From positions 3,906,001-3,970,000 of the forward strand of contig CP152408.1 in assembly GCA_038961845.1 (NCBI GenBank): a DNA stretch of 64,000 nt, given 5' to 3'. The notes beneath the pieces are model-generated. The model ran no database searches. It saw nothing but the letters and a program-made list of their open reading frames with translations, and had not been told where the DNA came from. Positions within the stretch are counted from its first letter, which is position 1; each line of letters opens with the position of its first letter. Both the position numbers and the translations under genes were made by a program. The DNA comes from Xylophilus sp. GW821-FHT01B05. GTDB taxonomy: Bacteria > Pseudomonadota > Gammaproteobacteria > Burkholderiales > Burkholderiaceae_C. Shown here in pieces: positions 1 to 64,000 of this stretch.

Positions 1-1
1 C

Positions 2-571
2 AAGCAGTTCCGACAGGTGGTGATCTTCGGCCGCCGGGTGCGCCAGCGCGAGCTGGGACCCGATGGCGTCAAAGCCGTGCGCAATCTGCTGCTGCAGGTC
101 GGGCTTGGCGAAGTCGAAGCCGAGGAGCTGCCGAGCGAATGGCCGTTCCTGCCCTACATCGTCCCCGCCAGTCCGGCCGAGCCGGAGCATTTCTTCCGCG
201 TGACGATGGAGCCGGAGCAGTTCGCCGATGAGGTTGGTCGGCTCCAAGGCCTCTGGCCGTCGCAGGACACGCACCTGGGAGCCGCGCAGCAGTCGCTGCG
301 TCCGCCCGCGCGTGCCTTGTCCCACTGGCATCTCGCCCTGGCTCTGGCCGCGGGTGCGATCTCAGGGGTTGTGCGCTCCAAGACCGGGCGCGTGCTCGTC
401 GTCAAAGGTGACACCCACAAGGACAAGACGCTCCAGCGGGAATTCACCGAACGCGAAGACGGCTCCATCGCCGAGACCCGCATCCTCACCGACAAGTTCG
501 TGCCTGTCATACGCGCGTGGGACATGACGCCCGGCTCCGCTACACGGGGCGAGGTCCTGACCATCCGTTAA
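2..571 (+). CDS. C-terminal part of a DUF6094-like ICE protein (5' end outside window)
   Basis: The reading frame is open from base 2 and runs into the first ATG/GTG codons without an obvious ribosome site, so the true start lies upstream and about 189 C-terminal residues are seen. The sequence (KQFRQVVIFGRRVRQ near the left edge, RVLVVKGDTHKDK near residue 130) resembles the C-terminal half of DUF6094 proteins. In ICEclc/PAGI-2-type elements these sit just before a SNF2 helicase gene and are related to N6-adenine methyltransferase folds. No catalytic motif is visible in this part. The family call rests on memory of the family and on gene order. The role in the element is unknown. Confidence 0.55.
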   Translation, partial: KQFRQVVIFGRRVRQRELGPDGVKAVRNLLLQVGLGEVEAEELPSEWPFLPYIVPASPAEPEHFFRVTMEPEQFADEVGRLQGLWPSQDTHLGAAQQSLRPPARALSHWHLALALAAGAISGVVRSKTGRVLVVKGDTHKDKTLQREFTEREDGSIAETRILTDKFVPVIRAWDMTPGSATRGEVLTIR

Positions 572-622
572 TCCACCGGGCGCGCTGCCGTCCTGCTGTA
601 CCACATCGAAGGAGAAACACCC

Positions 623-943
623 ATGTTCTCAAGCCTGTTCAAGCGGCCCGCGCCGCAGAAGCACCCGTTGTTCGCACCAGGTACGTTGCAGTTGAGCGAG
701 AAGGTGCATTGGCTGGCCCGCAAAGGCCTGGTCGATCCCTTGGCCTATGTCCAGCGCCATGTGCGCGGTGACTGGGGCGAGACCGACGAGGCCACCCGAC
801 AAGCCAACGATGTCGCAATCCGCGGGGACGATCCGGTGATCTCCCACTTCAGGATCACGCCCGAACTGGTGTTGATCGTCAAGACCAGCGAAGACCACCG
901 GACCACGGTGATCCAGCTTCCCGAAGAACGGGACATGATCTGA
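623..943 (+). CDS. Small conserved mobile-element protein, paralogue 1
   Basis: This 106-residue protein has a good ribosome site (AAGGAG) 10 bases before its ATG. It has no signal peptide or membrane segment. Its core reads DPLAYVQRHVRGDWG, then a run rich in N, A and D, and ends in a hydrophobic/charged stretch (LVLIVKTSEDHRTTVIQLP). Proteins with this RHxxGDWG core occur widely on plasmids and ICEs and are sometimes mis-annotated as restriction subunits; no biochemical role is established. It is clearly paralogous to the next gene, so the pair looks like a tandem duplication. The position ahead of the helicase suggests an accessory role in element DNA metabolism, but that is inference. Confidence 0.75.
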   Translation: MFSSLFKRPAPQKHPLFAPGTLQLSEKVHWLARKGLVDPLAYVQRHVRGDWGETDEATRQANDVAIRGDDPVISHFRITPELVLIVKTSEDHRTTVIQLPEERDMI

Positions 944-974
944 CAGCACCATCGTCGTCTTCATCCACCTGCCG

Positions 975-1008
975 GAGCCACTTCACTCCGCCAGGGGTGT
1001 CGTGGCTC
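975..1008 (+). promoter_or_regulatory. Stable hairpin between the two small paralogous genes
   Basis: GAGCCAC (975-981) pairs with GTGGCTC (1002-1008). Inside it, after a 2-base internal loop on each side, CACTCC (984-989) pairs with GGGGTG (994-999) around a GCCA loop, with one G-U pair. There is no T-run, so it is not a classical terminator. It lies 23 bases before the ATG of the second gene and could act in its mRNA leader. Confidence 0.45.
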
Positions 1009-1031
1009 AATGACTCATCAAGGAGGAACCC

Positions 1032-1337
1032 ATGGCATCACATCGCATTGAAACCTACTGCCACAGGCTGGCGTTCCCCATCGGTGCACTCATCTTCAGC
1101 AGAGGCATCGACCGCCTGGTCCGCACGGATCGTCTCGACCCGATCCCGTACTTCAGGCGCCACACCCGTGGCGACTGGGGCGACGTCAACATCCAGCAAT
1201 GGCAGGCCAACAGCACTGCACTGCAATCGGGTGCATCGCTGGAATCCCGCTACGTGATCCATCCGGGGCTGGCCATCCGCATCGTCACCGATGCGCAGCG
1301 CAGCGCCACCGTCATCGTACTGCCGTCCGAAGGCTGA
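1032..1337 (+). CDS. Small conserved mobile-element protein, paralogue 2
   Basis: This 101-residue protein follows an AAGGAGG ribosome site 6 bases before its ATG. It aligns along most of its length with the preceding 106-residue protein: DPIPYFRRHTRGDWG matches DPLAYVQRHVRGDWG, and the C-terminal RIVTDAQRSATVIVLPSE matches LIVKTSEDHRTTVIQLPEE. No signal peptide, membrane segment or known catalytic motif is visible. The function is unknown. The two copies probably arose by tandem duplication and then diverged, since identity is modest outside the GDWG core. Confidence 0.75.
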   Translation: MASHRIETYCHRLAFPIGALIFSRGIDRLVRTDRLDPIPYFRRHTRGDWGDVNIQQWQANSTALQSGASLESRYVIHPGLAIRIVTDAQRSATVIVLPSEG

Positions 1338-1413
1338 GCACGATTCACCAGCAGGCCGCCACGGCCGGCAACTTCGACCACCTCGGCCAAGCGCCGATTT
1401 CCTTCCCACTGCA

Positions 1414-1450
1414 GGGCATGCCATTGCCCCGCTGGGGGTGGTGCATGCCC
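1414..1450 (+). promoter_or_regulatory. Leader hairpin upstream of the helicase gene
   Basis: GGGCATGC (1414-1421) is perfectly complementary to GCATGCCC (1443-1450). After a 5x5 internal loop, CCCC pairs with GGGG around a GCTG loop. A smaller hairpin, GGCCG-CCA-CGGCC, lies at 1354-1366. The large hairpin ends 22 bases before the helicase ATG and is not followed by a T-run, so a role in the leader RNA is more likely than termination. Confidence 0.4.
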
Positions 1451-1472
1451 CATTTCTCATTGGAGCATCACC

Positions 1473-3752
1473 ATGTCCCTCGATCTCGAAACCACTGCCG
1501 CTGAAGCCGCGCCCGTACAGGGCGAACTGCTCGATGCGGAATCTTCCCCTCTGACCCTGAGCCTTCAGGATTTCGTCGGCGAGTTCGGCGACGAACTGCT
1601 CGACGCCCTCAACAGCGCCAACCCGCCGGTCTATAGCGGCCAGCCGCAGGCGCACCGACAACTCGTCGTCGCCAGCCTCAAGCGCAAGCTGTTCCCGGCC
1701 CAGGCCGAAGTCGTCCACGCCGCCGCCGAGTTGCTGATCGACCGTGGCGAACGCGCCGCGATCGTCAATGGCGAGATGGGCTGCGGCAAGACGACCGTGG
1801 GTATTGCCACGGCCGCCGTGCTCAACGCCGAAGGTTACCGCCGCACCCTGGTTCTTTCGCCACCGCACCTCGTTTACAAGTGGCGGCGCGAGATCCAGGA
1901 GACCGTGGCGGGCGCCAAGGTGTGGGTGCTCAACGGACCGGACACGCTCGTCAAGCTCATCAAGCTGCGCGAGCAGTTGAACGTCCAGCCCACGGGCCAG
2001 GAGTTCTTTGTCCTGGGCCGCGTGCGGATGCGGATGGGCTTCCACTGGAAGCCCGTCTTCACCCAGCGGCGTACCCGTCACGGCAACGTGGCGGCCTGCC
2101 CCGATTGCGGCACGGTCATCACCGACCTCGACGGCGAGCCGGTCAACCCGGTCGCGCTCGAAGCCGAGGAGTACCGCAGGAAGTGCAGCCACTGCGCCGC
2201 GCCCCTATGGACGCTGATCCGCCCGCGCAGCCTGTCCGGCAGCGACCAGTCCTCGTCCGTGCTGAAAGCCTTGAAGCGCATCCCGACGATCGGAGAAGTC
2301 ACCGCGCAGAAGCTGATGCAGAAGTTCGGCGACGGGTTCCTGGCGTCGATGCTGGGCGACAACATCCATGAGTTCATCAACCTCATGGACGGCAACGGCG
2401 AACTGGTGTTTTCCGACCGTCAGGCCACGCGCATGGAACGTGCGATGGCGAACATGGAGTTTGGCTTCGGCGAAGGGGGATACCAACCCTCAGAGTTTGT
2501 GAAGCGCTATCTTCCACAGGGCACGTTCTACTTGCTCATCGCCGACGAGGCGCACGAGTACAAGAACGGTGGCAGTGCCCAGGGTCAGGCGATGGGCGTG
2601 CTGGCGGCAAAGGCTCGCAAGACCTTGCTGCTGACCGGAACCCTCATGGGGGGATACGGTGATGATCTCTTTCATCTACTGTTTCGAGCCCTGCCTGGGC
2701 GAATGATCGAAGACGGCTACCGCCCGACCACGAGCGGCAGCATGATCTCGGCCGAGATGGCGTTCATGCGCGATCACGGCGTCCTGAAGGACATCTATTC
2801 CGAGAGTACCGGCACGGCGCACAAGACGGCCAAGGGCACCAAGGTATCGGTGCGCACGGTCAAGGCCCCGGGCTTCGGCCCCAAGGGCGTGCTGCGCTGC
2901 ATCCTGCCGTTCACGATCTTCCTCAAGCTCAAAGACATCGGCGGCAACGTCCTGCCGCCGTATGACGAGGAGTTCCGTGAAGTCGCAATGGAAACGGCGC
3001 AAGCCGCGGCCTACCGCGATCTGGCGGGTCGGCTGACCGCGGAGCTGAAACAGGCTCTGGCGCGACGCGATACGACGCTGCTGGGTGTGGTGCTCAACGT
3101 GCTGCTGGCATGGCCGGACTGCTGCTTCCGGTCGGAAACCGTGGTGCATCCGCGCACGCGCAACACCTTGGCATTCGTCCCGGCTCAGTTCAACGAGTTC
3201 GAGGTGACGCCGAAAGAGCGCGAGCTGATCGACATCTGCAAAGAGGAGAAGGCGCAGGGCCGCAAGGTCCTCGCCTACGCGGTCTATACCGGCACGCGCG
3301 ACACCACGTCACGTCTGAAGGTGTTGCTGGAGCAGGAAGGCTTCAAGGTCGCGGTGCTACGCGCGAGCGTGGACGCCAGCCGCCGCGAGGACTGGATCGC
3401 CGAGCAGTTGGACCGTGGCATCGACGTGCTCATCACCAACCCCGAGCTTGTGAAGACGGGACTGGACCTGTTGGAGTTTCCGACGATCGTGTTCATGCAG
3501 TCGGGCTACAACGTGTACTCGCTCCAGCAGGCGGCACGCCGCTCCTGGCGCATCGGGCAAAAGCTGTCCGTGCGCGTGATCTACCTCGGCTACGCGGCCA
3601 CCTCGCAGATGACCTGCCTGGAGCTGATGGCCAAGAAGATCATGGTCTCGCAGTCCACCTCGGGCGATGTACCCGAATCCGGGCTGGATGTGCTTAACCA
3701 GGACGGTGATTCCGTCGAAGTGGCGCTGGCCCGGCAACTGGTCGTCGCCTGA
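1473..3752 (+). CDS. SNF2/DEAD-DEAH family helicase of the ICE core
   Basis: This 759-residue superfamily 2 ATPase is likely to remodel or unwind element DNA in the cytoplasm. Visible motifs are Walker A GEMGCGKT (about residues 100-107), the DEAH box ADEAHEYKN (about 358), and the C-terminal helicase motif VI RRSWRIGQK (about 690), the SNF2-typical form. Between the two ATPase motifs sits an insertion with two CxxC pairs (CPDC about 209, CSHC about 238), probably a zinc-binding module, followed by IPTIGEVTAQKLMQKFG, which resembles a helix-hairpin-helix. Helicases of this type neighbour DUF6094 genes in ICEclc-like elements. The terminator just downstream suggests it ends a transcription unit. 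The role in transfer or replication is inferred. Confidence 0.85.
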   Translation: MSLDLETTAAEAAPVQGELLDAESSPLTLSLQDFVGEFGDELLDALNSANPPVYSGQPQAHRQLVVASLKRKLFPAQAEVVHAAAELLIDRGERAAIVNGEMGCGKTTVGIATAAVLNAEGYRRTLVLSPPHLVYKWRREIQETVAGAKVWVLNGPDTLVKLIKLREQLNVQPTGQEFFVLGRVRMRMGFHWKPVFTQRRTRHGNVAACPDCGTVITDLDGEPVNPVALEAEEYRRKCSHCAAPLWTLIRPRSLSGSDQSSSVLKALKRIPTIGEVTAQKLMQKFGDGFLASMLGDNIHEFINLMDGNGELVFSDRQATRMERAMANMEFGFGEGGYQPSEFVKRYLPQGTFYLLIADEAHEYKNGGSAQGQAMGVLAAKARKTLLLTGTLMGGYGDDLFHLLFRALPGRMIEDGYRPTTSGSMISAEMAFMRDHGVLKDIYSESTGTAHKTAKGTKVSVRTVKAPGFGPKGVLRCILPFTIFLKLKDIGGNVLPPYDEEFREVAMETAQAAAYRDLAGRLTAELKQALARRDTTLLGVVLNVLLAWPDCCFRSETVVHPRTRNTLAFVPAQFNEFEVTPKERELIDICKEEKAQGRKVLAYAVYTGTRDTTSRLKVLLEQEGFKVAVLRASVDASRREDWIAEQLDRGIDVLITNPELVKTGLDLLEFPTIVFMQSGYNVYSLQQAARRSWRIGQKLSVRVIYLGYAATSQMTCLELMAKKIMVSQSTSGDVPESGLDVLNQDGDSVEVALARQLVVA

Positions 3753-3805
3753 TCTCCATGCCAACGCCGGCCTAGCGCCGCCGGCTCTTCCTTGTTCCCA
3801 CCTCG

Positions 3806-3845
3806 CAGCCACGCCCACGGTATCCGTGGACGTGGCTGTTTTTTT
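3806..3845 (+). terminator. Rho-independent terminator after the helicase gene
   Basis: A 14-base-pair stem with one mismatch (3807-3820 with 3824-3837) closes on a three-base TAT loop. It is followed after one G by seven T residues (3839-3845). This is a textbook intrinsic terminator. It separates the helicase unit from the type IV secretion operon that starts with pilL. Confidence 0.9.
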
Positions 3846-3877
3846 CATGTCGGCAAATCGGGCGCTGCCTGGTTCGC

Positions 3878-3908
3878 ATTGTTTGCTGCCGCTCGTGGCC
3901 CGAGCGGC
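3878..3908 (+). promoter_or_regulatory. ATTGTTTG element upstream of the pilL operon
   Basis: ATTGTTTG (3878-3885) lies 58 bases before the pilL start codon. The same octamer occurs at almost the same distance ahead of two other transfer-operon heads (10005 and 19382). Here it is followed by a perfect inverted repeat, GCCGCTCG (3888-3895) and CGAGCGGC (3901-3908). A shared promoter or activator site for transfer genes is inferred from this repetition. Confidence 0.5.
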
Positions 3909-3943
3909 GATGGTGAGGGCTCGATGTTTCAGGACGACGCGCC

Positions 3944-4543
3944 ATGTGCCCCTCTCCACCCTGGTTTCACCATCCCGAGCGCCGCCTGCTGGCGGGTTTT
4001 TTCGGCCTGCTTTGGTCGGCGCTGGCTGGCGGCTGCGCGACGACGAGCGCGCCGGTCGCGCCCGACACCATCGAGGAAGTCTCGGCCGCGCCCGTACCCG
4101 AGGCGCCCGAGTACATCCCCGTCGTGCGCTATGGCCGCTACACGCTTGTGGTACTGGCACCGACAGCAGCGCAGCGCGACCTGCTGTTGCAGACCATCGA
4201 CGTGTCGGTCCCCGAGGAGGCCCGCGCCACGGTCGGCGACGGGCTACGGCATGTGCTCAAGCGCAGCGGTTACGGCTTGTGCCAGACGGCGCACGCGGTG
4301 ATCGAGCTGTACGCACTGCCGCTGCCGGCAGCGCACCTGCACCTCGGCCCCATGACCTTGCGCGATGCACTGCTCACTCTGGCTGGCCCGGCATGGGAGC
4401 TGCACGCGGATGACCGCGCACGGCAAATCTGCTTCGAGCGACCCGGCGACAGCATGACCGCCGACAACGCACCCGCGCCGCCCGCCACCGAGGCGGTGCA
4501 GACGCTCCCGCTGGCACCCGCGGTTTCAGGAGGCCAGCCATGA
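3944..4543 (+). CDS. PilL N-terminal-type ICE lipoprotein (TIGR03748 family)
   Basis: This 199-residue protein begins with a hydrophobic segment ending in a lipobox-like LAGGC (Cys about residue 31), which predicts an outer-membrane lipoprotein. The mature part carries the typical PilL motif YIPVVRYGRYTLV (about 58-70) and ends in a Pro/Ala-rich tail. Proteins of this family open the GI-type type IV secretion cluster of PFGI-1/ICEclc elements, where they are thought to help build the conjugative pilus channel. It overlaps the following gene by 4 bases (ATGA) and lies behind a terminator and the ATTGTTTG element, so it is likely the first gene of the operon. Confidence 0.85.
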   Translation: MCPSPPWFHHPERRLLAGFFGLLWSALAGGCATTSAPVAPDTIEEVSAAPVPEAPEYIPVVRYGRYTLVVLAPTAAQRDLLLQTIDVSVPEEARATVGDGLRHVLKRSGYGLCQTAHAVIELYALPLPAAHLHLGPMTLRDALLTLAGPAWELHADDRARQICFERPGDSMTADNAPAPPATEAVQTLPLAPAVSGGQP

Positions 4544-5181
4544 ACGCTCCGCAACCCGCCCAGCGTTCAACCGCCGCCGAGGTGGTTCAGAGCCTGATGT
4601 GGTTCTGGCTGCTTGGCCTCAGTGTTCTCGTGGCCCTGGGCTACCAGGCCATGAACGACCAGGCCGACCAGGAACGACTCGATACCCGGCTGCAACGCCT
4701 CGAAGCGCAGGTGACAGGCCAGGCCGAGACCATCGAGGCCATCCAGCAGCGGCCGGCCGTCGCCACGGCGGCGGACCTCAAGGACACCCGCCAAATCCTG
4801 GAAGCACGCGCGGCCCAGGTCGAGAAATCGCTGAGCGCCTATGCCGCTGCCGACGACCTTCAGGCACTGCGCGCCGAAGTCGAGCAGGTCAAGGCGCGGC
4901 AGACCGCTGCGCGCGCCGCTGCACCCGCCCAGCCGCGCACCAGGAACAAGCCCACCGCCAAGCCCGAACCGCCGCCGCTCTCGTTCCGCATCGTCGGTGC
5001 CGAACTGCGTGCCGGCGAGCGCAGCGTGTCCGTCGCGCCGAGCAATGGCGACTTCACGCCCGACCAGCTTCAGGTGCTGCTACCCGGCGATGCGGTCGGC
5101 CCGTGGCGCTTGCAAGCCGTCGAGGGCAACACCGCGGTGTTCCAGGCCGGCGACCAGACCCGCCGCGTGGCGATTCCCTGA
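4540..5181 (+). CDS. ICE membrane-anchored coiled-coil protein
   Basis: This 213-residue protein has one transmembrane segment near residues 17-37. A heptad-rich coiled coil follows (about 45-125, many Q, E, A and L), then an Ala/Pro/Lys linker, then a compact C-terminal beta-rich domain (about 150-213). The layout suggests an inner-membrane anchor reaching into the periplasm. It is translationally coupled to pilL by an ATGA overlap and precedes the PFL_4693 gene, the position of PFL_4692-like genes in related elements. No biochemical role is known. A structural part in the secretion channel is inferred from location. Confidence 0.75.
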   Translation: MNAPQPAQRSTAAEVVQSLMWFWLLGLSVLVALGYQAMNDQADQERLDTRLQRLEAQVTGQAETIEAIQQRPAVATAADLKDTRQILEARAAQVEKSLSAYAAADDLQALRAEVEQVKARQTAARAAAPAQPRTRNKPTAKPEPPPLSFRIVGAELRAGERSVSVAPSNGDFTPDQLQVLLPGDAVGPWRLQAVEGNTAVFQAGDQTRRVAIP

Positions 5182-5195
5182 CCGGAGCAGATCGC

Positions 5196-5921
5196 ATGAA
5201 GCCATCGATCATCTTTTCCGTTCTCCTGCTGGCGTTCACCCAGTGGCCCGCCTGGGCGCAGCAGCCCGCCACGGCTCCCGCCCGCAATGCGCAAAGCCAG
5301 GAGCGCCCGCTGGCCGCCCGCATCCTGGACGACCGGGTGGCGAGCGACTGGGGCCTGCAACCGCAGGAATGGGCGCGCTACCGCGAACTGATGGACGGGC
5401 CGCTGGGCATCTACTCGCCCAACCTGGACCCGCTGTCGGCCCTGGGCATCGAGGCCCGCACCGACGAGGAACGGCGCCGCTACGCAGAACTGCAGGTGCA
5501 GGTCGAGGCGCGCCGCGTCGAGAAGCTGCTTGCCTATCAGCGCGCCTACGACGAGGCCTGGCAGCGCCTGAACCCCGGCATGCAGCGGGTGAACCTGCCG
5601 GACGACAAGCCGGTCGCCGGCGCCACGCGCGGCTCCGGCCGCACGGCAGTGTTCGTCAAGGACGGCTGCGTGGCCTGCGGCCAGCTCGTGCAGCGCCTGC
5701 AATCCTCGGGGGCCGAGTTCGACCTGTACATGGTCGGCAGCCGCCAGGACGACGCGCGCATCCGCGACTGGGCCAAGCGCGCGAACGTCGATCCGGCGCG
5801 CGTGCGCCGCGGCACCATCACGCTCAACCACGACGGCGGCCGCTGGCTGTCGCTGGGCCTGCCCGGCGACTTGCCCGCGGTCGTGCGCGAGATGAACGGC
5901 CAATGGCAGCGCCAGCCATAG
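5196..5921 (+). CDS. ICE protein of the PFL_4693 family (TIGR03759), thioredoxin-like
   Basis: This 241-residue protein is predicted to be periplasmic, with a signal peptide (cleavage near AWAQQ, about residue 22). The middle part is helical and charged. The C-terminal third contains CVACG (Cys about 158 and 161) in a thioredoxin-like setting, so it may handle disulfides or bind a partner through a redox pair. The ATG at 5196 was chosen because it directly precedes the signal peptide and has GGAG 9 bases upstream. The family is found only in GI-type conjugation clusters. The next gene starts within its last 19 bases, showing tight coupling. Confidence 0.85.
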   Translation: MKPSIIFSVLLLAFTQWPAWAQQPATAPARNAQSQERPLAARILDDRVASDWGLQPQEWARYRELMDGPLGIYSPNLDPLSALGIEARTDEERRRYAELQVQVEARRVEKLLAYQRAYDEAWQRLNPGMQRVNLPDDKPVAGATRGSGRTAVFVKDGCVACGQLVQRLQSSGAEFDLYMVGSRQDDARIRDWAKRANVDPARVRRGTITLNHDGGRWLSLGLPGDLPAVVREMNGQWQRQP

Positions 5922-6493
5922 CCGCACCCCTGCGCGCACTGGTGCTCACCGCTGGCCTGTGCGCCTGCGTCGCCCAGGCCCAGGAGGTTCCGCCACCGGC
6001 CTATCAGCTCGCCGCGCAGCGCGCAGGCATCCCCTCGACCGTGCTCTACGCCGTGGCCTTGCAGGAAAGCGGCATCCGCCGCAACGGGCGCATCGTCCCG
6101 TGGCCGTGGTCGCTCAATGTCGCCGGCCAGTCGCGCCGCTATGCGACCCGCGCCGATGCCTGCGCGGGCTTGCAGCAGGTGATGCGCTCCACGCCGCACA
6201 CGCGCATCGACGCGGGCCTGGGCCAGATCAACCTCGGCTACCACCAACAGCGCTACGCCAGCGCGTGCGACCTGCTGGACCCGTACCGCAACCTCGCCAT
6301 CGCCGCCGAGATCCTGCGCGAGCAGCACACCCCCGGCGAGGACTGGTTGCTGGCAATCGGCCGCTACCACCGTCCTGCGGGGGGCGAGCCCGCCGCCCGC
6401 TATCGCCGCAGCGTGTCGCGCCACCTTGCCCGCGTGCAGGGCGCGCGCCCAACCGTCGCGGTCCTCGCCGCGCGCCAGGAGACATCCCCATGA
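5903..6493 (+). CDS. Lytic transglycosylase of the conjugation apparatus
   Basis: This 196-residue exported protein has a signal peptide ending near AQAQE (about residue 28). The SLT-type motif ALQESGI contains the probable catalytic glutamate at about residue 55, followed by GLGQINLGYH (about 94-103), characteristic of goose-type/SLT transglycosylases. It should cleave peptidoglycan locally so the secretion channel can cross the wall, as VirB1-like proteins do. The ATG at 5903 lies inside the end of the preceding gene and gives an intact signal peptide. The stop overlaps the next start (ATGA). Position and family match PFL_4694-type genes. Confidence 0.9.
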   Translation: MAAPAIAAPLRALVLTAGLCACVAQAQEVPPPAYQLAAQRAGIPSTVLYAVALQESGIRRNGRIVPWPWSLNVAGQSRRYATRADACAGLQQVMRSTPHTRIDAGLGQINLGYHQQRYASACDLLDPYRNLAIAAEILREQHTPGEDWLLAIGRYHRPAGGEPAARYRRSVSRHLARVQGARPTVAVLAARQETSP

Positions 6494-7038
6494 CGAAATC
6501 CCATCTGGCCCATTTCTCGGTGAAGGGCCTGCTCGTGCTGCTGGCGGGTCTGCCGCTGGCCTCGCATGCCGGCGAGCCGCTGATCGTGGTCGAAGACCGC
6601 GGCGGCGCGTCGGCGCTGCCGTACTACGAAGCCCTGAACCTCCAGCCGCGCGCCAACGCGCCGGCCCGGCCGCCGATCCCGACGCCCCAGGTTCCCGCCA
6701 CGCCGGCAGACGAGGCCGCGATGCTGCCGGTACGCAGCGCCAAGCTCACGCCCGGCGCCGTCGCGCGGCGGGTCATCGAGGCTCCGGGTCTGCGACCTTT
6801 CGTGGTCGTCGGCGACGACGAAACTTCCCGGGCCTGGCTGCGCCGCCAGGCGGCAGCGCTGCGCGAGCGCGGCGCGGTCGGCTTGGTGGTCAACGTCGAG
6901 ACCGTGCAGGGCCTGGAGCGGCTGCGCGCCCTGGTGCCTGGCGTGCCCCTCGCGCCCGTGTCCGGCGACGACCTGGCTGAGCGTCTGGGCCTGCGGCACT
7001 ACCCGGCGCTGATCACGGCCACCGGCATCGAGCAATGA
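6490..7038 (+). CDS. ICE protein of the PFL_4695 family (TIGR03765)
   Basis: This 182-residue protein has a signal peptide (cleavage near ASHAGE, about residue 27). A proline-rich linker (about 55-75) follows, then a C-terminal domain with FVVVGDDETSRAWL and a repeated hydrophobic pattern typical of this family. It is probably periplasmic. It overlaps the transglycosylase gene by 4 bases and is followed 4 bases later by the coupling protein gene, so all three are co-translated. The biochemical function is not established. Membership is supported by sequence pattern and by conserved order (transglycosylase, 4695, TraD). Confidence 0.85.
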   Translation: MTKSHLAHFSVKGLLVLLAGLPLASHAGEPLIVVEDRGGASALPYYEALNLQPRANAPARPPIPTPQVPATPADEAAMLPVRSAKLTPGAVARRVIEAPGLRPFVVVGDDETSRAWLRRQAAALRERGAVGLVVNVETVQGLERLRALVPGVPLAPVSGDDLAERLGLRHYPALITATGIEQ

Positions 7039-7042
7039 ACCC

Positions 7043-9229
7043 ATGTCGGGGAAACAGCCGGTCGAGGTTCTGCTTCGCCCAGCGGTGGAGCTATATACCG
7101 TCGCGGCGTGTGCAGGCGCCGCGTTTCTGTCCCTGGTGGCCCCGTGGTCGCTCGCGCTGAGCCCCGCCATGGGCGTCGGCAGCGCGCTGGCCTTCGGTGG
7201 CTACGGTGTGATCCGCTACCGTGATGCCCGCGTCATCCTGCGCTACCGGCTCAACATCCGCAGGTTGCCTCGGTACGTGATGACCAGCAAGGACGTGCCG
7301 GTCAGCCAGCAGCGGCTGTTCGTGGGGCGCGGGTTCCTGTGGGAACAGAAGCACACCCATAGGCTCATGCAGACGTACCGGCCGGAGTTTCGGCGCTACG
7401 TCGAGCCGACGCCGGCCTATCGGCTGGCCCGGCGTCTGGAGGAACGGCTGGAGTTCGCGCCGTTCCCGCTGTCCCGGCTGTCGAAACTCACCGGCTGGGA
7501 CGTGCCTTGCAACCCGGTGCGGCCGCTGCCGCCCGTGGGCGGCCTGCCGCGCCTGCACGGCATCGAACCCGAGGAGGTGGACGTCAGCCTGCCGCTGGGC
7601 GAGCGTGTCGGGCACTCGCTGGTACTGGGCACCACGCGCGTGGGCAAGACCCGGTTGGCTGAGTTGTTCGTGACGCAGGACATCCGGCGCAAGAACGCCG
7701 CAGGCGAGCATGAGGTCGTGATCGTCATCGACCCTAAAGGAGATGCCGATCTCCTGAAGCGGATGTATGTCGAGGCCAAGCGGGCGGGCCGCGAAGGCGA
7801 GTTCTATGTCTTCCATTTGGGCTGGCCGGACATTTCCGCGCGCTACAACGCCGTAGGCCGCTTCGGTCGCATCTCGGAAGTCGCCACCCGCATCGCGGGC
7901 CAGCTCTCCGGCGAAGGCAACAGCGCAGCCTTCAGGGAGTTCGCGTGGCGTTTCGTCAACATCATCGCCCGCGCCCTGGTGGAACTGGGTCAGCGCCCGG
8001 ACTACATGCTGATCCAGCGGCACGTCATCAACATCGACGCGCTGTTCATCGAGTACGCCCAGCACTACTTCGCCAAGACCGAGCCCAAGGCCTGGGAGGT
8101 GATCGTTCAGATCGAGGCCAAGCTCAACGAGAAGAACATTCCGCGCAACATGATCGGGCGAGAGAAGCGCGTCGTCGCGCTGGAGCAGTACCTCTCCCAG
8201 GCCCGCAACTACGACCCGGTGCTGGACGGCCTGCGCTCTGCCGTCCGCTACGACAAGACGTACTTCGACAAGATCGTCGCCAGCCTGCTGCCGCTGCTGG
8301 AGAAGCTCACCAGCGGGAAGATTTCCCAGCTTCTGGCCCCGAACTATTCCGACCTGGCCGACCCGCGCCCGATCTTCGATTGGATGCAGGTCATCCGAAA
8401 GCGCGCCGTCGTCTATGTGGGCCTGGACGCGCTGTCCGACGCCGAGGTCGCCGCAGCGGTCGGCAATTCCATGTTCTCTGACCTGGTTTCGGTCGCAGGC
8501 CACATCTACAAGCACGGGATTGACGATGGCTTGCCGGGCGCTTCAGCCGGTGCGCGCGTGCCGATCAATGTCCACGCCGACGAGTTCAACGAATTGATGG
8601 GCGACGAGTTCATTCCGCTGATCAACAAAGGTGGTGGCGCCGGGCTGCAAGTCACCGCGTACACGCAGACCCTCTCGGACATCGAGGCCCGTATCGGCAA
8701 TCGCGCGAAGGCCGGTCAGGTGATCGGCAACTTCAACAACCTCTTCATGCTGCGCGTGCGCGAGACGGCCACCGCCGAACTGCTGACCCGGCAACTGCCG
8801 AAAGTCGAGGTCTATACCACCACCATCGTCTCCGGCGCGACCGACAGCTCGGACATCCGCGGGGCGACGGATTTCACCAGCAACACGCAGGACCGCATCA
8901 GCATGTCCAGCGTGCCGATGATCGAGCCGTCGCACGTCGTCGCCTTACCCAAAGGGCAGTGTTTCGCACTGTTGCAGGGCGGCCAGCTCTGGAAGGTTCG
9001 CATGCCGCTGCCGGCAACGGACCCCGATGAGGTCATGCCGCAGGATCTGCAACAACTGGCGGGCTACATGCGCCAGAGCTACAGCGAGGCCACGCAGTGG
9101 TGGGAGTTCACCAGTTCCCCGGCGTTACAGGACGGGGCCTTGCCCGACGACCTGCTGGATGATGCCGCTGCGGCCGAACCTGGCCCGGTGGCCACCGACG
9201 ACAGCGCCGGCAATGAGGCCTCGCAATGA
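7043..9229 (+). CDS. traD: Conjugative coupling factor TraD (type IV coupling protein)
   Basis: This 728-residue VirD4/TraD-type ATPase brings the relaxase-DNA complex to the secretion channel at the inner membrane. Two N-terminal membrane segments lie at about residues 15-60. Walker A GTTRVGKT is at about 196-203 and Walker B VIVIDPKGD follows at about 228-236. A second conserved acidic motif, HADEFNEL, is near 511-518. Length and motifs fit the SXT/TOL TraD subfamily. The C-terminus is acidic, common in coupling proteins where it contacts substrates. It overlaps the downstream PFL_4697 gene by 4 bases. Confidence is high. Confidence 0.95.
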   Translation: MSGKQPVEVLLRPAVELYTVAACAGAAFLSLVAPWSLALSPAMGVGSALAFGGYGVIRYRDARVILRYRLNIRRLPRYVMTSKDVPVSQQRLFVGRGFLWEQKHTHRLMQTYRPEFRRYVEPTPAYRLARRLEERLEFAPFPLSRLSKLTGWDVPCNPVRPLPPVGGLPRLHGIEPEEVDVSLPLGERVGHSLVLGTTRVGKTRLAELFVTQDIRRKNAAGEHEVVIVIDPKGDADLLKRMYVEAKRAGREGEFYVFHLGWPDISARYNAVGRFGRISEVATRIAGQLSGEGNSAAFREFAWRFVNIIARALVELGQRPDYMLIQRHVINIDALFIEYAQHYFAKTEPKAWEVIVQIEAKLNEKNIPRNMIGREKRVVALEQYLSQARNYDPVLDGLRSAVRYDKTYFDKIVASLLPLLEKLTSGKISQLLAPNYSDLADPRPIFDWMQVIRKRAVVYVGLDALSDAEVAAAVGNSMFSDLVSVAGHIYKHGIDDGLPGASAGARVPINVHADEFNELMGDEFIPLINKGGGAGLQVTAYTQTLSDIEARIGNRAKAGQVIGNFNNLFMLRVRETATAELLTRQLPKVEVYTTTIVSGATDSSDIRGATDFTSNTQDRISMSSVPMIEPSHVVALPKGQCFALLQGGQLWKVRMPLPATDPDEVMPQDLQQLAGYMRQSYSEATQWWEFTSSPALQDGALPDDLLDDAAAAEPGPVATDDSAGNEASQ

Positions 9230-9975
9230 AGGATGCCGCCTCGACCGCGCAGCGGGAGCAGAACCAGCGCCAAGGCCTGATCGTCGGCCCCATCACCTTG
9301 CCGTTCCGGCTGCTCGGAGTGCTGATCGGCTCGCTGCTGTTCTCCATCGTCGTGGAATGCGTCGGAATGCACCTGTTCTGGAAGGACCAGGGCTGGCGTC
9401 ACTCCCAGCAGATGTTGCAGTACGAGCTGGGGCACCTGTCCAACCACTTCACGCGCAGCGTGGTCGTGCAGGAGCCAGGGCGCACGGCGCATGAGCTGGT
9501 GGATACCGGTTACGAATGGGTATTCGTGCGCTCAGGACTGCTGGAACGCATGAGCCAGACCGCCGAGCGTGCCCGCGTGCCCAGCCACGAACAGACCCAC
9601 AACTTCCGCTACTACATCAGCCAGGTCTATGTCTGGACCGAGAGCTACCTGATCGCCGCGGCCTTCACGACGCTCACTTTCCTCGTGCGCCTGCTGGTCC
9701 TGGTGCTCACGCTGCCGCTGATCTTCACCGCGGCATTCGTCGGCCTGATCGACGGCCTGGTACGGCGTGACGTGCGCCGGTTCGGGGCGGGCCGGGAGTC
9801 CGGTTTCATCTACCACCGCGCGAAGGCGAGCCTGATGCCGCTGGCCGTGTTGCCGTGGGTCACGTACCTGGCCTTGCCGATCTCGGTGCATCCACTGCTG
9901 ATTTTGCTGCCGAGCGCCGCCTTGCTGGGACTGGCCGTGAGCCTGACGGCGGGCAGCTTCAAGAAGTACCTCTAG
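9226..9975 (+). CDS. ICE inner-membrane protein of the PFL_4697 family (TIGR03747)
   Basis: This 249-residue integral membrane protein has hydrophobic segments at about residues 20-42, 140-165 and 200-240, with a large hydrophilic loop between the first two. The pattern and its place directly after traD match TIGR03747. ATGA coupling with traD supports co-expression. It may assist the coupling protein, but no activity has been shown for the family. A 98-base gap with a fresh ATTGTTTG element follows, so this is probably the last gene of the pilL-traD operon. Confidence 0.88.
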   Translation: MKDAASTAQREQNQRQGLIVGPITLPFRLLGVLIGSLLFSIVVECVGMHLFWKDQGWRHSQQMLQYELGHLSNHFTRSVVVQEPGRTAHELVDTGYEWVFVRSGLLERMSQTAERARVPSHEQTHNFRYYISQVYVWTESYLIAAAFTTLTFLVRLLVLVLTLPLIFTAAFVGLIDGLVRRDVRRFGAGRESGFIYHRAKASLMPLAVLPWVTYLALPISVHPLLILLPSAALLGLAVSLTAGSFKKYL

Positions 9976-10004
9976 GCCATCAATCCGGTCATCCGCGGGT
10001 TCCT

Positions 10005-10012
10005 ATTGTTTG
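10005..10012 (+). promoter_or_regulatory. ATTGTTTG element upstream of the RAQPRD operon
   Basis: The octamer lies 61 bases before the ATG at 10074, in one of the few intergenic gaps of the transfer cluster. GCCCTGATC follows at about 10024. A similar GCCCTGATC is also found downstream of the 19382 copy. It is read as a shared promoter or activator site, by inference from recurrence at operon heads. Confidence 0.5.
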
Positions 10013-10073
10013 CGGCCTGAAACAGCCCTGATCTCCACGATCAACCCATTGCTGATCACACAGGAATGGCGCG

Positions 10074-10457
10074 ATGTTGGCTCCGATCTGGCAGCGCGCC
10101 GCGCATCGCGGCGTGCCCATTTTTCTCGTGACGGCCCTCCTGCTGGGCCAGTCCCCGATGGCGTTGGCCGAGTCCTCCGCACAGCGCCAGGAGCTGGTCG
10201 CCGCGCTGCGTCAACTCGACGCGCTGGAGCGCACCGTCACCGACAGCGCCGCGCATGCCCCCATCCAGCCGGGCGAGCGCTACCACTTCGATTACCCGCG
10301 GCTGCTGGCTGACCTGGCGCGCGTGCGCGCCGGCATCCAGGCCCACCTCACACCGTCGCGTGCCCAGCCGCGCGACCCCGCCGAACTGGCCGGCGACTAC
10401 CGCACCGAGCGGCCCGCCTCGCCATCGCCGACGACGACTGCGGAGGGCAAGCCATGA
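10074..10457 (+). CDS. RAQPRD-family ICE protein (TIGR01690)
   Basis: This 127-residue exported protein has a signal peptide ending near ALAES (about residue 33), then a helical domain. The diagnostic SRAQPRDP motif lies near residues 96-103, which names the family. It is the first gene after an intergenic region carrying the ATTGTTTG element and probably starts the second structural operon. It overlaps the next gene by 4 bases. The function is unknown. The consistent place ahead of the pilin-like and VirB8-like genes suggests a periplasmic assembly factor. Confidence 0.9.
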   Translation: MLAPIWQRAAHRGVPIFLVTALLLGQSPMALAESSAQRQELVAALRQLDALERTVTDSAAHAPIQPGERYHFDYPRLLADLARVRAGIQAHLTPSRAQPRDPAELAGDYRTERPASPSPTTTAEGKP

Positions 10458-10687
10458 ACGGCGCCCAGGTCTCGGCATTTCAAGCCAACAGCGGCATCGC
10501 GCCTTCGGCGATGGCGACCGTCCTGGTCGGCGTCGTGTTCGCGGTCCTGCTCGTTTGGGGCGTCTGGGCCATCCGAACGGCCTACGTAGGGTGGTCCGAG
10601 AGCCGCCTCAACCAGCGCCAGTTCCTCGGCGTCTGCATCCGCTTCGTCGCGATGTACCTCGTCCTGAGTTTCTTCCTCCTCTCCTGA
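10454..10687 (+). CDS. Small ICE membrane protein, PFL_4701 family (TIGR03758)
   Basis: This 77-residue protein has two hydrophobic segments (about residues 17-38 and 56-76) and a short polar loop, the size and topology of the PFL_4701/DUF3262 family. It sits between the RAQPRD and PFL_4702 genes, coupled to the former by an ATGA overlap. Small two-helix proteins next to VirB2/TraA-like genes are often pilin-related, but no role is proven here. Confidence 0.85.
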   Translation: MNGAQVSAFQANSGIAPSAMATVLVGVVFAVLLVWGVWAIRTAYVGWSESRLNQRQFLGVCIRFVAMYLVLSFFLLS

Positions 10688-10703
10688 CCTGAAAGGCCTG
10701 ACC

Positions 10704-11063
10704 ATGCAAAACCGCATCCTCACGTCCCGTTTTTCCCAGCGTGCCGCCGTGGCCCTGGGCGCCGCCGCGCTGCCCGCGCTGTCGTTCGCGCAGGGGCTGC
10801 CGCAACTGGAGAACCCGACCCGCGGCACCGGCAACGGCATCATGGAAACGATCCGCAACTACGGCTACGACATCATCATGCTCGTGGCCCTGCTGGTCGT
10901 GGCGTCGATGTTTATCGGCGTCTGCTACCACGCCTACGGCACCTACGCGGAAATCCACACCGGCCGCAAAACGTGGGGCCAGTTCGGCCTCACGGTCGCC
11001 ATCGGCGCGGTGCTGCTCGTGATCGGCATCTGGCTGCTCACCGAAGCCACCGGCATCCTGTAA
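10704..11063 (+). CDS. ICE membrane protein PFL_4702 family (TIGR03745), pilin-like
   Basis: This 119-residue protein has a long signal peptide ending near SFAQG (about residue 31) and two membrane helices (about 52-75 and 93-115) separated by a polar loop. The family (DUF2976) resembles VirB2/TraA pilins in size and topology, so it may be the conjugative pilin subunit or a channel component. That is inference from shape. GAAAGG lies before the ATG. It is followed 12 bases later by the TIGR03750 gene. Confidence 0.87.
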   Translation: MQNRILTSRFSQRAAVALGAAALPALSFAQGLPQLENPTRGTGNGIMETIRNYGYDIIMLVALLVVASMFIGVCYHAYGTYAEIHTGRKTWGQFGLTVAIGAVLLVIGIWLLTEATGIL

Positions 11064-11075
11064 GGCGAGGCCGGT

Positions 11076-11486
11076 ATGTCCGAGCAGCAGCACGTCCGTG
11101 CGGACGGGACGGTCACGTTCCTTCCGCACCGGCTCAACCGCCATCCCGTAGTCGTGCGCGGCCTCACCGCCGACGAGCTGTGGATCTGCTGCGGCCTGTC
11201 CGGCGCCGCCGGCCTGCTGGTCGGTGCGCCGCTGTCCTGGGTGTTCCGCACGATCGCGCTGGCGCCCACGTTCGTCGTGCTGGGCGTGGCCTTCGGCGTG
11301 TTCATCGGGGGCGGCATCCTGCGTCGGCTCAAGCGTGGGCGTCCCGACACCTGGCTGTACCGGCAACTCCAGTGGCGCATCGCCACGCGCTACCCGCTGG
11401 TGGCAGGCTGGGTGGGCGGCCACGTGCTGATTTCACGTTCCGGCTTCTGGACCACCCGACGGTCTGCCGCAAGGGGGGCACAATGA
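11076..11486 (+). CDS. ICE protein TIGR03750 family (DUF3487), VirB3/TraL-like
   Basis: This 136-residue protein begins with a hydrophilic stretch containing FLPHRLNRHPVVVRGLTADE (about residues 11-30), characteristic of the family. Two membrane helices follow at about 35-80. Small two-helix inner-membrane proteins of this kind next to pilin genes resemble VirB3/TraL, which anchor the ATPase of the channel. The stop overlaps the next start by 4 bases. The family call is strong. The VirB3-like role is inferred. Confidence 0.87.
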   Translation: MSEQQHVRADGTVTFLPHRLNRHPVVVRGLTADELWICCGLSGAAGLLVGAPLSWVFRTIALAPTFVVLGVAFGVFIGGGILRRLKRGRPDTWLYRQLQWRIATRYPLVAGWVGGHVLISRSGFWTTRRSAARGAQ

Positions 11487-12175
11487 GCCGCTTCAAGAAC
11501 GAGATCACCCATCTGCAGGCGCACATCAAGACGCTTCGCCTGGGTGCTGGCGCGCTGGTCATCGTCGCCTTGGTCATGGGCGGCGGCTGGTGGAGCGCGC
11601 CGCGCGACCTGACCATCCACGTCCCGCCCGACCTTCGCTCCGGCAGCACTCGCCCCTGGTGGGACGTGCCACCCGAATCGGTCTATGCGTTCACCTTCTA
11701 CGTCTTTCAGACGTTGAACCGCTGGCCGACAAATGGCGAAGAGGACTACGCGCGCAACCTCCACACGCTCTCGCCTTACCTCACCCCGTCGTGCCAAGCC
11801 TTCCTGCGCGCGGACTACGACTATCGCCGCTCCACGGGCGAGCTGCGCCAACGCGTGCGCGGCATCTACGAAATCCCCGGCCGCGGCTATGGCGACGACC
11901 CCACGGCGCGCGTGCGCGTGGTTTCCGACCGCGACTGGGTGGTGACGCTGGACATCACCGCCGACGAGTACTACGGCGCCGAGCAGGTCAAGCGGGCCTT
12001 GGTGCGCTACCCCGTGAAAGTCACGCGGGTGGACGTCGATCCCGCACGCAACCCGTTCGGTCTGGCGCTTGACTGCTATGACGGTGCCCCCCAGCGCATC
12101 AGCACCCCGGAGCCGACGCGCCCGGCGCCTGGCGGCCTGTCTCCCCAAGCGCCCCAAGGAGGAAACACCCCATGA
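11483..12175 (+). CDS. ICE protein PFL_4703 family (TIGR03746, DUF2895), VirB8-like
   Basis: This 230-residue protein has a short cytoplasmic tail, one membrane helix (about residues 18-38) and a periplasmic domain of about 170 residues, the VirB8/TraE layout. Motifs such as PPESVYAFTFYVFQTLNRWP and the C-terminal basic-hydrophobic strands match the family. It starts at the ATGA overlap with the preceding gene. It ends with a Pro-rich tail overlapping the start of the PFL_4704 gene. It probably forms part of the inner-membrane assembly platform. Confidence 0.88.
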   Translation: MSRFKNEITHLQAHIKTLRLGAGALVIVALVMGGGWWSAPRDLTIHVPPDLRSGSTRPWWDVPPESVYAFTFYVFQTLNRWPTNGEEDYARNLHTLSPYLTPSCQAFLRADYDYRRSTGELRQRVRGIYEIPGRGYGDDPTARVRVVSDRDWVVTLDITADEYYGAEQVKRALVRYPVKVTRVDVDPARNPFGLALDCYDGAPQRISTPEPTRPAPGGLSPQAPQGGNTP

Positions 12176-13086
12176 AGCACCCTGTACTCACACTGCTGGG
12201 GCTGCTGGCCGTCGCCGTGGCCCCCGCTCAGGCGGTGGAAATCCTGCGCTGGGAACGCATGCCGCTGGCGGTGCCGCTGAAGGTCGGCCAGGAGCGCATC
12301 GTGTTCATCGACCGGAACGTCCGCGTGGGCGTGCCCGCAGGCGTGGGTGAACGCCTGCGTGTCCAAAGCGCGGGCGGTGCGGTGTACCTGCGCGCCAGCG
12401 AGCCGATCGAGCCGACGCGGTTGCAATTGCAGGACGCCGACACGGGCGCGCTGATCCTGCTGGACATCGCGGCCGAACCGCCCAAGGACGGCGAAGCCGA
12501 GCTGGAGTCGGTGCGCATCGTCGAGGGCAGCAGCACCCCGGCGCGCTACGGCGATCAGGCAGGCGGTGCCGATGAGGCCCCCGCGCGCGCGCAGGACCAA
12601 GCAAGTACGCGGGCAACCCGGCGCGAAACCCCCGTGCCGGTCGTCCTGACGCGCTTCGCCGCGCAGAACCTCTATGCGCCGCTGCGCACCGTGGAGCCGC
12701 TGCCGGGTGTCATGCGGGTCAACCTGCGCCGTGACCTCGACCTCGGCACGCTGATGCCGACGCTGCCGGTGCGCGCGGTCGCGCTCGCGTCGTGGCGTCT
12801 GGAAGACCAGTGGGTCACTGCCGTGCGCTTGACCAACACCGGCGCGGGCTGGATCACGCTCGACCCGCGCGGGCTGCAAGGCGACTTCCTCACCGCCACC
12901 TTCCAGCACGAAGCACTCGGCCCGCGCGGGACGCCAGAGGACACGACCGTCCTGTACCTGGTGACGCGGGGGCACGGCCTCGCGCAATCGCTGCTGCCGG
13001 CGATCCACCGCTTCGACCCGGCTGCGCACCTGCCACAGCCGGAAGCTGAAGCCGGCGACGGCAAGGAGGCCCGCCATGCGCAGTAA
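12172..13086 (+). CDS. ICE protein PFL_4704 family (TIGR03749), TraK/VirB9-like
   Basis: This 304-residue secreted protein has a signal peptide (cleavage near AQAVEI, about residue 22). It is beta-rich throughout, with EILRWERMPLAVPLKVGQER at the mature N-terminus, typical of DUF3438/TIGR03749. The arrangement 4703-4704-4705 corresponds to VirB8-VirB9-VirB10, so it is likely the TraK/VirB9-like core-complex protein that bridges to the outer membrane. AAGGAGG precedes the ATG by 8 bases. It overlaps the next gene by 11 bases. Confidence 0.88.
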   Translation: MKHPVLTLLGLLAVAVAPAQAVEILRWERMPLAVPLKVGQERIVFIDRNVRVGVPAGVGERLRVQSAGGAVYLRASEPIEPTRLQLQDADTGALILLDIAAEPPKDGEAELESVRIVEGSSTPARYGDQAGGADEAPARAQDQASTRATRRETPVPVVLTRFAAQNLYAPLRTVEPLPGVMRVNLRRDLDLGTLMPTLPVRAVALASWRLEDQWVTAVRLTNTGAGWITLDPRGLQGDFLTATFQHEALGPRGTPEDTTVLYLVTRGHGLAQSLLPAIHRFDPAAHLPQPEAEAGDGKEARHAQ

Positions 13087-14506
13087 CGGCTTGCTCAAGT
13101 GGCTGATGATCCCAGTCGCCTTGCTGGTGCTGTTCGTCGCCATCCGGTTGTTTTCGGGTGGAAGCACGTCGGCACCGCCGACCGCAGAGTCCAGCTCCAA
13201 GCTCACGCCCGAAGAAATGAAGGCGCTGGGCATCGAAGGCGATACCCCGCGCGACACCGTTGCAACCTTGGTAGCGCAGGTGAAGCAGTTGCGCACCGAG
13301 CTTCAGACCGCGCTGACCGACAACAAGTCGCAGCGCGAAGAGAACCAGCGGCTGCGCCAGCGCGAAAACTCCATCGATCAACGCATCAACTCAGCCCTCG
13401 AATCCGAGCGCTCCAACCTGCGCCGCGACCAGGAACAAGCTGCCAGTGCGCGCCAGCAGACCGAAGGGCTGCTCGCCGACCTGCAGCGGCGTCTGGATAG
13501 CATCGGTGGGCGCGGCGGCGGCCATGCCGATCTGCCCGTGGGCCTGGGCCTGCGCGATGGCGACGAGGCCGGCATGGAAGGCGGCATGCGCTGGGTCGAG
13601 CCGGACGACGCGAAGAAGGCCGAGGCACGCAACGGCAGTCGTGGCACGGGCAGTGGCATGAGCTTCCCGACGAGCTTCGGCCCAGCGCAAAGCACGCTGG
13701 AAACGACCGCGGAAAACGTGGCGAACGCCGGCGCCCGCGCTGCGGGGGTCAAGACCGCGAAGCCTGTCTATACGGTGCCGACCAATTCGACGCTCATGGG
13801 CTCTGTGGCGATGACGGCGCTGATTGGGCGCGTTCCGATCGACGGGACGGTCAACGATCCGTACCCCTTCAAGGTGCTGGTCGGTCCCGACAACCTCACG
13901 GCAAACGGCATTGACATTCCCGACGTGGCCGGCGCCGTGTTTTCCGGCACTGCCTCGGGCGACTGGACACTCTCGTGCGTGCGCGGTCAGGTGCGCAGCA
14001 TCACCTTCGTCTTCCACGATGGCACGGTTCGCACCATCCCCGAGGACCGCGAGGGCAACCAGCAGAACAACCAGCAGCAGAACTCTCAAAGTGGGGGCCT
14101 GGGCTGGATCAGCGACCCCTACGGCATTCCGTGCGTCAGCGGTGAGCGGCGCAGCAACGCCCAGCAATACCTCGGCTCGCAGGCCCTGATCACGGCGGCC
14201 GGTGCCGGCGTGGCCTCGCTCATCGAAAGCGACAGCGGCCGCATGTCTTATGTCGGCTCGGACGGCTCCATCGGCACCGTGGGCATCACCGGCCAGGAAG
14301 CGGTCGGCCAGATTCTCGCGGGCGGCGTCCGGGACATGTCGGCCTGGGTCAACAAGCTCTATGGCCAGGCCTTCGCCGCCGTCTATGTGCAGCCCGGTGC
14401 CAAGGTCGCCGTCCACCTCGAAAAACCGCTCGCCATCGACTTCGATCCCGAAGGCCGCAAGGTCGATCACCGCGCAGGAGAAAGCCATGCCCTCGAACTT
14501 GAATGA
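13076..14506 (+). CDS. ICE protein PFL_4705 family (TIGR03752), VirB10/TraB-like
   Basis: This 476-residue protein has one N-terminal membrane helix (about residues 8-24) and a long coiled coil (about 60-140, rich in Q, R and E). A Gly/Asn-rich linker leads to the conserved C-terminal TraB/VirB10-like beta domain containing VPTNSTLMGSVAMTALIGRVP (about 238-258). It should span the periplasm and link the inner and outer membrane parts of the channel. Its gene overlaps both neighbours. A Gln/Asn-rich stretch lies near residue 330. Confidence 0.9.
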   Translation: MRSNGLLKWLMIPVALLVLFVAIRLFSGGSTSAPPTAESSSKLTPEEMKALGIEGDTPRDTVATLVAQVKQLRTELQTALTDNKSQREENQRLRQRENSIDQRINSALESERSNLRRDQEQAASARQQTEGLLADLQRRLDSIGGRGGGHADLPVGLGLRDGDEAGMEGGMRWVEPDDAKKAEARNGSRGTGSGMSFPTSFGPAQSTLETTAENVANAGARAAGVKTAKPVYTVPTNSTLMGSVAMTALIGRVPIDGTVNDPYPFKVLVGPDNLTANGIDIPDVAGAVFSGTASGDWTLSCVRGQVRSITFVFHDGTVRTIPEDREGNQQNNQQQNSQSGGLGWISDPYGIPCVSGERRSNAQQYLGSQALITAAGAGVASLIESDSGRMSYVGSDGSIGTVGITGQEAVGQILAGGVRDMSAWVNKLYGQAFAAVYVQPGAKVAVHLEKPLAIDFDPEGRKVDHRAGESHALELE

Positions 14507-14936
14507 CCTGGCCCGTGGCCTGGCGCTGGCCCTCACTGTCGCGGTGCTCGCCGGCTGCGCCACCAGCAAGGAAGAGCTGCTGCCCCACGGCGACAACACG
14601 ATGATGGACGTCTGGCAGCAGAACGCCGGGGACGGCGGCGGGGGCACCGGCCAGGTCGCACGCCGGCAGTTGCTCGATGCCCGCCAGAGCCTGCGCCGGC
14701 CGATGACCGACGCCGACGTGCAGGCCGCGCCCGCCGAGCAGATGCGCTACACGCGCACCGCGCAGAGCGAGGTCTATCGCCAGTTCCAGCGTCTGCCCAA
14801 TCCCGACCTGGTGATGTACGTGTACCCGCACCTGGCGGGCACCGACCCCGTGCCCGTGCCGGGCTACACGACGGTCTTCCCCTTGTACCAGCGCGTGCAG
14901 TACGCCATGCCGGGCGAGCGCGTGGAGGACTACTGA
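14487..14936 (+). CDS. Conjugative transfer region lipoprotein, TIGR03751 family (TraV/VirB7-like)
   Basis: This 149-residue protein has a signal sequence ending in the lipobox LAGC (Cys about residue 23), so it is predicted to be an outer-membrane lipoprotein like VirB7/TraV. The family motif is YVYPHLAGTDPVPVPGYTTV near residues 112-131. It starts within the last 20 bases of the VirB10-like gene and shares one base with traC (TGATG), so translation is coupled on both sides. Confidence 0.9.
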   Translation: MPSNLNDLARGLALALTVAVLAGCATSKEELLPHGDNTMMDVWQQNAGDGGGGTGQVARRQLLDARQSLRRPMTDADVQAAPAEQMRYTRTAQSEVYRQFQRLPNPDLVMYVYPHLAGTDPVPVPGYTTVFPLYQRVQYAMPGERVEDY

Positions 14937-17815
14937 TGTGGAAGCTCCCTTGGCCTAAGCCGGCCGCGCCGAAGCTGGCGGCATCCGGCGCTGGCGGTGA
15001 CGAACAGCCGGACGGCTGGCAGCGCCACGTCGAGACCTTGCGACAGGCCGGCATCCCTGAACCCGGCGCGGCGGTCCAGGACCGCAGGCCGGCGACCGTG
15101 GCCGACGAGCAGGCGCTGTACGACGTCGCGCCGTCCTTCACGGAACTGCTGCCTTGGGTGGAGTTTCTGCCCCAATCGAAGTCCATGTTGCTGGAGGACG
15201 GGCAATCGGTCGCGGCCTTCTACGAGCTGGTTCCGTTGGGCACCGAGGGCCGGGAACCCGGCTGGCTGGCGCATGCCCGCGATGCGCTCGAAAACGCCCT
15301 GCAAGACAGTTTCGATGAACTGGACGAGAACCCGTGGGTACTCCAGCTCTACGCCCAGGACGAGCCCAGCTTCGACCAGTACATGCAGACGCTGCGCGAC
15401 TACGTGCAGCCGCGCGCCTGCGGCACGGCGTTCACCGAGTTCTACTTGCGCTTCTTCAGCCACCACCTGCGCGCGGTGGCCAAGCCCGGAGGTCTTTTCG
15501 AGGACACGGTGGTCACGCGGCTGCGCTGGCGCGGGCAGACGCGGCGCGTGCGCATGGTCGTCTATCGCCGTGCCACCGGGCAGGCGAGCCGCCGTGGCCA
15601 GACGCCCGAGCAGATGCTGAACATCGTCTGCGACCGCCTGTGCGGCGGACTCGCGAACGCTGGCATCCAGGCGCGGCGCATGGCGGCGGCCGACATCCAC
15701 GACTGGCTGCTGCGGTGGTTCAACCCGCGGCCCACGCTGCTCGGGCCTGGGGCCGAGGACCGGGAACGCTTCTACGCACTGGCGCGCTACCCCGACGAGA
15801 CCGAGGCTGGCGAGATCGAATTGGCGAGCGGACGAGATTTCAGCCAGCGGCTGTTCTTCGGCCAGCCGCGCTCCGACGTGGCGCACGGCACCTGGTACTT
15901 CGACGGCATGCCGCACCGTGTGCTGATCACCGACCGGCTGCGCATGCCGCCCGGCACCGGACACCTGACCGGCGAGACCCGCAAAGGGGATGCCATCAAC
16001 ACGCTGTTCGACCAGATGCCGGAAGACACCTTGCTTTGCCTCACGATGATCGCGACGCCGCAGGATGTCCTGGAAGCGGATCTCAACCATCTGGCGAAGA
16101 AGGCCGTGGGCGAGACGCTGGCGTCGGAGCAGACGCTCAAGGACGTGCAGGAAGCCCGTTCCCTGATCGGCAGCGCGCACAAGCTCTACCGGGGAACGCT
16201 GGCGTTCTATTTGCGCGGCCGGGATGAAGCCGAACTGGACCGGCGCGGCCTGGATCTGGCGAACGTGATGCTCAATGCCGGCTTGCAGCCGGTGCGCGAG
16301 GACGACGAGGTGGCGCCGCTGAACAGCTACCTGCGCTGGCTACCATGCTGCTACAACCCCGGCCAGGACCGGCGCAAGTGGTACACGCAACTGATGTTCG
16401 CCCAGCACGCGGCGAATCTGTCGCCAGTGTGGGGCCGCGCCCAGGGTACGGGGCACCCCGGCATCACGATGTTCAATCGCGGTGGCGGCCCGATTACGTT
16501 TGACCCCTTGAACAGGTTGGACCGGCAAATGAATGCCCACCTGTTTCTGTTCGGCCCCACCGGCTCGGGTAAGTCAGCGACCCTCAATAACCTTTTGAAC
16601 CAGGTCACGGCCATCTACCGGCCGCGGCTGTTCATCGTGGAAGCGGGGAATTCCTTCGGCCTGTTCGCAGACTTCGCCCGGCGCCTGGGCCTGACCGTGA
16701 ACCGGGTCAAGCTGGCCCCTGGCTCGGGCATCAGCCTCGCGCCATTCGCCGATGCACGCCGGTTGATCGAAACACCGAGCGACGTGCAGACCCTCGATGC
16801 CGACGCGCTGGACGAAGATCTGCCCCCGGATGCCTCGGCCATGGAGGCGGACGAGCAGCGCGACGTGCTGGGCGAACTGGAGATCACGGCGCGGCTGATG
16901 ATCACCGGCGGCGAAGACAAGGAAGAGGCTCGGATGACGCGGGCCGATCGCTCGCTGATCCGCCAGTGCATCCTCGACGCCGCCGAGCACTGCGTGGCCG
17001 AGAAGCGCACGGTGCTCACGCGCGACGTGCGCAACGCACTGCGCACCCGTGGCCAGGACCCGACGCTGCCCGAGATGCGCCGCGTGCGGCTGCTGGAGAT
17101 GGCCGACGCGATGGACATGTTCTGCCAAGGCACGGACGGCGAGATGTTCGACCGCGACGGCACGCCCTGGCCCGAAGCCGACATCACCCTGGTCGATCTG
17201 GCGACCTACGCCCGCGAGGGCTACAACGCCCAGCTCTCGATCGCCTACATCAGCCTGATCAGCACGGTGAACAACATCGCCGAGCGCGACCAGTACCTTG
17301 GCCGCCCGATCATCAACGTCACGGATGAGGGGCACATCATCACGAAGAACCCGCTGCTCGCGCCATACGTGGTCAAGATCACGAAGATGTGGCGCAAGTT
17401 GGGCGCCTGGTTCTGGCTCGCGACGCAGAACATTGACGACCTGCCACGCGCCGCGGAGCCGATGCTCAACATGATCGAGTGGTGGATCTGCCTGTCGATG
17501 CCGCCGGACGAGGTGGAGAAGATCGCCAGGTTCCGCGAACTCTCACCCGCGCAGAAAGCGCTGATGCTGTCGGCGCGCAAAGAAGCGGGCAAGTTCACCG
17601 AGGGCGTCATCCTCTCCAAGAGCATGGAAGTGCTGTTCCGCGCCGTGCCGCCGAGCCTATACCTCGCGCTTGCGCAGACCGAACCCGAAGAGAAGGCCGA
17701 GCGCTACCAGCTCATGCAGCAATACGGCTGCACCGAACTGGAAGCGGCCTTCAAGGTGGCCGAGAAGATCGACCAGGCACGCGGCATCGAGTCGCCAGCC
17801 CTGGAACTGTCGTAA
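14936..17815 (+). CDS. Conjugative transfer ATPase PFL_4706 family (TraC/VirB4)
   Basis: This 959-residue VirB4/TraC-type motor is expected to power assembly and export at the inner membrane. Walker A GPTGSGKS lies at about 540-547. A Walker B-like VTDEGHII is near 798-805, followed by the conserved KITKMWRKLGAWFWLATQN. The N-terminal half carries the TraC domain (DYVQPRACGTAFTEFYLRFF region, about 155-180). The length is normal for TIGR03744. It starts at a one-base overlap with the lipoprotein gene. The product has no frameshift or missing motif. Confidence 0.95.
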   Translation: MWKLPWPKPAAPKLAASGAGGDEQPDGWQRHVETLRQAGIPEPGAAVQDRRPATVADEQALYDVAPSFTELLPWVEFLPQSKSMLLEDGQSVAAFYELVPLGTEGREPGWLAHARDALENALQDSFDELDENPWVLQLYAQDEPSFDQYMQTLRDYVQPRACGTAFTEFYLRFFSHHLRAVAKPGGLFEDTVVTRLRWRGQTRRVRMVVYRRATGQASRRGQTPEQMLNIVCDRLCGGLANAGIQARRMAAADIHDWLLRWFNPRPTLLGPGAEDRERFYALARYPDETEAGEIELASGRDFSQRLFFGQPRSDVAHGTWYFDGMPHRVLITDRLRMPPGTGHLTGETRKGDAINTLFDQMPEDTLLCLTMIATPQDVLEADLNHLAKKAVGETLASEQTLKDVQEARSLIGSAHKLYRGTLAFYLRGRDEAELDRRGLDLANVMLNAGLQPVREDDEVAPLNSYLRWLPCCYNPGQDRRKWYTQLMFAQHAANLSPVWGRAQGTGHPGITMFNRGGGPITFDPLNRLDRQMNAHLFLFGPTGSGKSATLNNLLNQVTAIYRPRLFIVEAGNSFGLFADFARRLGLTVNRVKLAPGSGISLAPFADARRLIETPSDVQTLDADALDEDLPPDASAMEADEQRDVLGELEITARLMITGGEDKEEARMTRADRSLIRQCILDAAEHCVAEKRTVLTRDVRNALRTRGQDPTLPEMRRVRLLEMADAMDMFCQGTDGEMFDRDGTPWPEADITLVDLATYAREGYNAQLSIAYISLISTVNNIAERDQYLGRPIINVTDEGHIITKNPLLAPYVVKITKMWRKLGAWFWLATQNIDDLPRAAEPMLNMIEWWICLSMPPDEVEKIARFRELSPAQKALMLSARKEAGKFTEGVILSKSMEVLFRAVPPSLYLALAQTEPEEKAERYQLMQQYGCTELEAAFKVAEKIDQARGIESPALELS

Positions 17816-17828
17816 GCCGGAGAACGCC

Positions 17829-18611
17829 ATGGAACAGAAACGTCCTTCCATTCCGATGCAGGTTCAGGCGTTTCGTCGTCGCCGGCAGCACCACTGGCGC
17901 TGGGCTTTGGCTGCTGCGCTGGTCGCGCTGCTGCTGATCTGGCTGGTGTCCCGGACGCCCGGCGAGTCCTCACCGCAGTCGTCCACGCCGGTGAACGTGG
18001 CGCAGGTGGCCGGGCCGCCCTGGCAGACGGGCAACCCGGAGGGCCGTTTCACGCTGACGCTCTATGCCGACCTGGAGTGCCCGTTCTGCCGGGAGTACTT
18101 CCCGCAGCTCAAGCGCTGGGTCGGCAGCAACGCCGATGTCACCCTGCAATGGCACCACCAGCCGCTGGCCGCGCACGAGCCGGCCGCGTCGGCCGAGGCG
18201 CGCCTTGTCGAGTGCGCCGCCGAAGCGGGCGGGCATGGCGCGTTCTGGCATGCGGTCGAATGGGTCTATGCCCACACGCGCAGCGACGGCCAGGGATTGC
18301 CCGAGGGCCTGCGCTACCCCGAATCGACGCCGGCCGTCGAGCAGTGCATGGCGAGCGAACAGGCCGATGCCGTCATCCGCGCCCAGGCCACGGAGGCCAC
18401 CAAGAGCGGCGTGACCGCCACGCCATCGCTGCGCCTGCTCGATCGCCAGACGGGCCAAGCCATTCTGCTGCAGGGGCCGATCGAGGGCGATGCGCTGCTG
18501 TCGGCCATGGACATGCTGGCGTCCGAGGACACAGCCAGCGACGCGGCGGCTTCGCCCGCCACCCCCACATCCGAAATGCCTGCCGACGTTGTCGGCGACA
18601 TGCCCAGGTAG
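17829..18611 (+). CDS. Membrane-anchored DsbA-like thioredoxin-fold protein of the ICE
   Basis: This 260-residue protein has a basic N-terminus and one membrane helix (about residues 25-45), then a periplasmic thioredoxin fold with the redox pair CPFC (Cys about 84 and 87) and a cis-proline loop VTATPSL (about 200). It probably makes or isomerises disulfide bonds in secretion components such as the TraU/TraH-like proteins, as DsbC/TrbB do in F plasmids. The ATG at 17829 follows GGAG by 7 bases. An equivalent gene sits between traC and radC in related elements. A low-complexity Ala/Thr/Pro tail ends the protein. Confidence 0.88.
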   Translation: MEQKRPSIPMQVQAFRRRRQHHWRWALAAALVALLLIWLVSRTPGESSPQSSTPVNVAQVAGPPWQTGNPEGRFTLTLYADLECPFCREYFPQLKRWVGSNADVTLQWHHQPLAAHEPAASAEARLVECAAEAGGHGAFWHAVEWVYAHTRSDGQGLPEGLRYPESTPAVEQCMASEQADAVIRAQATEATKSGVTATPSLRLLDRQTGQAILLQGPIEGDALLSAMDMLASEDTASDAAASPATPTSEMPADVVGDMPR

Positions 18612-18632
18612 CCCTCGGTCTTGGAGGCTACG

Positions 18633-18791
18633 GCGCGGTTTGCCGCGCTGACCGCTACCCGTTCGCTTTCGCATCCTGGCTGCGAACAATCACCGCTGAG
18701 CGGTGGTGGATGCACCTTGTTCCGCTTTTTTCCATCCCCAGGAGGGCTTGCCCTCCCAGGGCGTGCGCCCTCCGATCTCACCCTCCGGAGG
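18633..18791 (+). ncRNA. Candidate structured 5' leader RNA upstream of radC
   Basis: A 159-base stretch before radC holds a series of perfect stems: GCGCGG/CCGCGC (18633-18648), GTTCGC/GCGAAC (18661-18687), ACCGC/GCGGT (18692-18704), GGAGGGC/GCCCTCC (18741-18756), AGGGCG/CGCCCT (18758-18771), and a palindrome CCTCCGGAGG (18782-18791) that contains the ribosome site. The GGAGGG and CCCTCC segments could also pair across hairpins, giving alternative folds that hide or free the ribosome site. A radC RNA motif has been reported from comparative genomics ahead of radC-like genes on proteobacterial mobile elements. Whether this is the same family was not tested. Confidence 0.55.
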
Positions 18792-18797
18792 TTCACC

Positions 18798-19292
18798 ATG
18801 TCTTTCGTTGCCAATGACTCCTGTGTGGAGTCGCTTTCCGCCGTCGCAGCCCAGCATGAGGACTGGATCATCCAGCAGGCCATCGCGCTGCTGGAGCGAC
18901 GGATCTTCAAAGTCGGACCGTGCCTCAGCCGCCCGGCTGCCGTGCGGGACTACCTGCGTCTGAAACTGGTCGCTGAGCCCAACGAGGTATTCGCAGTCGT
19001 GTTCCTGGACAGCATGCACCAGGTGTTGGCCTACGAACCGCTGTTCAGGGGCACGATCAATTCGACTGCGGTCTATCCGCGTGTCGTCGTGCAGCGTGTA
19101 TTGGAGCTGAAAGCCGCCGCTGTGGTCTTCGCGCACCAGCACCCCTCGGGTATCACTGAGCCATCGAGCGCGGATCGCGCGCTGACCCAGCAACTCCAGG
19201 CGGCGCTCGCGCTCATCGATGTTCGGGTACTGGATCACATCATCGTCGGCCTAGGAAATCCGTACTCCTTCGCAGAGCACGGCCTGCTGTAG
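18798..19292 (+). CDS. radC: RadC-like JAB-domain protein
   Basis: This 164-residue protein carries the JAB/MPN metal-binding signature HQHPSG (His about 113 and 115) followed by SSAD (Asp about 126), with a conserved Glu earlier. RadC-family proteins on mobile elements are short and lack the helix-hairpin-helix of chromosomal RadC. Their proposed roles in DNA repair or as metal-dependent hydrolases are unproven. GGAGG lies 7 bases before the ATG inside a self-complementary sequence. A strong terminator follows, so radC seems to close its unit. The position after traC and the DsbA-like gene is conserved in ICEclc-type elements. Confidence 0.92.
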   Translation: MSFVANDSCVESLSAVAAQHEDWIIQQAIALLERRIFKVGPCLSRPAAVRDYLRLKLVAEPNEVFAVVFLDSMHQVLAYEPLFRGTINSTAVYPRVVVQRVLELKAAAVVFAHQHPSGITEPSSADRALTQQLQAALALIDVRVLDHIIVGLGNPYSFAEHGLL

Positions 19293-19313
19293 CACATCGC
19301 TTCATTGATCACT

Positions 19314-19341
19314 GCGGGGGCTTCGGCCTCCGCTTTTCTTT
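19314..19341 (+). terminator. Rho-independent terminator after radC
   Basis: GCGGGGGC (19314-19321) pairs with GCCTCCGC (19326-19333) with one G-U pair, around an extra-stable TTCG tetraloop. It is followed by TTTTCTTT. It lies 22 bases after the radC stop and before the next ATTGTTTG element, separating two transfer operons. Confidence 0.9.
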
Positions 19342-19381
19342 GCGGCGAGACAAGCAGGTATGCGGGGTGCCCGCGATGCGC

Positions 19382-19389
19382 ATTGTTTG
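19382..19389 (+). promoter_or_regulatory. ATTGTTTG element upstream of the PFL_4709 operon
   Basis: This is the third copy of the octamer, 62 bases before the ATG at 19452 and 41 bases after the radC terminator. As at 10005 it is followed downstream by GCCCTGATC (about 19424). Its place between a terminator and an operon head is what a promoter would occupy. Confidence 0.55.
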
Positions 19390-19451
19390 TGGGGGCCGCA
19401 TCGGGTTCGGCGTTTGACTATGGCCCTGATCAACTTCCAGGGGCACGCGAC

Positions 19452-19898
19452 ATGCCAGCACCTCTTTCCAGGTTCGCGCCGGGCTGGCGAACCCTCGGCT
19501 TGGCCGTAGCGCTGCCGGCAGCCCTGGCCGTTTTCAGCCCAGCCACCTTCGCCGCCGACGTGGTGGTCGTCACCGACAGCCGCCACCCGGTCAAGACCAT
19601 GGGTGGCGAGCGGCTGATCGATCTGGACGAAGCCCATCGGATTGAAGCGGAGCTTTCAGCGGAACTGCCCACCGATCCCGAACAGGCGACGACCATCGTC
19701 AAGCGCCGGCTCTCCGGCGGCGGCCCCGACCTCCAGCGCCGCATCGCTTCCGCATACCAGGGCGTTACCGACGCATGGAGCCTGGGCATCACCAGTATCC
19801 CGGCCGTCGTGGTGGACCAGCGCTACGTCGTCTATGGCGAGCCGGACGTGGCGCGTGCCGTGGCCCGAATCGAGCAGCACCGGGGGACACAGCCATGA
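19452..19898 (+). CDS. ICE protein PFL_4709 family (TIGR03757)
   Basis: This 148-residue exported protein has a signal peptide ending near TFAADV (about residue 35), followed by VVVVTDSRHPV and a C-terminal GITSIPAVVVDQRYVVYG motif (about 112-130). That motif is typical of the family and resembles a thioredoxin-fold cis-Pro region (TrbC/TraW-like). An earlier in-frame start exists at 19305, but it would place the terminator and the ATTGTTTG element inside the gene, so 19452 is preferred. It overlaps the TraU-like gene by 4 bases. Confidence 0.87.
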   Translation: MPAPLSRFAPGWRTLGLAVALPAALAVFSPATFAADVVVVTDSRHPVKTMGGERLIDLDEAHRIEAELSAELPTDPEQATTIVKRRLSGGGPDLQRRIASAYQGVTDAWSLGITSIPAVVVDQRYVVYGEPDVARAVARIEQHRGTQP

Positions 19899-20842
19899 GC
19901 CGCCCGTTCGACCTGCTGCGCCGCCTGCGCGCTGGCGTGGCGTCCGTGCTACTGCTCAGTGCCACCGGCAGCTACGCTCTCAACACCGCCACCATCGTCG
20001 GCTCGGTGGCGTCGCCCGACTGCCTCGAATACCGCGTCGTCGGCATCTGCTACTGGCTCTACTGCACCTGGACCGGCTGCACGGTGCGCACGTCCACCAA
20101 GGTGCGCCACTACATCCCCGATGCGGTGGTCTCCAGCTACAGCAATACCGGCGAAAACCCCTGGGTCGAAGTCCGGGCAATGAGCACGCCCAACCCATCC
20201 GCCCAGGCTGGCGGGGACGGCACCACCAACGAAGACCACGAAAACAACCTCGCCAAATTCAAGAACAGCGATGTCATCGGCCATCCCGGCGGCGAGGTGT
20301 TCAACCAATTCGCTTCGTCCTCGGGCTATTTCTGCCAAGGCGCGGGCACGGCGTTCATGCCGTACTTGCTCAGCACCTTGGACACGCTGGCCTGGCGCTA
20401 CAACGTGCCCGAGATGGCCTACCCGGAAGCGCTGATTCCGGGCCGGCGCGAGGTCGGCGCTCGCACCACGATGAACCTCTGGGGCAACGTGTATCCGCGT
20501 GGCGGCTTCCTGCACCAGACCGACGACCACAAGGCCGGCGCAGTGGTGGCCCAGCGTGCGGGCGATGTCGTCACGCGCCGCGGGCAGATCCACGTCTATC
20601 AGCCGCTGCTCGCCAACTCCCGCGACGGCTACTGGCCGGCCGGCGCGCTGGTCGAAGGCGATGCCTCCACCGGGAAGTGGCAGGAGCTGACGCCTCGGCT
20701 GTCGAGCACCTGCGTGGTCTTTCCTCACAGCGGCACGCTGACCCAGGCCCAGCAAGGCGATTACGCCTGGGCGCTGTGGCGGCCATATGCCTGCTGCGAA
20801 CGCCGCGGGCAGGTGTTCCTGGGCAGCGTCGATTTCCTCTGA
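19895..20842 (+). CDS. ICE protein PFL_4710 family (TIGR03756), TraU-like
   Basis: This 315-residue secreted protein has a signal peptide (cleavage near SYALNT, about residue 29) and many cysteines, including CLEYRVVGICYWLYCTWTGC (about 43-62), typical of TraU-like proteins that need disulfide bonds. It is likely a periplasmic factor for pilus assembly or DNA transfer. Start and stop are tightly coupled to PFL_4709 and PFL_4711. The Cys-rich character explains the DsbA-like and CxxC proteins encoded nearby. Confidence 0.9.
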   Translation: MSRPFDLLRRLRAGVASVLLLSATGSYALNTATIVGSVASPDCLEYRVVGICYWLYCTWTGCTVRTSTKVRHYIPDAVVSSYSNTGENPWVEVRAMSTPNPSAQAGGDGTTNEDHENNLAKFKNSDVIGHPGGEVFNQFASSSGYFCQGAGTAFMPYLLSTLDTLAWRYNVPEMAYPEALIPGRREVGARTTMNLWGNVYPRGGFLHQTDDHKAGAVVAQRAGDVVTRRGQIHVYQPLLANSRDGYWPAGALVEGDASTGKWQELTPRLSSTCVVFPHSGTLTQAQQGDYAWALWRPYACCERRGQVFLGSVDFL

Positions 20843-20851
20843 GGTGCCCCG

Positions 20852-22246
20852 ATGAAGCATCCTGAACCAACCTATCTCTCCACCAGGGCATATCGCCGGC
20901 TGCGCCCGACGATGCTGGCCGGCGCCCTCGCCCTGGGCTGCGGCTTCGCGTGGGCGCAGACCGGATACCAGACCAGCGGTCCCATCCTAGGCGACGAGGT
21001 GATGTATTCGATCGGCGGTGGCAGCGCGGTGTCCATGGGCCGTGCGGCCAGCATGCGCTCGATTGGTGTCGGCGTGGGTTGGAACAGCAACCTCATCTGC
21101 GGCGACATGAGCCTCCAGACCACACTGCGCAACCAGCTCAACGGCATCACGAACGGCTTCCAGCAGATCATGAGCAATGTGATCCAGAGCGCGACCAGCG
21201 CGGTGGCGTCCCTGCCGGCGCTGATCATCCAGCGCGCCGATCCGGGCCTGTACAACCTGCTGACCAACGGCGTGTTGCAGGCGCGCCTGGACTTCGACCG
21301 CTCCAAGCTGACCTGCCGCGCCATGGCCGAGAAGATGGCCGAGACGGCAGGCGGCCAGCTCGGATGGAGCCAGATGGCCGAAGGCATGGCACTGCGCGAT
21401 GCGGTGTCGAGCACCGACGCCGTGTCGGCAATCGAACAGGCCGAGACACGTCGGGGCAACGACGGCGTGCCTTGGGTGGGCGGCAGCAATGCCGGTGGCG
21501 CGGGCCAGTCCGCCATCCGGGTGGTCGGCGACGTCACCCGCGCGGGCTACAACCTGGTCAACGGCCGCGGCGTGACCGACACGTCCTCCATCTCACCCGC
21601 CAGTTGCGCGAGCCTGTCCTGCCAGGCCTGGACGTCGCCGCAGCAGGCGACCGAATGGGCGACGCGGGTGCTCGGGGAGCAGGTGCAGCGCACGTGCGAC
21701 TCTTGCACCAAGACCGAGACCGTGCCCGGCGTCGGGCTGACGCCGCTGATCCAGGAGGAATACGAGACGAAACTGGAGGCCCTGCAGGAGCTGATTTCCG
21801 GAGTGCGCAACACGACGTTCGAGAACCTGCGCGAGGCTGGCAGCACGTCGCTGCCCATCACGCGCGGCGTCATCGAGGCGCTGCGCGACGAGCCGGACCA
21901 GGACCTGCTGGCACGCCGCCTGGCCTCGGAGGTCGCGCTGTCGTCGGTGCTGGAGAAGGCATTGCTGCTTCAGCGGACCCTGCTGACCGGCAAGAAGGAA
22001 CCCAATGTGGCGGCGAACCAGTTGGCGGTCGAGGCCGTGAATCATGAGAGCGACACGCTCGACCAGGAGATCCGCAACCTCAAGACCGAACTGGAGCTGC
22101 GGCGCGAGCTGGCCAACAACTCGCCCATGGCCATCATCCAGCGCCACGGCACACGCGCGGCCGGCTCGCGCGGCATCTACGAAGGCGATCCGGTGCCCGA
22201 CCGCCTCGACCAGTTGCAGAAGGGCAATCCGGGAGGCAACCCATGA
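20852..22246 (+). CDS. ICE protein PFL_4711 family (TIGR03755), TraH-like
   Basis: This 464-residue exported protein has a hydrophobic signal near residues 20-36 ending at AWAQT. The middle contains repeated GGSAVSMGRAA and cysteine pairs (CASLSCQAW, CDSCTKTE). The C-terminal part is helical with a coiled-coil section (about 395-430). Family members resemble TraH, an outer-membrane-associated pilus assembly protein. It lies immediately after the TraU-like gene and overlaps the next gene by 4 bases. The normal family length is retained. Confidence 0.9.
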   Translation: MKHPEPTYLSTRAYRRLRPTMLAGALALGCGFAWAQTGYQTSGPILGDEVMYSIGGGSAVSMGRAASMRSIGVGVGWNSNLICGDMSLQTTLRNQLNGITNGFQQIMSNVIQSATSAVASLPALIIQRADPGLYNLLTNGVLQARLDFDRSKLTCRAMAEKMAETAGGQLGWSQMAEGMALRDAVSSTDAVSAIEQAETRRGNDGVPWVGGSNAGGAGQSAIRVVGDVTRAGYNLVNGRGVTDTSSISPASCASLSCQAWTSPQQATEWATRVLGEQVQRTCDSCTKTETVPGVGLTPLIQEEYETKLEALQELISGVRNTTFENLREAGSTSLPITRGVIEALRDEPDQDLLARRLASEVALSSVLEKALLLQRTLLTGKKEPNVAANQLAVEAVNHESDTLDQEIRNLKTELELRRELANNSPMAIIQRHGTRAAGSRGIYEGDPVPDRLDQLQKGNPGGNP

Positions 22247-22602
22247 GCCCGATGCACGCCAGTTGGCTGCGTGCGCGCTGGCTGTTCAGCCGGCGCGCGG
22301 CGAAGACCTTGCTGTGGCTTGTACTGGTCGTGGCCGTCGCCGTAGGGGTCAACGTCGCCGGCATCTACCTGGTCGGCAGTGTTGCGGCCTGGGAACGTTG
22401 GCTGGCGGCGTCCGCAGGGTATTTCTTCATCTGGCGGCTGTGCTTGTACGGCGCGACAGCATACGGATGGATGTGGATGCGCCGCCGGCTCCTGGCGCGC
22501 GAGGCCGACGACGCGCAGGCACGGCGCCGTCTGGTGCGCAGCGAGGTCGCTGGTGTCGTCGCCATCGTGGCGCTGGAAGCCAGCCTGTTGATGCAGGGCT
22601 GA
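22243..22602 (+). CDS. Small ICE inner-membrane protein of unknown function
   Basis: This 119-residue protein has membrane helices at about residues 22-45, 50-72 and 97-117, with a charged loop (about 75-95) between the last two. It is coupled to the TraH-like gene by an ATGA overlap and followed by traG 15 bases later. Small membrane proteins occupy this slot in other elements of the family. No specific domain was recognised. Confidence 0.75.
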   Translation: MSPMHASWLRARWLFSRRAAKTLLWLVLVVAVAVGVNVAGIYLVGSVAAWERWLAASAGYFFIWRLCLYGATAYGWMWMRRRLLAREADDAQARRRLVRSEVAGVVAIVALEASLLMQG

Positions 22603-22617
22603 GGGGAGGTTCCGGCC

Positions 22618-24123
22618 ATGACGCTTTTCACGACCGACTACCTGGAGTATTACCTGACGCTGGTCTCCTGGATCGTCCACAACGGCATCTGGGCGGTGCT
22701 GGTGTCCAGCGGGGTATTCGCGCTGCCTTTCGTCGCCATCGTCGTGCAGGAGTGGCTGAAGGCCCGTGCAGAAGGCGCCGACGAAGGCAACAAGGGGGTG
22801 CTCTCGGCTGCGCGCATCGAGAACCGGGTCTTCGTCGCCATCGTGGTGGTGATGTTCGCCGGCATCCCGTTCATCGACGTGGACCTTAGCACCATCCAGT
22901 ACGACAGCTCGCGCTCGGCGCAGTGCCAAGTCAGCGTTCCGCAGCCCACGGAAACCGGCTGGTCGCAGTCCTTCAGCACCATCAACAACCAGTCGGCGAA
23001 GGTGCCGGTCTGGTGGGCCTTCATGCACGCGCTCGCGCGCGCCGTCACAAGCGCCTCGGTGGCGGCGATCCCGTGCGGCACGGACCTTCGGCAAATGCGC
23101 ATGGAGATCGACGCGACCCGCATCGACGACCCGGTACTGGCTCAGGAGGTAGCGGATTTCTCGCGGGATTGCTATGGGCCTGCGCGGGCCAAACTGTTCA
23201 TGCAGCGCCCTCAGCTCGATGAGCAGCAGATGCACGACGTGACCTGGATCGGATCGAGGTTTTTCACGGACACGGGCGGCTACTACGACACATACCGCTC
23301 CAGCACGCCGCGCGACGACTGGCCCTACGACAGCAACCGCGATGCCGGGCTGGCTCAGGTAGCCAGCGGCGGCGGCTATCCGACCTGCAGGCAGTGGTGG
23401 GCCGATGGCAGCAACGGACTGCGCGCGCGGCTGCTGGGCCAGGTGGACCCCAGCTTGTTGAATCGCCTGGCGGGCTGGGCCGGATTCTTGACCCGGGCCG
23501 AGGTGGACGACTCGGTGATCCGCACCATTGCGTCACCGCGGCAGCAGAAATTGAATCAGGGCAGCGTCTATACGGACTACGGCGGTCAGATCGACAAGAC
23601 CCTGCCGAACATCGTGACGCGCGCCACGGGCGACGTCGGCATGGCAGTCGGCGCGATTGCCGCTTTTCCCGCCATGGACGTGGTGCGGCAGGCGCTGCCC
23701 ATGGTCCTCGCCTTGCTCAAGATGGCGCTCGTCATCTGCATCCCGCTCGTGCTGGTCGTGGGCACCTATGACCTGAAGACGGTCGTTACCGTCAGCGTAG
23801 TGCAGTTCGCGCTGTTCTTCACGGACTTCTGGTTCCAGCTCGCACGCTGGATCGATTCGACGATCCTGGACGCGCTCTACGGCTGGGGCTTCGGCTGGAA
23901 CCGCCCGCACACCAACTTCGATCCGCTGGTGGGGCTGAACAACGCCTTCGGTGACATGCTGCTGAACTTCGTGATGGGAGCGATGTTCATTGTGTTGCCC
24001 GCATTCTGGGTTGGGACGCTCGCTTGGGCTGGCGTTCGGGCAGGCAACATTGCACAGATGATGGCGACATCCACCGATGGCGCCAAAGCCGCAGGAAGCA
24101 AAGCCGTCAACAAAGTGGTCTAG
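22618..24123 (+). CDS. TraG N-terminal domain conjugal transfer protein
   Basis: This 501-residue membrane protein has an N-terminal segment (LVSWIVHNGIWAVLVSSGVF, about residues 14-33) and several more helices (about 75-90 and 355-500), the TraG_N layout of mating-pair stabilisation proteins. The large region between the membrane blocks (about 100-340) is probably periplasmic and contains several cysteines. It is the last plus-strand gene of the transfer operon. Its stop overlaps by 4 bases the convergent stop of the DUF3742 gene. Confidence 0.87.
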   Translation: MTLFTTDYLEYYLTLVSWIVHNGIWAVLVSSGVFALPFVAIVVQEWLKARAEGADEGNKGVLSAARIENRVFVAIVVVMFAGIPFIDVDLSTIQYDSSRSAQCQVSVPQPTETGWSQSFSTINNQSAKVPVWWAFMHALARAVTSASVAAIPCGTDLRQMRMEIDATRIDDPVLAQEVADFSRDCYGPARAKLFMQRPQLDEQQMHDVTWIGSRFFTDTGGYYDTYRSSTPRDDWPYDSNRDAGLAQVASGGGYPTCRQWWADGSNGLRARLLGQVDPSLLNRLAGWAGFLTRAEVDDSVIRTIASPRQQKLNQGSVYTDYGGQIDKTLPNIVTRATGDVGMAVGAIAAFPAMDVVRQALPMVLALLKMALVICIPLVLVVGTYDLKTVVTVSVVQFALFFTDFWFQLARWIDSTILDALYGWGFGWNRPHTNFDPLVGLNNAFGDMLLNFVMGAMFIVLPAFWVGTLAWAGVRAGNIAQMMATSTDGAKAAGSKAVNKVV

Positions 24124-24479
24124 TCATGGTCCTCTTGACCAGGATCAACGCGAGTTTCACCCCGATATAGACCATAGCCTGACCAACCCATACGCCATTC
24201 CGCTTTCTCGTCATCCTCTTCGATAGACGATTTACTGGCAGCTCGAGCAACCATCGCCATGAACACAAGCAGCAGCGCCAGCCAGAATGCGGAATAGAGC
24301 AGCACCCCCAGTACCGCCAGCTTGACCACCCATATGAGTGCTGTGGCACCAGCCCGCGGCACACCCTTGGCAACCAACCAGTTCGATGCCCGCCGTTCGC
24401 CGCGCACATAGGCGCGCCATCCACGGCCAAAGGCGCGGCCGAGGCGTTCTGTGGTGCTGGTGCGGGTCGTCGTGTTCAT
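24120..24479 (-). CDS. DUF3742 family protein
   Basis: This 119-residue protein starts with a basic, Thr-rich N-terminus (MNTTTRTSTTERLGRAFGRG). One long hydrophobic block (about residues 45-75) and an acidic tail follow. This is the DUF3742 pattern seen beside TraG in ICEclc-type elements. A longer frame starts at 24524, but AGGAG lies 7 bases before the internal ATG at 24479, so that start was chosen. The function is unknown. It is convergent with traG and shares 4 bases with it. Confidence 0.8.
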   Translation of the reverse strand: MNTTTRTSTTERLGRAFGRGWRAYVRGERRASNWLVAKGVPRAGATALIWVVKLAVLGVLLYSAFWLALLLVFMAMVARAASKSSIEEDDEKAEWRMGWSGYGLYRGETRVDPGQEDHD

Positions 24480-24563
24480 GGTCGTCTCCTGCTGTTGAGG
24501 AATGCCTATTCCAGTTTGCTCCAATTCATTCGGTTTGAGGCTTCAATGCGCTTTCTTGCTGCT

Positions 24564-25196
24564 TCAGGACGCTTCGTCCTCCGGCTCCACCGGGCCGGGA
24601 TCGGGTTCCACGCCGATGCGGTAGGTGGCAACGAACTGCGGCCAGTCCACATGGTCAACCAGGTCGATGTCCTCGACAACGCTGATCTTGGCTCCCGCAC
24701 GCTCGAACAGGGCGATGCTCTTGGCGGGATAGTTGTTGCGCGACGGGTAGAGCACCCCATCGAACAGCGGCTGGCCGTCATTTCTGCGCATCGCATGCAC
24801 CTGGGCGGACACCTGCTGCGTGTTCGTGTAGTCGCGGCTGGCCAACTGCTCCAGATTCAGGCCGAAGTAGCCCGCCATGACGCCCGGTGCAGTGAGATCG
24901 GCCAGGAACACGTCGTCCATCACGCCTACTGCACGGACCATCCGGGCGCTGACCTCCTTCAGGGCGATGGAGCGCTTCGTTTCTTCAAGCCACTGGTGCC
25001 TGTGAAACACCGACTCCATCAGCGCCGTGGGCAGGTCGCGCCCCAGGTAGAGCACGCCATAGTCCCGCGCCGGGTCATCGTAGCGATTCGTGCCGCTGCG
25101 GCCATAGTACAGCGAGCTGCCCCGATAGACGACGCGGCTCACGTGCTGGAGCAGTTCACCGGCATCGATCAAGAACGTAGGCAGCTCCCGGCTCAT
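24564..25196 (-). CDS. RES-domain toxin (NAD+ phosphorylase family)
   Basis: This 210-residue RES-domain protein shows the expected residues: Arg in YGRSGTNRYD (about 32-41), Tyr-Leu in YGVLYLGRDL, Glu in ALMESVFH (about 59-66), and Ser in LYPSRNN near 150. Members such as MbcT degrade NAD+ and stop growth unless bound by a partner antitoxin. The gene follows its presumed antitoxin by 12 bases on the same strand. Pairs like this help stabilise integrative elements. Toxicity here is inferred from family. Confidence 0.9.
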   Translation of the reverse strand: MSRELPTFLIDAGELLQHVSRVVYRGSSLYYGRSGTNRYDDPARDYGVLYLGRDLPTALMESVFHRHQWLEETKRSIALKEVSARMVRAVGVMDDVFLADLTAPGVMAGYFGLNLEQLASRDYTNTQQVSAQVHAMRRNDGQPLFDGVLYPSRNNYPAKSIALFERAGAKISVVEDIDLVDHVDWPQFVATYRIGVEPDPGPVEPEDEAS

Positions 25197-25208
25197 AGCG
25201 GTCTCGCT

Positions 25209-25835
25209 TCAATGCACCTGAACGCCCAGCACGTTGAACACGGCCTCGGCAACGTCGTCGATCGTGCCATGCGTCACCGCATCCACCGGCGAGCGACCGC
25301 CCAAGCCTTCGAGCGGTTCGGACAGCGCACGGTAAATCGTCCAGTGGTCGATGCCCTCGACCTCCTGAAGCACGGTTTGGGTCAACTGCTGCTTCACCGG
25401 ATCGAGCTGCCAGTCGGGCAGCTTCTGGCCGCGCGGCCCCACGTTCAGCGCCAGCAGCCGGCGGGCGAGGATGTCCTTGTAAATCTGCTGGCGCGACTTG
25501 TCCGCCAGCTTTGCGAACTCGGGTGGCGTCAGGTTGTGCGGCTGGTTGAAGGTTTCCAGCAGCACGGCGCGGCCTCGCTGGACGTCGGTTTCAGTCGGTG
25601 CCCAGCGCGTGTCGGCGCGCAGCGCGGCCGCCTTTCGCTCCAAGGCCTGCGCCACCGTTTCACCTTCCAGGCCGGCGGGCAGCTTCACCGCCTCCACGCG
25701 CTCGTGGATAAACGCCTGCAACTCGGCTGCGAAAGCCGGGGCATCCCGGATTTCGACGGTATCGGCGAAGCGTCGCACATCCTCCACCGTGACGCGGGGC
25801 AGACGGTCGGCAATGAATTCAATGGCGGTGGGCAT
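25209..25835 (-). CDS. Xre/MbcA/ParS-type antitoxin partner of the RES toxin
   Basis: This 208-residue protein ends in a DUF2384-like (MbcA/ParS/Xre) domain, with LGGRSPVDAVTHG near residues 180-192. A possible helix-turn-helix precedes it (LTPPEFAKLADKSRQQIYKD, about 103-122). The N-terminal 100 residues are extra compared with short Xre antitoxins. The ATG at 25835 lies 6 bases after GGGAG; the ATG two codons earlier touches the ribosome site and is less likely. It should bind and block the RES protein and probably repress its own promoter, as related antitoxins do. Confidence 0.8.
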   Translation of the reverse strand: MPTAIEFIADRLPRVTVEDVRRFADTVEIRDAPAFAAELQAFIHERVEAVKLPAGLEGETVAQALERKAAALRADTRWAPTETDVQRGRAVLLETFNQPHNLTPPEFAKLADKSRQQIYKDILARRLLALNVGPRGQKLPDWQLDPVKQQLTQTVLQEVEGIDHWTIYRALSEPLEGLGGRSPVDAVTHGTIDDVAEAVFNVLGVQVH

Positions 25836-25868
25836 GGTCATCTCCCAGGTAGGTTTGAGACAGGGTTC

Positions 25869-25908
25869 ACTCTAGTCGCCTTTGTCGCATTTGTCAACTT
25901 AGTCGCAT
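25869..25908 (-). promoter_or_regulatory. Sigma70-type promoter with repeated GCGAC boxes for the toxin-antitoxin operon
   Basis: On the minus strand TTGACA (25897-25892) is followed by a 17-base spacer and TAGAGT (25874-25869), a near-consensus promoter. Three GCGAC boxes (GCGACTAA before the -35, GCGACAAA and GGCGACTA in the spacer) repeat at short intervals, suiting autoregulation by the antitoxin. The start codon is about 34 bases downstream. Confidence 0.7.
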
Positions 25909-26151
25909 GAGTGAGAGCCTACCTGGCGAGGGTGGCGTCCCGGCAGCATAGGCCGCGGCCAGGGCCTAGTCGCCATCCAATCCATTCGCACGGGTTCCCC
26001 ATTGACGCTGGAGCCGCAACCCAGGCCCCGCTATACCGAAACGGTTAAAGGCCAAAGGGTCGAAATGGCAAGGGAATGGGGTGCAAGGGGAAAGGCCCTA
26101 CCTCGAAATGGCCAAAAGGCCTCCCGGTCGGCCCGCCACCAGGACACCCGC

Positions 26152-28122
<1,971 letters not shown>

Positions 28123-28327
28123 GTCAACCGGGCATGCTCAAGGACCAATGTTCAGGGAACCTCCTTCTGCAACGTCAATCTAGATAGATCATCTCCCACA
28201 AGCACTGGATCGTGCACGAGGCAACGGGATCCAGTCCGCGGCTTTCGATACCACTGGCGTATCGGATTTACCGAACCCAGGCACCCGACGCTTGGTCAGC
28301 GCACGCGCCTTCAACTCGCCAGCGAAC

Positions 28328-29101
28328 TCACGCATTCCCGCTCCATCCCTCCATCTCGGAGAGTGAAGCAGCTTCCCGCTGCAACGCCTTCGCGAGCATC
28401 GGTATGCGCGAAGTGATCCGGTCACTCAAGGCTGCGATGCCGATCGCGGCGACCGGTCGACCATCTGCCCCAAATACCGGGGCGGCGATGCCACCAATCC
28501 GCTCCACCACAACGTCCAGCAGCACCGTGTACCCATTGCTCTGTGAACGTTGAACCTCTTCGCGCAGCCTCGCGCTCGTCAATCGCGGAAACCGCGTCTT
28601 CAATACAGGTGTCACCAACTCGATGGCCAGATCCCGTTCGACCGACGGAAGCCATGTGAGCAGCGCCAATCCGACGGAGCCCACACCCAGTGGCCTTCGG
28701 CTGCCTACATCCAGATGCATGGACCGGATCGGATAGCTGCCGAACTCGCGATCGACGCACACAGCCTCGGTACCCTGTCGAACCGAGAGCAACGCGGTAT
28801 CGCCGCTAAGGTCAGCGAGTCGCATCAGGGAGGCCTTGGCGCGGTCGCGAATATGTTCTCGGCCCTGCATCGCAATCCCAAGCAGCAACGCCTGATCGCC
28901 CAACGTGTAGCGCTTCGGGTTGACATCGTCGCGTCGTACGAACCCTTCTTCGATCAAGGTTTCAAGAATACGTAGCGCCGTTGGTGCGCTCAAACCAGCG
29001 CCGGCCGTGATGTCGGACAGCCTCAAGGCGCCCGGGTGGGACAGGACCCTCAGGATTCGGCACACCTTCTGCGGCGCGTTGGTCTCGGAAGCTTGGTACA
29101 T
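28328..29101 (-). CDS. IclR-family transcriptional regulator
   Basis: This 257-residue protein has an N-terminal winged helix (LRLSDITAGAGLSAPTALRI, about residues 27-46) and a C-terminal IclR effector domain with GSRRPLGVGSVGLALL (about 132-147). It is divergent from the GMC oxidoreductase gene. Two near-identical palindromes in the 270-base gap are likely operators. IclR proteins often respond to aromatic or short organic acids and control the adjacent catabolic operon. It marks the start of the cargo after the relaxase gene, with no integrase or terminator between. Confidence 0.92.
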   Translation of the reverse strand: MYQASETNAPQKVCRILRVLSHPGALRLSDITAGAGLSAPTALRILETLIEEGFVRRDDVNPKRYTLGDQALLLGIAMQGREHIRDRAKASLMRLADLSGDTALLSVRQGTEAVCVDREFGSYPIRSMHLDVGSRRPLGVGSVGLALLTWLPSVERDLAIELVTPVLKTRFPRLTSARLREEVQRSQSNGYTVLLDVVVERIGGIAAPVFGADGRPVAAIGIAALSDRITSRIPMLAKALQREAASLSEMEGWSGNA

Positions 29102-29139
29102 CGCTAGTGGTTCGAAGTTTGCGCAAGCGTAAACGATAT

Positions 29140-29154
29140 TTCTGTTTAACGGAA
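29140..29154. promoter_or_regulatory. Putative IclR operator 1 (TTCTGTTTAACGGAA)
   Basis: This 15-base palindrome with a single central T has one mismatch between its arms. It lies 39 bases upstream of the iclR start codon. It shares the core GTTTAACGGAA with the second site 121 bases further on. A regulator site is inferred from symmetry, duplication and location in the divergent gap. Confidence 0.6.
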
Positions 29155-29275
29155 CATCTATGAATGCAGTGCGAGGCAGAGAGGTCGCAACGGAAAAGCT
29201 GCCTTTCTCACTCTTCTCTTCTACACGATCGATCCTCAGTGTTTTCCCTGAGTGATCAAGAAAATTTCCATCAAT

Positions 29276-29290
29276 ATCCGTTTAACGGAA
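29276..29290. promoter_or_regulatory. Putative IclR operator 2 (ATCCGTTTAACGGAA)
   Basis: The core TCCGTT-T-AACGGA is a perfect palindrome around one base. It lies 81 bases upstream of the GMC oxidoreductase ATG and matches operator 1 in 13 of 15 bases. Two such sites spanning a divergent promoter region fit an IclR-type regulator that controls both directions. Confidence 0.6.
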
Positions 29291-29371
29291 TACCCACGGA
29301 TCTCCCTGTCTTCCAATCCACTCATTCGCCACTGATGGCCAGCGTCGCGCCTCTGAGCACAAACCACATCC

Positions 29372-31042
29372 ATGTCCATCGACACCTACGACTTCATCGT
29401 CATCGGCTCCGGTTCCGCTGGCGGCGTTCTGGCGAACCGCCTGAGCGAGAACGGTCAATACAAAGTCCTGTGCCTTGAAGCGGGCCGCAAGGGTGCGCAC
29501 TACATCTGGACCCGCGCACCGCTTGGGGTCGTCTACATGATCGACAACCCAGCCGTGAACTGGCGCTACCAGTCCGAGCCGCACGAGAGCCACGGCGACA
29601 GGCCCATCTACGCGCCACGCGGAAAGCTGCTCGGCGGCAGCAGTGCGATCAATGCCATCGTCTACAACCGCGGGCAACTCATCGACTACGACACCTGGGC
29701 CGCGCAGGGCTGCTCGGGCTGGAGCTACCGGGACGTGCTTCCGTACTTCAAGAAGATCGAAAGCACCGAGATCGGATCGGACGAATACCGCGGACGGCAC
29801 GGGCCCGTTCGGGTCGTTCAGGCCACCAAGGTGTGCCCCTTCTACGACATCTTCATCCAGTCCGCTCAGACGCTCGACATTCCGTACAACGCTGACTACG
29901 CCGGAGCGACACAGGAAGGCGTGGCGATGGCGCAGCAGACATCGCACCGCGGCCTGCGCCACAGCACCGCCACGCAGTACCTCCACCCGGCCCGCGGGCG
30001 TCGCAATCTGACCATCCTGCAAGGCGCCGAAGCGACTGCCCTGATCCTCGAAGGCAAACGCTGCGTCGGCGTACGGTTCCAGCGCGATGGCGTGGAACAC
30101 GAAGTACGCGCCAGACGCGAGGTCATCGTGTCCTGCGGCACCGCGAACACCCCGAAGCTGCTGGAACTCTCGGGCATCGGCAATCCCGACTACATCCGGC
30201 CGCATGGCATTGAGGTGGTCCACGAACTTCGAGGCGTCGGCGAGAACCTGCGCGACCACTACGCCGCGTTGATGAGTTGGCGCTTCAACAGCCCCGGCAT
30301 CTCCCTGGCCAAGCGGGGGCGCGGCTGGCGGCTGTGGCTGGAGATCCTGCGCTACGGCCTCTTGCGCAAGGGCTTCATTGCGCAGGGTCACGGCACGATG
30401 CGCGTGTTCGCCCGCTCGCGCCCTGAACTCCAAGAGCCGGACCTGATGATGGTGGTCAGCCCCTACATCATCGAGTTCAAGGCCGGCAAGAGCCGGCGCA
30501 TGGCCGCGACCGAGGGCTACTCCATGTACACCCACTTCCAGCGCACAGAGAGCACGGGTTTCATCCACATCCGCTCCGCAGACCCTTTGGCACCACCTTC
30601 GATCAACTACCGCTTCCTGGCCACGCCGACCGATCGGGAGAAGGCCATCGCGGCGGTGCGCCGCGCACGCGAGATCGCTGCTGCCTCGCCGATCAAGGAC
30701 CTCATCGCGGAAGAGTTGGAGCCCGGGCGCCACGTGCAGAGCGATGAGCAGATCCTGGAGTACCTCCGCACCACAGGAACGATCACCCAGCACATGGTGG
30801 GGACCTGCAAGATGGGCGATGACGCAATGGCGGTGGTAGATGCACGTCTGCGCGTGCATGGAATGAGCGGCTTGCGCATCGCCGATGCGTCGATCATGCC
30901 CACCATCATCTCGGGCAACACCAGCATCCCCTGCATGATGATCGGCGAGAAGTGCGCCGACATGGTGCTCGCCGATGCAGCCCAAGCCTCTCGTCCAGTG
31001 GCGCAGAGCCCTGCTCGCGAAGCTTATCCAGCTACCGCTTGA
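29372..31042 (+). CDS. GMC-family FAD-dependent oxidoreductase
   Basis: This 556-residue flavoenzyme of the choline/alcohol dehydrogenase type has the dinucleotide motif GSGSAGG (Gly 12, 14 and 17), the GMC signature LLGGSSAINAIVY (about 88-100), and the C-terminal QHMVGTCKMG region with the likely catalytic His near 474. It ends in the usual LRIADASIMPTIISGNTS block. It should oxidise an alcohol group to an aldehyde, consistent with an aldehyde dehydrogenase in the same array. No signal peptide is seen. It is the first gene of the plus-strand cargo array, divergent from iclR. The substrate is not predictable. Confidence 0.93.
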   Translation: MSIDTYDFIVIGSGSAGGVLANRLSENGQYKVLCLEAGRKGAHYIWTRAPLGVVYMIDNPAVNWRYQSEPHESHGDRPIYAPRGKLLGGSSAINAIVYNRGQLIDYDTWAAQGCSGWSYRDVLPYFKKIESTEIGSDEYRGRHGPVRVVQATKVCPFYDIFIQSAQTLDIPYNADYAGATQEGVAMAQQTSHRGLRHSTATQYLHPARGRRNLTILQGAEATALILEGKRCVGVRFQRDGVEHEVRARREVIVSCGTANTPKLLELSGIGNPDYIRPHGIEVVHELRGVGENLRDHYAALMSWRFNSPGISLAKRGRGWRLWLEILRYGLLRKGFIAQGHGTMRVFARSRPELQEPDLMMVVSPYIIEFKAGKSRRMAATEGYSMYTHFQRTESTGFIHIRSADPLAPPSINYRFLATPTDREKAIAAVRRAREIAAASPIKDLIAEELEPGRHVQSDEQILEYLRTTGTITQHMVGTCKMGDDAMAVVDARLRVHGMSGLRIADASIMPTIISGNTSIPCMMIGEKCADMVLADAAQASRPVAQSPAREAYPATA

Positions 31043-31186
31043 CCCCATGTGCACTCGGAAGGCGGCCAACACGGACACCAGCCTACCTTGGCGCGCCCGC
31101 GGGCGCCGCGACCAGGCTGCAAACCACCCGCGCGCATGCGCACGACATGAGGTACTGCCGGCTTGGGCCCGGCCCCAGGAGCAACG

Positions 31187-32182
31187 ATGAACCATTCCTC
31201 CGCAAGACCAACAACCATCTCCCGACGCCGCATGGTCGAGGTCGGCGTCGCTGCCTGTCTCGCCCCTGCGCTGTCCTTGGCCGCCACCTATCCCTCCAAG
31301 CCGATCCGCGCGATCGTCGGCTTCGTGCCCGGCGGGTCGACCGATTTCGGCGCGCGCGTCATCGCCGCCGCATTGTCAGATGTCCTGAGCGTTCCGGTCG
31401 TGGTCGAGAACAAGCCAGGTGCCACCGGCGTCCTGGCCACGGACTACGTCAGCAAGCAACCCGGGGACGGCTACACCCTGCTGGTCGCCACGCCAACGCC
31501 CGTCATCGTCGCGCCGCAGGCGATGGGAACACAGCGCTTCGATCCGCTCACGCAGCTCGCACCGATCAACATGGTGTCGACTACGCCGATGGCGATCTCG
31601 GCCGGACCGCGCCTGCGCCTCGAACGCATCAAGGACCTGGTCGCGCTTTCGCGCACGCGGCAGGTGACGATCGGCACCTCCGGATTGGGCGGTTCGTTGC
31701 ACCTCGTCATCGAGGCCTTGATCCAGTCAACCGGTGCCAATGTCCTCGTGGTCCCATACAAAGGCACGGGACCTACGATCACCGACTGCATCGCCGGCCA
31801 TATCGATGCCATCGTCTCCGATGTCGGCAATGTGATTCCCTTTCACAAGGAGGGAAAGCTCAAGATCCTCGGCGTCACGTCCCAGCAGCGCATGGAGACA
31901 CTGTCGGATGTCCCGGCCATCCATGAGGACGTGCCCGGCCTGGTCATGGCGAACTGGCTGGGGGTGTTCACCTCGGGAAAGACGCCCAAAGACCTGGTCG
32001 ACAAGCTCGACGCCGCCTTGCTGAAGGTGGTGGGGAGGAACGACGTCCGCGAGCAGTTCGCCAAGTCCGGCTACAGCATGGCGTCCATGCCCAATGCGGA
32101 TGCCTTTCGCAAGTTCGTCGTCGCCGAGCACCAACGCTACGGCGCACTGATCCGCGACCGCGGCGTGGTGATCAAGGAATGA
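31187..32182 (+). CDS. Bug-family tripartite tricarboxylate transporter receptor 1
   Basis: This 331-residue periplasmic binding protein has a twin-arginine-like N-terminus (ISRRRMVEVG) and a hydrophobic signal. The Bug hallmark AATYPSKPIRAIVGFVPGGS is at the mature start, followed by VVVENKPGATG and the central VVPYKGTGP motif. Bug proteins bind carboxylated small molecules for TctAB-type transporters or signalling. No TctA/TctB gene is present here. AGGAG precedes the ATG at 31187; the earlier in-frame ATG lacks this. Its stop overlaps the start of the next gene by 4 bases. Confidence 0.92.
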   Translation: MNHSSARPTTISRRRMVEVGVAACLAPALSLAATYPSKPIRAIVGFVPGGSTDFGARVIAAALSDVLSVPVVVENKPGATGVLATDYVSKQPGDGYTLLVATPTPVIVAPQAMGTQRFDPLTQLAPINMVSTTPMAISAGPRLRLERIKDLVALSRTRQVTIGTSGLGGSLHLVIEALIQSTGANVLVVPYKGTGPTITDCIAGHIDAIVSDVGNVIPFHKEGKLKILGVTSQQRMETLSDVPAIHEDVPGLVMANWLGVFTSGKTPKDLVDKLDAALLKVVGRNDVREQFAKSGYSMASMPNADAFRKFVVAEHQRYGALIRDRGVVIKE

Positions 32183-33059
32183 AGCCCGACGCCACCGCCA
32201 TGTACACCATGCCGGCTGATACGCGTCCGCGCGACTGGATGCGCAGATCCACGATCGAGGGCTTCGCCATGCTCGTGGTTGGCGCGGGGAGCGGCATGGG
32301 CGCTGCCTGTGCGAGAGCCATCGAGGCCAACGGCGGCCGTGTCGCGCTAGCAGACCTCAATCTCGATCACGCCCAGTCCGTCGCGACTGAGATCGTCGCC
32401 GATGGCGGCGACGCGTTTGCCATCAAGATGGACGTTGCGAGCGATCAAGACTGCCACGAGGCCGTGGCGCAAGTCGTCTCGACCTATGGTTGCCTCGATG
32501 CGCTGATCAACACCGCGACGTGGAGCAAGAACGGCATGCTCGAGTCCGTGCAGATGGACGAATGGCGCGAAGCCTTTCAGACCAACGTGCACGGGCCACT
32601 CGAACTGGCCCGCGCCTGTCTTCCCCATTTGCGGAACAGCCCATCCCCATCGATCGTGCATGTGGGCTCCCTGGCCGGCGTAAATGGCTTCGCGCGGCAC
32701 TCGGCCTATGGCACGACCAAGGGAGCGCTGATCACGATGAGTCGACAAATGGCCTTCGAATGGGCCGTGGATGGAATCCGTGTGAACGTCGTCATCCCTG
32801 GAACGATCGATTCACCGCTGGCGCAGAAGATGCAGCCGGCTGCCGTGCGCGCCGAGCGCTTCCGGCAGATCCCGCTGGGCCGCCTCGGCCATGCCAGCGA
32901 GATGGCCGACCTGGCCCTGTTCTGGCATCGCCAGCGGCGTCCTTCATCACCGGCCAGGTCATCCACTGTTGCGGCGGCTTTCCTATCAACACCTTCGTCG
33001 TTCCGAGCGGAATGACCGAAACCCTGCAGGAAGCGCGCAACCGCGGGCATGCGGTGTAG
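32179..33059 (+). pseudogene. SDR-family oxidoreductase with a C-terminal frameshift
   Basis: The gene encodes a classical short-chain dehydrogenase: GAGSGMG nucleotide motif (about residues 34-40), catalytic Ser in HVGSLAG, and YGTTK (Tyr about 177, Lys 181). After DLALF near 32920 the frame is lost. One C appears missing in TTCTGGCATCG compared with the expected TTCCTGGCATCG. In the next frame the protein continues as LASPAASFITGQVIHCCGG to a stop at 33059, matching the intact paralogue at 43747-44640. The uncorrected frame stops at 33015. A real mutation or a sequencing error is possible, and the catalytic core is intact. Confidence 0.85.
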
Positions 33060-33095
33060 GCCGCCACACCAGTTTCAAACCACTCACGAACCACC

Positions 33096-34571
33096 ATGAC
33101 CAAGTACGAACTCTTTATCGATGGCCAATGGGTCGCCGAGCCCGGCCAGGAGTACTTTCCGGCTATCAATCCATACACCCGCGAGCCCTGGGCCATGGTT
33201 CCCCAAGCCTCGGACGCGCAGGTGGCACAGGCCATTGCCGCAGCACGGCGCAGCTTCGATAGCCATTGGCGCAAGACATCGGGCCTGGAGCGTGCACGGC
33301 TGCTGCAGCGGTTGGCCGATCTGCTGGAGGCGGACGCCGACCGAATGGGCACGCTGGAGAGCACCGACAACGGCAAGGTCATCCGCGAAACGCGGTCGCA
33401 ACAGTTGTTCGCAGCGCGCGCCTACCGCTTCTTTGCGGGCTTTGCCGACAAGCTGTGGGGCAAGAGCATTCCGCTCGACGACCGCGATGTGCTCGACTTC
33501 ACGCGACGCGAGCCCGTCGGCGTGGTCGTGGCGATCACCGCTTGGAATTCGCCGATGCACCTGCTGTCCAACAAGCTCGCACCTGCCATCGCTGCAGGCA
33601 ACTGCATCGTGATCAAGCCGTCGGAGCATGCCTCGGTCACGACGCTGGAGTTCGCCAAGCTGTGCGAACGGGCCGGCTTTCCTCCGGGTGTCATCAACGT
33701 GGTCACGGGCGACGCGCCTGTCGGCAAGGCGCTGCTAAGCAGCGGGCGGGTCGATCATGTGAGCTTCACAGGCAGTCCAGGCGTCGGCCGGGAGATCTCC
33801 GCAGCGGCGGGCCGGTTGCTGGTGCCGGTCACCATGGAGCTGGGTGGCAAATCGCCCAACATCATCTTCGACGACGCTGACATCCGGAAGGCCACGATCG
33901 GTGCGCTCGCGGGCATCTTCGGCGGAACGGGCCAGTCGTGCATCGCGGGTTCTCGTCTGCTGGTACAGCGCAAGGTTTACCGCGAGGTGTCCGAAACGCT
34001 GGTCGCGCGCGCACGCCTGATCAAGATGGGCAACCCCATCGATCCGGCAACCGAGATGGGCACCGCGGCGAATCAGCCGCAATTCGAGCGGATCATGAGT
34101 TCGATCGAAGGCGCGATCCATGCAGGGGCAAAGCTGCTGACCGGCGGCAAGGCGGCGGAAGGTCCTGACCTCGGCCGCGGCTTCTTTATCGAGCCCACCA
34201 TATTCGGTGACGTCCGCAACGATATGCACGTCGCCCAGGAAGAGATCTTCGGCCCCGTGCTCTCCATCATTCCGTTCGACACGGAGGAGGAGGCGATCGC
34301 CATCGGCAACGACACGAAATACGGCCTCGCCGCCGGCATCTGGACCACCAATGTCGCCCGGGCCCTGCGCGTCTCGCGCGAGATTCATGCAGGCATGGTC
34401 TGGGTCAACACCTACCGCGCGGCGGCTGTGCAGGCGCCGTTCGGTGGCGTCAAGGACAGCGGCTCCGGACGCGAGCGCGGCGAAGAGGCGCTGGACCCGT
34501 ACACCGTTACGAAGAACGTCATGGTCAGCTATTCGGACGAGGAGCGCGATCCTTTTGCCATGAAGCTTTGA
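33096..34571 (+). CDS. NAD(P)+-dependent aldehyde dehydrogenase
   Basis: This 491-residue ALDH-superfamily enzyme has the active-site Glu in MELGGKSPN (Glu about 248) and the catalytic Cys in GTGQSCIAGSR (Cys about 282), 34 residues apart as in functional ALDHs. The N-terminal FIDGQWV and the C-terminal GSGRERGEEALDPYT are typical. It should convert an aldehyde, perhaps the product of the GMC oxidoreductase, into a carboxylic acid. It follows the SDR gene by about 37 bases and precedes the TRAP permease genes in the same direction. Confidence 0.94.
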   Translation: MTKYELFIDGQWVAEPGQEYFPAINPYTREPWAMVPQASDAQVAQAIAAARRSFDSHWRKTSGLERARLLQRLADLLEADADRMGTLESTDNGKVIRETRSQQLFAARAYRFFAGFADKLWGKSIPLDDRDVLDFTRREPVGVVVAITAWNSPMHLLSNKLAPAIAAGNCIVIKPSEHASVTTLEFAKLCERAGFPPGVINVVTGDAPVGKALLSSGRVDHVSFTGSPGVGREISAAAGRLLVPVTMELGGKSPNIIFDDADIRKATIGALAGIFGGTGQSCIAGSRLLVQRKVYREVSETLVARARLIKMGNPIDPATEMGTAANQPQFERIMSSIEGAIHAGAKLLTGGKAAEGPDLGRGFFIEPTIFGDVRNDMHVAQEEIFGPVLSIIPFDTEEEAIAIGNDTKYGLAAGIWTTNVARALRVSREIHAGMVWVNTYRAAAVQAPFGGVKDSGSGRERGEEALDPYTVTKNVMVSYSDEERDPFAMKL

Positions 34572-34642
34572 GGCGGAACGCCTTCGCCGCCATCCGGAAC
34601 TCCCAGGGTCCGCGTGTCACAAGAAGAGACTGAGACGAAGAC

Positions 34643-35218
34643 ATGAATCGAATCATCGACCCGGCCTGCCGGGCTGTGGAGGCGTTGATCGCCGCCTTCC
34701 TCGCGGTCATGGTGGTGCTGGTGTTCAGCAACGTGGTGCTGCGCTATGCCCTCAACTCGGGCATCACGGTGTCCGAAGAAGTGTCGCGCTGGTTGTTCAT
34801 CTGGATCACATTTCTGGGCGCACTGGTGGCGCTGCGCGAACACGCGCACCTCGGCGTGGACATGGTTGTCGCGAGGCTGCCTCCACTCGGCCGCAAGCTG
34901 TGCCTGGGGGCAAGCCACCTTCTGATGCTGTACGTGCTGTGGCTGCTGTTCTGGGGCAGCCTGGAGCAAACACGCATCAACTGGGACGTCCAGGCACCCG
35001 TCACCGGGGCGTCGATGGCGGTGGTCTATGCCTCGGGCCTGGTGTTCTCGGTGCTGGCAGCAATGCTGCTCGGTCTCGAACTTCTGTGCCTGATCAACGG
35101 CCGCATCGCCGACGACCAATTGGTGACGATCCAGGAATCTGAAGAGGCGGCAGCACTCGCGCAGGTGCTTGGCGAAGGCGCTGAGCCACGCGAGGAAGGA
35201 CAGGGCAGCCGGACATGA
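34643..35218 (+). CDS. TRAP transporter small permease (DctQ type)
   Basis: This 191-residue inner-membrane protein has four hydrophobic segments (about residues 12-32, 48-68, 88-108 and 128-150) and the DctQ motif SEEVSRWLFIWITFLGA (about 47-63). It is the small subunit of a tripartite ATP-independent transporter, driven by an ion gradient. It overlaps the large permease gene by 4 bases. The matching periplasmic receptor is probably the DctP protein encoded at 38515. Confidence 0.92.
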   Translation: MNRIIDPACRAVEALIAAFLAVMVVLVFSNVVLRYALNSGITVSEEVSRWLFIWITFLGALVALREHAHLGVDMVVARLPPLGRKLCLGASHLLMLYVLWLLFWGSLEQTRINWDVQAPVTGASMAVVYASGLVFSVLAAMLLGLELLCLINGRIADDQLVTIQESEEAAALAQVLGEGAEPREEGQGSRT

Positions 35219-36501
35219 CGATCGCCGTCTTCCTCGGTTCACTGCTGCTGGCGATGGCCATTGGCATGCCCATTGCCTTCGCGCTCTTGGTCAGCGGCGT
35301 GGCGCTGATGTGGCAGCTCGACGTGTTCGATGCGCAAATCCTGGCGCAGAACCTGATCGGCGGCGCCGACAGCTTCCCGCTGCTGGCGGTGCCCTTCTTC
35401 ATGCTCGCGGGCGAGATCATGAACGCGGGTGGCCTGTCCCGGCGAATCGTTGACCTCGCGCTCACGCTGGTGGGCCATGTGCGTGGTGGCCTGGGCTACG
35501 TGACGATCATGGCCGGCTGCCTCCTGTCGGCGCTTTCGGGCTCGGCCGTGGCCGATGCCGCGGCGCTGACCGCACTGCTGTTGCCAATGATGGTGGCGGC
35601 CGGCCACGAGAAGGCACGCTCCGGCGGCCTCATCGCGGCCACCGGGATCATCGGCCCGGTGATCCCTCCGAGCATCGGACTGGTGATCTTCGGAGTGGCG
35701 GCCAACGTGTCGATCCCCAAGCTCTTCCTCGCAGCGATCGTGCCCGGCCTACTGATCGGCGGTGCACTGTGGGTGACCTGGGACTGGTTGGTGCGGAACG
35801 AGAAGATCAAGCCGCCGCCGCGAAAGTCCGGTCGTGAGATTGCGGCAGCAGCCCGCGAAGCGAGCTGGGCGCTGCTTCTTCCGGTGATCATTCTCGTGGG
35901 CCTGCGCATGGGGGTGTTCACGCCCACCGAGGCGGCAGTGGTGGCGGCGGTCTACGCGCTCTTCGTGGCAACCGTGATCTACCGCGAACTGCGCTTCGCC
36001 GACCTCCAAAGGGTCTTCGTAAGCGCCGCCAAGACCAGCGCGGTCGTGATGTTCCTGATCGCGGCGGCGATGGTCAGTGCCTGGCTGATCACGGTGGCCG
36101 ACCTGCCCGCGAAGGTGGTGGCGCTGCTCGAACCCTTCATGGGCAACAAGGTGCTGCTGATGATCGCGATCATGCTGCTGGTGATGGCCGTGGGCACCGC
36201 CATGGACATGACGCCGACCATCCTGATTCTCACGCCGGTTCTGATGCCGGTGGTGGTGGCGGCCGGCATCGACCCCGTCTACTTTGGCGTGATGTTCATC
36301 ATCAACAACTCGATCGGCCTGATCACGCCGCCGGTGGGCGTCGTGCTCAACGTAGTGGCCGGTGTCGGGCGCATGCGCATGGACGACGTCACACGCGGCG
36401 TGCTGCCCTTCATGGCGGCGGAGTTCGCAATCATGTTCCTCATGGTGCTGTTCCCTCAGCTGGTGACGGTGCCGGCGCGTTGGCTTGGCGGGGGCGGCTA
36501 G
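35215..36501 (+). CDS. TRAP transporter large permease (DctM type)
   Basis: This 428-residue membrane protein has about twelve hydrophobic segments and the DctM signatures PLLAVPFFMLAGEIMNAGG (about 60-78), LSGSAVADAAAL (about 105-116) and ITPPVGVVLNV (about 369-379). It forms the transport channel for a carboxylate-type solute with the DctQ subunit. The ATGA overlap with dctQ shows coupling. The receptor gene is separated from it by a hydrolase gene and a Bug receptor gene, an unusual order. Confidence 0.93.
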   Translation: MTIAVFLGSLLLAMAIGMPIAFALLVSGVALMWQLDVFDAQILAQNLIGGADSFPLLAVPFFMLAGEIMNAGGLSRRIVDLALTLVGHVRGGLGYVTIMAGCLLSALSGSAVADAAALTALLLPMMVAAGHEKARSGGLIAATGIIGPVIPPSIGLVIFGVAANVSIPKLFLAAIVPGLLIGGALWVTWDWLVRNEKIKPPPRKSGREIAAAAREASWALLLPVIILVGLRMGVFTPTEAAVVAAVYALFVATVIYRELRFADLQRVFVSAAKTSAVVMFLIAAAMVSAWLITVADLPAKVVALLEPFMGNKVLLMIAIMLLVMAVGTAMDMTPTILILTPVLMPVVVAAGIDPVYFGVMFIINNSIGLITPPVGVVLNVVAGVGRMRMDDVTRGVLPFMAAEFAIMFLMVLFPQLVTVPARWLGGGG

Positions 36502-36594
36502 ACCCACGGCATCGGAATGGACGCGCGAGAGCGAAGAGATGGTTGCACTGCCAGCCGCGACTACGACAAACCTCACCACCTGGAGACAACACAA

Positions 36595-37407
36595 GTGCCA
36601 CACTTCATTGCCAGCGACAAGACCCGCATCGCGTACTACATCGACGATGCCACCAAGCCCTGGATCCAACCCGACACACTCCTGCTGCTGCACCCAGCGA
36701 TGGGAAGCGCAAAGCGCTACTTCGCATGGATCCCCCCCCTGTGTGGGCACTACAGGGTTCTGCGCATGGACATGCGCGGCCATGGCGCCTCCGATGTGCC
36801 AGGCCCGGAGCGCGAACTGTCGATGCAGCGGCTCATGCAGGACGTGATCGAGTTGCTCGACCACATCGGCTGCGACAGCGCCCACATGGCCGGGACATCG
36901 GCGGGCGGCTACATCGCACAGAACCTTGCCCTGGAGCACCCGGAGCGGGTCAGGAGCCTGCTCCTCTTCAGTTCGACGCCGGGTCTGCGCCAGAGCATGT
37001 GGCCCTCCTGGCTGCCGCGCGTTGCCGAGATCGGCCTGCGCCAGTTCCTGGCGGAAAACCTCAAGGGGCGGCTTCCCGTGGAGCAGCTCGATCCCAAGCA
37101 TATCGAGTGGTTTCTCGACGAAGCGGACAAGCTGGACATGGCGTTTGGCGGTCGCTTGGTCACGCTCATGAGCAGCCTGGACTGGAGCGACCGGCTGGGC
37201 GAGGTCCGCTGCCCCACTCTGGTCGCCAAGCCGGGCGCTGCCGGCATTGGCAACGAGAACGAGTATGACTTGATGGGCGAGCGCATCCCGAATGTACAGA
37301 TGGTGACCTATGAAGGGCTCCCACACCATCTGACGGACGCCGTTCCGGAGCGCTGCGTGGCCGACGTCCTCGCCTTTCTGCGCTGGCATTTTGGAGCGCC
37401 CGCATGA
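36595..37407 (+). CDS. Alpha/beta-fold hydrolase
   Basis: This 270-residue alpha/beta hydrolase has an oxyanion region LLLLHPAMGS, a nucleophile elbow GTSAGGY (Ser about 102) and a late His in LPHHLTD (about 243-244). It resembles 3-oxoadipate enol-lactonase-type esterases in size and layout. The GTG start at 36595 was chosen because GGAG lies 9 bases upstream and the protein then begins at PHFIASDKTRIAYY; an earlier ATG at 36517 would add an unlikely polar extension. It could open a lactone or ester in the cargo pathway. The substrate is unknown. Confidence 0.85.
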   Translation: MPHFIASDKTRIAYYIDDATKPWIQPDTLLLLHPAMGSAKRYFAWIPPLCGHYRVLRMDMRGHGASDVPGPERELSMQRLMQDVIELLDHIGCDSAHMAGTSAGGYIAQNLALEHPERVRSLLLFSSTPGLRQSMWPSWLPRVAEIGLRQFLAENLKGRLPVEQLDPKHIEWFLDEADKLDMAFGGRLVTLMSSLDWSDRLGEVRCPTLVAKPGAAGIGNENEYDLMGERIPNVQMVTYEGLPHHLTDAVPERCVADVLAFLRWHFGAPA

Positions 37408-37454
37408 GCCGCACGCCCCTTGTCCACCCAACCGATGCTGACGGAAGGATTCCT

Positions 37455-38441
37455 ATGCGACACGTCGTACCTCTCACCTTGTCTCGTCGCGCAGTGGTCG
37501 CGGCGGGACTCACCAGCCTGTGGGCGCTGCCGTCATTCGCCCAGGACTATCCAGCGAAGCCAATTCGCCTGATCGTTGGCTACGCGAGCGGCGGCGGCGT
37601 GGACTACACCGCCCGTGTCATCGCGCCACGTCTGGCTGACGCGCTGTACGTACCCGTGGTCATCGACAACCGGGCCGGTGCCAGTGGCGTGATAGGCAGC
37701 GATCACGTTGCCAAGTCCGCGCCCGACGGCTACACCTTGGTCTTCGCGCCGGCCAGCGCGATGGTCACAACCCCTCAGGCCACGGCCAAGCCCCCCTACA
37801 ACACACTGACCGACTTCGCGCCGGTCAATCTGGTCGGCCAATCGCCACTCCTGATCGCCGTGCATCCGAGCCTCGGCGTTCGCAGTCTCAAGGAGCTGAT
37901 CAAGCTCTCTCAGACCCGCTCTATCTCGTTCGCATCTGCGGGCGCGGGTGGAATGACGCACTTCGTGATCGAGATGCTGAACCAAGCCTCCAACGGCAAT
38001 ATCGTGCACGTGGCGTACAAGGGCGGCGCGCCCGCCATCGTCGATGCGGTGGCAGGCCACGTGCAAGGCGTGGTCGCCGATTTCCCTCCCCTGCTTCCGA
38101 TGTTCAAGGACCAGCGCCTGGTCCCCCTTGCCGTCACCAGCGAGGCGCGCGCCGAGTTCCTGCCTGACGTACCGGCCGCCAATGAGGATGTTCCCGGGTT
38201 CGTGGCGCAAAGCTGGTACGGCATTTTCGCGCCGGCCAGAACGCCGCACCCCATCATCGACAAGCTCAATGCGGCCCTGGGCACCGTGCTGTCACGCGAA
38301 GATGTCCGCGACCAGATCCGCAAGGGGGCCGTCATTCCCACAACCGCCGCCTCGCCCGAGGCCTTCCAGAAGTTCGTTGCCGACGACTACGCGAGGTGGG
38401 GCAAGCTGGTACGTGACCGCAATCTGGTCAACGCCAATTGA
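37455..38441 (+). CDS. Bug-family tripartite tricarboxylate transporter receptor 2
   Basis: This 328-residue protein has an N-terminal SRRAVV and a hydrophobic signal ending near SFAQDY. The Bug motifs follow: YPAKPIRLIVGYASGGGVD, VVIDNRAGASG, and the ligand-loop HVAYKGGAP (about residue 190). It is a periplasmic binding protein for an organic acid. GGAAGGA before the ATG at 37455 supports this start over the one at 37404. No partner permease of the Tct type is seen. It sits between the hydrolase gene and the TRAP receptor gene. Confidence 0.92.
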   Translation: MRHVVPLTLSRRAVVAAGLTSLWALPSFAQDYPAKPIRLIVGYASGGGVDYTARVIAPRLADALYVPVVIDNRAGASGVIGSDHVAKSAPDGYTLVFAPASAMVTTPQATAKPPYNTLTDFAPVNLVGQSPLLIAVHPSLGVRSLKELIKLSQTRSISFASAGAGGMTHFVIEMLNQASNGNIVHVAYKGGAPAIVDAVAGHVQGVVADFPPLLPMFKDQRLVPLAVTSEARAEFLPDVPAANEDVPGFVAQSWYGIFAPARTPHPIIDKLNAALGTVLSREDVRDQIRKGAVIPTTAASPEAFQKFVADDYARWGKLVRDRNLVNAN

Positions 38442-38514
38442 GATCCGAGGCCTCGCGCCGTACCGCAGCTTTCGCCAAGCCCGCCCTGTGCGGGAATTTC
38501 AGACGGAGACCATC

Positions 38515-39513
38515 ATGAAGATTCGCAGCCTGGTTGCATCGGCCATCCTGACAGCCGCTTGTGCGTGTGCGTGGGCGCAACCCATCACGCTCAAGTTTGC
38601 CCACGTCTCGCAGCCCACCCATCCGCTCACGGTAGGCGCACAGAAGTTCGCAGAACTGCTGGCCAAGTCGAGCGAGGGTCGCATCCGCGTGCAGGAGTTG
38701 GGTGGCGGCACGCTGGGCAGCGAAGCCCAGATCCTGAGCGCGGTGCAGGGTGGCTTCATCGACGTGACCGTGACGGCGACACCGACGCTCTCGGCCGTGG
38801 TCAAGGACTTCTCCCTGCTCGACATTCCGTTCACCTTCACCAAGGCCGAGCAGGTCGACGCACTCATGGCTGGCCCATTCGGCGAGCAACTGATGGCCAA
38901 GCTCCAGCCCAAGAACCTGATCGGCCTCGGCATCATGGAAACAGGGTTTCGCAACGTCACCAACAGCCGTCGGCCCATTGCCACCGTCGACGACCTCAGG
39001 GGCCTGAAGCTGCGCGTCATGCCCAGCCCGCTGTTCATCGAAACCTTTTCGACACTCAAGACCAACCCGGTGCCGATGGCCTTCACCGAGCTGTACGCGG
39101 CGCTCGAATCGCGTGCCATGGATGCCCAGGAAAACCCCTACAGCGCCATCCTCGCCGGCCGGTTCTACGAGGTCCAGAAGTACCTCAGCGTAACCAGCCA
39201 CATCTACACGGCGAATGTCGTGTTGATCGGCAAAAAGAGCTGGGACAGGCTTTCCGGCGCGGATCGCAAGCTGGTCCAGGATGCCGCAGCCGAGGCTTCG
39301 GCTTTTCAGCGCAAGTACAGCCGCGAGAACGCTGCGGCCGACCGAAAAGCCCTGGAATCGAAGATGCAGGTGAACGATGTGCCGCCAGAGGTGCTGGCCA
39401 AGATGCGCGAGACGACGCGGCATGTTGCGGACAAGTTCGTCGATTCCCACGACAAGAGCATCGTCCAGATCTACCGGTCCGAGATCGAGCGCGTGCGCAC
39501 CCTCCAGCACTGA
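38515..39513 (+). CDS. TRAP transporter periplasmic receptor (DctP type)
   Basis: This 332-residue exported protein has a signal peptide ending near AWAQPI (about residue 22). DctP features follow: ITLKFAHVSQPTHP at the mature start, an Arg in LRGLKLRVMPSP that normally binds the ligand carboxylate (about 162-173), and ESRAMDAQENPYS (about 201-213). It should bind a carboxylate for the DctQM permeases encoded at 34643-36501. ACGGAG precedes the ATG. Family confidence is high. The ligand is unknown. Confidence 0.93.
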   Translation: MKIRSLVASAILTAACACAWAQPITLKFAHVSQPTHPLTVGAQKFAELLAKSSEGRIRVQELGGGTLGSEAQILSAVQGGFIDVTVTATPTLSAVVKDFSLLDIPFTFTKAEQVDALMAGPFGEQLMAKLQPKNLIGLGIMETGFRNVTNSRRPIATVDDLRGLKLRVMPSPLFIETFSTLKTNPVPMAFTELYAALESRAMDAQENPYSAILAGRFYEVQKYLSVTSHIYTANVVLIGKKSWDRLSGADRKLVQDAAAEASAFQRKYSRENAAADRKALESKMQVNDVPPEVLAKMRETTRHVADKFVDSHDKSIVQIYRSEIERVRTLQH

Positions 39514-39595
39514 ACCTCTGGCCGCCCGAACCAGAGCACTTTCTCGCCCGCACACCGGCTGTCCCACGGAATCAACCAAGACAGAAGTCACGTCC

Positions 39596-40663
39596 ATGCA
39601 TCCAACCAAGCCCCCTCGTGGCGTCACTCCTCTTCATTTCGTCGACCACGAGTGGCTGGCGCTGCGCACCGAAGATGTCATCGACCCTGGTCGTCCCATC
39701 GTCGACGCACATCACCACATCTGGGAAGGTCATCACGCCTACCTGGTTCCGGATCTCCTGCAAGACTTGCGCTGCGGTCACCAGATCCGCGGCACGGTGT
39801 ACGTCGAATGCTCATTCATGTACCGCGCCGATGGCGATCCGCGGTTTGCAAGCATCGGCGAGATCGAGTACGCCAACGGCGTGGCAGCCAGCTTCGCCAG
39901 CGGCGCCTACGGCCCGACCCGCGCCGTGGCAGGCATCGTCGGGCATGCCGACCTCATGCTGGGGCCCGAAGTCCGCCCGGTACTGGAGGCTTGCGTCGCC
40001 CATGCCCCTGATCGATTTCGTGGCATCCGCCACATGACGGCCTGGGATGCAAGCTCTGAGGTGAACTTGCTGCGCAAGCCGCCCGCGCCGGCGATCATGC
40101 GGGATCCCCGATTCCGCGCAGGCTTCGCCGAACTCGGCAGACTGGGGCTGTCGTTCGATGCCTGGTGCTACCACCCGCAGTTGCCCGAGCTTCTCGCGCT
40201 CGTTGACGCCAGCCCGGATACCACGGTGATCATCGACCACATGGGCGGGCTCGTAGGGAAAGGACCCTACGCCGAGCACAGGACCGAGGCCTTCCAGCAA
40301 TGGCAGACGCACATGCGGGACTTGGCGCTCCGGCCGAATGTGTTCGTCAAGCTCGGTGGCCTCAACATGCGCGTTTTCGGTTTCGATTTCATCGACCGCG
40401 ACATGCCCCCGAGTTCCGAGGAACTGGCGCCCGCATGGGCGCCTGCCATCGAGGCCTGCATCGAAGCATTCGGTCCGGCACGCTGCATGTTCGAAAGCAA
40501 TTTCCCTCCGGACAAGTGCGGCGTTTCGGCGCGGACCCTTTGGAACGCGTTCAAGCGGGTCGTCGAAAGCTACTCGGAAAGCGAACAGTCCGACCTCTTC
40601 GCCGGCACAGCCATCCGAGCGTACAGGCTCCCGGCCGAACTCGGACAAGCTGGCAGGACTTGA
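39596..40663 (+). CDS. Amidohydrolase_2-family metal-dependent hydrolase (copy A)
   Basis: This 355-residue TIM-barrel hydrolase has a metal-site start VDAHHHIW (His 39-41 region) and later conserved strands VVIIDHMGG-like (about 212-220) and CMFESNFPPDK (about 298-308), the Amidohydro_2 pattern shared by 2-pyrone-4,6-dicarboxylate lactonase and related enzymes. It is expected to hydrolyse a lactone or amide-like bond. It is paralogous to the enzyme encoded at 44678-45754; both share TVYVECSFMYR-like and GIVGHADLMLG-like blocks. It lies between the TRAP receptor gene and a dehydrogenase gene. Confidence 0.9.
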   Translation: MHPTKPPRGVTPLHFVDHEWLALRTEDVIDPGRPIVDAHHHIWEGHHAYLVPDLLQDLRCGHQIRGTVYVECSFMYRADGDPRFASIGEIEYANGVAASFASGAYGPTRAVAGIVGHADLMLGPEVRPVLEACVAHAPDRFRGIRHMTAWDASSEVNLLRKPPAPAIMRDPRFRAGFAELGRLGLSFDAWCYHPQLPELLALVDASPDTTVIIDHMGGLVGKGPYAEHRTEAFQQWQTHMRDLALRPNVFVKLGGLNMRVFGFDFIDRDMPPSSEELAPAWAPAIEACIEAFGPARCMFESNFPPDKCGVSARTLWNAFKRVVESYSESEQSDLFAGTAIRAYRLPAELGQAGRT

Positions 40664-40667
40664 GCAT

Positions 40668-41981
40668 ATGCGGATAGGCTATGTCGGCCTTGGCGCCATG
40701 GGCGGCGCGCTGGCGCGCAGGGTCCTGCGCGCCCACCCACTGGTGGTATGGGACATCAATGCCGGCGCGGTTGCCGCCCTGGAGGCTCATGGCGCAGCGA
40801 TCGCGCCGTCCGCGCAGGCGCTGGGCCGCGAATGCGATGTCGTGATGCTGTGCCTACCGCGGACTTCCGACGTGCATGATCTCCTGTTCGGAACGGCGAA
40901 GCTCGCCGAGGTGCTGGCGCCCGGCACGCTCGTCATCGACCAAACCACGGGTCTGCCCGGAGAAACACGCGAGGTCGCCCTCAAGCTGGCCGCCAGGGGC
41001 CTGCGGTTTCTGGAGGCTCCGGTCTCCGGAGGGGTTCCCGCCGCAGACGCAGGCACGATCGCCATCGTCATCTGTGGCTCTGTAGACGATCAGCGCGCCG
41101 CGCTTCCACTGCTGTCATGCATCAGCCCCAACATCCTGGCCTGTGGCGAGCGGGTCGGCGACGCGCAGGCCACCAAGCTCGTCAACAACCTTCTCAATGC
41201 GGGCTACCGTCTCGCAACGCTCGAGATCGCGGCCCTGGGACGGAAGATGGGCCTTCCCCTTGCCATGGTGGTGGAGACGTTGCAGCAGGGGCTTGCCTGC
41301 AACAGCACCTCGGCTCGCGTCCTTCCGTTCCTGTTGTCAGGCGATCGCCTGCCGTTCCGTGCCGCCATATCCCTCCTTCTGAAGGACACCGACCAAGCGA
41401 TCCAGCTCGCCGCAGACACTGGCGTCCCGACCCCGCTGGCCGGCATCGCGCGCGGGCTGCTGCAGATGGCCGCCAACATGCTCGGGCCGGCCACGCAAGT
41501 GGAGCAGCTCCCCGCCGTCATGGCCAGCCTGGCCGGGACGAGCTTCGCCGCCTCCGAGATCAACGAAGCGCCCGATGGCGCCGGGCAGATCCAGAAAGCG
41601 CGCCTGCTGAACAACGCGTTGGCAGTCTTCAATGCTGCATTGAGCTGCGAGGCAGCAACGTTGGCGGTCAGCCTGAAGCTGGATCTCGCTGCGGTTGCAC
41701 AGATGGTTCACATGGGCTCCGGATGGAGTGCTGCAGCCGACCTGATCCTGCCAGCACTGTCGCAGGGCAAGACCTGTGCGGAACTGCCTCTGCCCTCGAC
41801 GCAATTTGATCTTCGCGAGCTGGTTGGCCTGTCCATCGCGCATGGCGTTCCCATGCTGCTCACGAGCAGTCTCGCCTGCATGCTCGACATCGCATGCCGC
41901 TCTTACCCCAGCGCCTCTGGCGTGAGCGCCCTTTCCAGTTGGTATGCGACGACCAGTGGCCTCGCTGACGCCAAGCCATGA
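40668..41981 (+). CDS. 6-phosphogluconate dehydrogenase-like NAD-binding protein with two C-terminal helical domains (copy A)
   Basis: This 437-residue protein starts with the NAD(P) motif GYVGLGAMGG (Gly 7, 9 and 12 region), followed by the EAPVSGGVPAA substrate motif and KLVNNLLN (about residue 167), the beta-hydroxyacid dehydrogenase catalytic Lys. Typical members stop near 290-300 residues. Here a second segment (about 300-430) repeats the helical domain pattern (RLLNNALAVFNAALSCEAAT), but with Arg where the catalytic Lys would be. It likely oxidises a beta-hydroxy acid. It follows the amidohydrolase gene by 4 bases. Confidence 0.87.
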   Translation: MRIGYVGLGAMGGALARRVLRAHPLVVWDINAGAVAALEAHGAAIAPSAQALGRECDVVMLCLPRTSDVHDLLFGTAKLAEVLAPGTLVIDQTTGLPGETREVALKLAARGLRFLEAPVSGGVPAADAGTIAIVICGSVDDQRAALPLLSCISPNILACGERVGDAQATKLVNNLLNAGYRLATLEIAALGRKMGLPLAMVVETLQQGLACNSTSARVLPFLLSGDRLPFRAAISLLLKDTDQAIQLAADTGVPTPLAGIARGLLQMAANMLGPATQVEQLPAVMASLAGTSFAASEINEAPDGAGQIQKARLLNNALAVFNAALSCEAATLAVSLKLDLAAVAQMVHMGSGWSAAADLILPALSQGKTCAELPLPSTQFDLRELVGLSIAHGVPMLLTSSLACMLDIACRSYPSASGVSALSSWYATTSGLADAKP

Positions 41982-42001
41982 CTTCTTGAAGAGGACTTCA
42001 G

Positions 42002-42328
42002 ATGATCTACGAACTGCGGGTGTACCGCGTCATGCCCGGACGAATGGCCGACGTGCTTGATCGCTTCGAGAAGGTCGTCTTTCCACAGTGGGAGAAGTAC
42101 GGCATTCGCGCGGCTGGCTTCTGGACCACCGTGATCGGCGAATGTCACCGCGACCTGCACCAGATCCTGGTCTGGGAATCGCTGGCCGAGCGCGAGAGCA
42201 AGTTCACCGCGTTCTCGACCGACCCGGAGTTCAAGGCGAAGATGGCCGAGACCGAGAAAAACGGCGTTCTGGTGGAATCCGTGACCAACTCCATCCTCGC
42301 ACCGACGCGCTTCTCTGCCATGCAGTAG
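42002..42328 (+). CDS. NIPSNAP-family protein
   Basis: This 108-residue protein matches the short bacterial NIPSNAP type (ferredoxin-like alpha/beta fold): MIYELRVYRVMPGRMADVL at the start and an HQILVWESLAERE block in the middle (about 56-69). Bacterial members often accompany catabolic operons, but their biochemical role is not established. AAGAGG lies 11 bases before the ATG. It is the last gene of the plus-strand array, facing the convergent operon. Confidence 0.88.
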   Translation: MIYELRVYRVMPGRMADVLDRFEKVVFPQWEKYGIRAAGFWTTVIGECHRDLHQILVWESLAERESKFTAFSTDPEFKAKMAETEKNGVLVESVTNSILAPTRFSAMQ

Positions 42329-42442
42329 GGTGCGCCTGCACGGCGCAGGCTGGCGCGCCCTCGCTCAGGATACGAGGCCCCTGGAACGCCAGCGTGCGGC
42401 TGCGGCAGGTCCAGGGCATCGCGAAGCCGGAGACGCGTGAGC

Positions 42443-43750
42443 TCAAGCACCCAGGAAGCGCGTGCCCGCCAATTCCTCGTACAGCTTCGCCAGCACATCG
42501 AGATCGGCCTGGTCTCCGAACCTGTTGAGGGCCGCCTCCAGCAGGCCTCGCGCGAGATCGCAGACAAGCAGCGGTGTCCCAGATCGCTTGGCCAGGTCGG
42601 CCACGAGCCGCAGGTCGGCCAGCGCCTGGGTGAGCTTGCGGCCACTGGCCGGCTGGTCCGCCGACAGTACGGGCAGCACACGCTCTGCTGCACCGGTCCA
42701 TGCTCCACCCTTGAGGATGACCTTCGCCATCAGTTCCAGCGACAGCCCGTATTTCACGCCCAGCGCAGCGCATTCATATGTCATCAGCAAGTTGGAGACG
42801 GCCACCCCCGTGGCAAGCAGGCCGGGAACGGCGTGATCCGGGGCGGCAGGCGGTGATGCCGGCACGTGCAGCAGGTCGGTTCCCGCCATCCGCGCGACCA
42901 GGCCGAACAGTTCCTGCAACTGCGCGTCCGGTCCCAGCACGCCCAGGGCCATCGCGTGGTGGCTGCGCACCAGGTTTGCGATCGGCAGGGGGACGCCGCT
43001 GCCCATGCCGAGGCTGGTACCCAGGTCCAAGTCCTTGAGCAGCAGCGCGAGCGCGAAAGCATTGACTGGCGGCTGTCCCTTGCCCAAGGACGGGAAGCTG
43101 AAGCCGGTGGTCCTGTTGCGGCCGTCGCCCTGGTCCATCGCCGATGCGATCTCGGACAGTGGCAGCCCCAGCTTGCAGCCCAAAGCCGCAAGCTCGACCG
43201 TGGCCAACCGTGTCGAGCCGCTCATCGTGTTGTTGACGACCTTCAACGCGTGGGCGTCGCCGACGCGGGGTCCACAGTATTCGACGTTGGGGCTGACGGA
43301 CCGCAGCACGGGCAGCACCTGTGCATAGCTGTCCTGCGGGCCGGCCACCATGATGGCGATGGTCCCGGCCTCGGCGCCGCTCTGTCCGCCCGAAACCGGG
43401 GCATCCAGCAAGATGCCGCCGCGCGATGTCAGTTCACGTGCCATGCGGGCCGTGTCGTGCGGATTGCCGCTGGTCTGGTCGACCACAATGGTCCCGGCCG
43501 TGAGGGCCGCTGCCAGCCCGCCGGTGCCGAACAGCAGTTCCTGGACGTTGGCCGAACGCGGCAGGCAGGTGAAGATGAGATCGCACCCGCGCGCCAGGTC
43601 GGCTGGCGTCGCGGCGGGTGTGGCACCCAACTTCGCCATCCGGCCGACGGCATCCGGCTGCAGATCCCACACCACCAGCGGCTGCGATTTGAGCAGCCTG
43701 CGCGCCAAGGCCCCCCCCATAGCGCCGAGTCCGACATATCCGATCCTCAC
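42443..43750 (-). CDS. 6-phosphogluconate dehydrogenase-like NAD-binding protein with two C-terminal helical domains (copy B)
   Basis: This 435-residue paralogue of the protein at 40668 has the same GYVGLGAMGGALARR start, DAPVSGGQSGA and KVVNNTMS (catalytic Lys in the first helical domain). A second, degenerate helical repeat (about 300-430) has lost the Lys-x-x-Asn-Asn motif. The GTG start at 43750 overlaps the SDR stop (GTGA), and AAGGAAA lies just upstream. It is the last gene of the minus-strand operon. The likely reaction is beta-hydroxyacid oxidation. The purpose of the extra domain is unknown. Confidence 0.87.
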   Translation of the reverse strand: MRIGYVGLGAMGGALARRLLKSQPLVVWDLQPDAVGRMAKLGATPAATPADLARGCDLIFTCLPRSANVQELLFGTGGLAAALTAGTIVVDQTSGNPHDTARMARELTSRGGILLDAPVSGGQSGAEAGTIAIMVAGPQDSYAQVLPVLRSVSPNVEYCGPRVGDAHALKVVNNTMSGSTRLATVELAALGCKLGLPLSEIASAMDQGDGRNRTTGFSFPSLGKGQPPVNAFALALLLKDLDLGTSLGMGSGVPLPIANLVRSHHAMALGVLGPDAQLQELFGLVARMAGTDLLHVPASPPAAPDHAVPGLLATGVAVSNLLMTYECAALGVKYGLSLELMAKVILKGGAWTGAAERVLPVLSADQPASGRKLTQALADLRLVADLAKRSGTPLLVCDLARGLLEAALNRFGDQADLDVLAKLYEELAGTRFLGA

Positions 43751-44640
43751 GGGGTTTCCTTGCGCTCGAAAGCTTCCCGCTGCCTCGCCTCGCGCAGCGT
43801 CTCCGTCATGCCGGCCGGCACAACGAAGGCGTTGATCGAGAAGCCACCGCAGCAGGTGATGGCTTGGCCGGTGATGAACGAGGCGGCCGGGGATGCCAGG
43901 AACACCGCCAGGTCGCCCATTTCGCTGGGCAAACCCAGCCGCCCCAAGGGAATGGTGCGCTCGCGGTCCGCCAGCACTTCGGGCTTGATCATCTTGCGGG
44001 CCAACGGGGTGTCGATCGTGCCCGGGATCACGACGTTGACACGGATGTTGTCGACCGCCCATTCCAGGGCCATTTGACGACTCATCGCGATGAGGGCCGC
44101 CTTGGTCGGGCCGTATGCCGACTTGCGGGCGTAACCCACCACGCCCGCCAGCGACGCCACGTGCACGATGGCGGGCGCGGGACTCTTGCGCAGGTAGGGC
44201 AGGCAGGCGCGCGCCAGCTGCAGGGGACCGTGCACATTGGTCTGGAACGCATTGCCCCAGTCGTTCATGTCCACGTCTTCGAGCAACGCATTGGCGCTCC
44301 AGGTCGCGGAGTTGATCAGCGCATCCAGACGGCCGTAGGTGTCCACGGTCTTTTGCACTGCGGCCGCGATGTCGGCCTCCTTCGAAACGTCCATGGCCAC
44401 TGCGATCGCCTTCCCCCCCCAAGCGACGATCTCGGCCGCCACCTTCTCGGCGCTTTCCAGACGCAGGTCGGCCACCACCACCAACCCGTCGTTGGCGGCC
44501 CACGTGCGCGCGCAGGCAGCGCCCATGCCGCTGCCGCCGCCGACGACCAGGGCCGCGAAGCCATCGATGGTGGACCGCTTCATCCAATCCAGCGGCCTGC
44601 GGTCTTCGGGGGCGTGGTTCTTTATCGTCAGGTCGGTCAT
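43747..44640 (-). CDS. SDR-family oxidoreductase (intact copy B)
   Basis: This 297-residue classical short-chain dehydrogenase has GGGSGMGAA nucleotide binding (about residues 34-42), catalytic Ser in HVASLAG and YGPTK (Tyr about 178). The C-terminus LASPAASFITGQAITCCGG is intact. The N-terminal extension PEDRRPLDWMKRSTIDGFA is shared with the frameshifted copy at 32179, so the two are paralogues from the duplicated module. It is followed by the 6PGDH-like gene with a 4-base overlap. The substrate is unknown. Confidence 0.92.
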   Translation of the reverse strand: MTDLTIKNHAPEDRRPLDWMKRSTIDGFAALVVGGGSGMGAACARTWAANDGLVVVADLRLESAEKVAAEIVAWGGKAIAVAMDVSKEADIAAAVQKTVDTYGRLDALINSATWSANALLEDVDMNDWGNAFQTNVHGPLQLARACLPYLRKSPAPAIVHVASLAGVVGYARKSAYGPTKAALIAMSRQMALEWAVDNIRVNVVIPGTIDTPLARKMIKPEVLADRERTIPLGRLGLPSEMGDLAVFLASPAASFITGQAITCCGGFSINAFVVPAGMTETLREARQREAFERKETP

Positions 44641-44677
44641 CTCGTGTTCTCTTGGGTCAATTGGTCGTGGTGGGTAG

Positions 44678-45754
44678 TCACGGCAGGCGGTAGATGCGCC
44701 GGGCCGTGCCGCTGAAGATCAGTTGCTTTTCGTCGTCGGAACAGCCGGCGGTGAGGCGTTTAAAGGTGTTCCACAAAGTGCCGTAGGCCATGCCCGCCTT
44801 CTCCACCGGGAAATTTGAGGACGCCATGCACCGCCCGGCGCCGAAGATCTCGATGCATGGCTCGATGTAGGGGCGCCACAGGTCTGCCATCCGTTCCGAG
44901 GTCGGCGGCCTTTCGGCCTGGCTGAAGTCGAAATTGCCCAGGCACATCAATAGCCCGCCCATCTTGACCGATACGTTTGGGCAGGTGGCGAGTTCACGCA
45001 TGCCAGCGAGCCAATGGCGGTGTACCTCGTCTTGCCTGCCGGCGTACGACGAATGCCCGACGGGGCTGCCAGTGTGCACCAGCACGATGCTGGTGCCCGG
45101 ATGCGCCCGCGCCAGCTCCGTGACCTGCGGCAGCTGCGTGTGGAAGATGCTGGCATCGAACGACAGCCCCATCGCGCCGAGCTGGTCGATCCCACGGCCG
45201 AACGCCTCGGCCAAGTAAAGGGCGGGACCCTGTGCGCCGACCGGTCCGTTGACCGCCGGATCCGCGTCCCACTTGCCGCGCTGGCGCACGCCGCGGAAAC
45301 GCCCGTTGCCCGCCGCGACGTGCGCCTCCAGCGTCTCGCGCAGAGCCTCGCCCAGCGTCAGGTCGGCGAATCCGACGATACCGGCCGCGGCCTGGCAGGA
45401 GGTGTACTTGCCGCTGTCCGCCATCGCGGCCATGCCCGCGGCGAACTCGGTCTCGCCGACCCACTTCAAGTGTGCCGGTCCCGTGGCGCGGTACATGGAG
45501 TGGCATTCGATGTAAACCGAGGCTTCGATTCTGTGACCCGAATCGGCGACGTCGCGCGCGAAGTCCGGCAGGAAGTAGCTGTAGCCGGACTTGTGGTCCC
45601 AGAAGTGGATGTGCGGATCGACGATGGGCAAGCCCGGCTCCAGCACGGGTTCCTCGGTCGCGCGTGCCAGCCACTCCGGCCGGGGCGCCCGCGTGGCGGT
45701 GAACGGCGACGGCGTTCCGTCCGGCGAGCCGGCAGGGGTCGTCTTCAGGGTCAT
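44678..45754 (-). CDS. Amidohydrolase_2-family metal-dependent hydrolase (copy B)
   Basis: This 358-residue TIM-barrel hydrolase has a metal motif VDPHIHFWD (His about 48 and 50), CHSMYRATGPAH, GIVGFADLTLG, and CMASSNFPVEK near the C-terminus. These align with the same blocks in copy A at 39596. The ATG at 45754 gives an N-terminus of similar length to copy A. An alternative ATG at 45787 and a longer frame from 45970 exist, but the latter overlaps the upstream gene. It probably acts on a lactone or similar cyclic acid in a pathway parallel to copy A. Confidence 0.88.
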   Translation of the reverse strand: MTLKTTPAGSPDGTPSPFTATRAPRPEWLARATEEPVLEPGLPIVDPHIHFWDHKSGYSYFLPDFARDVADSGHRIEASVYIECHSMYRATGPAHLKWVGETEFAAGMAAMADSGKYTSCQAAAGIVGFADLTLGEALRETLEAHVAAGNGRFRGVRQRGKWDADPAVNGPVGAQGPALYLAEAFGRGIDQLGAMGLSFDASIFHTQLPQVTELARAHPGTSIVLVHTGSPVGHSSYAGRQDEVHRHWLAGMRELATCPNVSVKMGGLLMCLGNFDFSQAERPPTSERMADLWRPYIEPCIEIFGAGRCMASSNFPVEKAGMAYGTLWNTFKRLTAGCSDDEKQLIFSGTARRIYRLP

Positions 45755-45824
45755 ACCCCAGGCCCCGGCGAGAGTGACACCGGCCATGGCTTCGCACAAG
45801 CCATGCCCACGTTGCGGACCGTCA

Positions 45825-46235
45825 TCATGCCGCTCCCTTGTCCCTGCCGGCGTCGAACAGGCCCAGTGCCGCCTTGCCAGCCGCCAGCCCGGCGGGCCAG
45901 CCGGCGTAGAAGGTGACCTGTACCACCAAGCCGCGCAATTCGTCGAGCGTGATGCCGGCCTCGACGCCACGGGCCATCCAAGCCTTCATCTCGTCGATCT
46001 TGCCGCCTGCGGCAAGCACGCCGAGGGTGACCAGGATGCGATCGCGGTACGCCAGCTCGGGTTGCTTCCAGACGTCACCCAGCAGCACGTCCTTGCGGAT
46101 GCGGGCCAGTTCGGGCACGTGTTCGTACACGCGGGCGGAATCGGTCGATGCGTTAGGTAGGGCCAAGATGTTCACCTGATGCTGTTGAGAACTGAGTTGC
46201 GGGCGCCAACAGGCGCCTGTGCGATATGGTGACAA
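45825..46235 (-). CDS. Carboxymuconolactone decarboxylase-like protein
   Basis: This protein of up to 136 residues belongs to the AhpD/CMD fold. The core is YRDRILVTLGVLAAGGK (about 63-79), then GITLDELRGLVVQVTFYAGWPAG (about 93-115), the 4-carboxymuconolactone decarboxylase pattern with YAGWP and no CxxC redox pair. A decarboxylase or isomerase role is more likely than peroxidase activity. The start is uncertain: the ATG at 46235 has no clear ribosome site, and a GTG at 46175 would also give a complete domain. It lies between the Bug and amidohydrolase genes of the minus-strand operon. Confidence 0.82.
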   Translation of the reverse strand: MSPYRTGACWRPQLSSQQHQVNILALPNASTDSARVYEHVPELARIRKDVLLGDVWKQPELAYRDRILVTLGVLAAGGKIDEMKAWMARGVEAGITLDELRGLVVQVTFYAGWPAGLAAGKAALGLFDAGRDKGAA

Positions 46236-46275
46236 GTCTGCGGCAAGCGGCGAGAGCTGGACAGCAAGGACATCC

Positions 46276-47355
46276 TCACTCCACCCGGATGCCGCCTTGC
46301 CGGATGACTCTGGTCCAACGCTCCACGTCCTCCTGTATGAACCTGCCCATCTCCTCGGGAGAGCCCAGGTCCAGCTGCATGCCGAGCATGACCAGGCGGC
46401 TCTTCACGTCGGGGTAGTTCATGGCCTTGGCGAACGCAGCGTTGAGCTTCTCCACGATGGGACGCGGCGTGCCGGCAGGCGCGAAGATGCCCTGCCACGG
46501 CCGGGCGTCGACGTCGGGGAACCCGCTTTCCTTGAGCGTGGGTACGGTGGGCATCACGGTGGAGCGGGTCTGCGCGGAGACCGCGAGCACCCGCAGGACG
46601 CCGGCCTCGACCTGGGGCGCTGCGATCAGCAGGCCCAACGGCGCCATCGCGACGTCGCCAGCGATCAACGCGTTGACGACCTCGCCGCTGCCTTTGTAGG
46701 GAATCTGCTGCAGATCCATGCCGGTCTGCTGCTTGAACAGTTCCGTCATCAGGTGCGGCGACGTGCCGATGCCGGTATGGGCGTAGTTTTCCTTGCCGGG
46801 ATGAGCTTTGACGTAGGAGACGAACTCGCCTATCGTCTTGAAGGGCGACGAGCTCTTCACCGCGATCACGTTAGGAATGGCGCCGGCCAGGATGACCGGC
46901 GCGAAACTCTTTACCGGATCCCAGGTGATGCCGCGGTAGAGGCTCTTGGCAGCGGCATGCCCCGGGCTGGTGAGCATCAGCGTGTAGCCGTCGGCCGGTG
47001 CGCGCGCCACCGCGGCAGTGCCGATGGTGCCAGCAGCGCCGGGACGATTGTCAATGATGAGCGGCTGGCCCAGCAGTTCCTGCATCGGCGGCGCGAAAAG
47101 GCGGGCGATCACGTCGCTGGTGCTGCCAGCCGCGAAGGGAATGATCAGTGTGACCGGCTTGATCGGATAGGTCTGCGCCCCCGCCAGGCCCGCCCCCGTG
47201 AGCAGGGACAGGGACAGGGCCCGCAGAAGTCTCCCCCGGCCACGACGGAGGATGCCTGGGTTGCAAGCACCGCCCGTGCGGGACAGCCAAACACCACCGT
47301 CATGAAGCGGCGCACCAGGGACGTTTTCGATCTTTGTCGCGTTGACTGCAAGCAC
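46276..47355 (-). CDS. Bug-family tripartite tricarboxylate transporter receptor 3
   Basis: This 359-residue periplasmic receptor has a basic stretch RRGRGRLLR and a hydrophobic signal ending near AGAQTYP. Bug motifs follow: YPIKPVTLIIPFAAGSTSD, LIIDNRPGAAG and IPYKGSGEV. No ATG gives a sensible start. The GTG at 47355 follows AAGGAGAC by 6 bases and was chosen for that reason, leaving a longer than usual N-terminal region. It is the first gene of the minus-strand operon, divergent from the LysR gene, and is probably controlled by it. Confidence 0.87.
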   Translation of the reverse strand: MLAVNATKIENVPGAPLHDGGVWLSRTGGACNPGILRRGRGRLLRALSLSLLTGAGLAGAQTYPIKPVTLIIPFAAGSTSDVIARLFAPPMQELLGQPLIIDNRPGAAGTIGTAAVARAPADGYTLMLTSPGHAAAKSLYRGITWDPVKSFAPVILAGAIPNVIAVKSSSPFKTIGEFVSYVKAHPGKENYAHTGIGTSPHLMTELFKQQTGMDLQQIPYKGSGEVVNALIAGDVAMAPLGLLIAAPQVEAGVLRVLAVSAQTRSTVMPTVPTLKESGFPDVDARPWQGIFAPAGTPRPIVEKLNAAFAKAMNYPDVKSRLVMLGMQLDLGSPEEMGRFIQEDVERWTRVIRQGGIRVE

Positions 47356-47460
47356 ATCTGTCTCCTTCAGAACGGAGAGACATGCGTTGCTGCTCTCCTG
47401 CTGCCGCGCATTCTGGGCAAGCATCCGGCTTCTCCAAAATACAGCTTTCCGATACGCGCT

Positions 47461-47475
47461 ATAGGATGCACCTAT
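47461..47475. promoter_or_regulatory. LysR-type binding box (ATAGGATGCACCTAT)
   Basis: A perfect inverted repeat, ATAGG and CCTAT, separated by 5 bases, fits the T-N11-A rule of LysR regulators (T at 47462, A at 47474). It lies 24 bases before the lysR start codon and about 105 bases before the divergent Bug gene, the normal place for a LysR recognition site. Confidence 0.6.
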
Positions 47476-47499
47476 GCCCCACGAGACGGAGTCGACCCC

Positions 47500-48504
47500 A
47501 TGGACATGCGGCAACTTAAGTACTTTGCGCGGATTGTCGAAAGCGGAAGCCTGTCGAAGGCATCCCGGCAGTTGTTCATCGCACAGCCATCGCTCAGCCA
47601 GCAGATGGCGAGGCTCGAAGAGGAGGTAGGCAAGCCCCTGTTGGTGCGCTCAACGCGCGGCGTGCTTCCCACCGCCAACGGCGAGGCCCTGTACCACCAC
47701 GCCAAGCTCATGCTGCGCCAACTGGACGAAGCCGTGATCATTGCCCGGCAGGAAAGCACGGACATCCAGGGACGTGTCGTCGTCGGCATGGTGCCATCGA
47801 CCGAGTACATGGTCGCGCTGCCGCTGTTGCAGGAATTCAAGGAGAAATATCCCCGGCTGGTCCTGAACGTGATCTCGGCACGCCTTCTGCAACTGGAAGA
47901 CATGGTTCGGCGCAGCGAGCTGGATGTGGCGATCCTTTCGTCCCAGATGGTCTCCACCGAAATGACATCCGAGCCGCTGCTCGACGAACGCGTGTTCGTG
48001 ATCGTGCCACGCGGCTCCCCACTGGTGCCGCGTGGCAGAGCCTCCCTCACGCTCGCCGAGGTGGCGGCACTGCCCATGGTCCTGTCCTCTCCGCACAATC
48101 ACCTGCGGCGCCGGTTCATGGCGGAACTCGAGCGCGCCAAGCTCACCCTTAACCTTGCAGCGGAGGTCGATTCCCTCCCCCTGACCATGCGCTTCGTGGC
48201 GGAAGGCGGGGGGGCCACGCTGCAGACCATGGCGGCCACCCACATCCTGACGCCGCGCCGCGGCTGGCGCTGTGTTCCGATCGCCGACGTACTGTTGGAG
48301 AGGCCAAACTACCTCTACGCGCTTCCTGCGGGCAAACTCTCTAAGAGCGGTGCCCTGGTGTGCGCAGGACTGCGGAGCATCGTTCGGGGCTTGGTGGAGA
48401 GCGGGGCCTGGAGCGAAGTGCGGCTGGCTCAGGCCCACCGGCCTCCAGGGAACGCAGACGACAATCGTCGGACTGGGACATCACGCCGAGCAGGCCGCCA
48501 ATGA
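47500..48504 (+). CDS. LysR-family transcriptional regulator
   Basis: This 334-residue LysR protein has an N-terminal helix-turn-helix (MRQLKYFARIVESGSLSKAS through PSLSQQMARLEEE, about residues 3-40) and a substrate-binding domain from about 90 to 300. The type (RQLKYF, low-pI effector domain) resembles CbbR/NAC-like regulators of catabolic genes. It is divergent from the minus-strand operon (Bug, CMD-like, amidohydrolase, SDR, 6PGDH-like), which is its likely target. It could also act on the Bug/PrpD genes downstream. The C-terminal tail after about 315 is polar and probably disordered. Confidence 0.93.
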   Translation: MDMRQLKYFARIVESGSLSKASRQLFIAQPSLSQQMARLEEEVGKPLLVRSTRGVLPTANGEALYHHAKLMLRQLDEAVIIARQESTDIQGRVVVGMVPSTEYMVALPLLQEFKEKYPRLVLNVISARLLQLEDMVRRSELDVAILSSQMVSTEMTSEPLLDERVFVIVPRGSPLVPRGRASLTLAEVAALPMVLSSPHNHLRRRFMAELERAKLTLNLAAEVDSLPLTMRFVAEGGGATLQTMAATHILTPRRGWRCVPIADVLLERPNYLYALPAGKLSKSGALVCAGLRSIVRGLVESGAWSEVRLAQAHRPPGNADDNRRTGTSRRAGRQ

Positions 48505-48620
48505 TCGTCGCAGCAGATCAACCGATCCGTAACGGGTATTAGACCCGGATCGTCGCGCTTCCTACACTCCCGCGCAGATCGAACCACCCCCAGTTCGAGA
48601 ACACATAGCGGAGACGTGAC

Positions 48621-49598
48621 ATGCATCGAATATTCAATCAACTCGCCCTGTCACTGGGATGCGCGGCGGCATTTCTAGGATTGCCGGCTGCGGCACAAGA
48701 CTACCCGAGCCGCCCGATCAAGCTGCAGGTCCCGTTCGGACCGGGTGGCGCCACGGACGTGCTGGCGCGCCTTGTCGGAGATGAACTCGCCATGCGGCTG
48801 GGGCAGCCCGTCATCACCGAAAACCGGCCCGGCGCGAGCACCGGCGTTGCCGCGGCCTACGTGGCCAAGTCCAGGCCCGACGGCTACACCCTTCTGCTGA
48901 GCACCCCGACGCATTCCATCAATGCGGCTGCAAGCACGAACCTCGGCTTCGACTCGGTGAAGGACTTCGAGTTCGTAGGCAAGATCGGCCAGATCGGCTT
49001 TGTGGTGATGGCCAGCCCCAAGCTCCAGGTCAGCGATCTGAGGAGCCTGATCGCACTCGGCCAGGCCGACCCGCGCCGCTTGCAGTACGCGTCGTCCGGC
49101 CTCAATGCCCAAGGCCACCTGTGGACGGACGCCTTCATGCGTGAGGCAAGGATCCAGGCGCTGCACGTGCCCTACAAGGGCGAGACTCAGGCCCTCACCG
49201 ACCTGCTCGGCGGTCAGGTGAACCTGTTCCTGTGCACCTTCACCGTCTGCGGCCAGCGCATGAACGACGGCACGCTGGTGCCGCTGGCCGTGACTAGCGC
49301 AAAGCGCCACCCGCACGCACCCCATGTGCCGACGGTCGCCGAGGCCGGCTTTCCCAAGGCCGAGATGAACTGGTGGGCTTTCCTGGCGGCTCCCCGGGGC
49401 ACTCCGCCGGCCGTAGTCGACCGCCTGAACAGCGCGATCAACGCGATGCTCGCCGACGAAAAGGTGAAGAGCAAGCTTGCAGGTCTGGGAATCGAGCCCG
49501 AAGCCAGGACGACGCCCGCCACCACGCAGGCGCTGGTCGCCTCCGAGATCGAACGATGGCGCTCCTCCATCGTCAAGGTGAGCGCCGAGGCCAACTGA
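48621..49598 (+). CDS. Bug-family tripartite tricarboxylate transporter receptor 4
   Basis: This 325-residue exported receptor has a signal peptide ending at AAAQDY (about residue 26). Bug motifs follow: YPSRPIKLQVPFGPGGATD, VITENRPGAST and HVPYKGETQ (about 190). CGGAG precedes the ATG. It lies downstream of lysR and upstream of the first MmgE/PrpD gene, so a receptor and an enzyme for the same compound may be encoded together. No Tct permease is present. Confidence 0.92.
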   Translation: MHRIFNQLALSLGCAAAFLGLPAAAQDYPSRPIKLQVPFGPGGATDVLARLVGDELAMRLGQPVITENRPGASTGVAAAYVAKSRPDGYTLLLSTPTHSINAAASTNLGFDSVKDFEFVGKIGQIGFVVMASPKLQVSDLRSLIALGQADPRRLQYASSGLNAQGHLWTDAFMREARIQALHVPYKGETQALTDLLGGQVNLFLCTFTVCGQRMNDGTLVPLAVTSAKRHPHAPHVPTVAEAGFPKAEMNWWAFLAAPRGTPPAVVDRLNSAINAMLADEKVKSKLAGLGIEPEARTTPATTQALVASEIERWRSSIVKVSAEAN

Positions 49599-49779
49599 AA
49601 CCAGGACAGGCCACAGCGCGACGGCTGATCACCGTAGCCGTAGCTGACCCGCCGCTTCCGGCACCCCCCATAAAACAGCCGACGCAAGCGCCCCCCTGAC
49701 TGGGCGCCTGCGGCGAGCGGCTGCGCGCGCCCTGCGCACGCACTCCATGGATCTCTTTCATCAATCGGAACTTGCGAGC

Positions 49780-51237
49780 ATGACCAAGACCATCATCGAG
49801 CAACTGGCCAGCTTTACGGCCAACAGCCATTTCGAATCCCTGCCCGAGAGCGTGGTTCAGGAGAGCAAGCGCATCGTGCTCGACTCGATCGGCTGCGCCA
49901 TCGCGGCGACCGAACAGACCAAGGGCCGCATCGGCATCGAGTACGGCCGTGTGCTAGGGGGCACGGGTGGCGACGCCACCATCATGGGGTCCGGCGAGCG
50001 CGTCTCCATGGTGGGCGCCGCGTTCGCCAACGGCGAACTGATCAACGCGCTGGACATGGACTGCGTGGTGCCCCCCGGCCATGTATCGCCCTACGTGCTG
50101 CCCGGTGCGCTGGCCGTGGGCGAGGCCATCGCCGCCGATGGCAGGTCACTGATCGCGGCGGTCGCCGTAGCACACGAGATGAGCCATCGCCTGGGCAAGG
50201 CCATGGACAACCTGCGCGACACCAAGGATGGCAAGAGCGCGCCCCCCAAGGTCTTTGGCTATGCCAGCTCGATCTTTGGCGCCACGGCAGCGATCGGCAG
50301 GCTCAAGGGCCAGGACGATGCGCGCCTGGCACATGCGCTGAGCATCTCGGGCTGCATCTCGCCCGTCAACTTCCAGATGTCCTGGTACCAGCATCCGCCC
50401 TTCTCCACCATCAAATACCTGGTGGGCGGCGTCCTGGCCCAGCAGGCCATGACGGCGGCGCACATGGCCGAGTTCGGCCACACCGGCGACGTGCACATCC
50501 TGGACGATCGCGAATGGGGCTACCCGCGCTTCATCGGCACGACCAAGTGGGAGCCGCAGCACATCACCAACGGGCTGGGCGCAGAGTGGCTGTTCCCGGC
50601 GCTGACCTCCTACAAGCCGCACGCGCACTGCCGCATCATGCATGCCTCGATCGACTGCGTGATCCAACTGGTCGAAGAGCACAACATCCGGCCTGACGAG
50701 ATCGACGGCATCAAGGTCTACGTCGAGGGCTTCGCAGAGCAGCCGATCTGGTTGAACCGCACGATCGGCCATGTGAACGACGCCCAGTTCAGCATGGCCC
50801 ACGGCATCGCCATGGCCGCCCACCGCCCAGGCCACGGACGCGGCTGGATGAACCCCGAACTCGTGTTCGGCAGCTCTGTGCTCGCCCTGATGGACAAGGT
50901 TACGACCGAGGTGCACCCGGACTACGTGAAGCTGCTGACCTCGCACAGCGCCAGCAGGCCGGCCTGGGTCGAGCTGCGCGCACGCGGCCAGCGCTTCGTT
51001 GCGGAGAAGCGCTACCCCAAGGGCAGCCCATCGCCCGATCCCAGCACCTACATGACCAACGAGGAGTTGATCAACAAGTTTCAGCAGAACGCTGACGGCG
51101 TCATCAGCGCCGCGAATACACAGGCCATCGTCGACGCCGTGATGGGTCTGGAACGCCTCAAGGATGTCGGTGCGCTGATGCGGCTGACCGGCAGCGCCTC
51201 CACCGCGAAGCAACGCACTCCGGCGCAAGTCGCCTGA
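49780..51237 (+). CDS. MmgE/PrpD-family protein (copy 1)
   Basis: This 485-residue protein of the MmgE/PrpD fold (2-methylcitrate dehydratase and cis-aconitate decarboxylase superfamily) has RIVLDSIGCA (about 28-37), ALDMDC near 90, and the SYKPHAHCRIMHASIDCV block (about 285-302) with conserved Lys and His. It likely dehydrates, decarboxylates or isomerises a carboxylic acid. The ATG at 49780 aligns with the start of copy 2; an earlier ATG at 49747 adds 11 residues without a ribosome site. By eye about three quarters of residues are identical to copy 2. Confidence 0.92.
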   Translation: MTKTIIEQLASFTANSHFESLPESVVQESKRIVLDSIGCAIAATEQTKGRIGIEYGRVLGGTGGDATIMGSGERVSMVGAAFANGELINALDMDCVVPPGHVSPYVLPGALAVGEAIAADGRSLIAAVAVAHEMSHRLGKAMDNLRDTKDGKSAPPKVFGYASSIFGATAAIGRLKGQDDARLAHALSISGCISPVNFQMSWYQHPPFSTIKYLVGGVLAQQAMTAAHMAEFGHTGDVHILDDREWGYPRFIGTTKWEPQHITNGLGAEWLFPALTSYKPHAHCRIMHASIDCVIQLVEEHNIRPDEIDGIKVYVEGFAEQPIWLNRTIGHVNDAQFSMAHGIAMAAHRPGHGRGWMNPELVFGSSVLALMDKVTTEVHPDYVKLLTSHSASRPAWVELRARGQRFVAEKRYPKGSPSPDPSTYMTNEELINKFQQNADGVISAANTQAIVDAVMGLERLKDVGALMRLTGSASTAKQRTPAQVA

Positions 51238-51275
51238 GCGCAGCGGCACCACACAACGACAAGGAGGAGACTCTC

Positions 51276-51329
51276 ATGCGCCGCTTGCCTTCACATCGTC
51301 TGCGAACCCGCAGGCCAGCGCCATGCTGA
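51276..51329 (+). CDS. Possible 17-codon upstream reading frame overlapping livH-like start
   Basis: A strong ribosome site (AAGGAGGAGA) lies 5 bases before an ATG that opens a 17-residue, Arg-rich frame (MRRLPSHRLRTRRPAPC). Its TGA stop ends 4 bases after the livH-like ATG begins. The transporter gene itself has only a weak site. This layout suits translational coupling or a leader peptide, but the peptide has no known relative. Confidence 0.4.
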   Translation: MRRLPSHRLRTRRPAPC

Positions 51330-52192
51330 CCGCGCTGCTCATCACCGGCATCGCCGTGGGCAGCATCTACGCGCTGCTGGGCCTCTCGCTGGTCCTGGTG
51401 AACAAAGCCACCGACGTCATCAACTTCGCGCAGGGCGAGATGGCGATGCTGATGGCGTTCGTCGCGCTGTCGATCTCCACGCGCTTCCAGCTCGCGCTGC
51501 CCTTGGTGTTCCTGCTGGCGCTGCCTTGCGGCTTCGTACTCGGCGCCATCGTCGAGCGTGTCTGCATCCGTCCGCTGAAGGGTGGTTCCCACCTGAGCCT
51601 GCTCATCGTCACGATCGGCCTGTGGTTCATCTTTAACACGCTGGCCGGGCTGATCTGGGGCTACGACCCGTACCGGTTCCCGTCGCTGCTGAGTTCCAAC
51701 CCGGTGCAGTTCCTGGGCGCCGCGGTGGCGCCCAACAGCCTGGCCATCATTGCCGTGGCGGTGTTGGTCATGGGCCTGCTGTACCTGTTCTTCGAGCACA
51801 CCAGCGAAGGCACGGCCATGCGGGCCGCCAGCATGAACACCCGGTCGGCCCGGCTCATGGGCATCCGCGTGTCCCGCGTCAGCCTGATCTCCTGGGGCAT
51901 GGCGGGTTCGCTCGGAATGATCTCGGCCATGCTGATCGCGCCGGTGACCTTCCTGGACCAGCAGATGATGGTGTCGGTCATCCTGAAGGCATTCGCCGGC
52001 GCCATCCTGGGCGGCTTTGCCAGCCTGCCGGGCGCGGCGGCGGGCGGTCTGGTCCTGGGCCTGGTCGAGACGCTGGCAGGCGCCTACGTCTCCCACGCGT
52101 TTAAGGACGCCCTCGCCTTCATCCTCATCATCCTGGTGCTCATGGTTCGGCCCGCAGGCCTGTTCGGCCGGGCCGCCATCAAGAAAGTCTGA
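51323..52192 (+). CDS. Branched-chain amino-acid-type ABC transporter permease (LivH family)
   Basis: This 289-residue membrane protein has about eight hydrophobic segments and the LivH pattern ALLGLSLVLVNKATDVINFAQGEMAML (about 14-40) plus FAGAILGGFASLPGAAAGGL (about 225-244). It forms one half of the membrane channel with the LivM-like protein. Its likely substrate here is an organic acid or aromatic compound rather than leucine, judging by the neighbouring PrpD and SDR genes. That is inference. The livM-like gene begins 4 bases after its stop. Confidence 0.92.
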   Translation: MLTALLITGIAVGSIYALLGLSLVLVNKATDVINFAQGEMAMLMAFVALSISTRFQLALPLVFLLALPCGFVLGAIVERVCIRPLKGGSHLSLLIVTIGLWFIFNTLAGLIWGYDPYRFPSLLSSNPVQFLGAAVAPNSLAIIAVAVLVMGLLYLFFEHTSEGTAMRAASMNTRSARLMGIRVSRVSLISWGMAGSLGMISAMLIAPVTFLDQQMMVSVILKAFAGAILGGFASLPGAAAGGLVLGLVETLAGAYVSHAFKDALAFILIILVLMVRPAGLFGRAAIKKV

Positions 52193-52196
52193 CGCC

Positions 52197-53141
52197 ATGG
52201 ATTCCCAACCCAAACCATTGGTGGCCGGCGCGGTGCTGGCGGTTGCGCTCTGCGCGCCCTTCGCATTCGGCCCCTACGGCCACTACATCCTGTGCATGGT
52301 GCTGATCTACGCCATCGTGGGCCTGAGCCTGAACATCGTGCTCGGCATCGGCGGCCAGATCTCCATCGGCCAGGCGGCCTTCTGGGCGATCGGCGCCTAT
52401 GCAGCCGCTATCTTCGTGGGCCGGATGGGCATGCCGCTCGTGCCCGGCGTGCTGCTGGGCGGTGCCGTGGCGTCGCTGTTCGGCGTGCTGGTGGCCATGC
52501 CCGCGCTGCGCGTGCAGGGCCACTACCTGGCCATCGCCACGCTGGGCTTCTCCGTCGTGATCCAGCAGATCCTGTACGAGTGGGACTCGGTAACCGGTGG
52601 CCGCCAGGGCATCCTGGTCGAGCGCCCGGTGCTGGTGGGCATCATGGTCGAGACCGACTTCGCGTTCTACTACGTAATCCTGGCCTTCGCGCTGGTGGCG
52701 GCCTGGCTCACGGCCAACTTCAAGTCGTCGCTGAACGGGCTGGGTCTGGCCTCGCTGCGGATGAGTCCGCTGGCCGCGCAGACCTGCGGCATCGGACGCG
52801 CCCGCCACCTGGTCTCGGCCTTCGCGCTAAGTGCCTTCCTGGCCGGTGTGTCGGGCGGCCTGTACGCCCATGTCATCGGTCAGCTCAGCACCGACTCGTT
52901 CACGATCACCACGTCGATGGGCTTCCTGACCATGGCCGTGATCGGCGGCATGAACTCCATTGCCGGGGCTGTGTTGGGCGGCCTGTTCTTCGCGCTGGCG
53001 CCGGAGCTCCTGCGCGAACTCAAGGATGCGCAAATGCTGGTCTACGGCGTGCTGCTGGTGCTGTTCATGCATTTCCTACCGCGCGGGCTGGCGGGCATCG
53101 GTGCCAGCGTGCGGGCATTCTCATCCCGGAGTCGCGCATGA
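52197..53141 (+). CDS. Branched-chain amino-acid-type ABC transporter permease (LivM family)
   Basis: This 314-residue membrane protein has about eight to nine hydrophobic segments and LivM signatures GLSLNIVLGIGGQISIGQAAF (about 41-61) and GGMNSIAGAVLGGLFF (about 250-265). It pairs with the LivH-like permease. Its stop overlaps the start of the first ATPase gene (ATGA), showing operon structure. The family is certain and the transported solute unknown. Confidence 0.93.
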   Translation: MDSQPKPLVAGAVLAVALCAPFAFGPYGHYILCMVLIYAIVGLSLNIVLGIGGQISIGQAAFWAIGAYAAAIFVGRMGMPLVPGVLLGGAVASLFGVLVAMPALRVQGHYLAIATLGFSVVIQQILYEWDSVTGGRQGILVERPVLVGIMVETDFAFYYVILAFALVAAWLTANFKSSLNGLGLASLRMSPLAAQTCGIGRARHLVSAFALSAFLAGVSGGLYAHVIGQLSTDSFTITTSMGFLTMAVIGGMNSIAGAVLGGLFFALAPELLRELKDAQMLVYGVLLVLFMHFLPRGLAGIGASVRAFSSRSRA

Positions 53142-53953
53142 AGCCGCTGTTGCAGGTCCGCAACCTGAGCCTGTCCTTCCGCGGCCTGAAGGCCGTGGCG
53201 GATGTGAGCTTCGATGTGTTGGCCGGCCAGATCGTCGGCCTGATCGGCCCCAACGGCGCCGGCAAGAGTTCGCTGCTCAACTGTCTCAGCCGCATCTACG
53301 CGCCCTCCTCCGGCGCTGTCGCGTTCGAGGGCGTCAACCTGTTGTCCAGGCCGATCCATGCGCTGGCGCCGCTGGGCATCGCGCGCACCTTCCAGAACCT
53401 GGAGCTGTTCGCCCAGGCCACGGTCATGGAGAACGTGCTGGCCGGCGCCATCCACAAGCACCGCAGCACCGTCTTCGCCGACCTGCTGCGCCTGCCGCAT
53501 GCCCGCCGCAGCCGCCAGGCCGCCATCGCGCAGGCGCAGGCCCTGGTGGATGAACTCGGCCTCGCACCCTTTGCCGACGCCCCGGTGTCGGGCCTGGCCT
53601 ACGGCGTGCAGAAGACCGTCGAGCTGGCTCGCGCGCTGGCTGGCGAGCCGCGCCTGCTGCTGCTGGACGAACCGGCTGCGGGCATGAACCCCGAGGAATC
53701 CCGCCAACTGGGCAAGACGATCCTGAAGCTGCGGCAGGACCGGGGCATCACCGTGCTGATGGTGGAGCACGACATGCGCCTGGTGATGGGGGTATGCGAC
53801 AGCATTGTGGTGCTGGTCCAGGGCCGCAAGCTGTGCGAGGGCGTCCCGTCGCAGATCCGCACGGACCCGCGCGTGATCGAGGTCTACCTGGGCGAAGACG
53901 AGCAAGACGAAGACGCGCCGGCCACGCGCGATGAACTGGTGGAGGCCGCGTGA
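53138..53953 (+). CDS. ABC transporter ATP-binding protein (LivG family)
   Basis: This 271-residue ATPase has Walker A GPNGAGKSS (about residues 37-45), signature SGLAYGVQK (LivG-type variant, about 149-157) and Walker B LLLLDEPAAG (about 169-178). The insertion between Walker A and the signature (HKHRSTVFADLLRLPHARRS) is characteristic of LivG versus LivF. An acidic tail (EDEQDEDAP) ends the protein. It powers transport together with LivF. The start is coupled to livM. Confidence 0.94.
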   Translation: MKPLLQVRNLSLSFRGLKAVADVSFDVLAGQIVGLIGPNGAGKSSLLNCLSRIYAPSSGAVAFEGVNLLSRPIHALAPLGIARTFQNLELFAQATVMENVLAGAIHKHRSTVFADLLRLPHARRSRQAAIAQAQALVDELGLAPFADAPVSGLAYGVQKTVELARALAGEPRLLLLDEPAAGMNPEESRQLGKTILKLRQDRGITVLMVEHDMRLVMGVCDSIVVLVQGRKLCEGVPSQIRTDPRVIEVYLGEDEQDEDAPATRDELVEAA

Positions 53954-54666
53954 TGCTCGAGATCCGAAATCTCCAGGTCCACTTCGGCGGCATCAAGGCC
54001 CTGATGGGAGTCGATGTCTCTGCCCAACGCGGTGGCATCGTCTCGCTGCTCGGGGCAAACGGCGCCGGCAAGTCTACGCTGCTCGCCAGCATCATGGGTG
54101 TCTGCTCCGGCCATGCCACCGGTTCGATCCACTTCGAAGGCGAAGACATTTCGCGCGAATCGACCGAGCGCATCGTGTCGCGCGGCATCGCGCTGTGTCC
54201 CGAAGGCCGGCAGCTGTTCCTGGAACTGTCCGTGCAGGAAAACTTGCGCATGGGCGCTTACCTGCGGCGCGATGCGGCCGGCGTGCAGAGCGACCTGGAG
54301 CGCATGTACGAACTGTTTCCGCGAGTGCGCGAGCGGCGCGCACAGCTGGCCGGCACCTTGTCGGGCGGCGAGCAGCAGATGGTGGCCATTGCCCGCGGCC
54401 TGATGTCCCGGCCGCGCCTGCTGCTGCTCGACGAGCCCTCGCTCGGCCTGTCGCCGCGAATCACGCAGGACATCATGCGGCTGATCCAGCGCATCAACTG
54501 GGATGGCGTCACGGTGCTGCTGGTCGAGCAGAACGCTCGGCAGGCGCTGCGCATCTCGTCGCGCGCCTACGTGCTGGAAAAGGGCCGGGTGCAGATGCAG
54601 GGCGACGCCCGCAGGCTGGCCAACGACCCCAGCGTGCTTTCTGCCTACCTGGCCGGTGACGACTGA
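53953..54666 (+). CDS. ABC transporter ATP-binding protein (LivF family)
   Basis: This 237-residue ATPase has Walker A GANGAGKST (about 35-43), signature LSGGEQQM (about 136-143) and Walker B LLLLDEPSLG (about 156-165). The short length and ENLRMGAYLRRD block are typical of LivF. The ATG at 53953 shares a base with the livG stop; a GTG one codon earlier is also possible. It works as a heterodimer with LivG. Confidence 0.94.
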   Translation: MLEIRNLQVHFGGIKALMGVDVSAQRGGIVSLLGANGAGKSTLLASIMGVCSGHATGSIHFEGEDISRESTERIVSRGIALCPEGRQLFLELSVQENLRMGAYLRRDAAGVQSDLERMYELFPRVRERRAQLAGTLSGGEQQMVAIARGLMSRPRLLLLDEPSLGLSPRITQDIMRLIQRINWDGVTVLLVEQNARQALRISSRAYVLEKGRVQMQGDARRLANDPSVLSAYLAGDD

Positions 54667-54727
54667 ACACGATGCCGCGACCCGCTCGCGCCCTTCCCCT
54701 ACCCCCCATCGACCGAAGGAGACATCC

Positions 54728-55885
54728 ATGAAGAACGTATTCCGCCTGTTCGCCACCGCTGCGGCCCTGTGCAGTGCCGCGACCATGGCCGCCGATCCCG
54801 GCATCTCGGACAAGGAGATCAAGCTCGGCGCCGTGCTGCCGCTGCAAGGCGGCTTCGCAGCCGGTGCCACGCAGTTTCGCGATGGTGTGGACGCGTACTT
54901 CAAATGGACCAACGAGCAGGGCGGCATCCACGGCCGCAAGATCGCGTGGAACGCCGAGAACGACTCCTACAACCCGCAGCAGTCGGTCGCGGCCGTCAAG
55001 AAGCTGGTCGACCGCGACGGCGTCTTCGCCATCGTCGGCACTCTTGGAACGGCCAACACGCTGGCCATGCTGCCGTTCCTGAAACAGCGCGGTGTGCCCC
55101 TGCTCGGCCCGCTGGGCAGCCACCCGCTCATCAACGAGCCGACCGATCGCAACATCTTTCCGATCTCGCCCACCGGCCCGCAGCAGGGCACCTCGCTGGT
55201 CCAGTACGCGCACGAATCGCTGCACGCCAAGCGCATCGCAGTGTTCTACCAGGACGACCAGATGGGCAAGGAGCTGCTGTCCGGCGTAAAGCAGTACGCC
55301 GCGGCGCACAAGCTGGAGATCGTCGGCGAGGCCTCTTACGTGCCCAGCGACGTCGACGTGAGCGCGCAGGCCCTGGCCCTGCGCCAGTCCAACCCGGATG
55401 CGGTGGTCATGGCGGTGATTCCCAAGCAAGGCACGCTGTTCCTGGTTGCGGCGCAGAAGCTCGGCTGGAAGAGCAACTTCCTCGCGCTGCAGGTGATGGG
55501 CGACCCCGTCACGCTTCAGCTCGGCGGCGACGCCGTGAACAGGCTCTACACGAACTTGTACGCCGGAGTGGAGACGATGACGACGCCGGAGATCCAGCAG
55601 GCCAAGACCGTCCTGGCCAAGTACGCGCCGGGGACGGCACCGGGCTACTGGTCGTTCATCGGCATGTCGGGCGCCAAGCTGTTCGTCGAGGCCGCCAAGG
55701 GGGCCGGCAAGGACCTGACGCGCGAGTCGCTGATCGCGTCGCTCGAACGCATGGGCACGCACGCCAGCGGCCTGATCCCTCCCGTCTCCTACCAGCCCGG
55801 CAAGCACGCGGGCCCCGGCACCTTCGGCTACGCCCAGTGGCAGGACGGCAAGCTCGTCGTGCTCAAAGGCTGGCAAGACAAATAG
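54728..55885 (+). CDS. ABC transporter substrate-binding protein (LivK/Peripla_BP_6 family)
   Basis: This 385-residue periplasmic protein has a signal peptide (cleavage near TMAADPG, about 22). The type-1 periplasmic binding fold has IKLGAVLPLQGGFA at the start of the mature domain and FAIVGTLGTANTLAM in the ligand cleft region (about 100-114). Receptors of this subgroup often bind aromatic or organic acids. AAGGAGAC precedes the ATG by 6 bases. It completes the transporter encoded at 51323-54666. Confidence 0.93.
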   Translation: MKNVFRLFATAAALCSAATMAADPGISDKEIKLGAVLPLQGGFAAGATQFRDGVDAYFKWTNEQGGIHGRKIAWNAENDSYNPQQSVAAVKKLVDRDGVFAIVGTLGTANTLAMLPFLKQRGVPLLGPLGSHPLINEPTDRNIFPISPTGPQQGTSLVQYAHESLHAKRIAVFYQDDQMGKELLSGVKQYAAAHKLEIVGEASYVPSDVDVSAQALALRQSNPDAVVMAVIPKQGTLFLVAAQKLGWKSNFLALQVMGDPVTLQLGGDAVNRLYTNLYAGVETMTTPEIQQAKTVLAKYAPGTAPGYWSFIGMSGAKLFVEAAKGAGKDLTRESLIASLERMGTHASGLIPPVSYQPGKHAGPGTFGYAQWQDGKLVVLKGWQDK

Positions 55886-55921
55886 CCGCGGCCGGCAACG
55901 ACATCACCAAGGAAGGCTCTC

Positions 55922-56722
55922 ATGGATCCGTCCCACCAAGAAACGCGCACGGCAACGGCCGCTCCATATCGGTTGGACGGCCGCGTGGCCATGGTCACCG
56001 GCGGCGCGCGCGGCATCGGCCTGGCCATCGGCCAGCGGCTCGCCAGCGAGGGCGCCAGCGTCGTGCTGTGCGACCTAGACACGGCAGCGCTCGATGCCGC
56101 CCGCTCCGAGCTCTCGGCACAGGGCCACCGCGTCCACACCGTCACCGGCAGCGTGGCGATCTCGGCCGATGTCGCGCGCATGGTGGCCGAGGCCACCGGC
56201 AACTTCGGGCGCCTGGACATCCTGTTCAACAACGCAGGCGGGGGTGCCGGCACGCCGCCCACGCTCGACGAGGTGACGGAGGCCGACTACGACAAGGTGA
56301 TGGACTGGAACATGCGCGGCACCTTCCTGTGCATCAAGGCCGCCGCCGGGGCGCTCAGGGCGTCGCGCGGCGCCGTCATCAACATGGCGTCGACCGCAGG
56401 CCAGTTCGGCTGGAGCCATTTCAGCCCGCAGTACAGCGCCGCCAAGGCCGCCATCATCGGCATCACGCGCAACCTGGCCAAGCACCTCGGGCCGGACGGC
56501 GTGCGCGTGAACGCCGTGGCCCCCGGCTTCATCCGCAGTGGCCCCCGCTTCGACAAGATCTGGGAAGACACCGACCGCGCCTACGTGATGCGCCAGATCG
56601 CGCTTGGCAGGGTCGGCGACACCGCGGAGCTCGCCGACGTCGTGCTGTTCCTCGCGTCCGACCAGTCCCGCTATGTCACCGGCACGGTGATCAACGTCGA
56701 CGGCGGCCTGCTCGCCATCTGA
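55922..56722 (+). CDS. SDR-family NAD(P)-dependent oxidoreductase (FabG-like)
   Basis: This 266-residue classical SDR has GGARGIGLA (about 27-35), NNAGGG (about 103-108), catalytic Ser in NMASTAG, and YSAAK (Tyr about 171, Lys 175). The C-terminal GTVINVDGGLLAI is intact. It is not closely related to the other two SDRs of the window, lacking their DWMKRSTI extension. It lies between the transporter genes and the second PrpD gene and could oxidise or reduce a hydroxy/keto intermediate. Confidence 0.93.
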   Translation: MDPSHQETRTATAAPYRLDGRVAMVTGGARGIGLAIGQRLASEGASVVLCDLDTAALDAARSELSAQGHRVHTVTGSVAISADVARMVAEATGNFGRLDILFNNAGGGAGTPPTLDEVTEADYDKVMDWNMRGTFLCIKAAAGALRASRGAVINMASTAGQFGWSHFSPQYSAAKAAIIGITRNLAKHLGPDGVRVNAVAPGFIRSGPRFDKIWEDTDRAYVMRQIALGRVGDTAELADVVLFLASDQSRYVTGTVINVDGGLLAI

Positions 56723-56748
56723 CCCGCTTTGAGAGGAGGGACGCCAGC

Positions 56749-58194
56749 ATGCCAAGCACCATCATCGAGCAACTTGCCGATTTCACCGCCCACACCCGCT
56801 TCAGCGAACTGCCGGACAGCGTGGTGCACGAGAGCAAGCGCATCGTGCTCGACTCTATCGGCTGCGCGCTGGCCGGCACCGGCCAGGCCAAGGGCCGCAT
56901 CGGCATCGACTACGGCCGGCTGATCGGCGGCGCGGGCGGCAACGCCACCATCATCGGCACGGCCGAGCGCGCGTCCATCGTCGGCGCTGCGTTCGCCAAC
57001 GGTGAACTCATCAACACGCTGGACATGGACTGCGTGGTGCCGCCAGGCCATGTCACGCCCTATGTCCTGCCCGGCGCATTGGCTGTCGGCGAAGCCACCG
57101 CAGCCGACGGCAGGTCGCTCATCGAGGCCGTAGCCGTTGCCCATGAGATGAGCCTGCGCATCGGCAAGGCCATGGACAACCTGCGCGACACGCGGGACGG
57201 CAAGAGCGAGATCCCGCAGGTGTTCGGGTACGCCAGCGCGATCTTCGGCGGCACGGCCGCCATCGGCAAGCTCAAGCGCCAGGGTTCCAACCGCCTGGCG
57301 CACGGGCTGGGCATCGCGGGCTGCATCTCGCCAGTCAATCCCCAGGGCGCGTGGTTCCAGCACCTGCCGAGTTCGACCATCAAGTACCTGGTCGCTGGCG
57401 TGATGTCGCAGCAGGCCATGACGGCTGCACATCTGGCCGAGTTCGGCCACAAGGGCGACGTGCAGATTCTGGACGACCGGGAATGGGGCTATCCGCGCTT
57501 CATCGGCACCACCAAGTGGGAGCCGCAGCACATCACCAAGGACCTGGGCGCCGAATGGCTGTTCCCGGCGCTGACCTCGTACAAGCCGCACGCGCACTGC
57601 CGGATCATGCATGCCTCGATCGACTGCGTGGTGCAGCTGGTCGAAGAGCACGCCATCCGGCCCGACGAGATCGAAGGAATCAAGGTCTACGTCGAAGGCT
57701 TCGCCGAGCAGCCGATCTGGCTCAACCGCAGCATCGCACATGTCTACGACGCCCAGTTCAGCATGGCTCACGGCATCGCGATGGCCGCGCACCGGCCGGC
57801 CGACGGGCGTGCCTGGATGAACCCGGCGCTGGTCTTCGGCAGCTCGGTCCTCGGGCTGATGGACAAGGTCACGACAGAGGTGCACCCCGACTACGTGAAG
57901 CTGCTCACCGCACACGGCGCCAGCCGGCCGGCCTGGGTGGAGCTGCGCGCCCGCGGCCAGAGCTTCGTCGCCGAGAAGCGGTACCCCAAGGGCAGCCCTT
58001 CGCCCGACCCGGCGACCCTCATGACCGATGCTGAGCTGGCCGACAAGTTCAGATGCAACGCGCAAGGCGTCATCGCGCCAGCGGTGATCGACGCCATCGT
58101 CGGGTGCGTGATGGACCTGCAGGCCCTGTCGGATGTCGGGACGCTCATGCGCTTGACCGGCACCGCTGGCACGCCTGCGCTCACACCGCCCTGA
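56749..58194 (+). CDS. MmgE/PrpD-family protein (copy 2)
   Basis: This 481-residue protein is closely similar to copy 1 at 49780 along its whole length, with identical blocks such as VHPDYVKLLT and KRYPKGSPSPDP. All the conserved family blocks are retained, including SYKPHAHCRIMHASIDCV. GAGAGGAGGG lies 9 bases before the ATG. The two copies bracket the ABC transporter and an SDR, so they may act on related substrates or successive steps. The reaction (dehydration, decarboxylation or isomerisation) cannot be told apart from sequence alone. Confidence 0.92.
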   Translation: MPSTIIEQLADFTAHTRFSELPDSVVHESKRIVLDSIGCALAGTGQAKGRIGIDYGRLIGGAGGNATIIGTAERASIVGAAFANGELINTLDMDCVVPPGHVTPYVLPGALAVGEATAADGRSLIEAVAVAHEMSLRIGKAMDNLRDTRDGKSEIPQVFGYASAIFGGTAAIGKLKRQGSNRLAHGLGIAGCISPVNPQGAWFQHLPSSTIKYLVAGVMSQQAMTAAHLAEFGHKGDVQILDDREWGYPRFIGTTKWEPQHITKDLGAEWLFPALTSYKPHAHCRIMHASIDCVVQLVEEHAIRPDEIEGIKVYVEGFAEQPIWLNRSIAHVYDAQFSMAHGIAMAAHRPADGRAWMNPALVFGSSVLGLMDKVTTEVHPDYVKLLTAHGASRPAWVELRARGQSFVAEKRYPKGSPSPDPATLMTDAELADKFRCNAQGVIAPAVIDAIVGCVMDLQALSDVGTLMRLTGTAGTPALTPP

Positions 58195-58271
58195 GGCCGA
58201 CCACCGCCCCAGCACCGCTGCGTAGGCAGCAGGCCGCCCCACCCTTACCGACCTGAGCGAACGGAGACGAT

Positions 58272-59234
58272 ATGTTGAGAAGACAGACCCTGGGCCTTGC
58301 ACTGGCCGTTGGCGCCACGCTGGCCACGCAGCCTGCAGCTGCGCGGGAGTTCCCAACCCGGCCCATCAAGATCGTGGTGGCGTTCAACGCCGGCGGCCTG
58401 ACCGACGTGCTGGCCCGCATCACGGCCGACTTCCTGTCGCGCCGCCTCGGCCAGCCGGTCGTCGTGGAGAACAAGCCCGGCGCCGCTGGCGCCATCGCGG
58501 CAGACTATGTGGCCAAGGCGCCAGCCGACGGCTACACGCTGTACCTGGCCGCAGCCGACCTGGCGGTGCTGCCCGCGGTGCGCAGCAACCTGTCCTACAA
58601 GATCGAGAACTTCAGCTACCTCTCCAGGTTCTGGACCACTGTGACGCTGATCGCGGTCGGTCCGAAGTCCAAGTTCACCACCCCGAACGAACTCATCGCC
58701 TACATGAAGGCGAACCCGGGCAAGCTCAGCTACGGCACGACGGGCATGGCGTCGCTGAACCACCTGGGCACAGCCATGTTCGAAAGCGCTGCCGGCGTGA
58801 AGGGCCTGCACGTTCCCTACGCCGGCAACTCCGCGATCTACACTGCCCTGCTGGCCAGCGACATCGACTTCGCCACGGGCGCCGCAGCACCCTTGCCGGA
58901 TGGCATCAAGGTACTGGGCCCGGCTGGCACCCGCCGCCACCCCTACTACCCCGATCTGCCGACGCTCGGCGAGCTGGGCTTCAAGGATGCCAGCTACGAC
59001 GCCTGGTTCGGCTTCTTGGCCCCGCCGAACGTGCCAAAGAACATCTCCGCGCGGCTGATCGAGGAACTGAACGCGGTGTTCAAGGATCCGGATGCCATCG
59101 CGCGCTACCGCAACTCGTCCAAGGAGGTCCCCGACCCCTCGCCATTGGTCGGGGAAGACTTCAGGAAGCAGGTGCTGGATGAGAACCGGCGCTGGAAGGC
59201 CATCGTCCAGGCCGAGAAGATTAGCATCCAGTGA
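58272..59234 (+). CDS. Bug-family tripartite tricarboxylate transporter receptor 5
   Basis: This 320-residue exported receptor has MLRRQTLGLA and a signal ending near PAAAREF. Bug motifs follow: FPTRPIKIVVAFNAGGLTD, VVVENKPGAAG and HVPYAGNSA (about 180). The last lacks the Lys-Gly of the usual YKG motif, which may change ligand contacts. ACGGAG precedes the ATG. It is the last intact gene before a degraded stretch. Confidence 0.91.
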   Translation: MLRRQTLGLALAVGATLATQPAAAREFPTRPIKIVVAFNAGGLTDVLARITADFLSRRLGQPVVVENKPGAAGAIAADYVAKAPADGYTLYLAAADLAVLPAVRSNLSYKIENFSYLSRFWTTVTLIAVGPKSKFTTPNELIAYMKANPGKLSYGTTGMASLNHLGTAMFESAAGVKGLHVPYAGNSAIYTALLASDIDFATGAAAPLPDGIKVLGPAGTRRHPYYPDLPTLGELGFKDASYDAWFGFLAPPNVPKNISARLIEELNAVFKDPDAIARYRNSSKEVPDPSPLVGEDFRKQVLDENRRWKAIVQAEKISIQ

Positions 59235-59579
59235 AGTCCCGGCGGCGGGACCGTCCCGGTTTTGCCTCCATGCCGCGCAAGGCCGCCAGGGTGCAGCAGC
59301 AAGACCTTCCAGCCAGCCCTAGTCCCCCTGTCGGCCGCAGCGGAGACAGGAACACCGCGCCGCCGACTTATGCGCTGTGGGTATAAGTCCATACGCTTTT
59401 GACCATCCAGTGCATCGCGCTTGCGCAGCCTACATTCAACAGCACGCGATCTAACGACGCGCCGAGTCTGATCGGGTCCCGTCTCGCAGCGTCGTCCGCC
59501 GCGCTTCGCCACGGCTCTCCAAGCGTGGCCTGCCGACGCACGCCTTCCGGATGCCCGGGCCGCGATGGCACCGACTCGC
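59235..59579. other. Non-coding stretch before the dehydrogenase remnant
   Basis: No gene could be supported in these 345 bases. A short GC-rich inverted repeat (CGGGAC-C-GTCCCG, about 59247-59259) followed by TTTT lies just after the Bug stop and might terminate weakly. The rest shows no recognisable homology. It may hold decayed upstream sequence of the quinoprotein remnant, since the missing N-terminal part would map here, but nothing readable remains. Confidence 0.5.
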
Positions 59580-60371
59580 GCCCACGCAACCCTATTCCGT
59601 GGGCATGCCGGCCCTCGGCACGGAGCCACTCAGCGAACGCCGCATGTGGGGCCTGACGCCGCTGGACCAGTTGATGTGCCGCATCGACTTCCGCCAGGCC
59701 CGCTACGAGGGCGAGTTCACGCCGCCCAGCGACCGCTGGACGATCCAGTACCCAGGTTGGATGGGCGGCACGACCTGGGGTTCGGCCTCCATCGCCGAGA
59801 ACCTGGGCTACCTGGTCGTCAATGACACCCGCATCGCGGTGGTCAACCGCCTGGTGCCGCGCGCGCAATACGATGCCAACGCCAGCGCCGATGCAGCCAC
59901 ACCGGCGGTGCACCGCAGCGCGGCACGCCTTGGGGCATCGAGCAGAAGCGCTTCCTGTCGCCCCTGGGCATGCCCTGCAAGGAACCGCCCTACGGCACGC
60001 TCAACGCCATCGACCTGGCCACGCGCCAGATCGTCTGGTCCATGCCGTACGGCACCACCGAGGAGACCGGGCCGCTGGGCATCGCCACGCGGCTGCCCAT
60101 GCCGATCGGCATGCCCACGCGTGGGGGGCCGATCACGACCTCCTCCGGCCTGGTGTTCATGGCCGGAGCGCAGGATCTCTACTTCCGCGCGATCGACGTG
60201 CGCACCGGCCGCGAGCTCTGGCGGCATCGGCTCCCTGTCGGCGCGGAGGCCACACCCATGACCTACGCGGCGCCACGCAGCGGGCGGCAGTTCGTGGTGA
60301 TCAGCGCTGGAGGGAACGCCTCGACCACAGCCAAGGGCGACTACGTGGTGGCCTACGCGCTGCCCAACTGA
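59580..60371 (+). pseudogene. Remnant of a membrane-bound PQQ-dependent glucose/quinate dehydrogenase
   Basis: Only the C-terminal quarter of a quinoprotein dehydrogenase of about 800 residues is readable. The first part (TQPYSVGMP, MWGLTPLDQLMCRI, YPGWMGGTTWGSASI) is in one frame. Near 59895-59900 the frame shifts, and the match continues as GTPWGIEQKRFLSPLGMPC and GRQFVVISAGGNAS up to the natural C-terminal end YALPN and stop at 60371. The N-terminal membrane domain and most of the beta-propeller are absent. It therefore cannot make a working enzyme. It probably marks a deletion or insertion junction in the cargo. Confidence 0.85.
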
Positions 60372-60696
60372 CGGCCCCGAGCTGGCTTCTCGGAAAGAAG
60401 GTTGATCGACGGCGGGCGGCCGGCAGCGCGCCCGGCGGATGTCGTTGGCGAGCACATTGCGCCGGGACACGTGCCGTGGGTGTCCGTCGCGCGCACACGC
60501 ACAACCGGCCCCACGGCCGCGAAACGTCGCCATTCGCCAATTTGAACGACAAAGTCGGGTGGCATGTCATTTGCCCCACCAGCAGCACAGGCATTTTCTG
60601 TCTGCCTGTCGTGCAACCCGGCTTGGCGGCGTCGATGGACACCGCCTGGGGCGCGACAGGGCCTTGTCCGTCTAACCCCTGTCCAGAAGATTGACC
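60372..60696. other. Intergenic stretch upstream of the sixth Bug gene
   Basis: No coding frame with recognisable content was found in these 325 bases. A perfect 6-base inverted repeat, CAGGCA and TGCCTG (about 60589-60609), lies about 90 bases before the next ATG and could be an operator. AGAAG serves as a modest ribosome site for the gene at 60697. Confidence 0.5.
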
Positions 60697-61674
60697 ATGC
60701 CCCTTTTCGGTTGCCTGCGTGTCGCCCTTGCCGCCGTCCCGCTTTGCCTTGCCGCCCTCGCGCCGGCCCACGCAGCCTACCCGGACAAGCCGATCCGGCT
60801 GATCGCACCCTACGCGGCCGGCGGCCTGACCGACATCCTGGCGCGTTCGCTGGCGCAGGAACTGTCCAACCGCATCGGCCAGCCTGTCATCGTCGAAAAC
60901 CGCGCGGGAGCCGGTGGCATCATCGGCGCGGACTTCGTCGCCAAGGCCGCACCGGACGGCTACACCCTGGCCATCCTGAGCCAGGGCCTGGCGAGCGTGA
61001 ACACCTCGCTCTATCCGAACCTCCCCTACAACACGCAGCGCGACTTCACGCCCATCTCCCTGGTCGCCAAGTTCTCGATGGTGCTGGTCAGCAACCCGGC
61101 GCGCCAGCCCGAGTCGGCTGCCCAGATGATCGAGCAGGCGCGCAAGACGCCTGGCGCCCTGACCTACGGTTCCGCCGGCAATGCGTCGACGGCGCACCTG
61201 ACGATGGCCATGCTGAACGACGTCACCGGCACGAAGATGCTGCACGTGCCGTTCAAGGGCGAATCGCCCGCCTTCACCGAGCTCGTCGGCGGCCGCATCG
61301 ACAGCATCTTTGCCACCGTGGGCGGCGCGCTGCCCTTGATCGAGGGCGGCAAGCTGCGGGCCATCGCCGTGGCGGACAAGACGCGCAACTCCCAGCTGCC
61401 CGATGTCCCCACCCTGCGCGAGGTGGGCGTCAAGGACTTCGAAGTGTTCGGCTGGTATGCCGTGCTCGCACCGGCCAACGTGCCCGCAGATGTCGTCGCA
61501 CGCCTGAGCAAAGAACTCATGGCCATCGGCAAGGACCCGGCATTCCAGAAATCGACCATGGCACGCGGCATCGAAGCCGTCGGCAGTACGCCCGAAGAGG
61601 CCGCCAGGACCATCCGCGAAGAGACGGCGCGCTGGAGCGCCATCATCAAGAAGACCGGCATCACCGTCGATTGA
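60697..61674 (+). CDS. Bug-family tripartite tricarboxylate transporter receptor 6
   Basis: This 325-residue exported receptor has a signal ending near AHAAYP (about residue 28). Bug motifs follow: YPDKPIRLIAPYAAGGLTD, VIVENRAGAGG and HVPFKGESP (about 187). The ATG at 60697 has AGAAG upstream and gives a compact signal peptide; a TTG two codons earlier is less likely. It precedes the thioesterase gene by 39 bases, and both are probably co-transcribed. Confidence 0.91.
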   Translation: MPLFGCLRVALAAVPLCLAALAPAHAAYPDKPIRLIAPYAAGGLTDILARSLAQELSNRIGQPVIVENRAGAGGIIGADFVAKAAPDGYTLAILSQGLASVNTSLYPNLPYNTQRDFTPISLVAKFSMVLVSNPARQPESAAQMIEQARKTPGALTYGSAGNASTAHLTMAMLNDVTGTKMLHVPFKGESPAFTELVGGRIDSIFATVGGALPLIEGGKLRAIAVADKTRNSQLPDVPTLREVGVKDFEVFGWYAVLAPANVPADVVARLSKELMAIGKDPAFQKSTMARGIEAVGSTPEEAARTIREETARWSAIIKKTGITVD

Positions 61675-61713
61675 GCCGCCGCCGTCCATCACGACCACAG
61701 CACAGGAGACAAC

Positions 61714-62124
61714 ATGACCGAGCCACACGACGCACGCAAGGACTACCCCGACTTCGGTGCATTGCTCGGCGTCGAGATCCGGCTGCCCGCCTCGGGCGTG
61801 GCCGAACTCGAGCTGCCGCTCGCGCAGTTCCACTGCAACCGGCTGGGCACGGTGCATGGCGGCGTCATCATGACGCTGCTGGACACCGCTGGCATGTGGG
61901 CGTGCACGGATGGCGGCAAGGCCCCCGTCTGCCCCACCGTTTCGCTCAGCTGCAGCTTCCTGCGGGCCGTGCGCATCGCAGACACACGCACGCTCAAGGC
62001 CCGCGGCGAGGTCGGCCGCAAAGGCCGCTCGATGTACTTCGCCACGGTCTCGGTCCTTGCGGGCGACGCGCTCGTCGCCACCGCACAAGGCGTGTACGCC
62101 GCACCGGCCTCCGAACGCACCTGA
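61714..62124 (+). CDS. PaaI-family hotdog-fold thioesterase
   Basis: This 136-residue hotdog-fold protein has the family motif CNRLGTVHGGVIMTLLDTAG (about residues 43-62), in which HGG and the later Asp lie near the acyl-CoA site, and a GRKGRSMYF strand later (about 102-110). It should hydrolyse a CoA thioester, often phenylacetyl- or hydroxybenzoyl-CoA-type side products in aromatic catabolism. AGGAGAC precedes the ATG by 6 bases. It lies between two Bug receptor genes in the same direction. Confidence 0.92.
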   Translation: MTEPHDARKDYPDFGALLGVEIRLPASGVAELELPLAQFHCNRLGTVHGGVIMTLLDTAGMWACTDGGKAPVCPTVSLSCSFLRAVRIADTRTLKARGEVGRKGRSMYFATVSVLAGDALVATAQGVYAAPASERT

Positions 62125-62169
62125 ACCGCCCCACGCCCCGCCACCACCGTGTCCAGACCTGAGATCCTC

Positions 62170-63144
62170 ATGAAACGCCGTCACGTTCTTGCCGCCATTT
62201 CTTCCGCACCATTGGTGCTGCCCCACCTTGCGTTCGGTCAGGACTTTCCGGTGAAGCCGATCCGGCTGATCGTGCCATTCGCAGCCGGCGGTCCGACCGA
62301 CGCACTCGGCCGCGGTTTCGCGCTGCTGTTGTCCGAAGTGCTCAAGCAGCAGGTCATCGTCGACAACAAGGGCGGCGCCGGCGGCAACATCGGCATCGAC
62401 ATGGTGGCCAGGGCCGCACCCGACGGCTACACGATCGGCCTGGGCACCAACGGCCCGCTCGCCGGCAATCTGGCGCTCTTCAAGAGCATGACCTACGACC
62501 CGGTCCGCGACCTCGCGCCCATCGCGCGCGTGGCCTTCGTCCCGAACGTCATCGCTGTCCACCCCTCGGTTCCAGCCAAGACCTTGGCCGAGCTGTTGGC
62601 GCTGCTCAAGGCCGAGCCCGACCGCTACAGCTTCGGCTCGGGAGGCAACGGCACCACGTCGCACCTTGCCGGCGAATACCTGAAGGTGAAGACCGGCACG
62701 CGCATGACGCATGTGCCTTACAAGGGCGACGGCCCGGGACTCAGCGACGCCATCGGCGGCCAGATCCCGGTCATCATCGCCAGCGTGGCCGCCACGGCAC
62801 CCTACGTGCAGACCGGCAAGCTGCGCGCGCTGGCAGTGACCTCGGCCCAGCGCATGCCGACCCTGCGCGACGTCCCGACGGTCGCCGAAGCGGCCGGGCT
62901 GAAGGGCTTCGATTTCTCGGCCTGGTATGCCCTTGTCGCGCCCGCGCGCACGCCACAGGAGATCGTGACCCGCCTCAGCGTCGCAAGCCTGCAGGTGGCC
63001 GAATCGCCGCAGATGATCGAGCGCTTGTCCACGCTTGGTGGCCTGCCGGCCCCCATGAACGCGGAGCAACTGGGCCAGTACATCCGTTCCGAGATTCCGC
63101 GGATGGCGCAGGTCATCAGGGAGACCGGCGCCAAGGCCGACTGA
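62170..63144 (+). CDS. Bug-family tripartite tricarboxylate transporter receptor 7
   Basis: This 324-residue exported receptor starts MKRRHVLAAI with a hydrophobic signal ending near AFGQDF. Bug motifs follow: FPVKPIRLIVPFAAGGPTD, VIVDNKGGAGG and HVPYKGDGP (about 184). The ATG at 62170 fits the signal peptide; a GTG at 62149 is an alternative. It lies 45 bases after the thioesterase gene. It is the last intact receptor of the window. Confidence 0.91.
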   Translation: MKRRHVLAAISSAPLVLPHLAFGQDFPVKPIRLIVPFAAGGPTDALGRGFALLLSEVLKQQVIVDNKGGAGGNIGIDMVARAAPDGYTIGLGTNGPLAGNLALFKSMTYDPVRDLAPIARVAFVPNVIAVHPSVPAKTLAELLALLKAEPDRYSFGSGGNGTTSHLAGEYLKVKTGTRMTHVPYKGDGPGLSDAIGGQIPVIIASVAATAPYVQTGKLRALAVTSAQRMPTLRDVPTVAEAAGLKGFDFSAWYALVAPARTPQEIVTRLSVASLQVAESPQMIERLSTLGGLPAPMNAEQLGQYIRSEIPRMAQVIRETGAKAD

Positions 63145-63497
63145 GCGCTTCCGCACCATAGCCATGCCCCCGATTTGCCTGTTCCCGTTTGCGCGATACC
63201 GGACATCGGCAGCGACGTTTTGGCCACTGTCTCCTGCGCACGCACGGTTGTGCGCTCGGCGTACAGATCCACTGCGCTGCCGGCCCTGCGCCACCCGCCC
63301 AGGGGCTGCAGCGGCTGGCACAGCGTTTGCACAAGACCCTAGGACTGCCGCATCGTCCGGAGACACCGGTGACGGCAGTCAGCGAACGCCGCCGGACCGC
63401 GCTGGGCAGGATGCAACGCACACGCAAGCACCTTGCACCGGTCCGTCTGCTCTCCCGCTCGCGCCTGTGCCCAATTCACCTCTTGCCTGGTAAGCCC
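63145..63497. other. Intergenic stretch upstream of the last aldehyde dehydrogenase gene
   Basis: No gene could be supported in these 353 bases. The frames that are open on either strand are short and show compositional rather than protein-like patterns. No clear operator, terminator or repeat was recognised. Because it precedes an operon start it should contain a promoter, but none close to consensus was seen. Confidence 0.5.
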
Positions 63498-64000
63498 ATG
63501 ACCCAATCGACCAACACTGTATCGCCCTCCCCCGCAACGCAAAGCCCCGAGTACCAGAAGGCGCTGGCCTGGCTCGAATCCGGTCCCAAGCGGCTGTTGA
63601 TCGGCGGCCAATGGGTCGATGCGCAATCCGGCAAGACCTTCGATGTCGTCAATCCGTCGACGGAGAAGGTCCTCACCCGCATCGCCGAAGCCGACAGCGC
63701 GGACATCGACCTGGCAGTCATCGCCGCACGCCGCGCGTTCGAGGCGCGCACGTGGACCGGTATCTCGCCGCACCAACGCACCCGGCTGCTGCTGAAGATT
63801 GCGGATGCGGTGGAGGCCAACGCGCAGGAGCTTGCCGTCCTCGAAGCGCTCGACATGGGCGCCCCCCTGTCCGCCTGCGTGCCCCGCGCAACGCAGACGG
63901 CTGAGATCTTCCGCTATTACGCAGGCTGGCCCACCAAGGTCCATGGCTCCACCAACCCCATGGATGCAGACCGCTTCCAATACATGCTGCGCGAACCGAT
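63498..64000 (+). CDS. Aldehyde dehydrogenase, N-terminal part (3' end outside window)
   Basis: The first 167 codons of an ALDH-superfamily enzyme are present: LLIGGQWVDAQSGKTFDVVNPSTE (about 34-57) and the following helices AARRAFEARTWTGISPHQRTRLL (about 77-99). The catalytic Glu and Cys lie beyond the edge. The frame is open to base 64000. It is not the same as the ALDH at 33096, which has a different N-terminus and spacing. It probably oxidises an aldehyde in the cargo pathway. Confidence 0.88.
   Translation, partial: MTQSTNTVSPSPATQSPEYQKALAWLESGPKRLLIGGQWVDAQSGKTFDVVNPSTEKVLTRIAEADSADIDLAVIAARRAFEARTWTGISPHQRTRLLLKIADAVEANAQELAVLEALDMGAPLSACVPRATQTAEIFRYYAGWPTKVHGSTNPMDADRFQYMLREP

Follow-up and report, generated by a model that had tools for sequence, protein, structure and literature searches.

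A radC-like gene of Xylophilus sp. GW821-FHT01B05 is preceded by a leader crowded with inverted repeats, raising the question of whether this leader is a regulatory RNA that can hide or expose the start of the gene, as a sequence-only reading of the locus had proposed. We posit that it is a cis-acting translational switch in which the core of a known RNA family, RF01754, would be joined to an expression platform in the mRNA of a conjugative element; from comparison of leaders we assign this reading a probability a little under 0.6. The interpretation from which the work began is partly supported.

A known RNA family with an added 3′ module

The guess that the leader is related to the radC RNA motif was right: cmscan finds a full-length match to RF01754 (model positions 1-149) at 128.6 bits against a gathering cut-off of 40, the sole gathering-level Rfam match in the window, by which we mean the whole stretch of 64,000 nucleotides analyzed (C1:3906001-3970000 of a single-contig genome of 5.83 Mb). 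The family is characteristically located before radC-like or other DNA-handling genes, and the window copy, full length and placed before a radC-like gene beside conjugation genes, conforms to this pattern. The identification of the regulatory RNA with the motif holds for the 5′ part: the match ends at 18713, leaving the last 84 bases before the radC start codon outside it, so the switch-like part, a 3′ module at 18736-18796 (strands P1, P2, P4 and P5 in Table 1) that the Rfam model lacks, is an extension of the known family and not the motif itself. At the other end, the boundaries first given for the leader, 18633-18791, were too narrow, as the match begins within the upstream gene. The window RNA is an ordinary RF01754 member with an unusual, testable extension.

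Table 1. Features of the radC leader and its neighbors (window positions)
Feature	Position	Strand	Basis or remark
DsbA/thioredoxin-like ORF, upstream	17670..18611	+	PF13462, PF01323; start codon provisional
radC RNA core (RF01754)	18565..18713	+	cmscan; first 47 nt inside upstream ORF 17670-18611
Core hairpin H1	18576..18601 (18576-18578:18599-18601; 18582-18587:18591-18596)	+	Rfam structure; covariation, 38 cores
Core hairpin H2	18608..18631 (18608-18613:18626-18631)	+	Rfam structure, covariation; holds TAG stop of upstream ORF
Pseudoknot c:c′	CGGTC 18616-18620 : GACCG 18650-18654	+	covariation
Core hairpin H3 (stem 1)	18633..18648	+	6/6 pairs change on both sides
Helix a:a′	GTTCGC 18661-18666 : GCGAAC 18682-18687	+	permutation test
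Helix b:b′	GCATCC 18671-18676 : GGATGC 18708-18713	+	permutation test; H-type pseudoknot with a:a′ predicted
Core hairpin d (stem 3)	18691..18705	+	Rfam structure; conserved in relatives
P1, look-alike of Shine-Dalgarno/start region	18741..18752	+	can pair with P2 or P4
P2, partner of P1 in local hairpin (P1+P2 = stem 4)	18750..18756	+	pairing in 28 radC leaders
P4, anti-Shine-Dalgarno strand, CCTCC core 18769-18773	18760..18774	+	can pair with P1 or P5
P5, Shine-Dalgarno (GGAGG 18787-18791) and spacer to start codon	18786..18796	+	partner matching
radC-like gene, 164 aa, JAB domain PF04002	18798..19292	+	hmmscan, 140.8 bits
Terminator-like hairpin and T-run, just after radC and before DUF1525 gene	19314..19333	+	pattern scan; one found vs 0.7 expected, weak

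The six perfect stems reported for 18633-18791 are real. A scan for stems of at least 5 bp with loops of 0-9 returns exactly six (18633-18648, 18668-18686, 18691-18705, 18741-18756, 18758-18771 and 18782-18791) whereas sequences shuffled by dinucleotide give 1.26 on average; none of 1000 shuffles has that many, and among 402 successive 159-base segments of the window one equals it. The folding energy of the leader (18600-18820) is unremarkable, with z -1.68 and 14 of 200 shuffles folding equally well. Stems 1, 3 and 4 are conserved in relatives; stems 2 and 6 are not. Stem 2 (TTCGCA/TGCGAA) was rejected as a peculiarity of the window: GCGAAC has its conserved pairing with the GTTCGC of helix a:a′. 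Stem 5 overlaps P4; in 28 radC leaders, four of its six pairs hold in 98.2% of cells. A single cell is compensatory, and 85 of 500 shuffles covary as much.

The sequence-only reading was also correct that GGAGGG and CCCTCC segments have several possible partners, and the last palindrome, CCTCCGGAGG, exists as stem 6 and contains the Shine-Dalgarno sequence; as the lock on that sequence it was rejected, since the window and L023 are the only 2 of 80 radC leaders to have it. The palindrome is an accident of the spacer in the window, and the conserved partner of the Shine-Dalgarno sequence is the CCTCC of P4, found 15-45 bases before the start in 74 of the 80.

The core

Comparison of leaders establishes the core together with its pseudoknots. 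Across 38 cores aligned without structure, H1-H3 and c:c′ are paired in 92.9% of cells and hold 110 compensatory cells against 34.7 in shuffled alignments, and c:c′, paired in 89.2% of cells, varies on both sides at three of its five pairs. Helices a:a′ and b:b′ were examined in 52 distinct combinations drawn from 99 of 133 leaders: a:a′ keeps 311 of 312 pairs against a permuted mean of 294.7 (P 0.0005), and b:b′, for which the best register in the insert was chosen in real and permuted combinations alike, keeps 295 of 312 against 282.8 (P 0.0005). The variants of a:a′ are mainly GTTCGC/GCGAAC, GTCCGC/GCGGAC and GCTCGC/GCGAGC, and those of b:b′ include GCATCC/GGATGC, GCATCG/CGATGC and GCACCG/GGGTGC. 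A findable a:a′ is absent from 34 of the 133 leaders, 23 of which belong to the MDTQ/MDRS group. The nested Rfam structure omits c:c′ and pairs part of a′ with b′ rather than forming a:a′ plus b:b′. PMC7657543 counts radC/RF01754 as one of the families for which the database structure leaves out pairs that covary; we therefore do not claim the core pseudoknots as new, and they may be known already.

In the 28 core pairs of the 5′ domain, G-U occupies 46 cells against 110.8 after shuffling (42%) and A-C 18 against 80.1 (22%), an excess of G-U over A-C that leans to the plus (mRNA) strand as the folded strand. The TAG stop of the upstream ORF, whose counterpart in a relative is annotated as a thioredoxin domain-containing protein, lies within H2 (18608-18613), and the RNA overlaps the end of the coding sequence; translation of this ORF might act on the core in the window copy. 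In the copy before the STY4534 gene, the preceding ORF stops before the core, so any such effect would not be general. A direct repeat, CATGCCCAGG / CATCCCCAGG, recurs at 18599-18608 in the core and 18733-18742 just before P1.

Predicted competing strands at the ribosome-binding site

The tails that follow the core differ between gene families yet mostly share the order P1, P2, P4, P5. P1 resembles the Shine-Dalgarno/start region (GGAGGGCTTGCC against GGAGGTTCACC in the window; GGAGGTTCGCC in many relatives), a likeness that is partly due to both resembling ribosome sites. P1, P4 and P5 read GGAGGGCTTGCC, GGCGTGCGCCCTCC and CGGAGGTTCAC in the window, GCGGGGTTACGCACC, GGTGTGTCTCCGC and GGAGATTCACC in the STY4534 leader L002, and ACAAGGGACCTC, GAGGAATCCCTTGT and CAAGGAGATTCC in the MDRS leader L003. 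We propose that in an OFF state P1 would pair with P2 and P4 with the Shine-Dalgarno/start region P5, so that radC would be poorly translated, and that in an ON state P1, imitating P5, would capture P4 and leave P5 free; the pseudoknotted core would be the likely sensor. As judged by partner matching and structure prediction, the two helices would be mutually exclusive, one of them hiding the Shine-Dalgarno sequence.

The evidence comes chiefly from comparing the duplex energies of real strand partners with those of swapped ones across nine gene families. The 133 leaders were clustered into 37 types at about 80% identity over the last 48 bases, or 36 types once L156, whose start is not credible, was left out. 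The loci used were the window, 33 of 80 radC loci chosen from distinct cores, and 45 further loci, 79 in all and 76 distinct; 60 further regions were hand-picked for variety among the matches listed. Left out were L001, which is identical to the window; L105-L107, which score under the Rfam cut-off; L095 and L103, in which no start codon is credible; and L182, which lacks a credible gene. Start codons were re-set by hand in L144, L180, L183, L188 and L189. An initial swap test on 10-13 representatives yielded weaker results (P 0.0004 to 0.019). In an early comparison by group, native partners were favored in radC, DUF3577, MDTQ and the one MPAP leader, SAAGHYI leaders were about even, and the single MDNI and MQPK leaders ran in the opposite direction.

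In the full set, native P4:P5 duplexes over the wider segment beat the median swap in 28 of 37 types, a result that none of 50000 permutations equaled. The preference holds in newly fetched leaders alone (17 types including L156, P=0.019) and with one leader per family (n=9, P=0.007), and with P4 narrowed to -38..-17 it gives P=2e-5 for 36 types and 0.0014 for one per family (n=9). P1:P4 is likewise favored (P=1e-4 for 36 types, 0.013 for one per family and 0.004 for the 27 non-radC types), as is pairing of a broader upstream segment with -48..-17, mostly P1:P2 (P=2e-5; one per family, 0.0016). P4:P5 and P1:P4 use at least three common P4 bases in 34 of 36 types, so the two cannot both form fully and are mutually exclusive. 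Native partners had no advantage at 29 start sites elsewhere in the window (P=0.39), nor did a neighboring upstream segment against P5 (P=0.999) or the upstream segment against P5 (P=0.94) or against the first coding bases (P=0.89). The segment borders of these tests were set after the pattern had been seen. We conclude that comparison demonstrates co-evolution of the strands of both predicted, mutually exclusive helices; the platform support is mainly from comparison between families, among leaders that are related by descent.

Among the STY4534 leaders, an upstream CACC is present in 24 of 24, GGTG in P4 in 23 of 24, and CACC directly before the ATG in 23 of 24. The Shine-Dalgarno sequence is predicted to be unpaired with an average probability of 0.04-0.19 in the four large families against 0.38 at 29 control starts, all with predicted start codons.

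Nine of the 37 types fail to beat their median swap for P4:P5 (L005, from the same genome, L009, L125, L152, L156, L189, L190, L191 and L200). Among radC leaders P4:P5 hardly varies and has no pair changing on both sides, and P1:P4 hardly varies either, with no compensatory change. Counted jointly, the two tail hairpins of the radC leaders show no covariation beyond that of shuffles, 67 of 500 of which reach the same score. In an MDTQ/MDRS alignment of 11 rows, one from another family and 10 of them distinct, five pairs change on both sides and 83.6% of cells are paired in the real pairing; sliding the pairing by one column equals or exceeds the real one on three of five measures, with as many both-side pairs, 13 pair types against 9 and a covariation score of 0.285 against 0.236, at fewer paired cells (66.4%). 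A MAFFT alignment of radC with STY4534 tails was not counted, P4 being out of register. On account of the failed covariation counts we grade the switch lower, and static hairpins higher, than we would have otherwise.

Switch or static hairpins

The rival strengthened by these counts holds that P1:P2 and P4:P5 are two independent hairpins that do no more than dampen translation or keep the ribosome site at a distance from the core. Each hairpin is supported: P1:P2, a helix of 11 pairs, is paired in 88.0% of cells and has two pairs with changes on both sides in 28 radC leaders. Moreover, predicted energies favor OFF in most types and ON in 7 of 36, with a median difference of 4.5 kcal/mol; in the window, where the outer part of P4:P5 carries a mismatch, the two states are predicted to differ by 1.3 kcal/mol, with ON slightly favored. 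Static hairpins would nevertheless leave unexplained why P1:P4 is on the whole more complementary than swapped pairs (P=1e-4; one per family, 0.013), although P1, P2, P4 and P5 are alike and this could partly follow from P1:P2 plus P4:P5. Nor would they account for the upstream CACC of the STY4534 leaders, which lies in the P1-P2 loop (L002 and L008 drawn) and whose conservation is thus not explained by P1:P2. We regard static hairpins as unlikely.

The translational switch that we prefer shares its logic with translational riboswitches and kindred leaders, which have sequestrator and anti-sequestrator strands. Here too a folded domain lies upstream of an anti-Shine-Dalgarno strand for which a putative anti-sequestrator would compete; the difference is that no core-P4 coupling is detected by sequence, core-to-P4 pairing as a link between core and platform finding no support (P=0.60 and 0.15). 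The core gave P=0.03 in the swap test against P5. The proposal that the leader hides or exposes the start of radC stands insofar as the segments co-vary across gene families. We infer the rest, namely use of both states by the cell, a deciding role for the core and the action of a shared signal.

Possible control of transcription or of DNA transfer

The core could instead decide whether transcription ends, through a stem and T-run. A stretch rich in T (5 or more in 8 bases) lies directly after the core in 23 of 27 SAAGHYI and 7 of 7 MDNI leaders, 30 of 34 together (for example L004, L005, L123, L147, L159, L168, L183 and L202), against a background of 0.8% of window positions, and P4:P5 is weaker in the T-run types (P=0.053 for 11 types vs 2e-5 for the 25 others). 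For these two families the T-run could be a second, transcriptional platform. As a general account this is highly unlikely: the stretch is found in 6 of 44 radC leaders and in none of 55 from other families, including 0 of 24 STY4534 and 0 of 23 MDTQ/MDRS leaders. In the window copy a T6 lies 12 bases past the core, no stem is directly followed by a T-run, and a pattern scan finds no intrinsic terminator between core and radC; a scan for promoters of the sigma-70 type finds none in the window leader.

A role in DNA, as single-stranded DNA folding during transfer into, for example, an Frpo-type promoter or a protein-binding site, is more improbable still. Frpo/ssi elements are single-stranded promoters of conjugative plasmids, and such plasmid elements offer a comparable precedent for folded elements on one strand before conjugative-element genes; the copies here are likewise repeated on one strand of a region that encodes a relaxase with a TraI_2 domain (window 26230-27171). 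An Frpo-type fold would use the minus strand, whereas the G-U and A-C counts of the core lean to the plus strand, and a paired Shine-Dalgarno region speaks for a role in translation. That the leader is a selfish repeat, or a duplicate that spread along with the genes and has no function, is scarcely credible: this would fit the several copies per genome, but not the compensatory changes in the core or the partner matching in the platform.

Genomic setting and distribution

The genome holds five RF01754 copies, all on the plus strand within about 29 kb (3895480-3924713). The four besides the window copy lie to its left, at C1:3895480-3901689 (2480-2617, 3379-3515, 5635-5783 and 8544-8689 of L007), and the genes that follow the five encode a 185-aa protein (MDNI type), a 70-aa protein (SAAGHYI), a 267-aa protein (MDRS), an STY4534-family ICE replication protein and RadC. 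Conjugation genes in the window include those for a TraC-like ATPase, DUF1525 and TraU, and the opposite strand carries an integrase-like ORF (651 aa) at 4085508 of the genome. In gene order and content we take the region to resemble the ICEclc family, of which the LB400 element (L023) is presumably ICEclc itself.

Several genes of the region have an element of this kind before them, so a single signal sensed by the core could adjust their translation jointly. It is tempting to extend this to RF01754 as the sensor of an element-wide, riboswitch-like regulon, in which one type of core would serve two kinds of platform, the Shine-Dalgarno look-alike switch before radC, the STY4534 replication gene and others and the T-run platform before two further genes, with a single transfer or establishment signal resetting both translation and transcription. 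So broad a reading is, in our judgment, doubtful.

Matches occur in at least 2 of 60 relatives (one besides this genome), at least 2 of 369 genomes across the class (again one other) and at least 12 of 399 across the order, 9 of them over the cut-off (11 others, 8 over the cut-off), each count including the genome itself and being a lower bound because large genome searches score part of the candidates; order genomes over the cut-off have 3-7 listed matches each. All of 30 further genomes searched are over the cut-off with 1-10 matches, and 29 have at least three (3-10); RF01754 was found in none of 14 control genomes. At loci of close RadC relatives, 78 of 80 match a covariance model built here, the remaining two being cut off just upstream with 38 and 1 bases available. 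The leader matches no phage record and 8 plasmid records, three across most of the query. In one locus (L204, Pseudomonas veronii plasmid NZ_CP039632.3, 112000-161000), genes for a conjugative ATPase, a thioredoxin-domain protein and radC follow in this order; the plasmid is typed IncP/MOBH and has mercury-resistance genes nearby. In L152 and L191 about 140 bases separate the radC RNA from an ORF whose product begins MSTIRL; the tail is longer there, and P4:P5 gives no good lock. In L180 and L181 the radC RNA precedes an ORF starting MLRFTG, and TTCCTC of L180 can pair with GAGGAA at the ribosome site.

Relation to earlier work and significance

Transcription of the related ICEclc has been studied before. 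The main texts of PMC2892462, PMC6561031, PMC10732049, PMC13098234 and PMC9286271 do not contain radC, and a transcript break in ICEclc, considered as cleavage in the radC leader, was set aside since in the accessible text of PMC2892462 it adjoins the presumed pilL gene. Weinberg et al. 2010 (PMC2864571) list the radC RNA motif, RF01754, as a candidate RNA; in their main text radC occurs once, in a table. The STAXI motif, as presented in that main text, is likewise a pseudoknot-containing candidate RNA near DNA-handling and antirestriction genes; its pseudoknots stand in tandem, and RF01754 is a separate family with one unit per gene examined. The literature searched, chiefly main texts outside subscription journals, yielded neither a functional study of RF01754 nor an earlier description of the platform.

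Competing helices at the ribosome site give RF01754 a concrete, testable mechanism, and the presence of several copies per genome suggests that conjugative elements of a widespread family coordinate the expression of their genes after transcription. The signal, if found, would tell when such elements switch on their DNA-handling genes.
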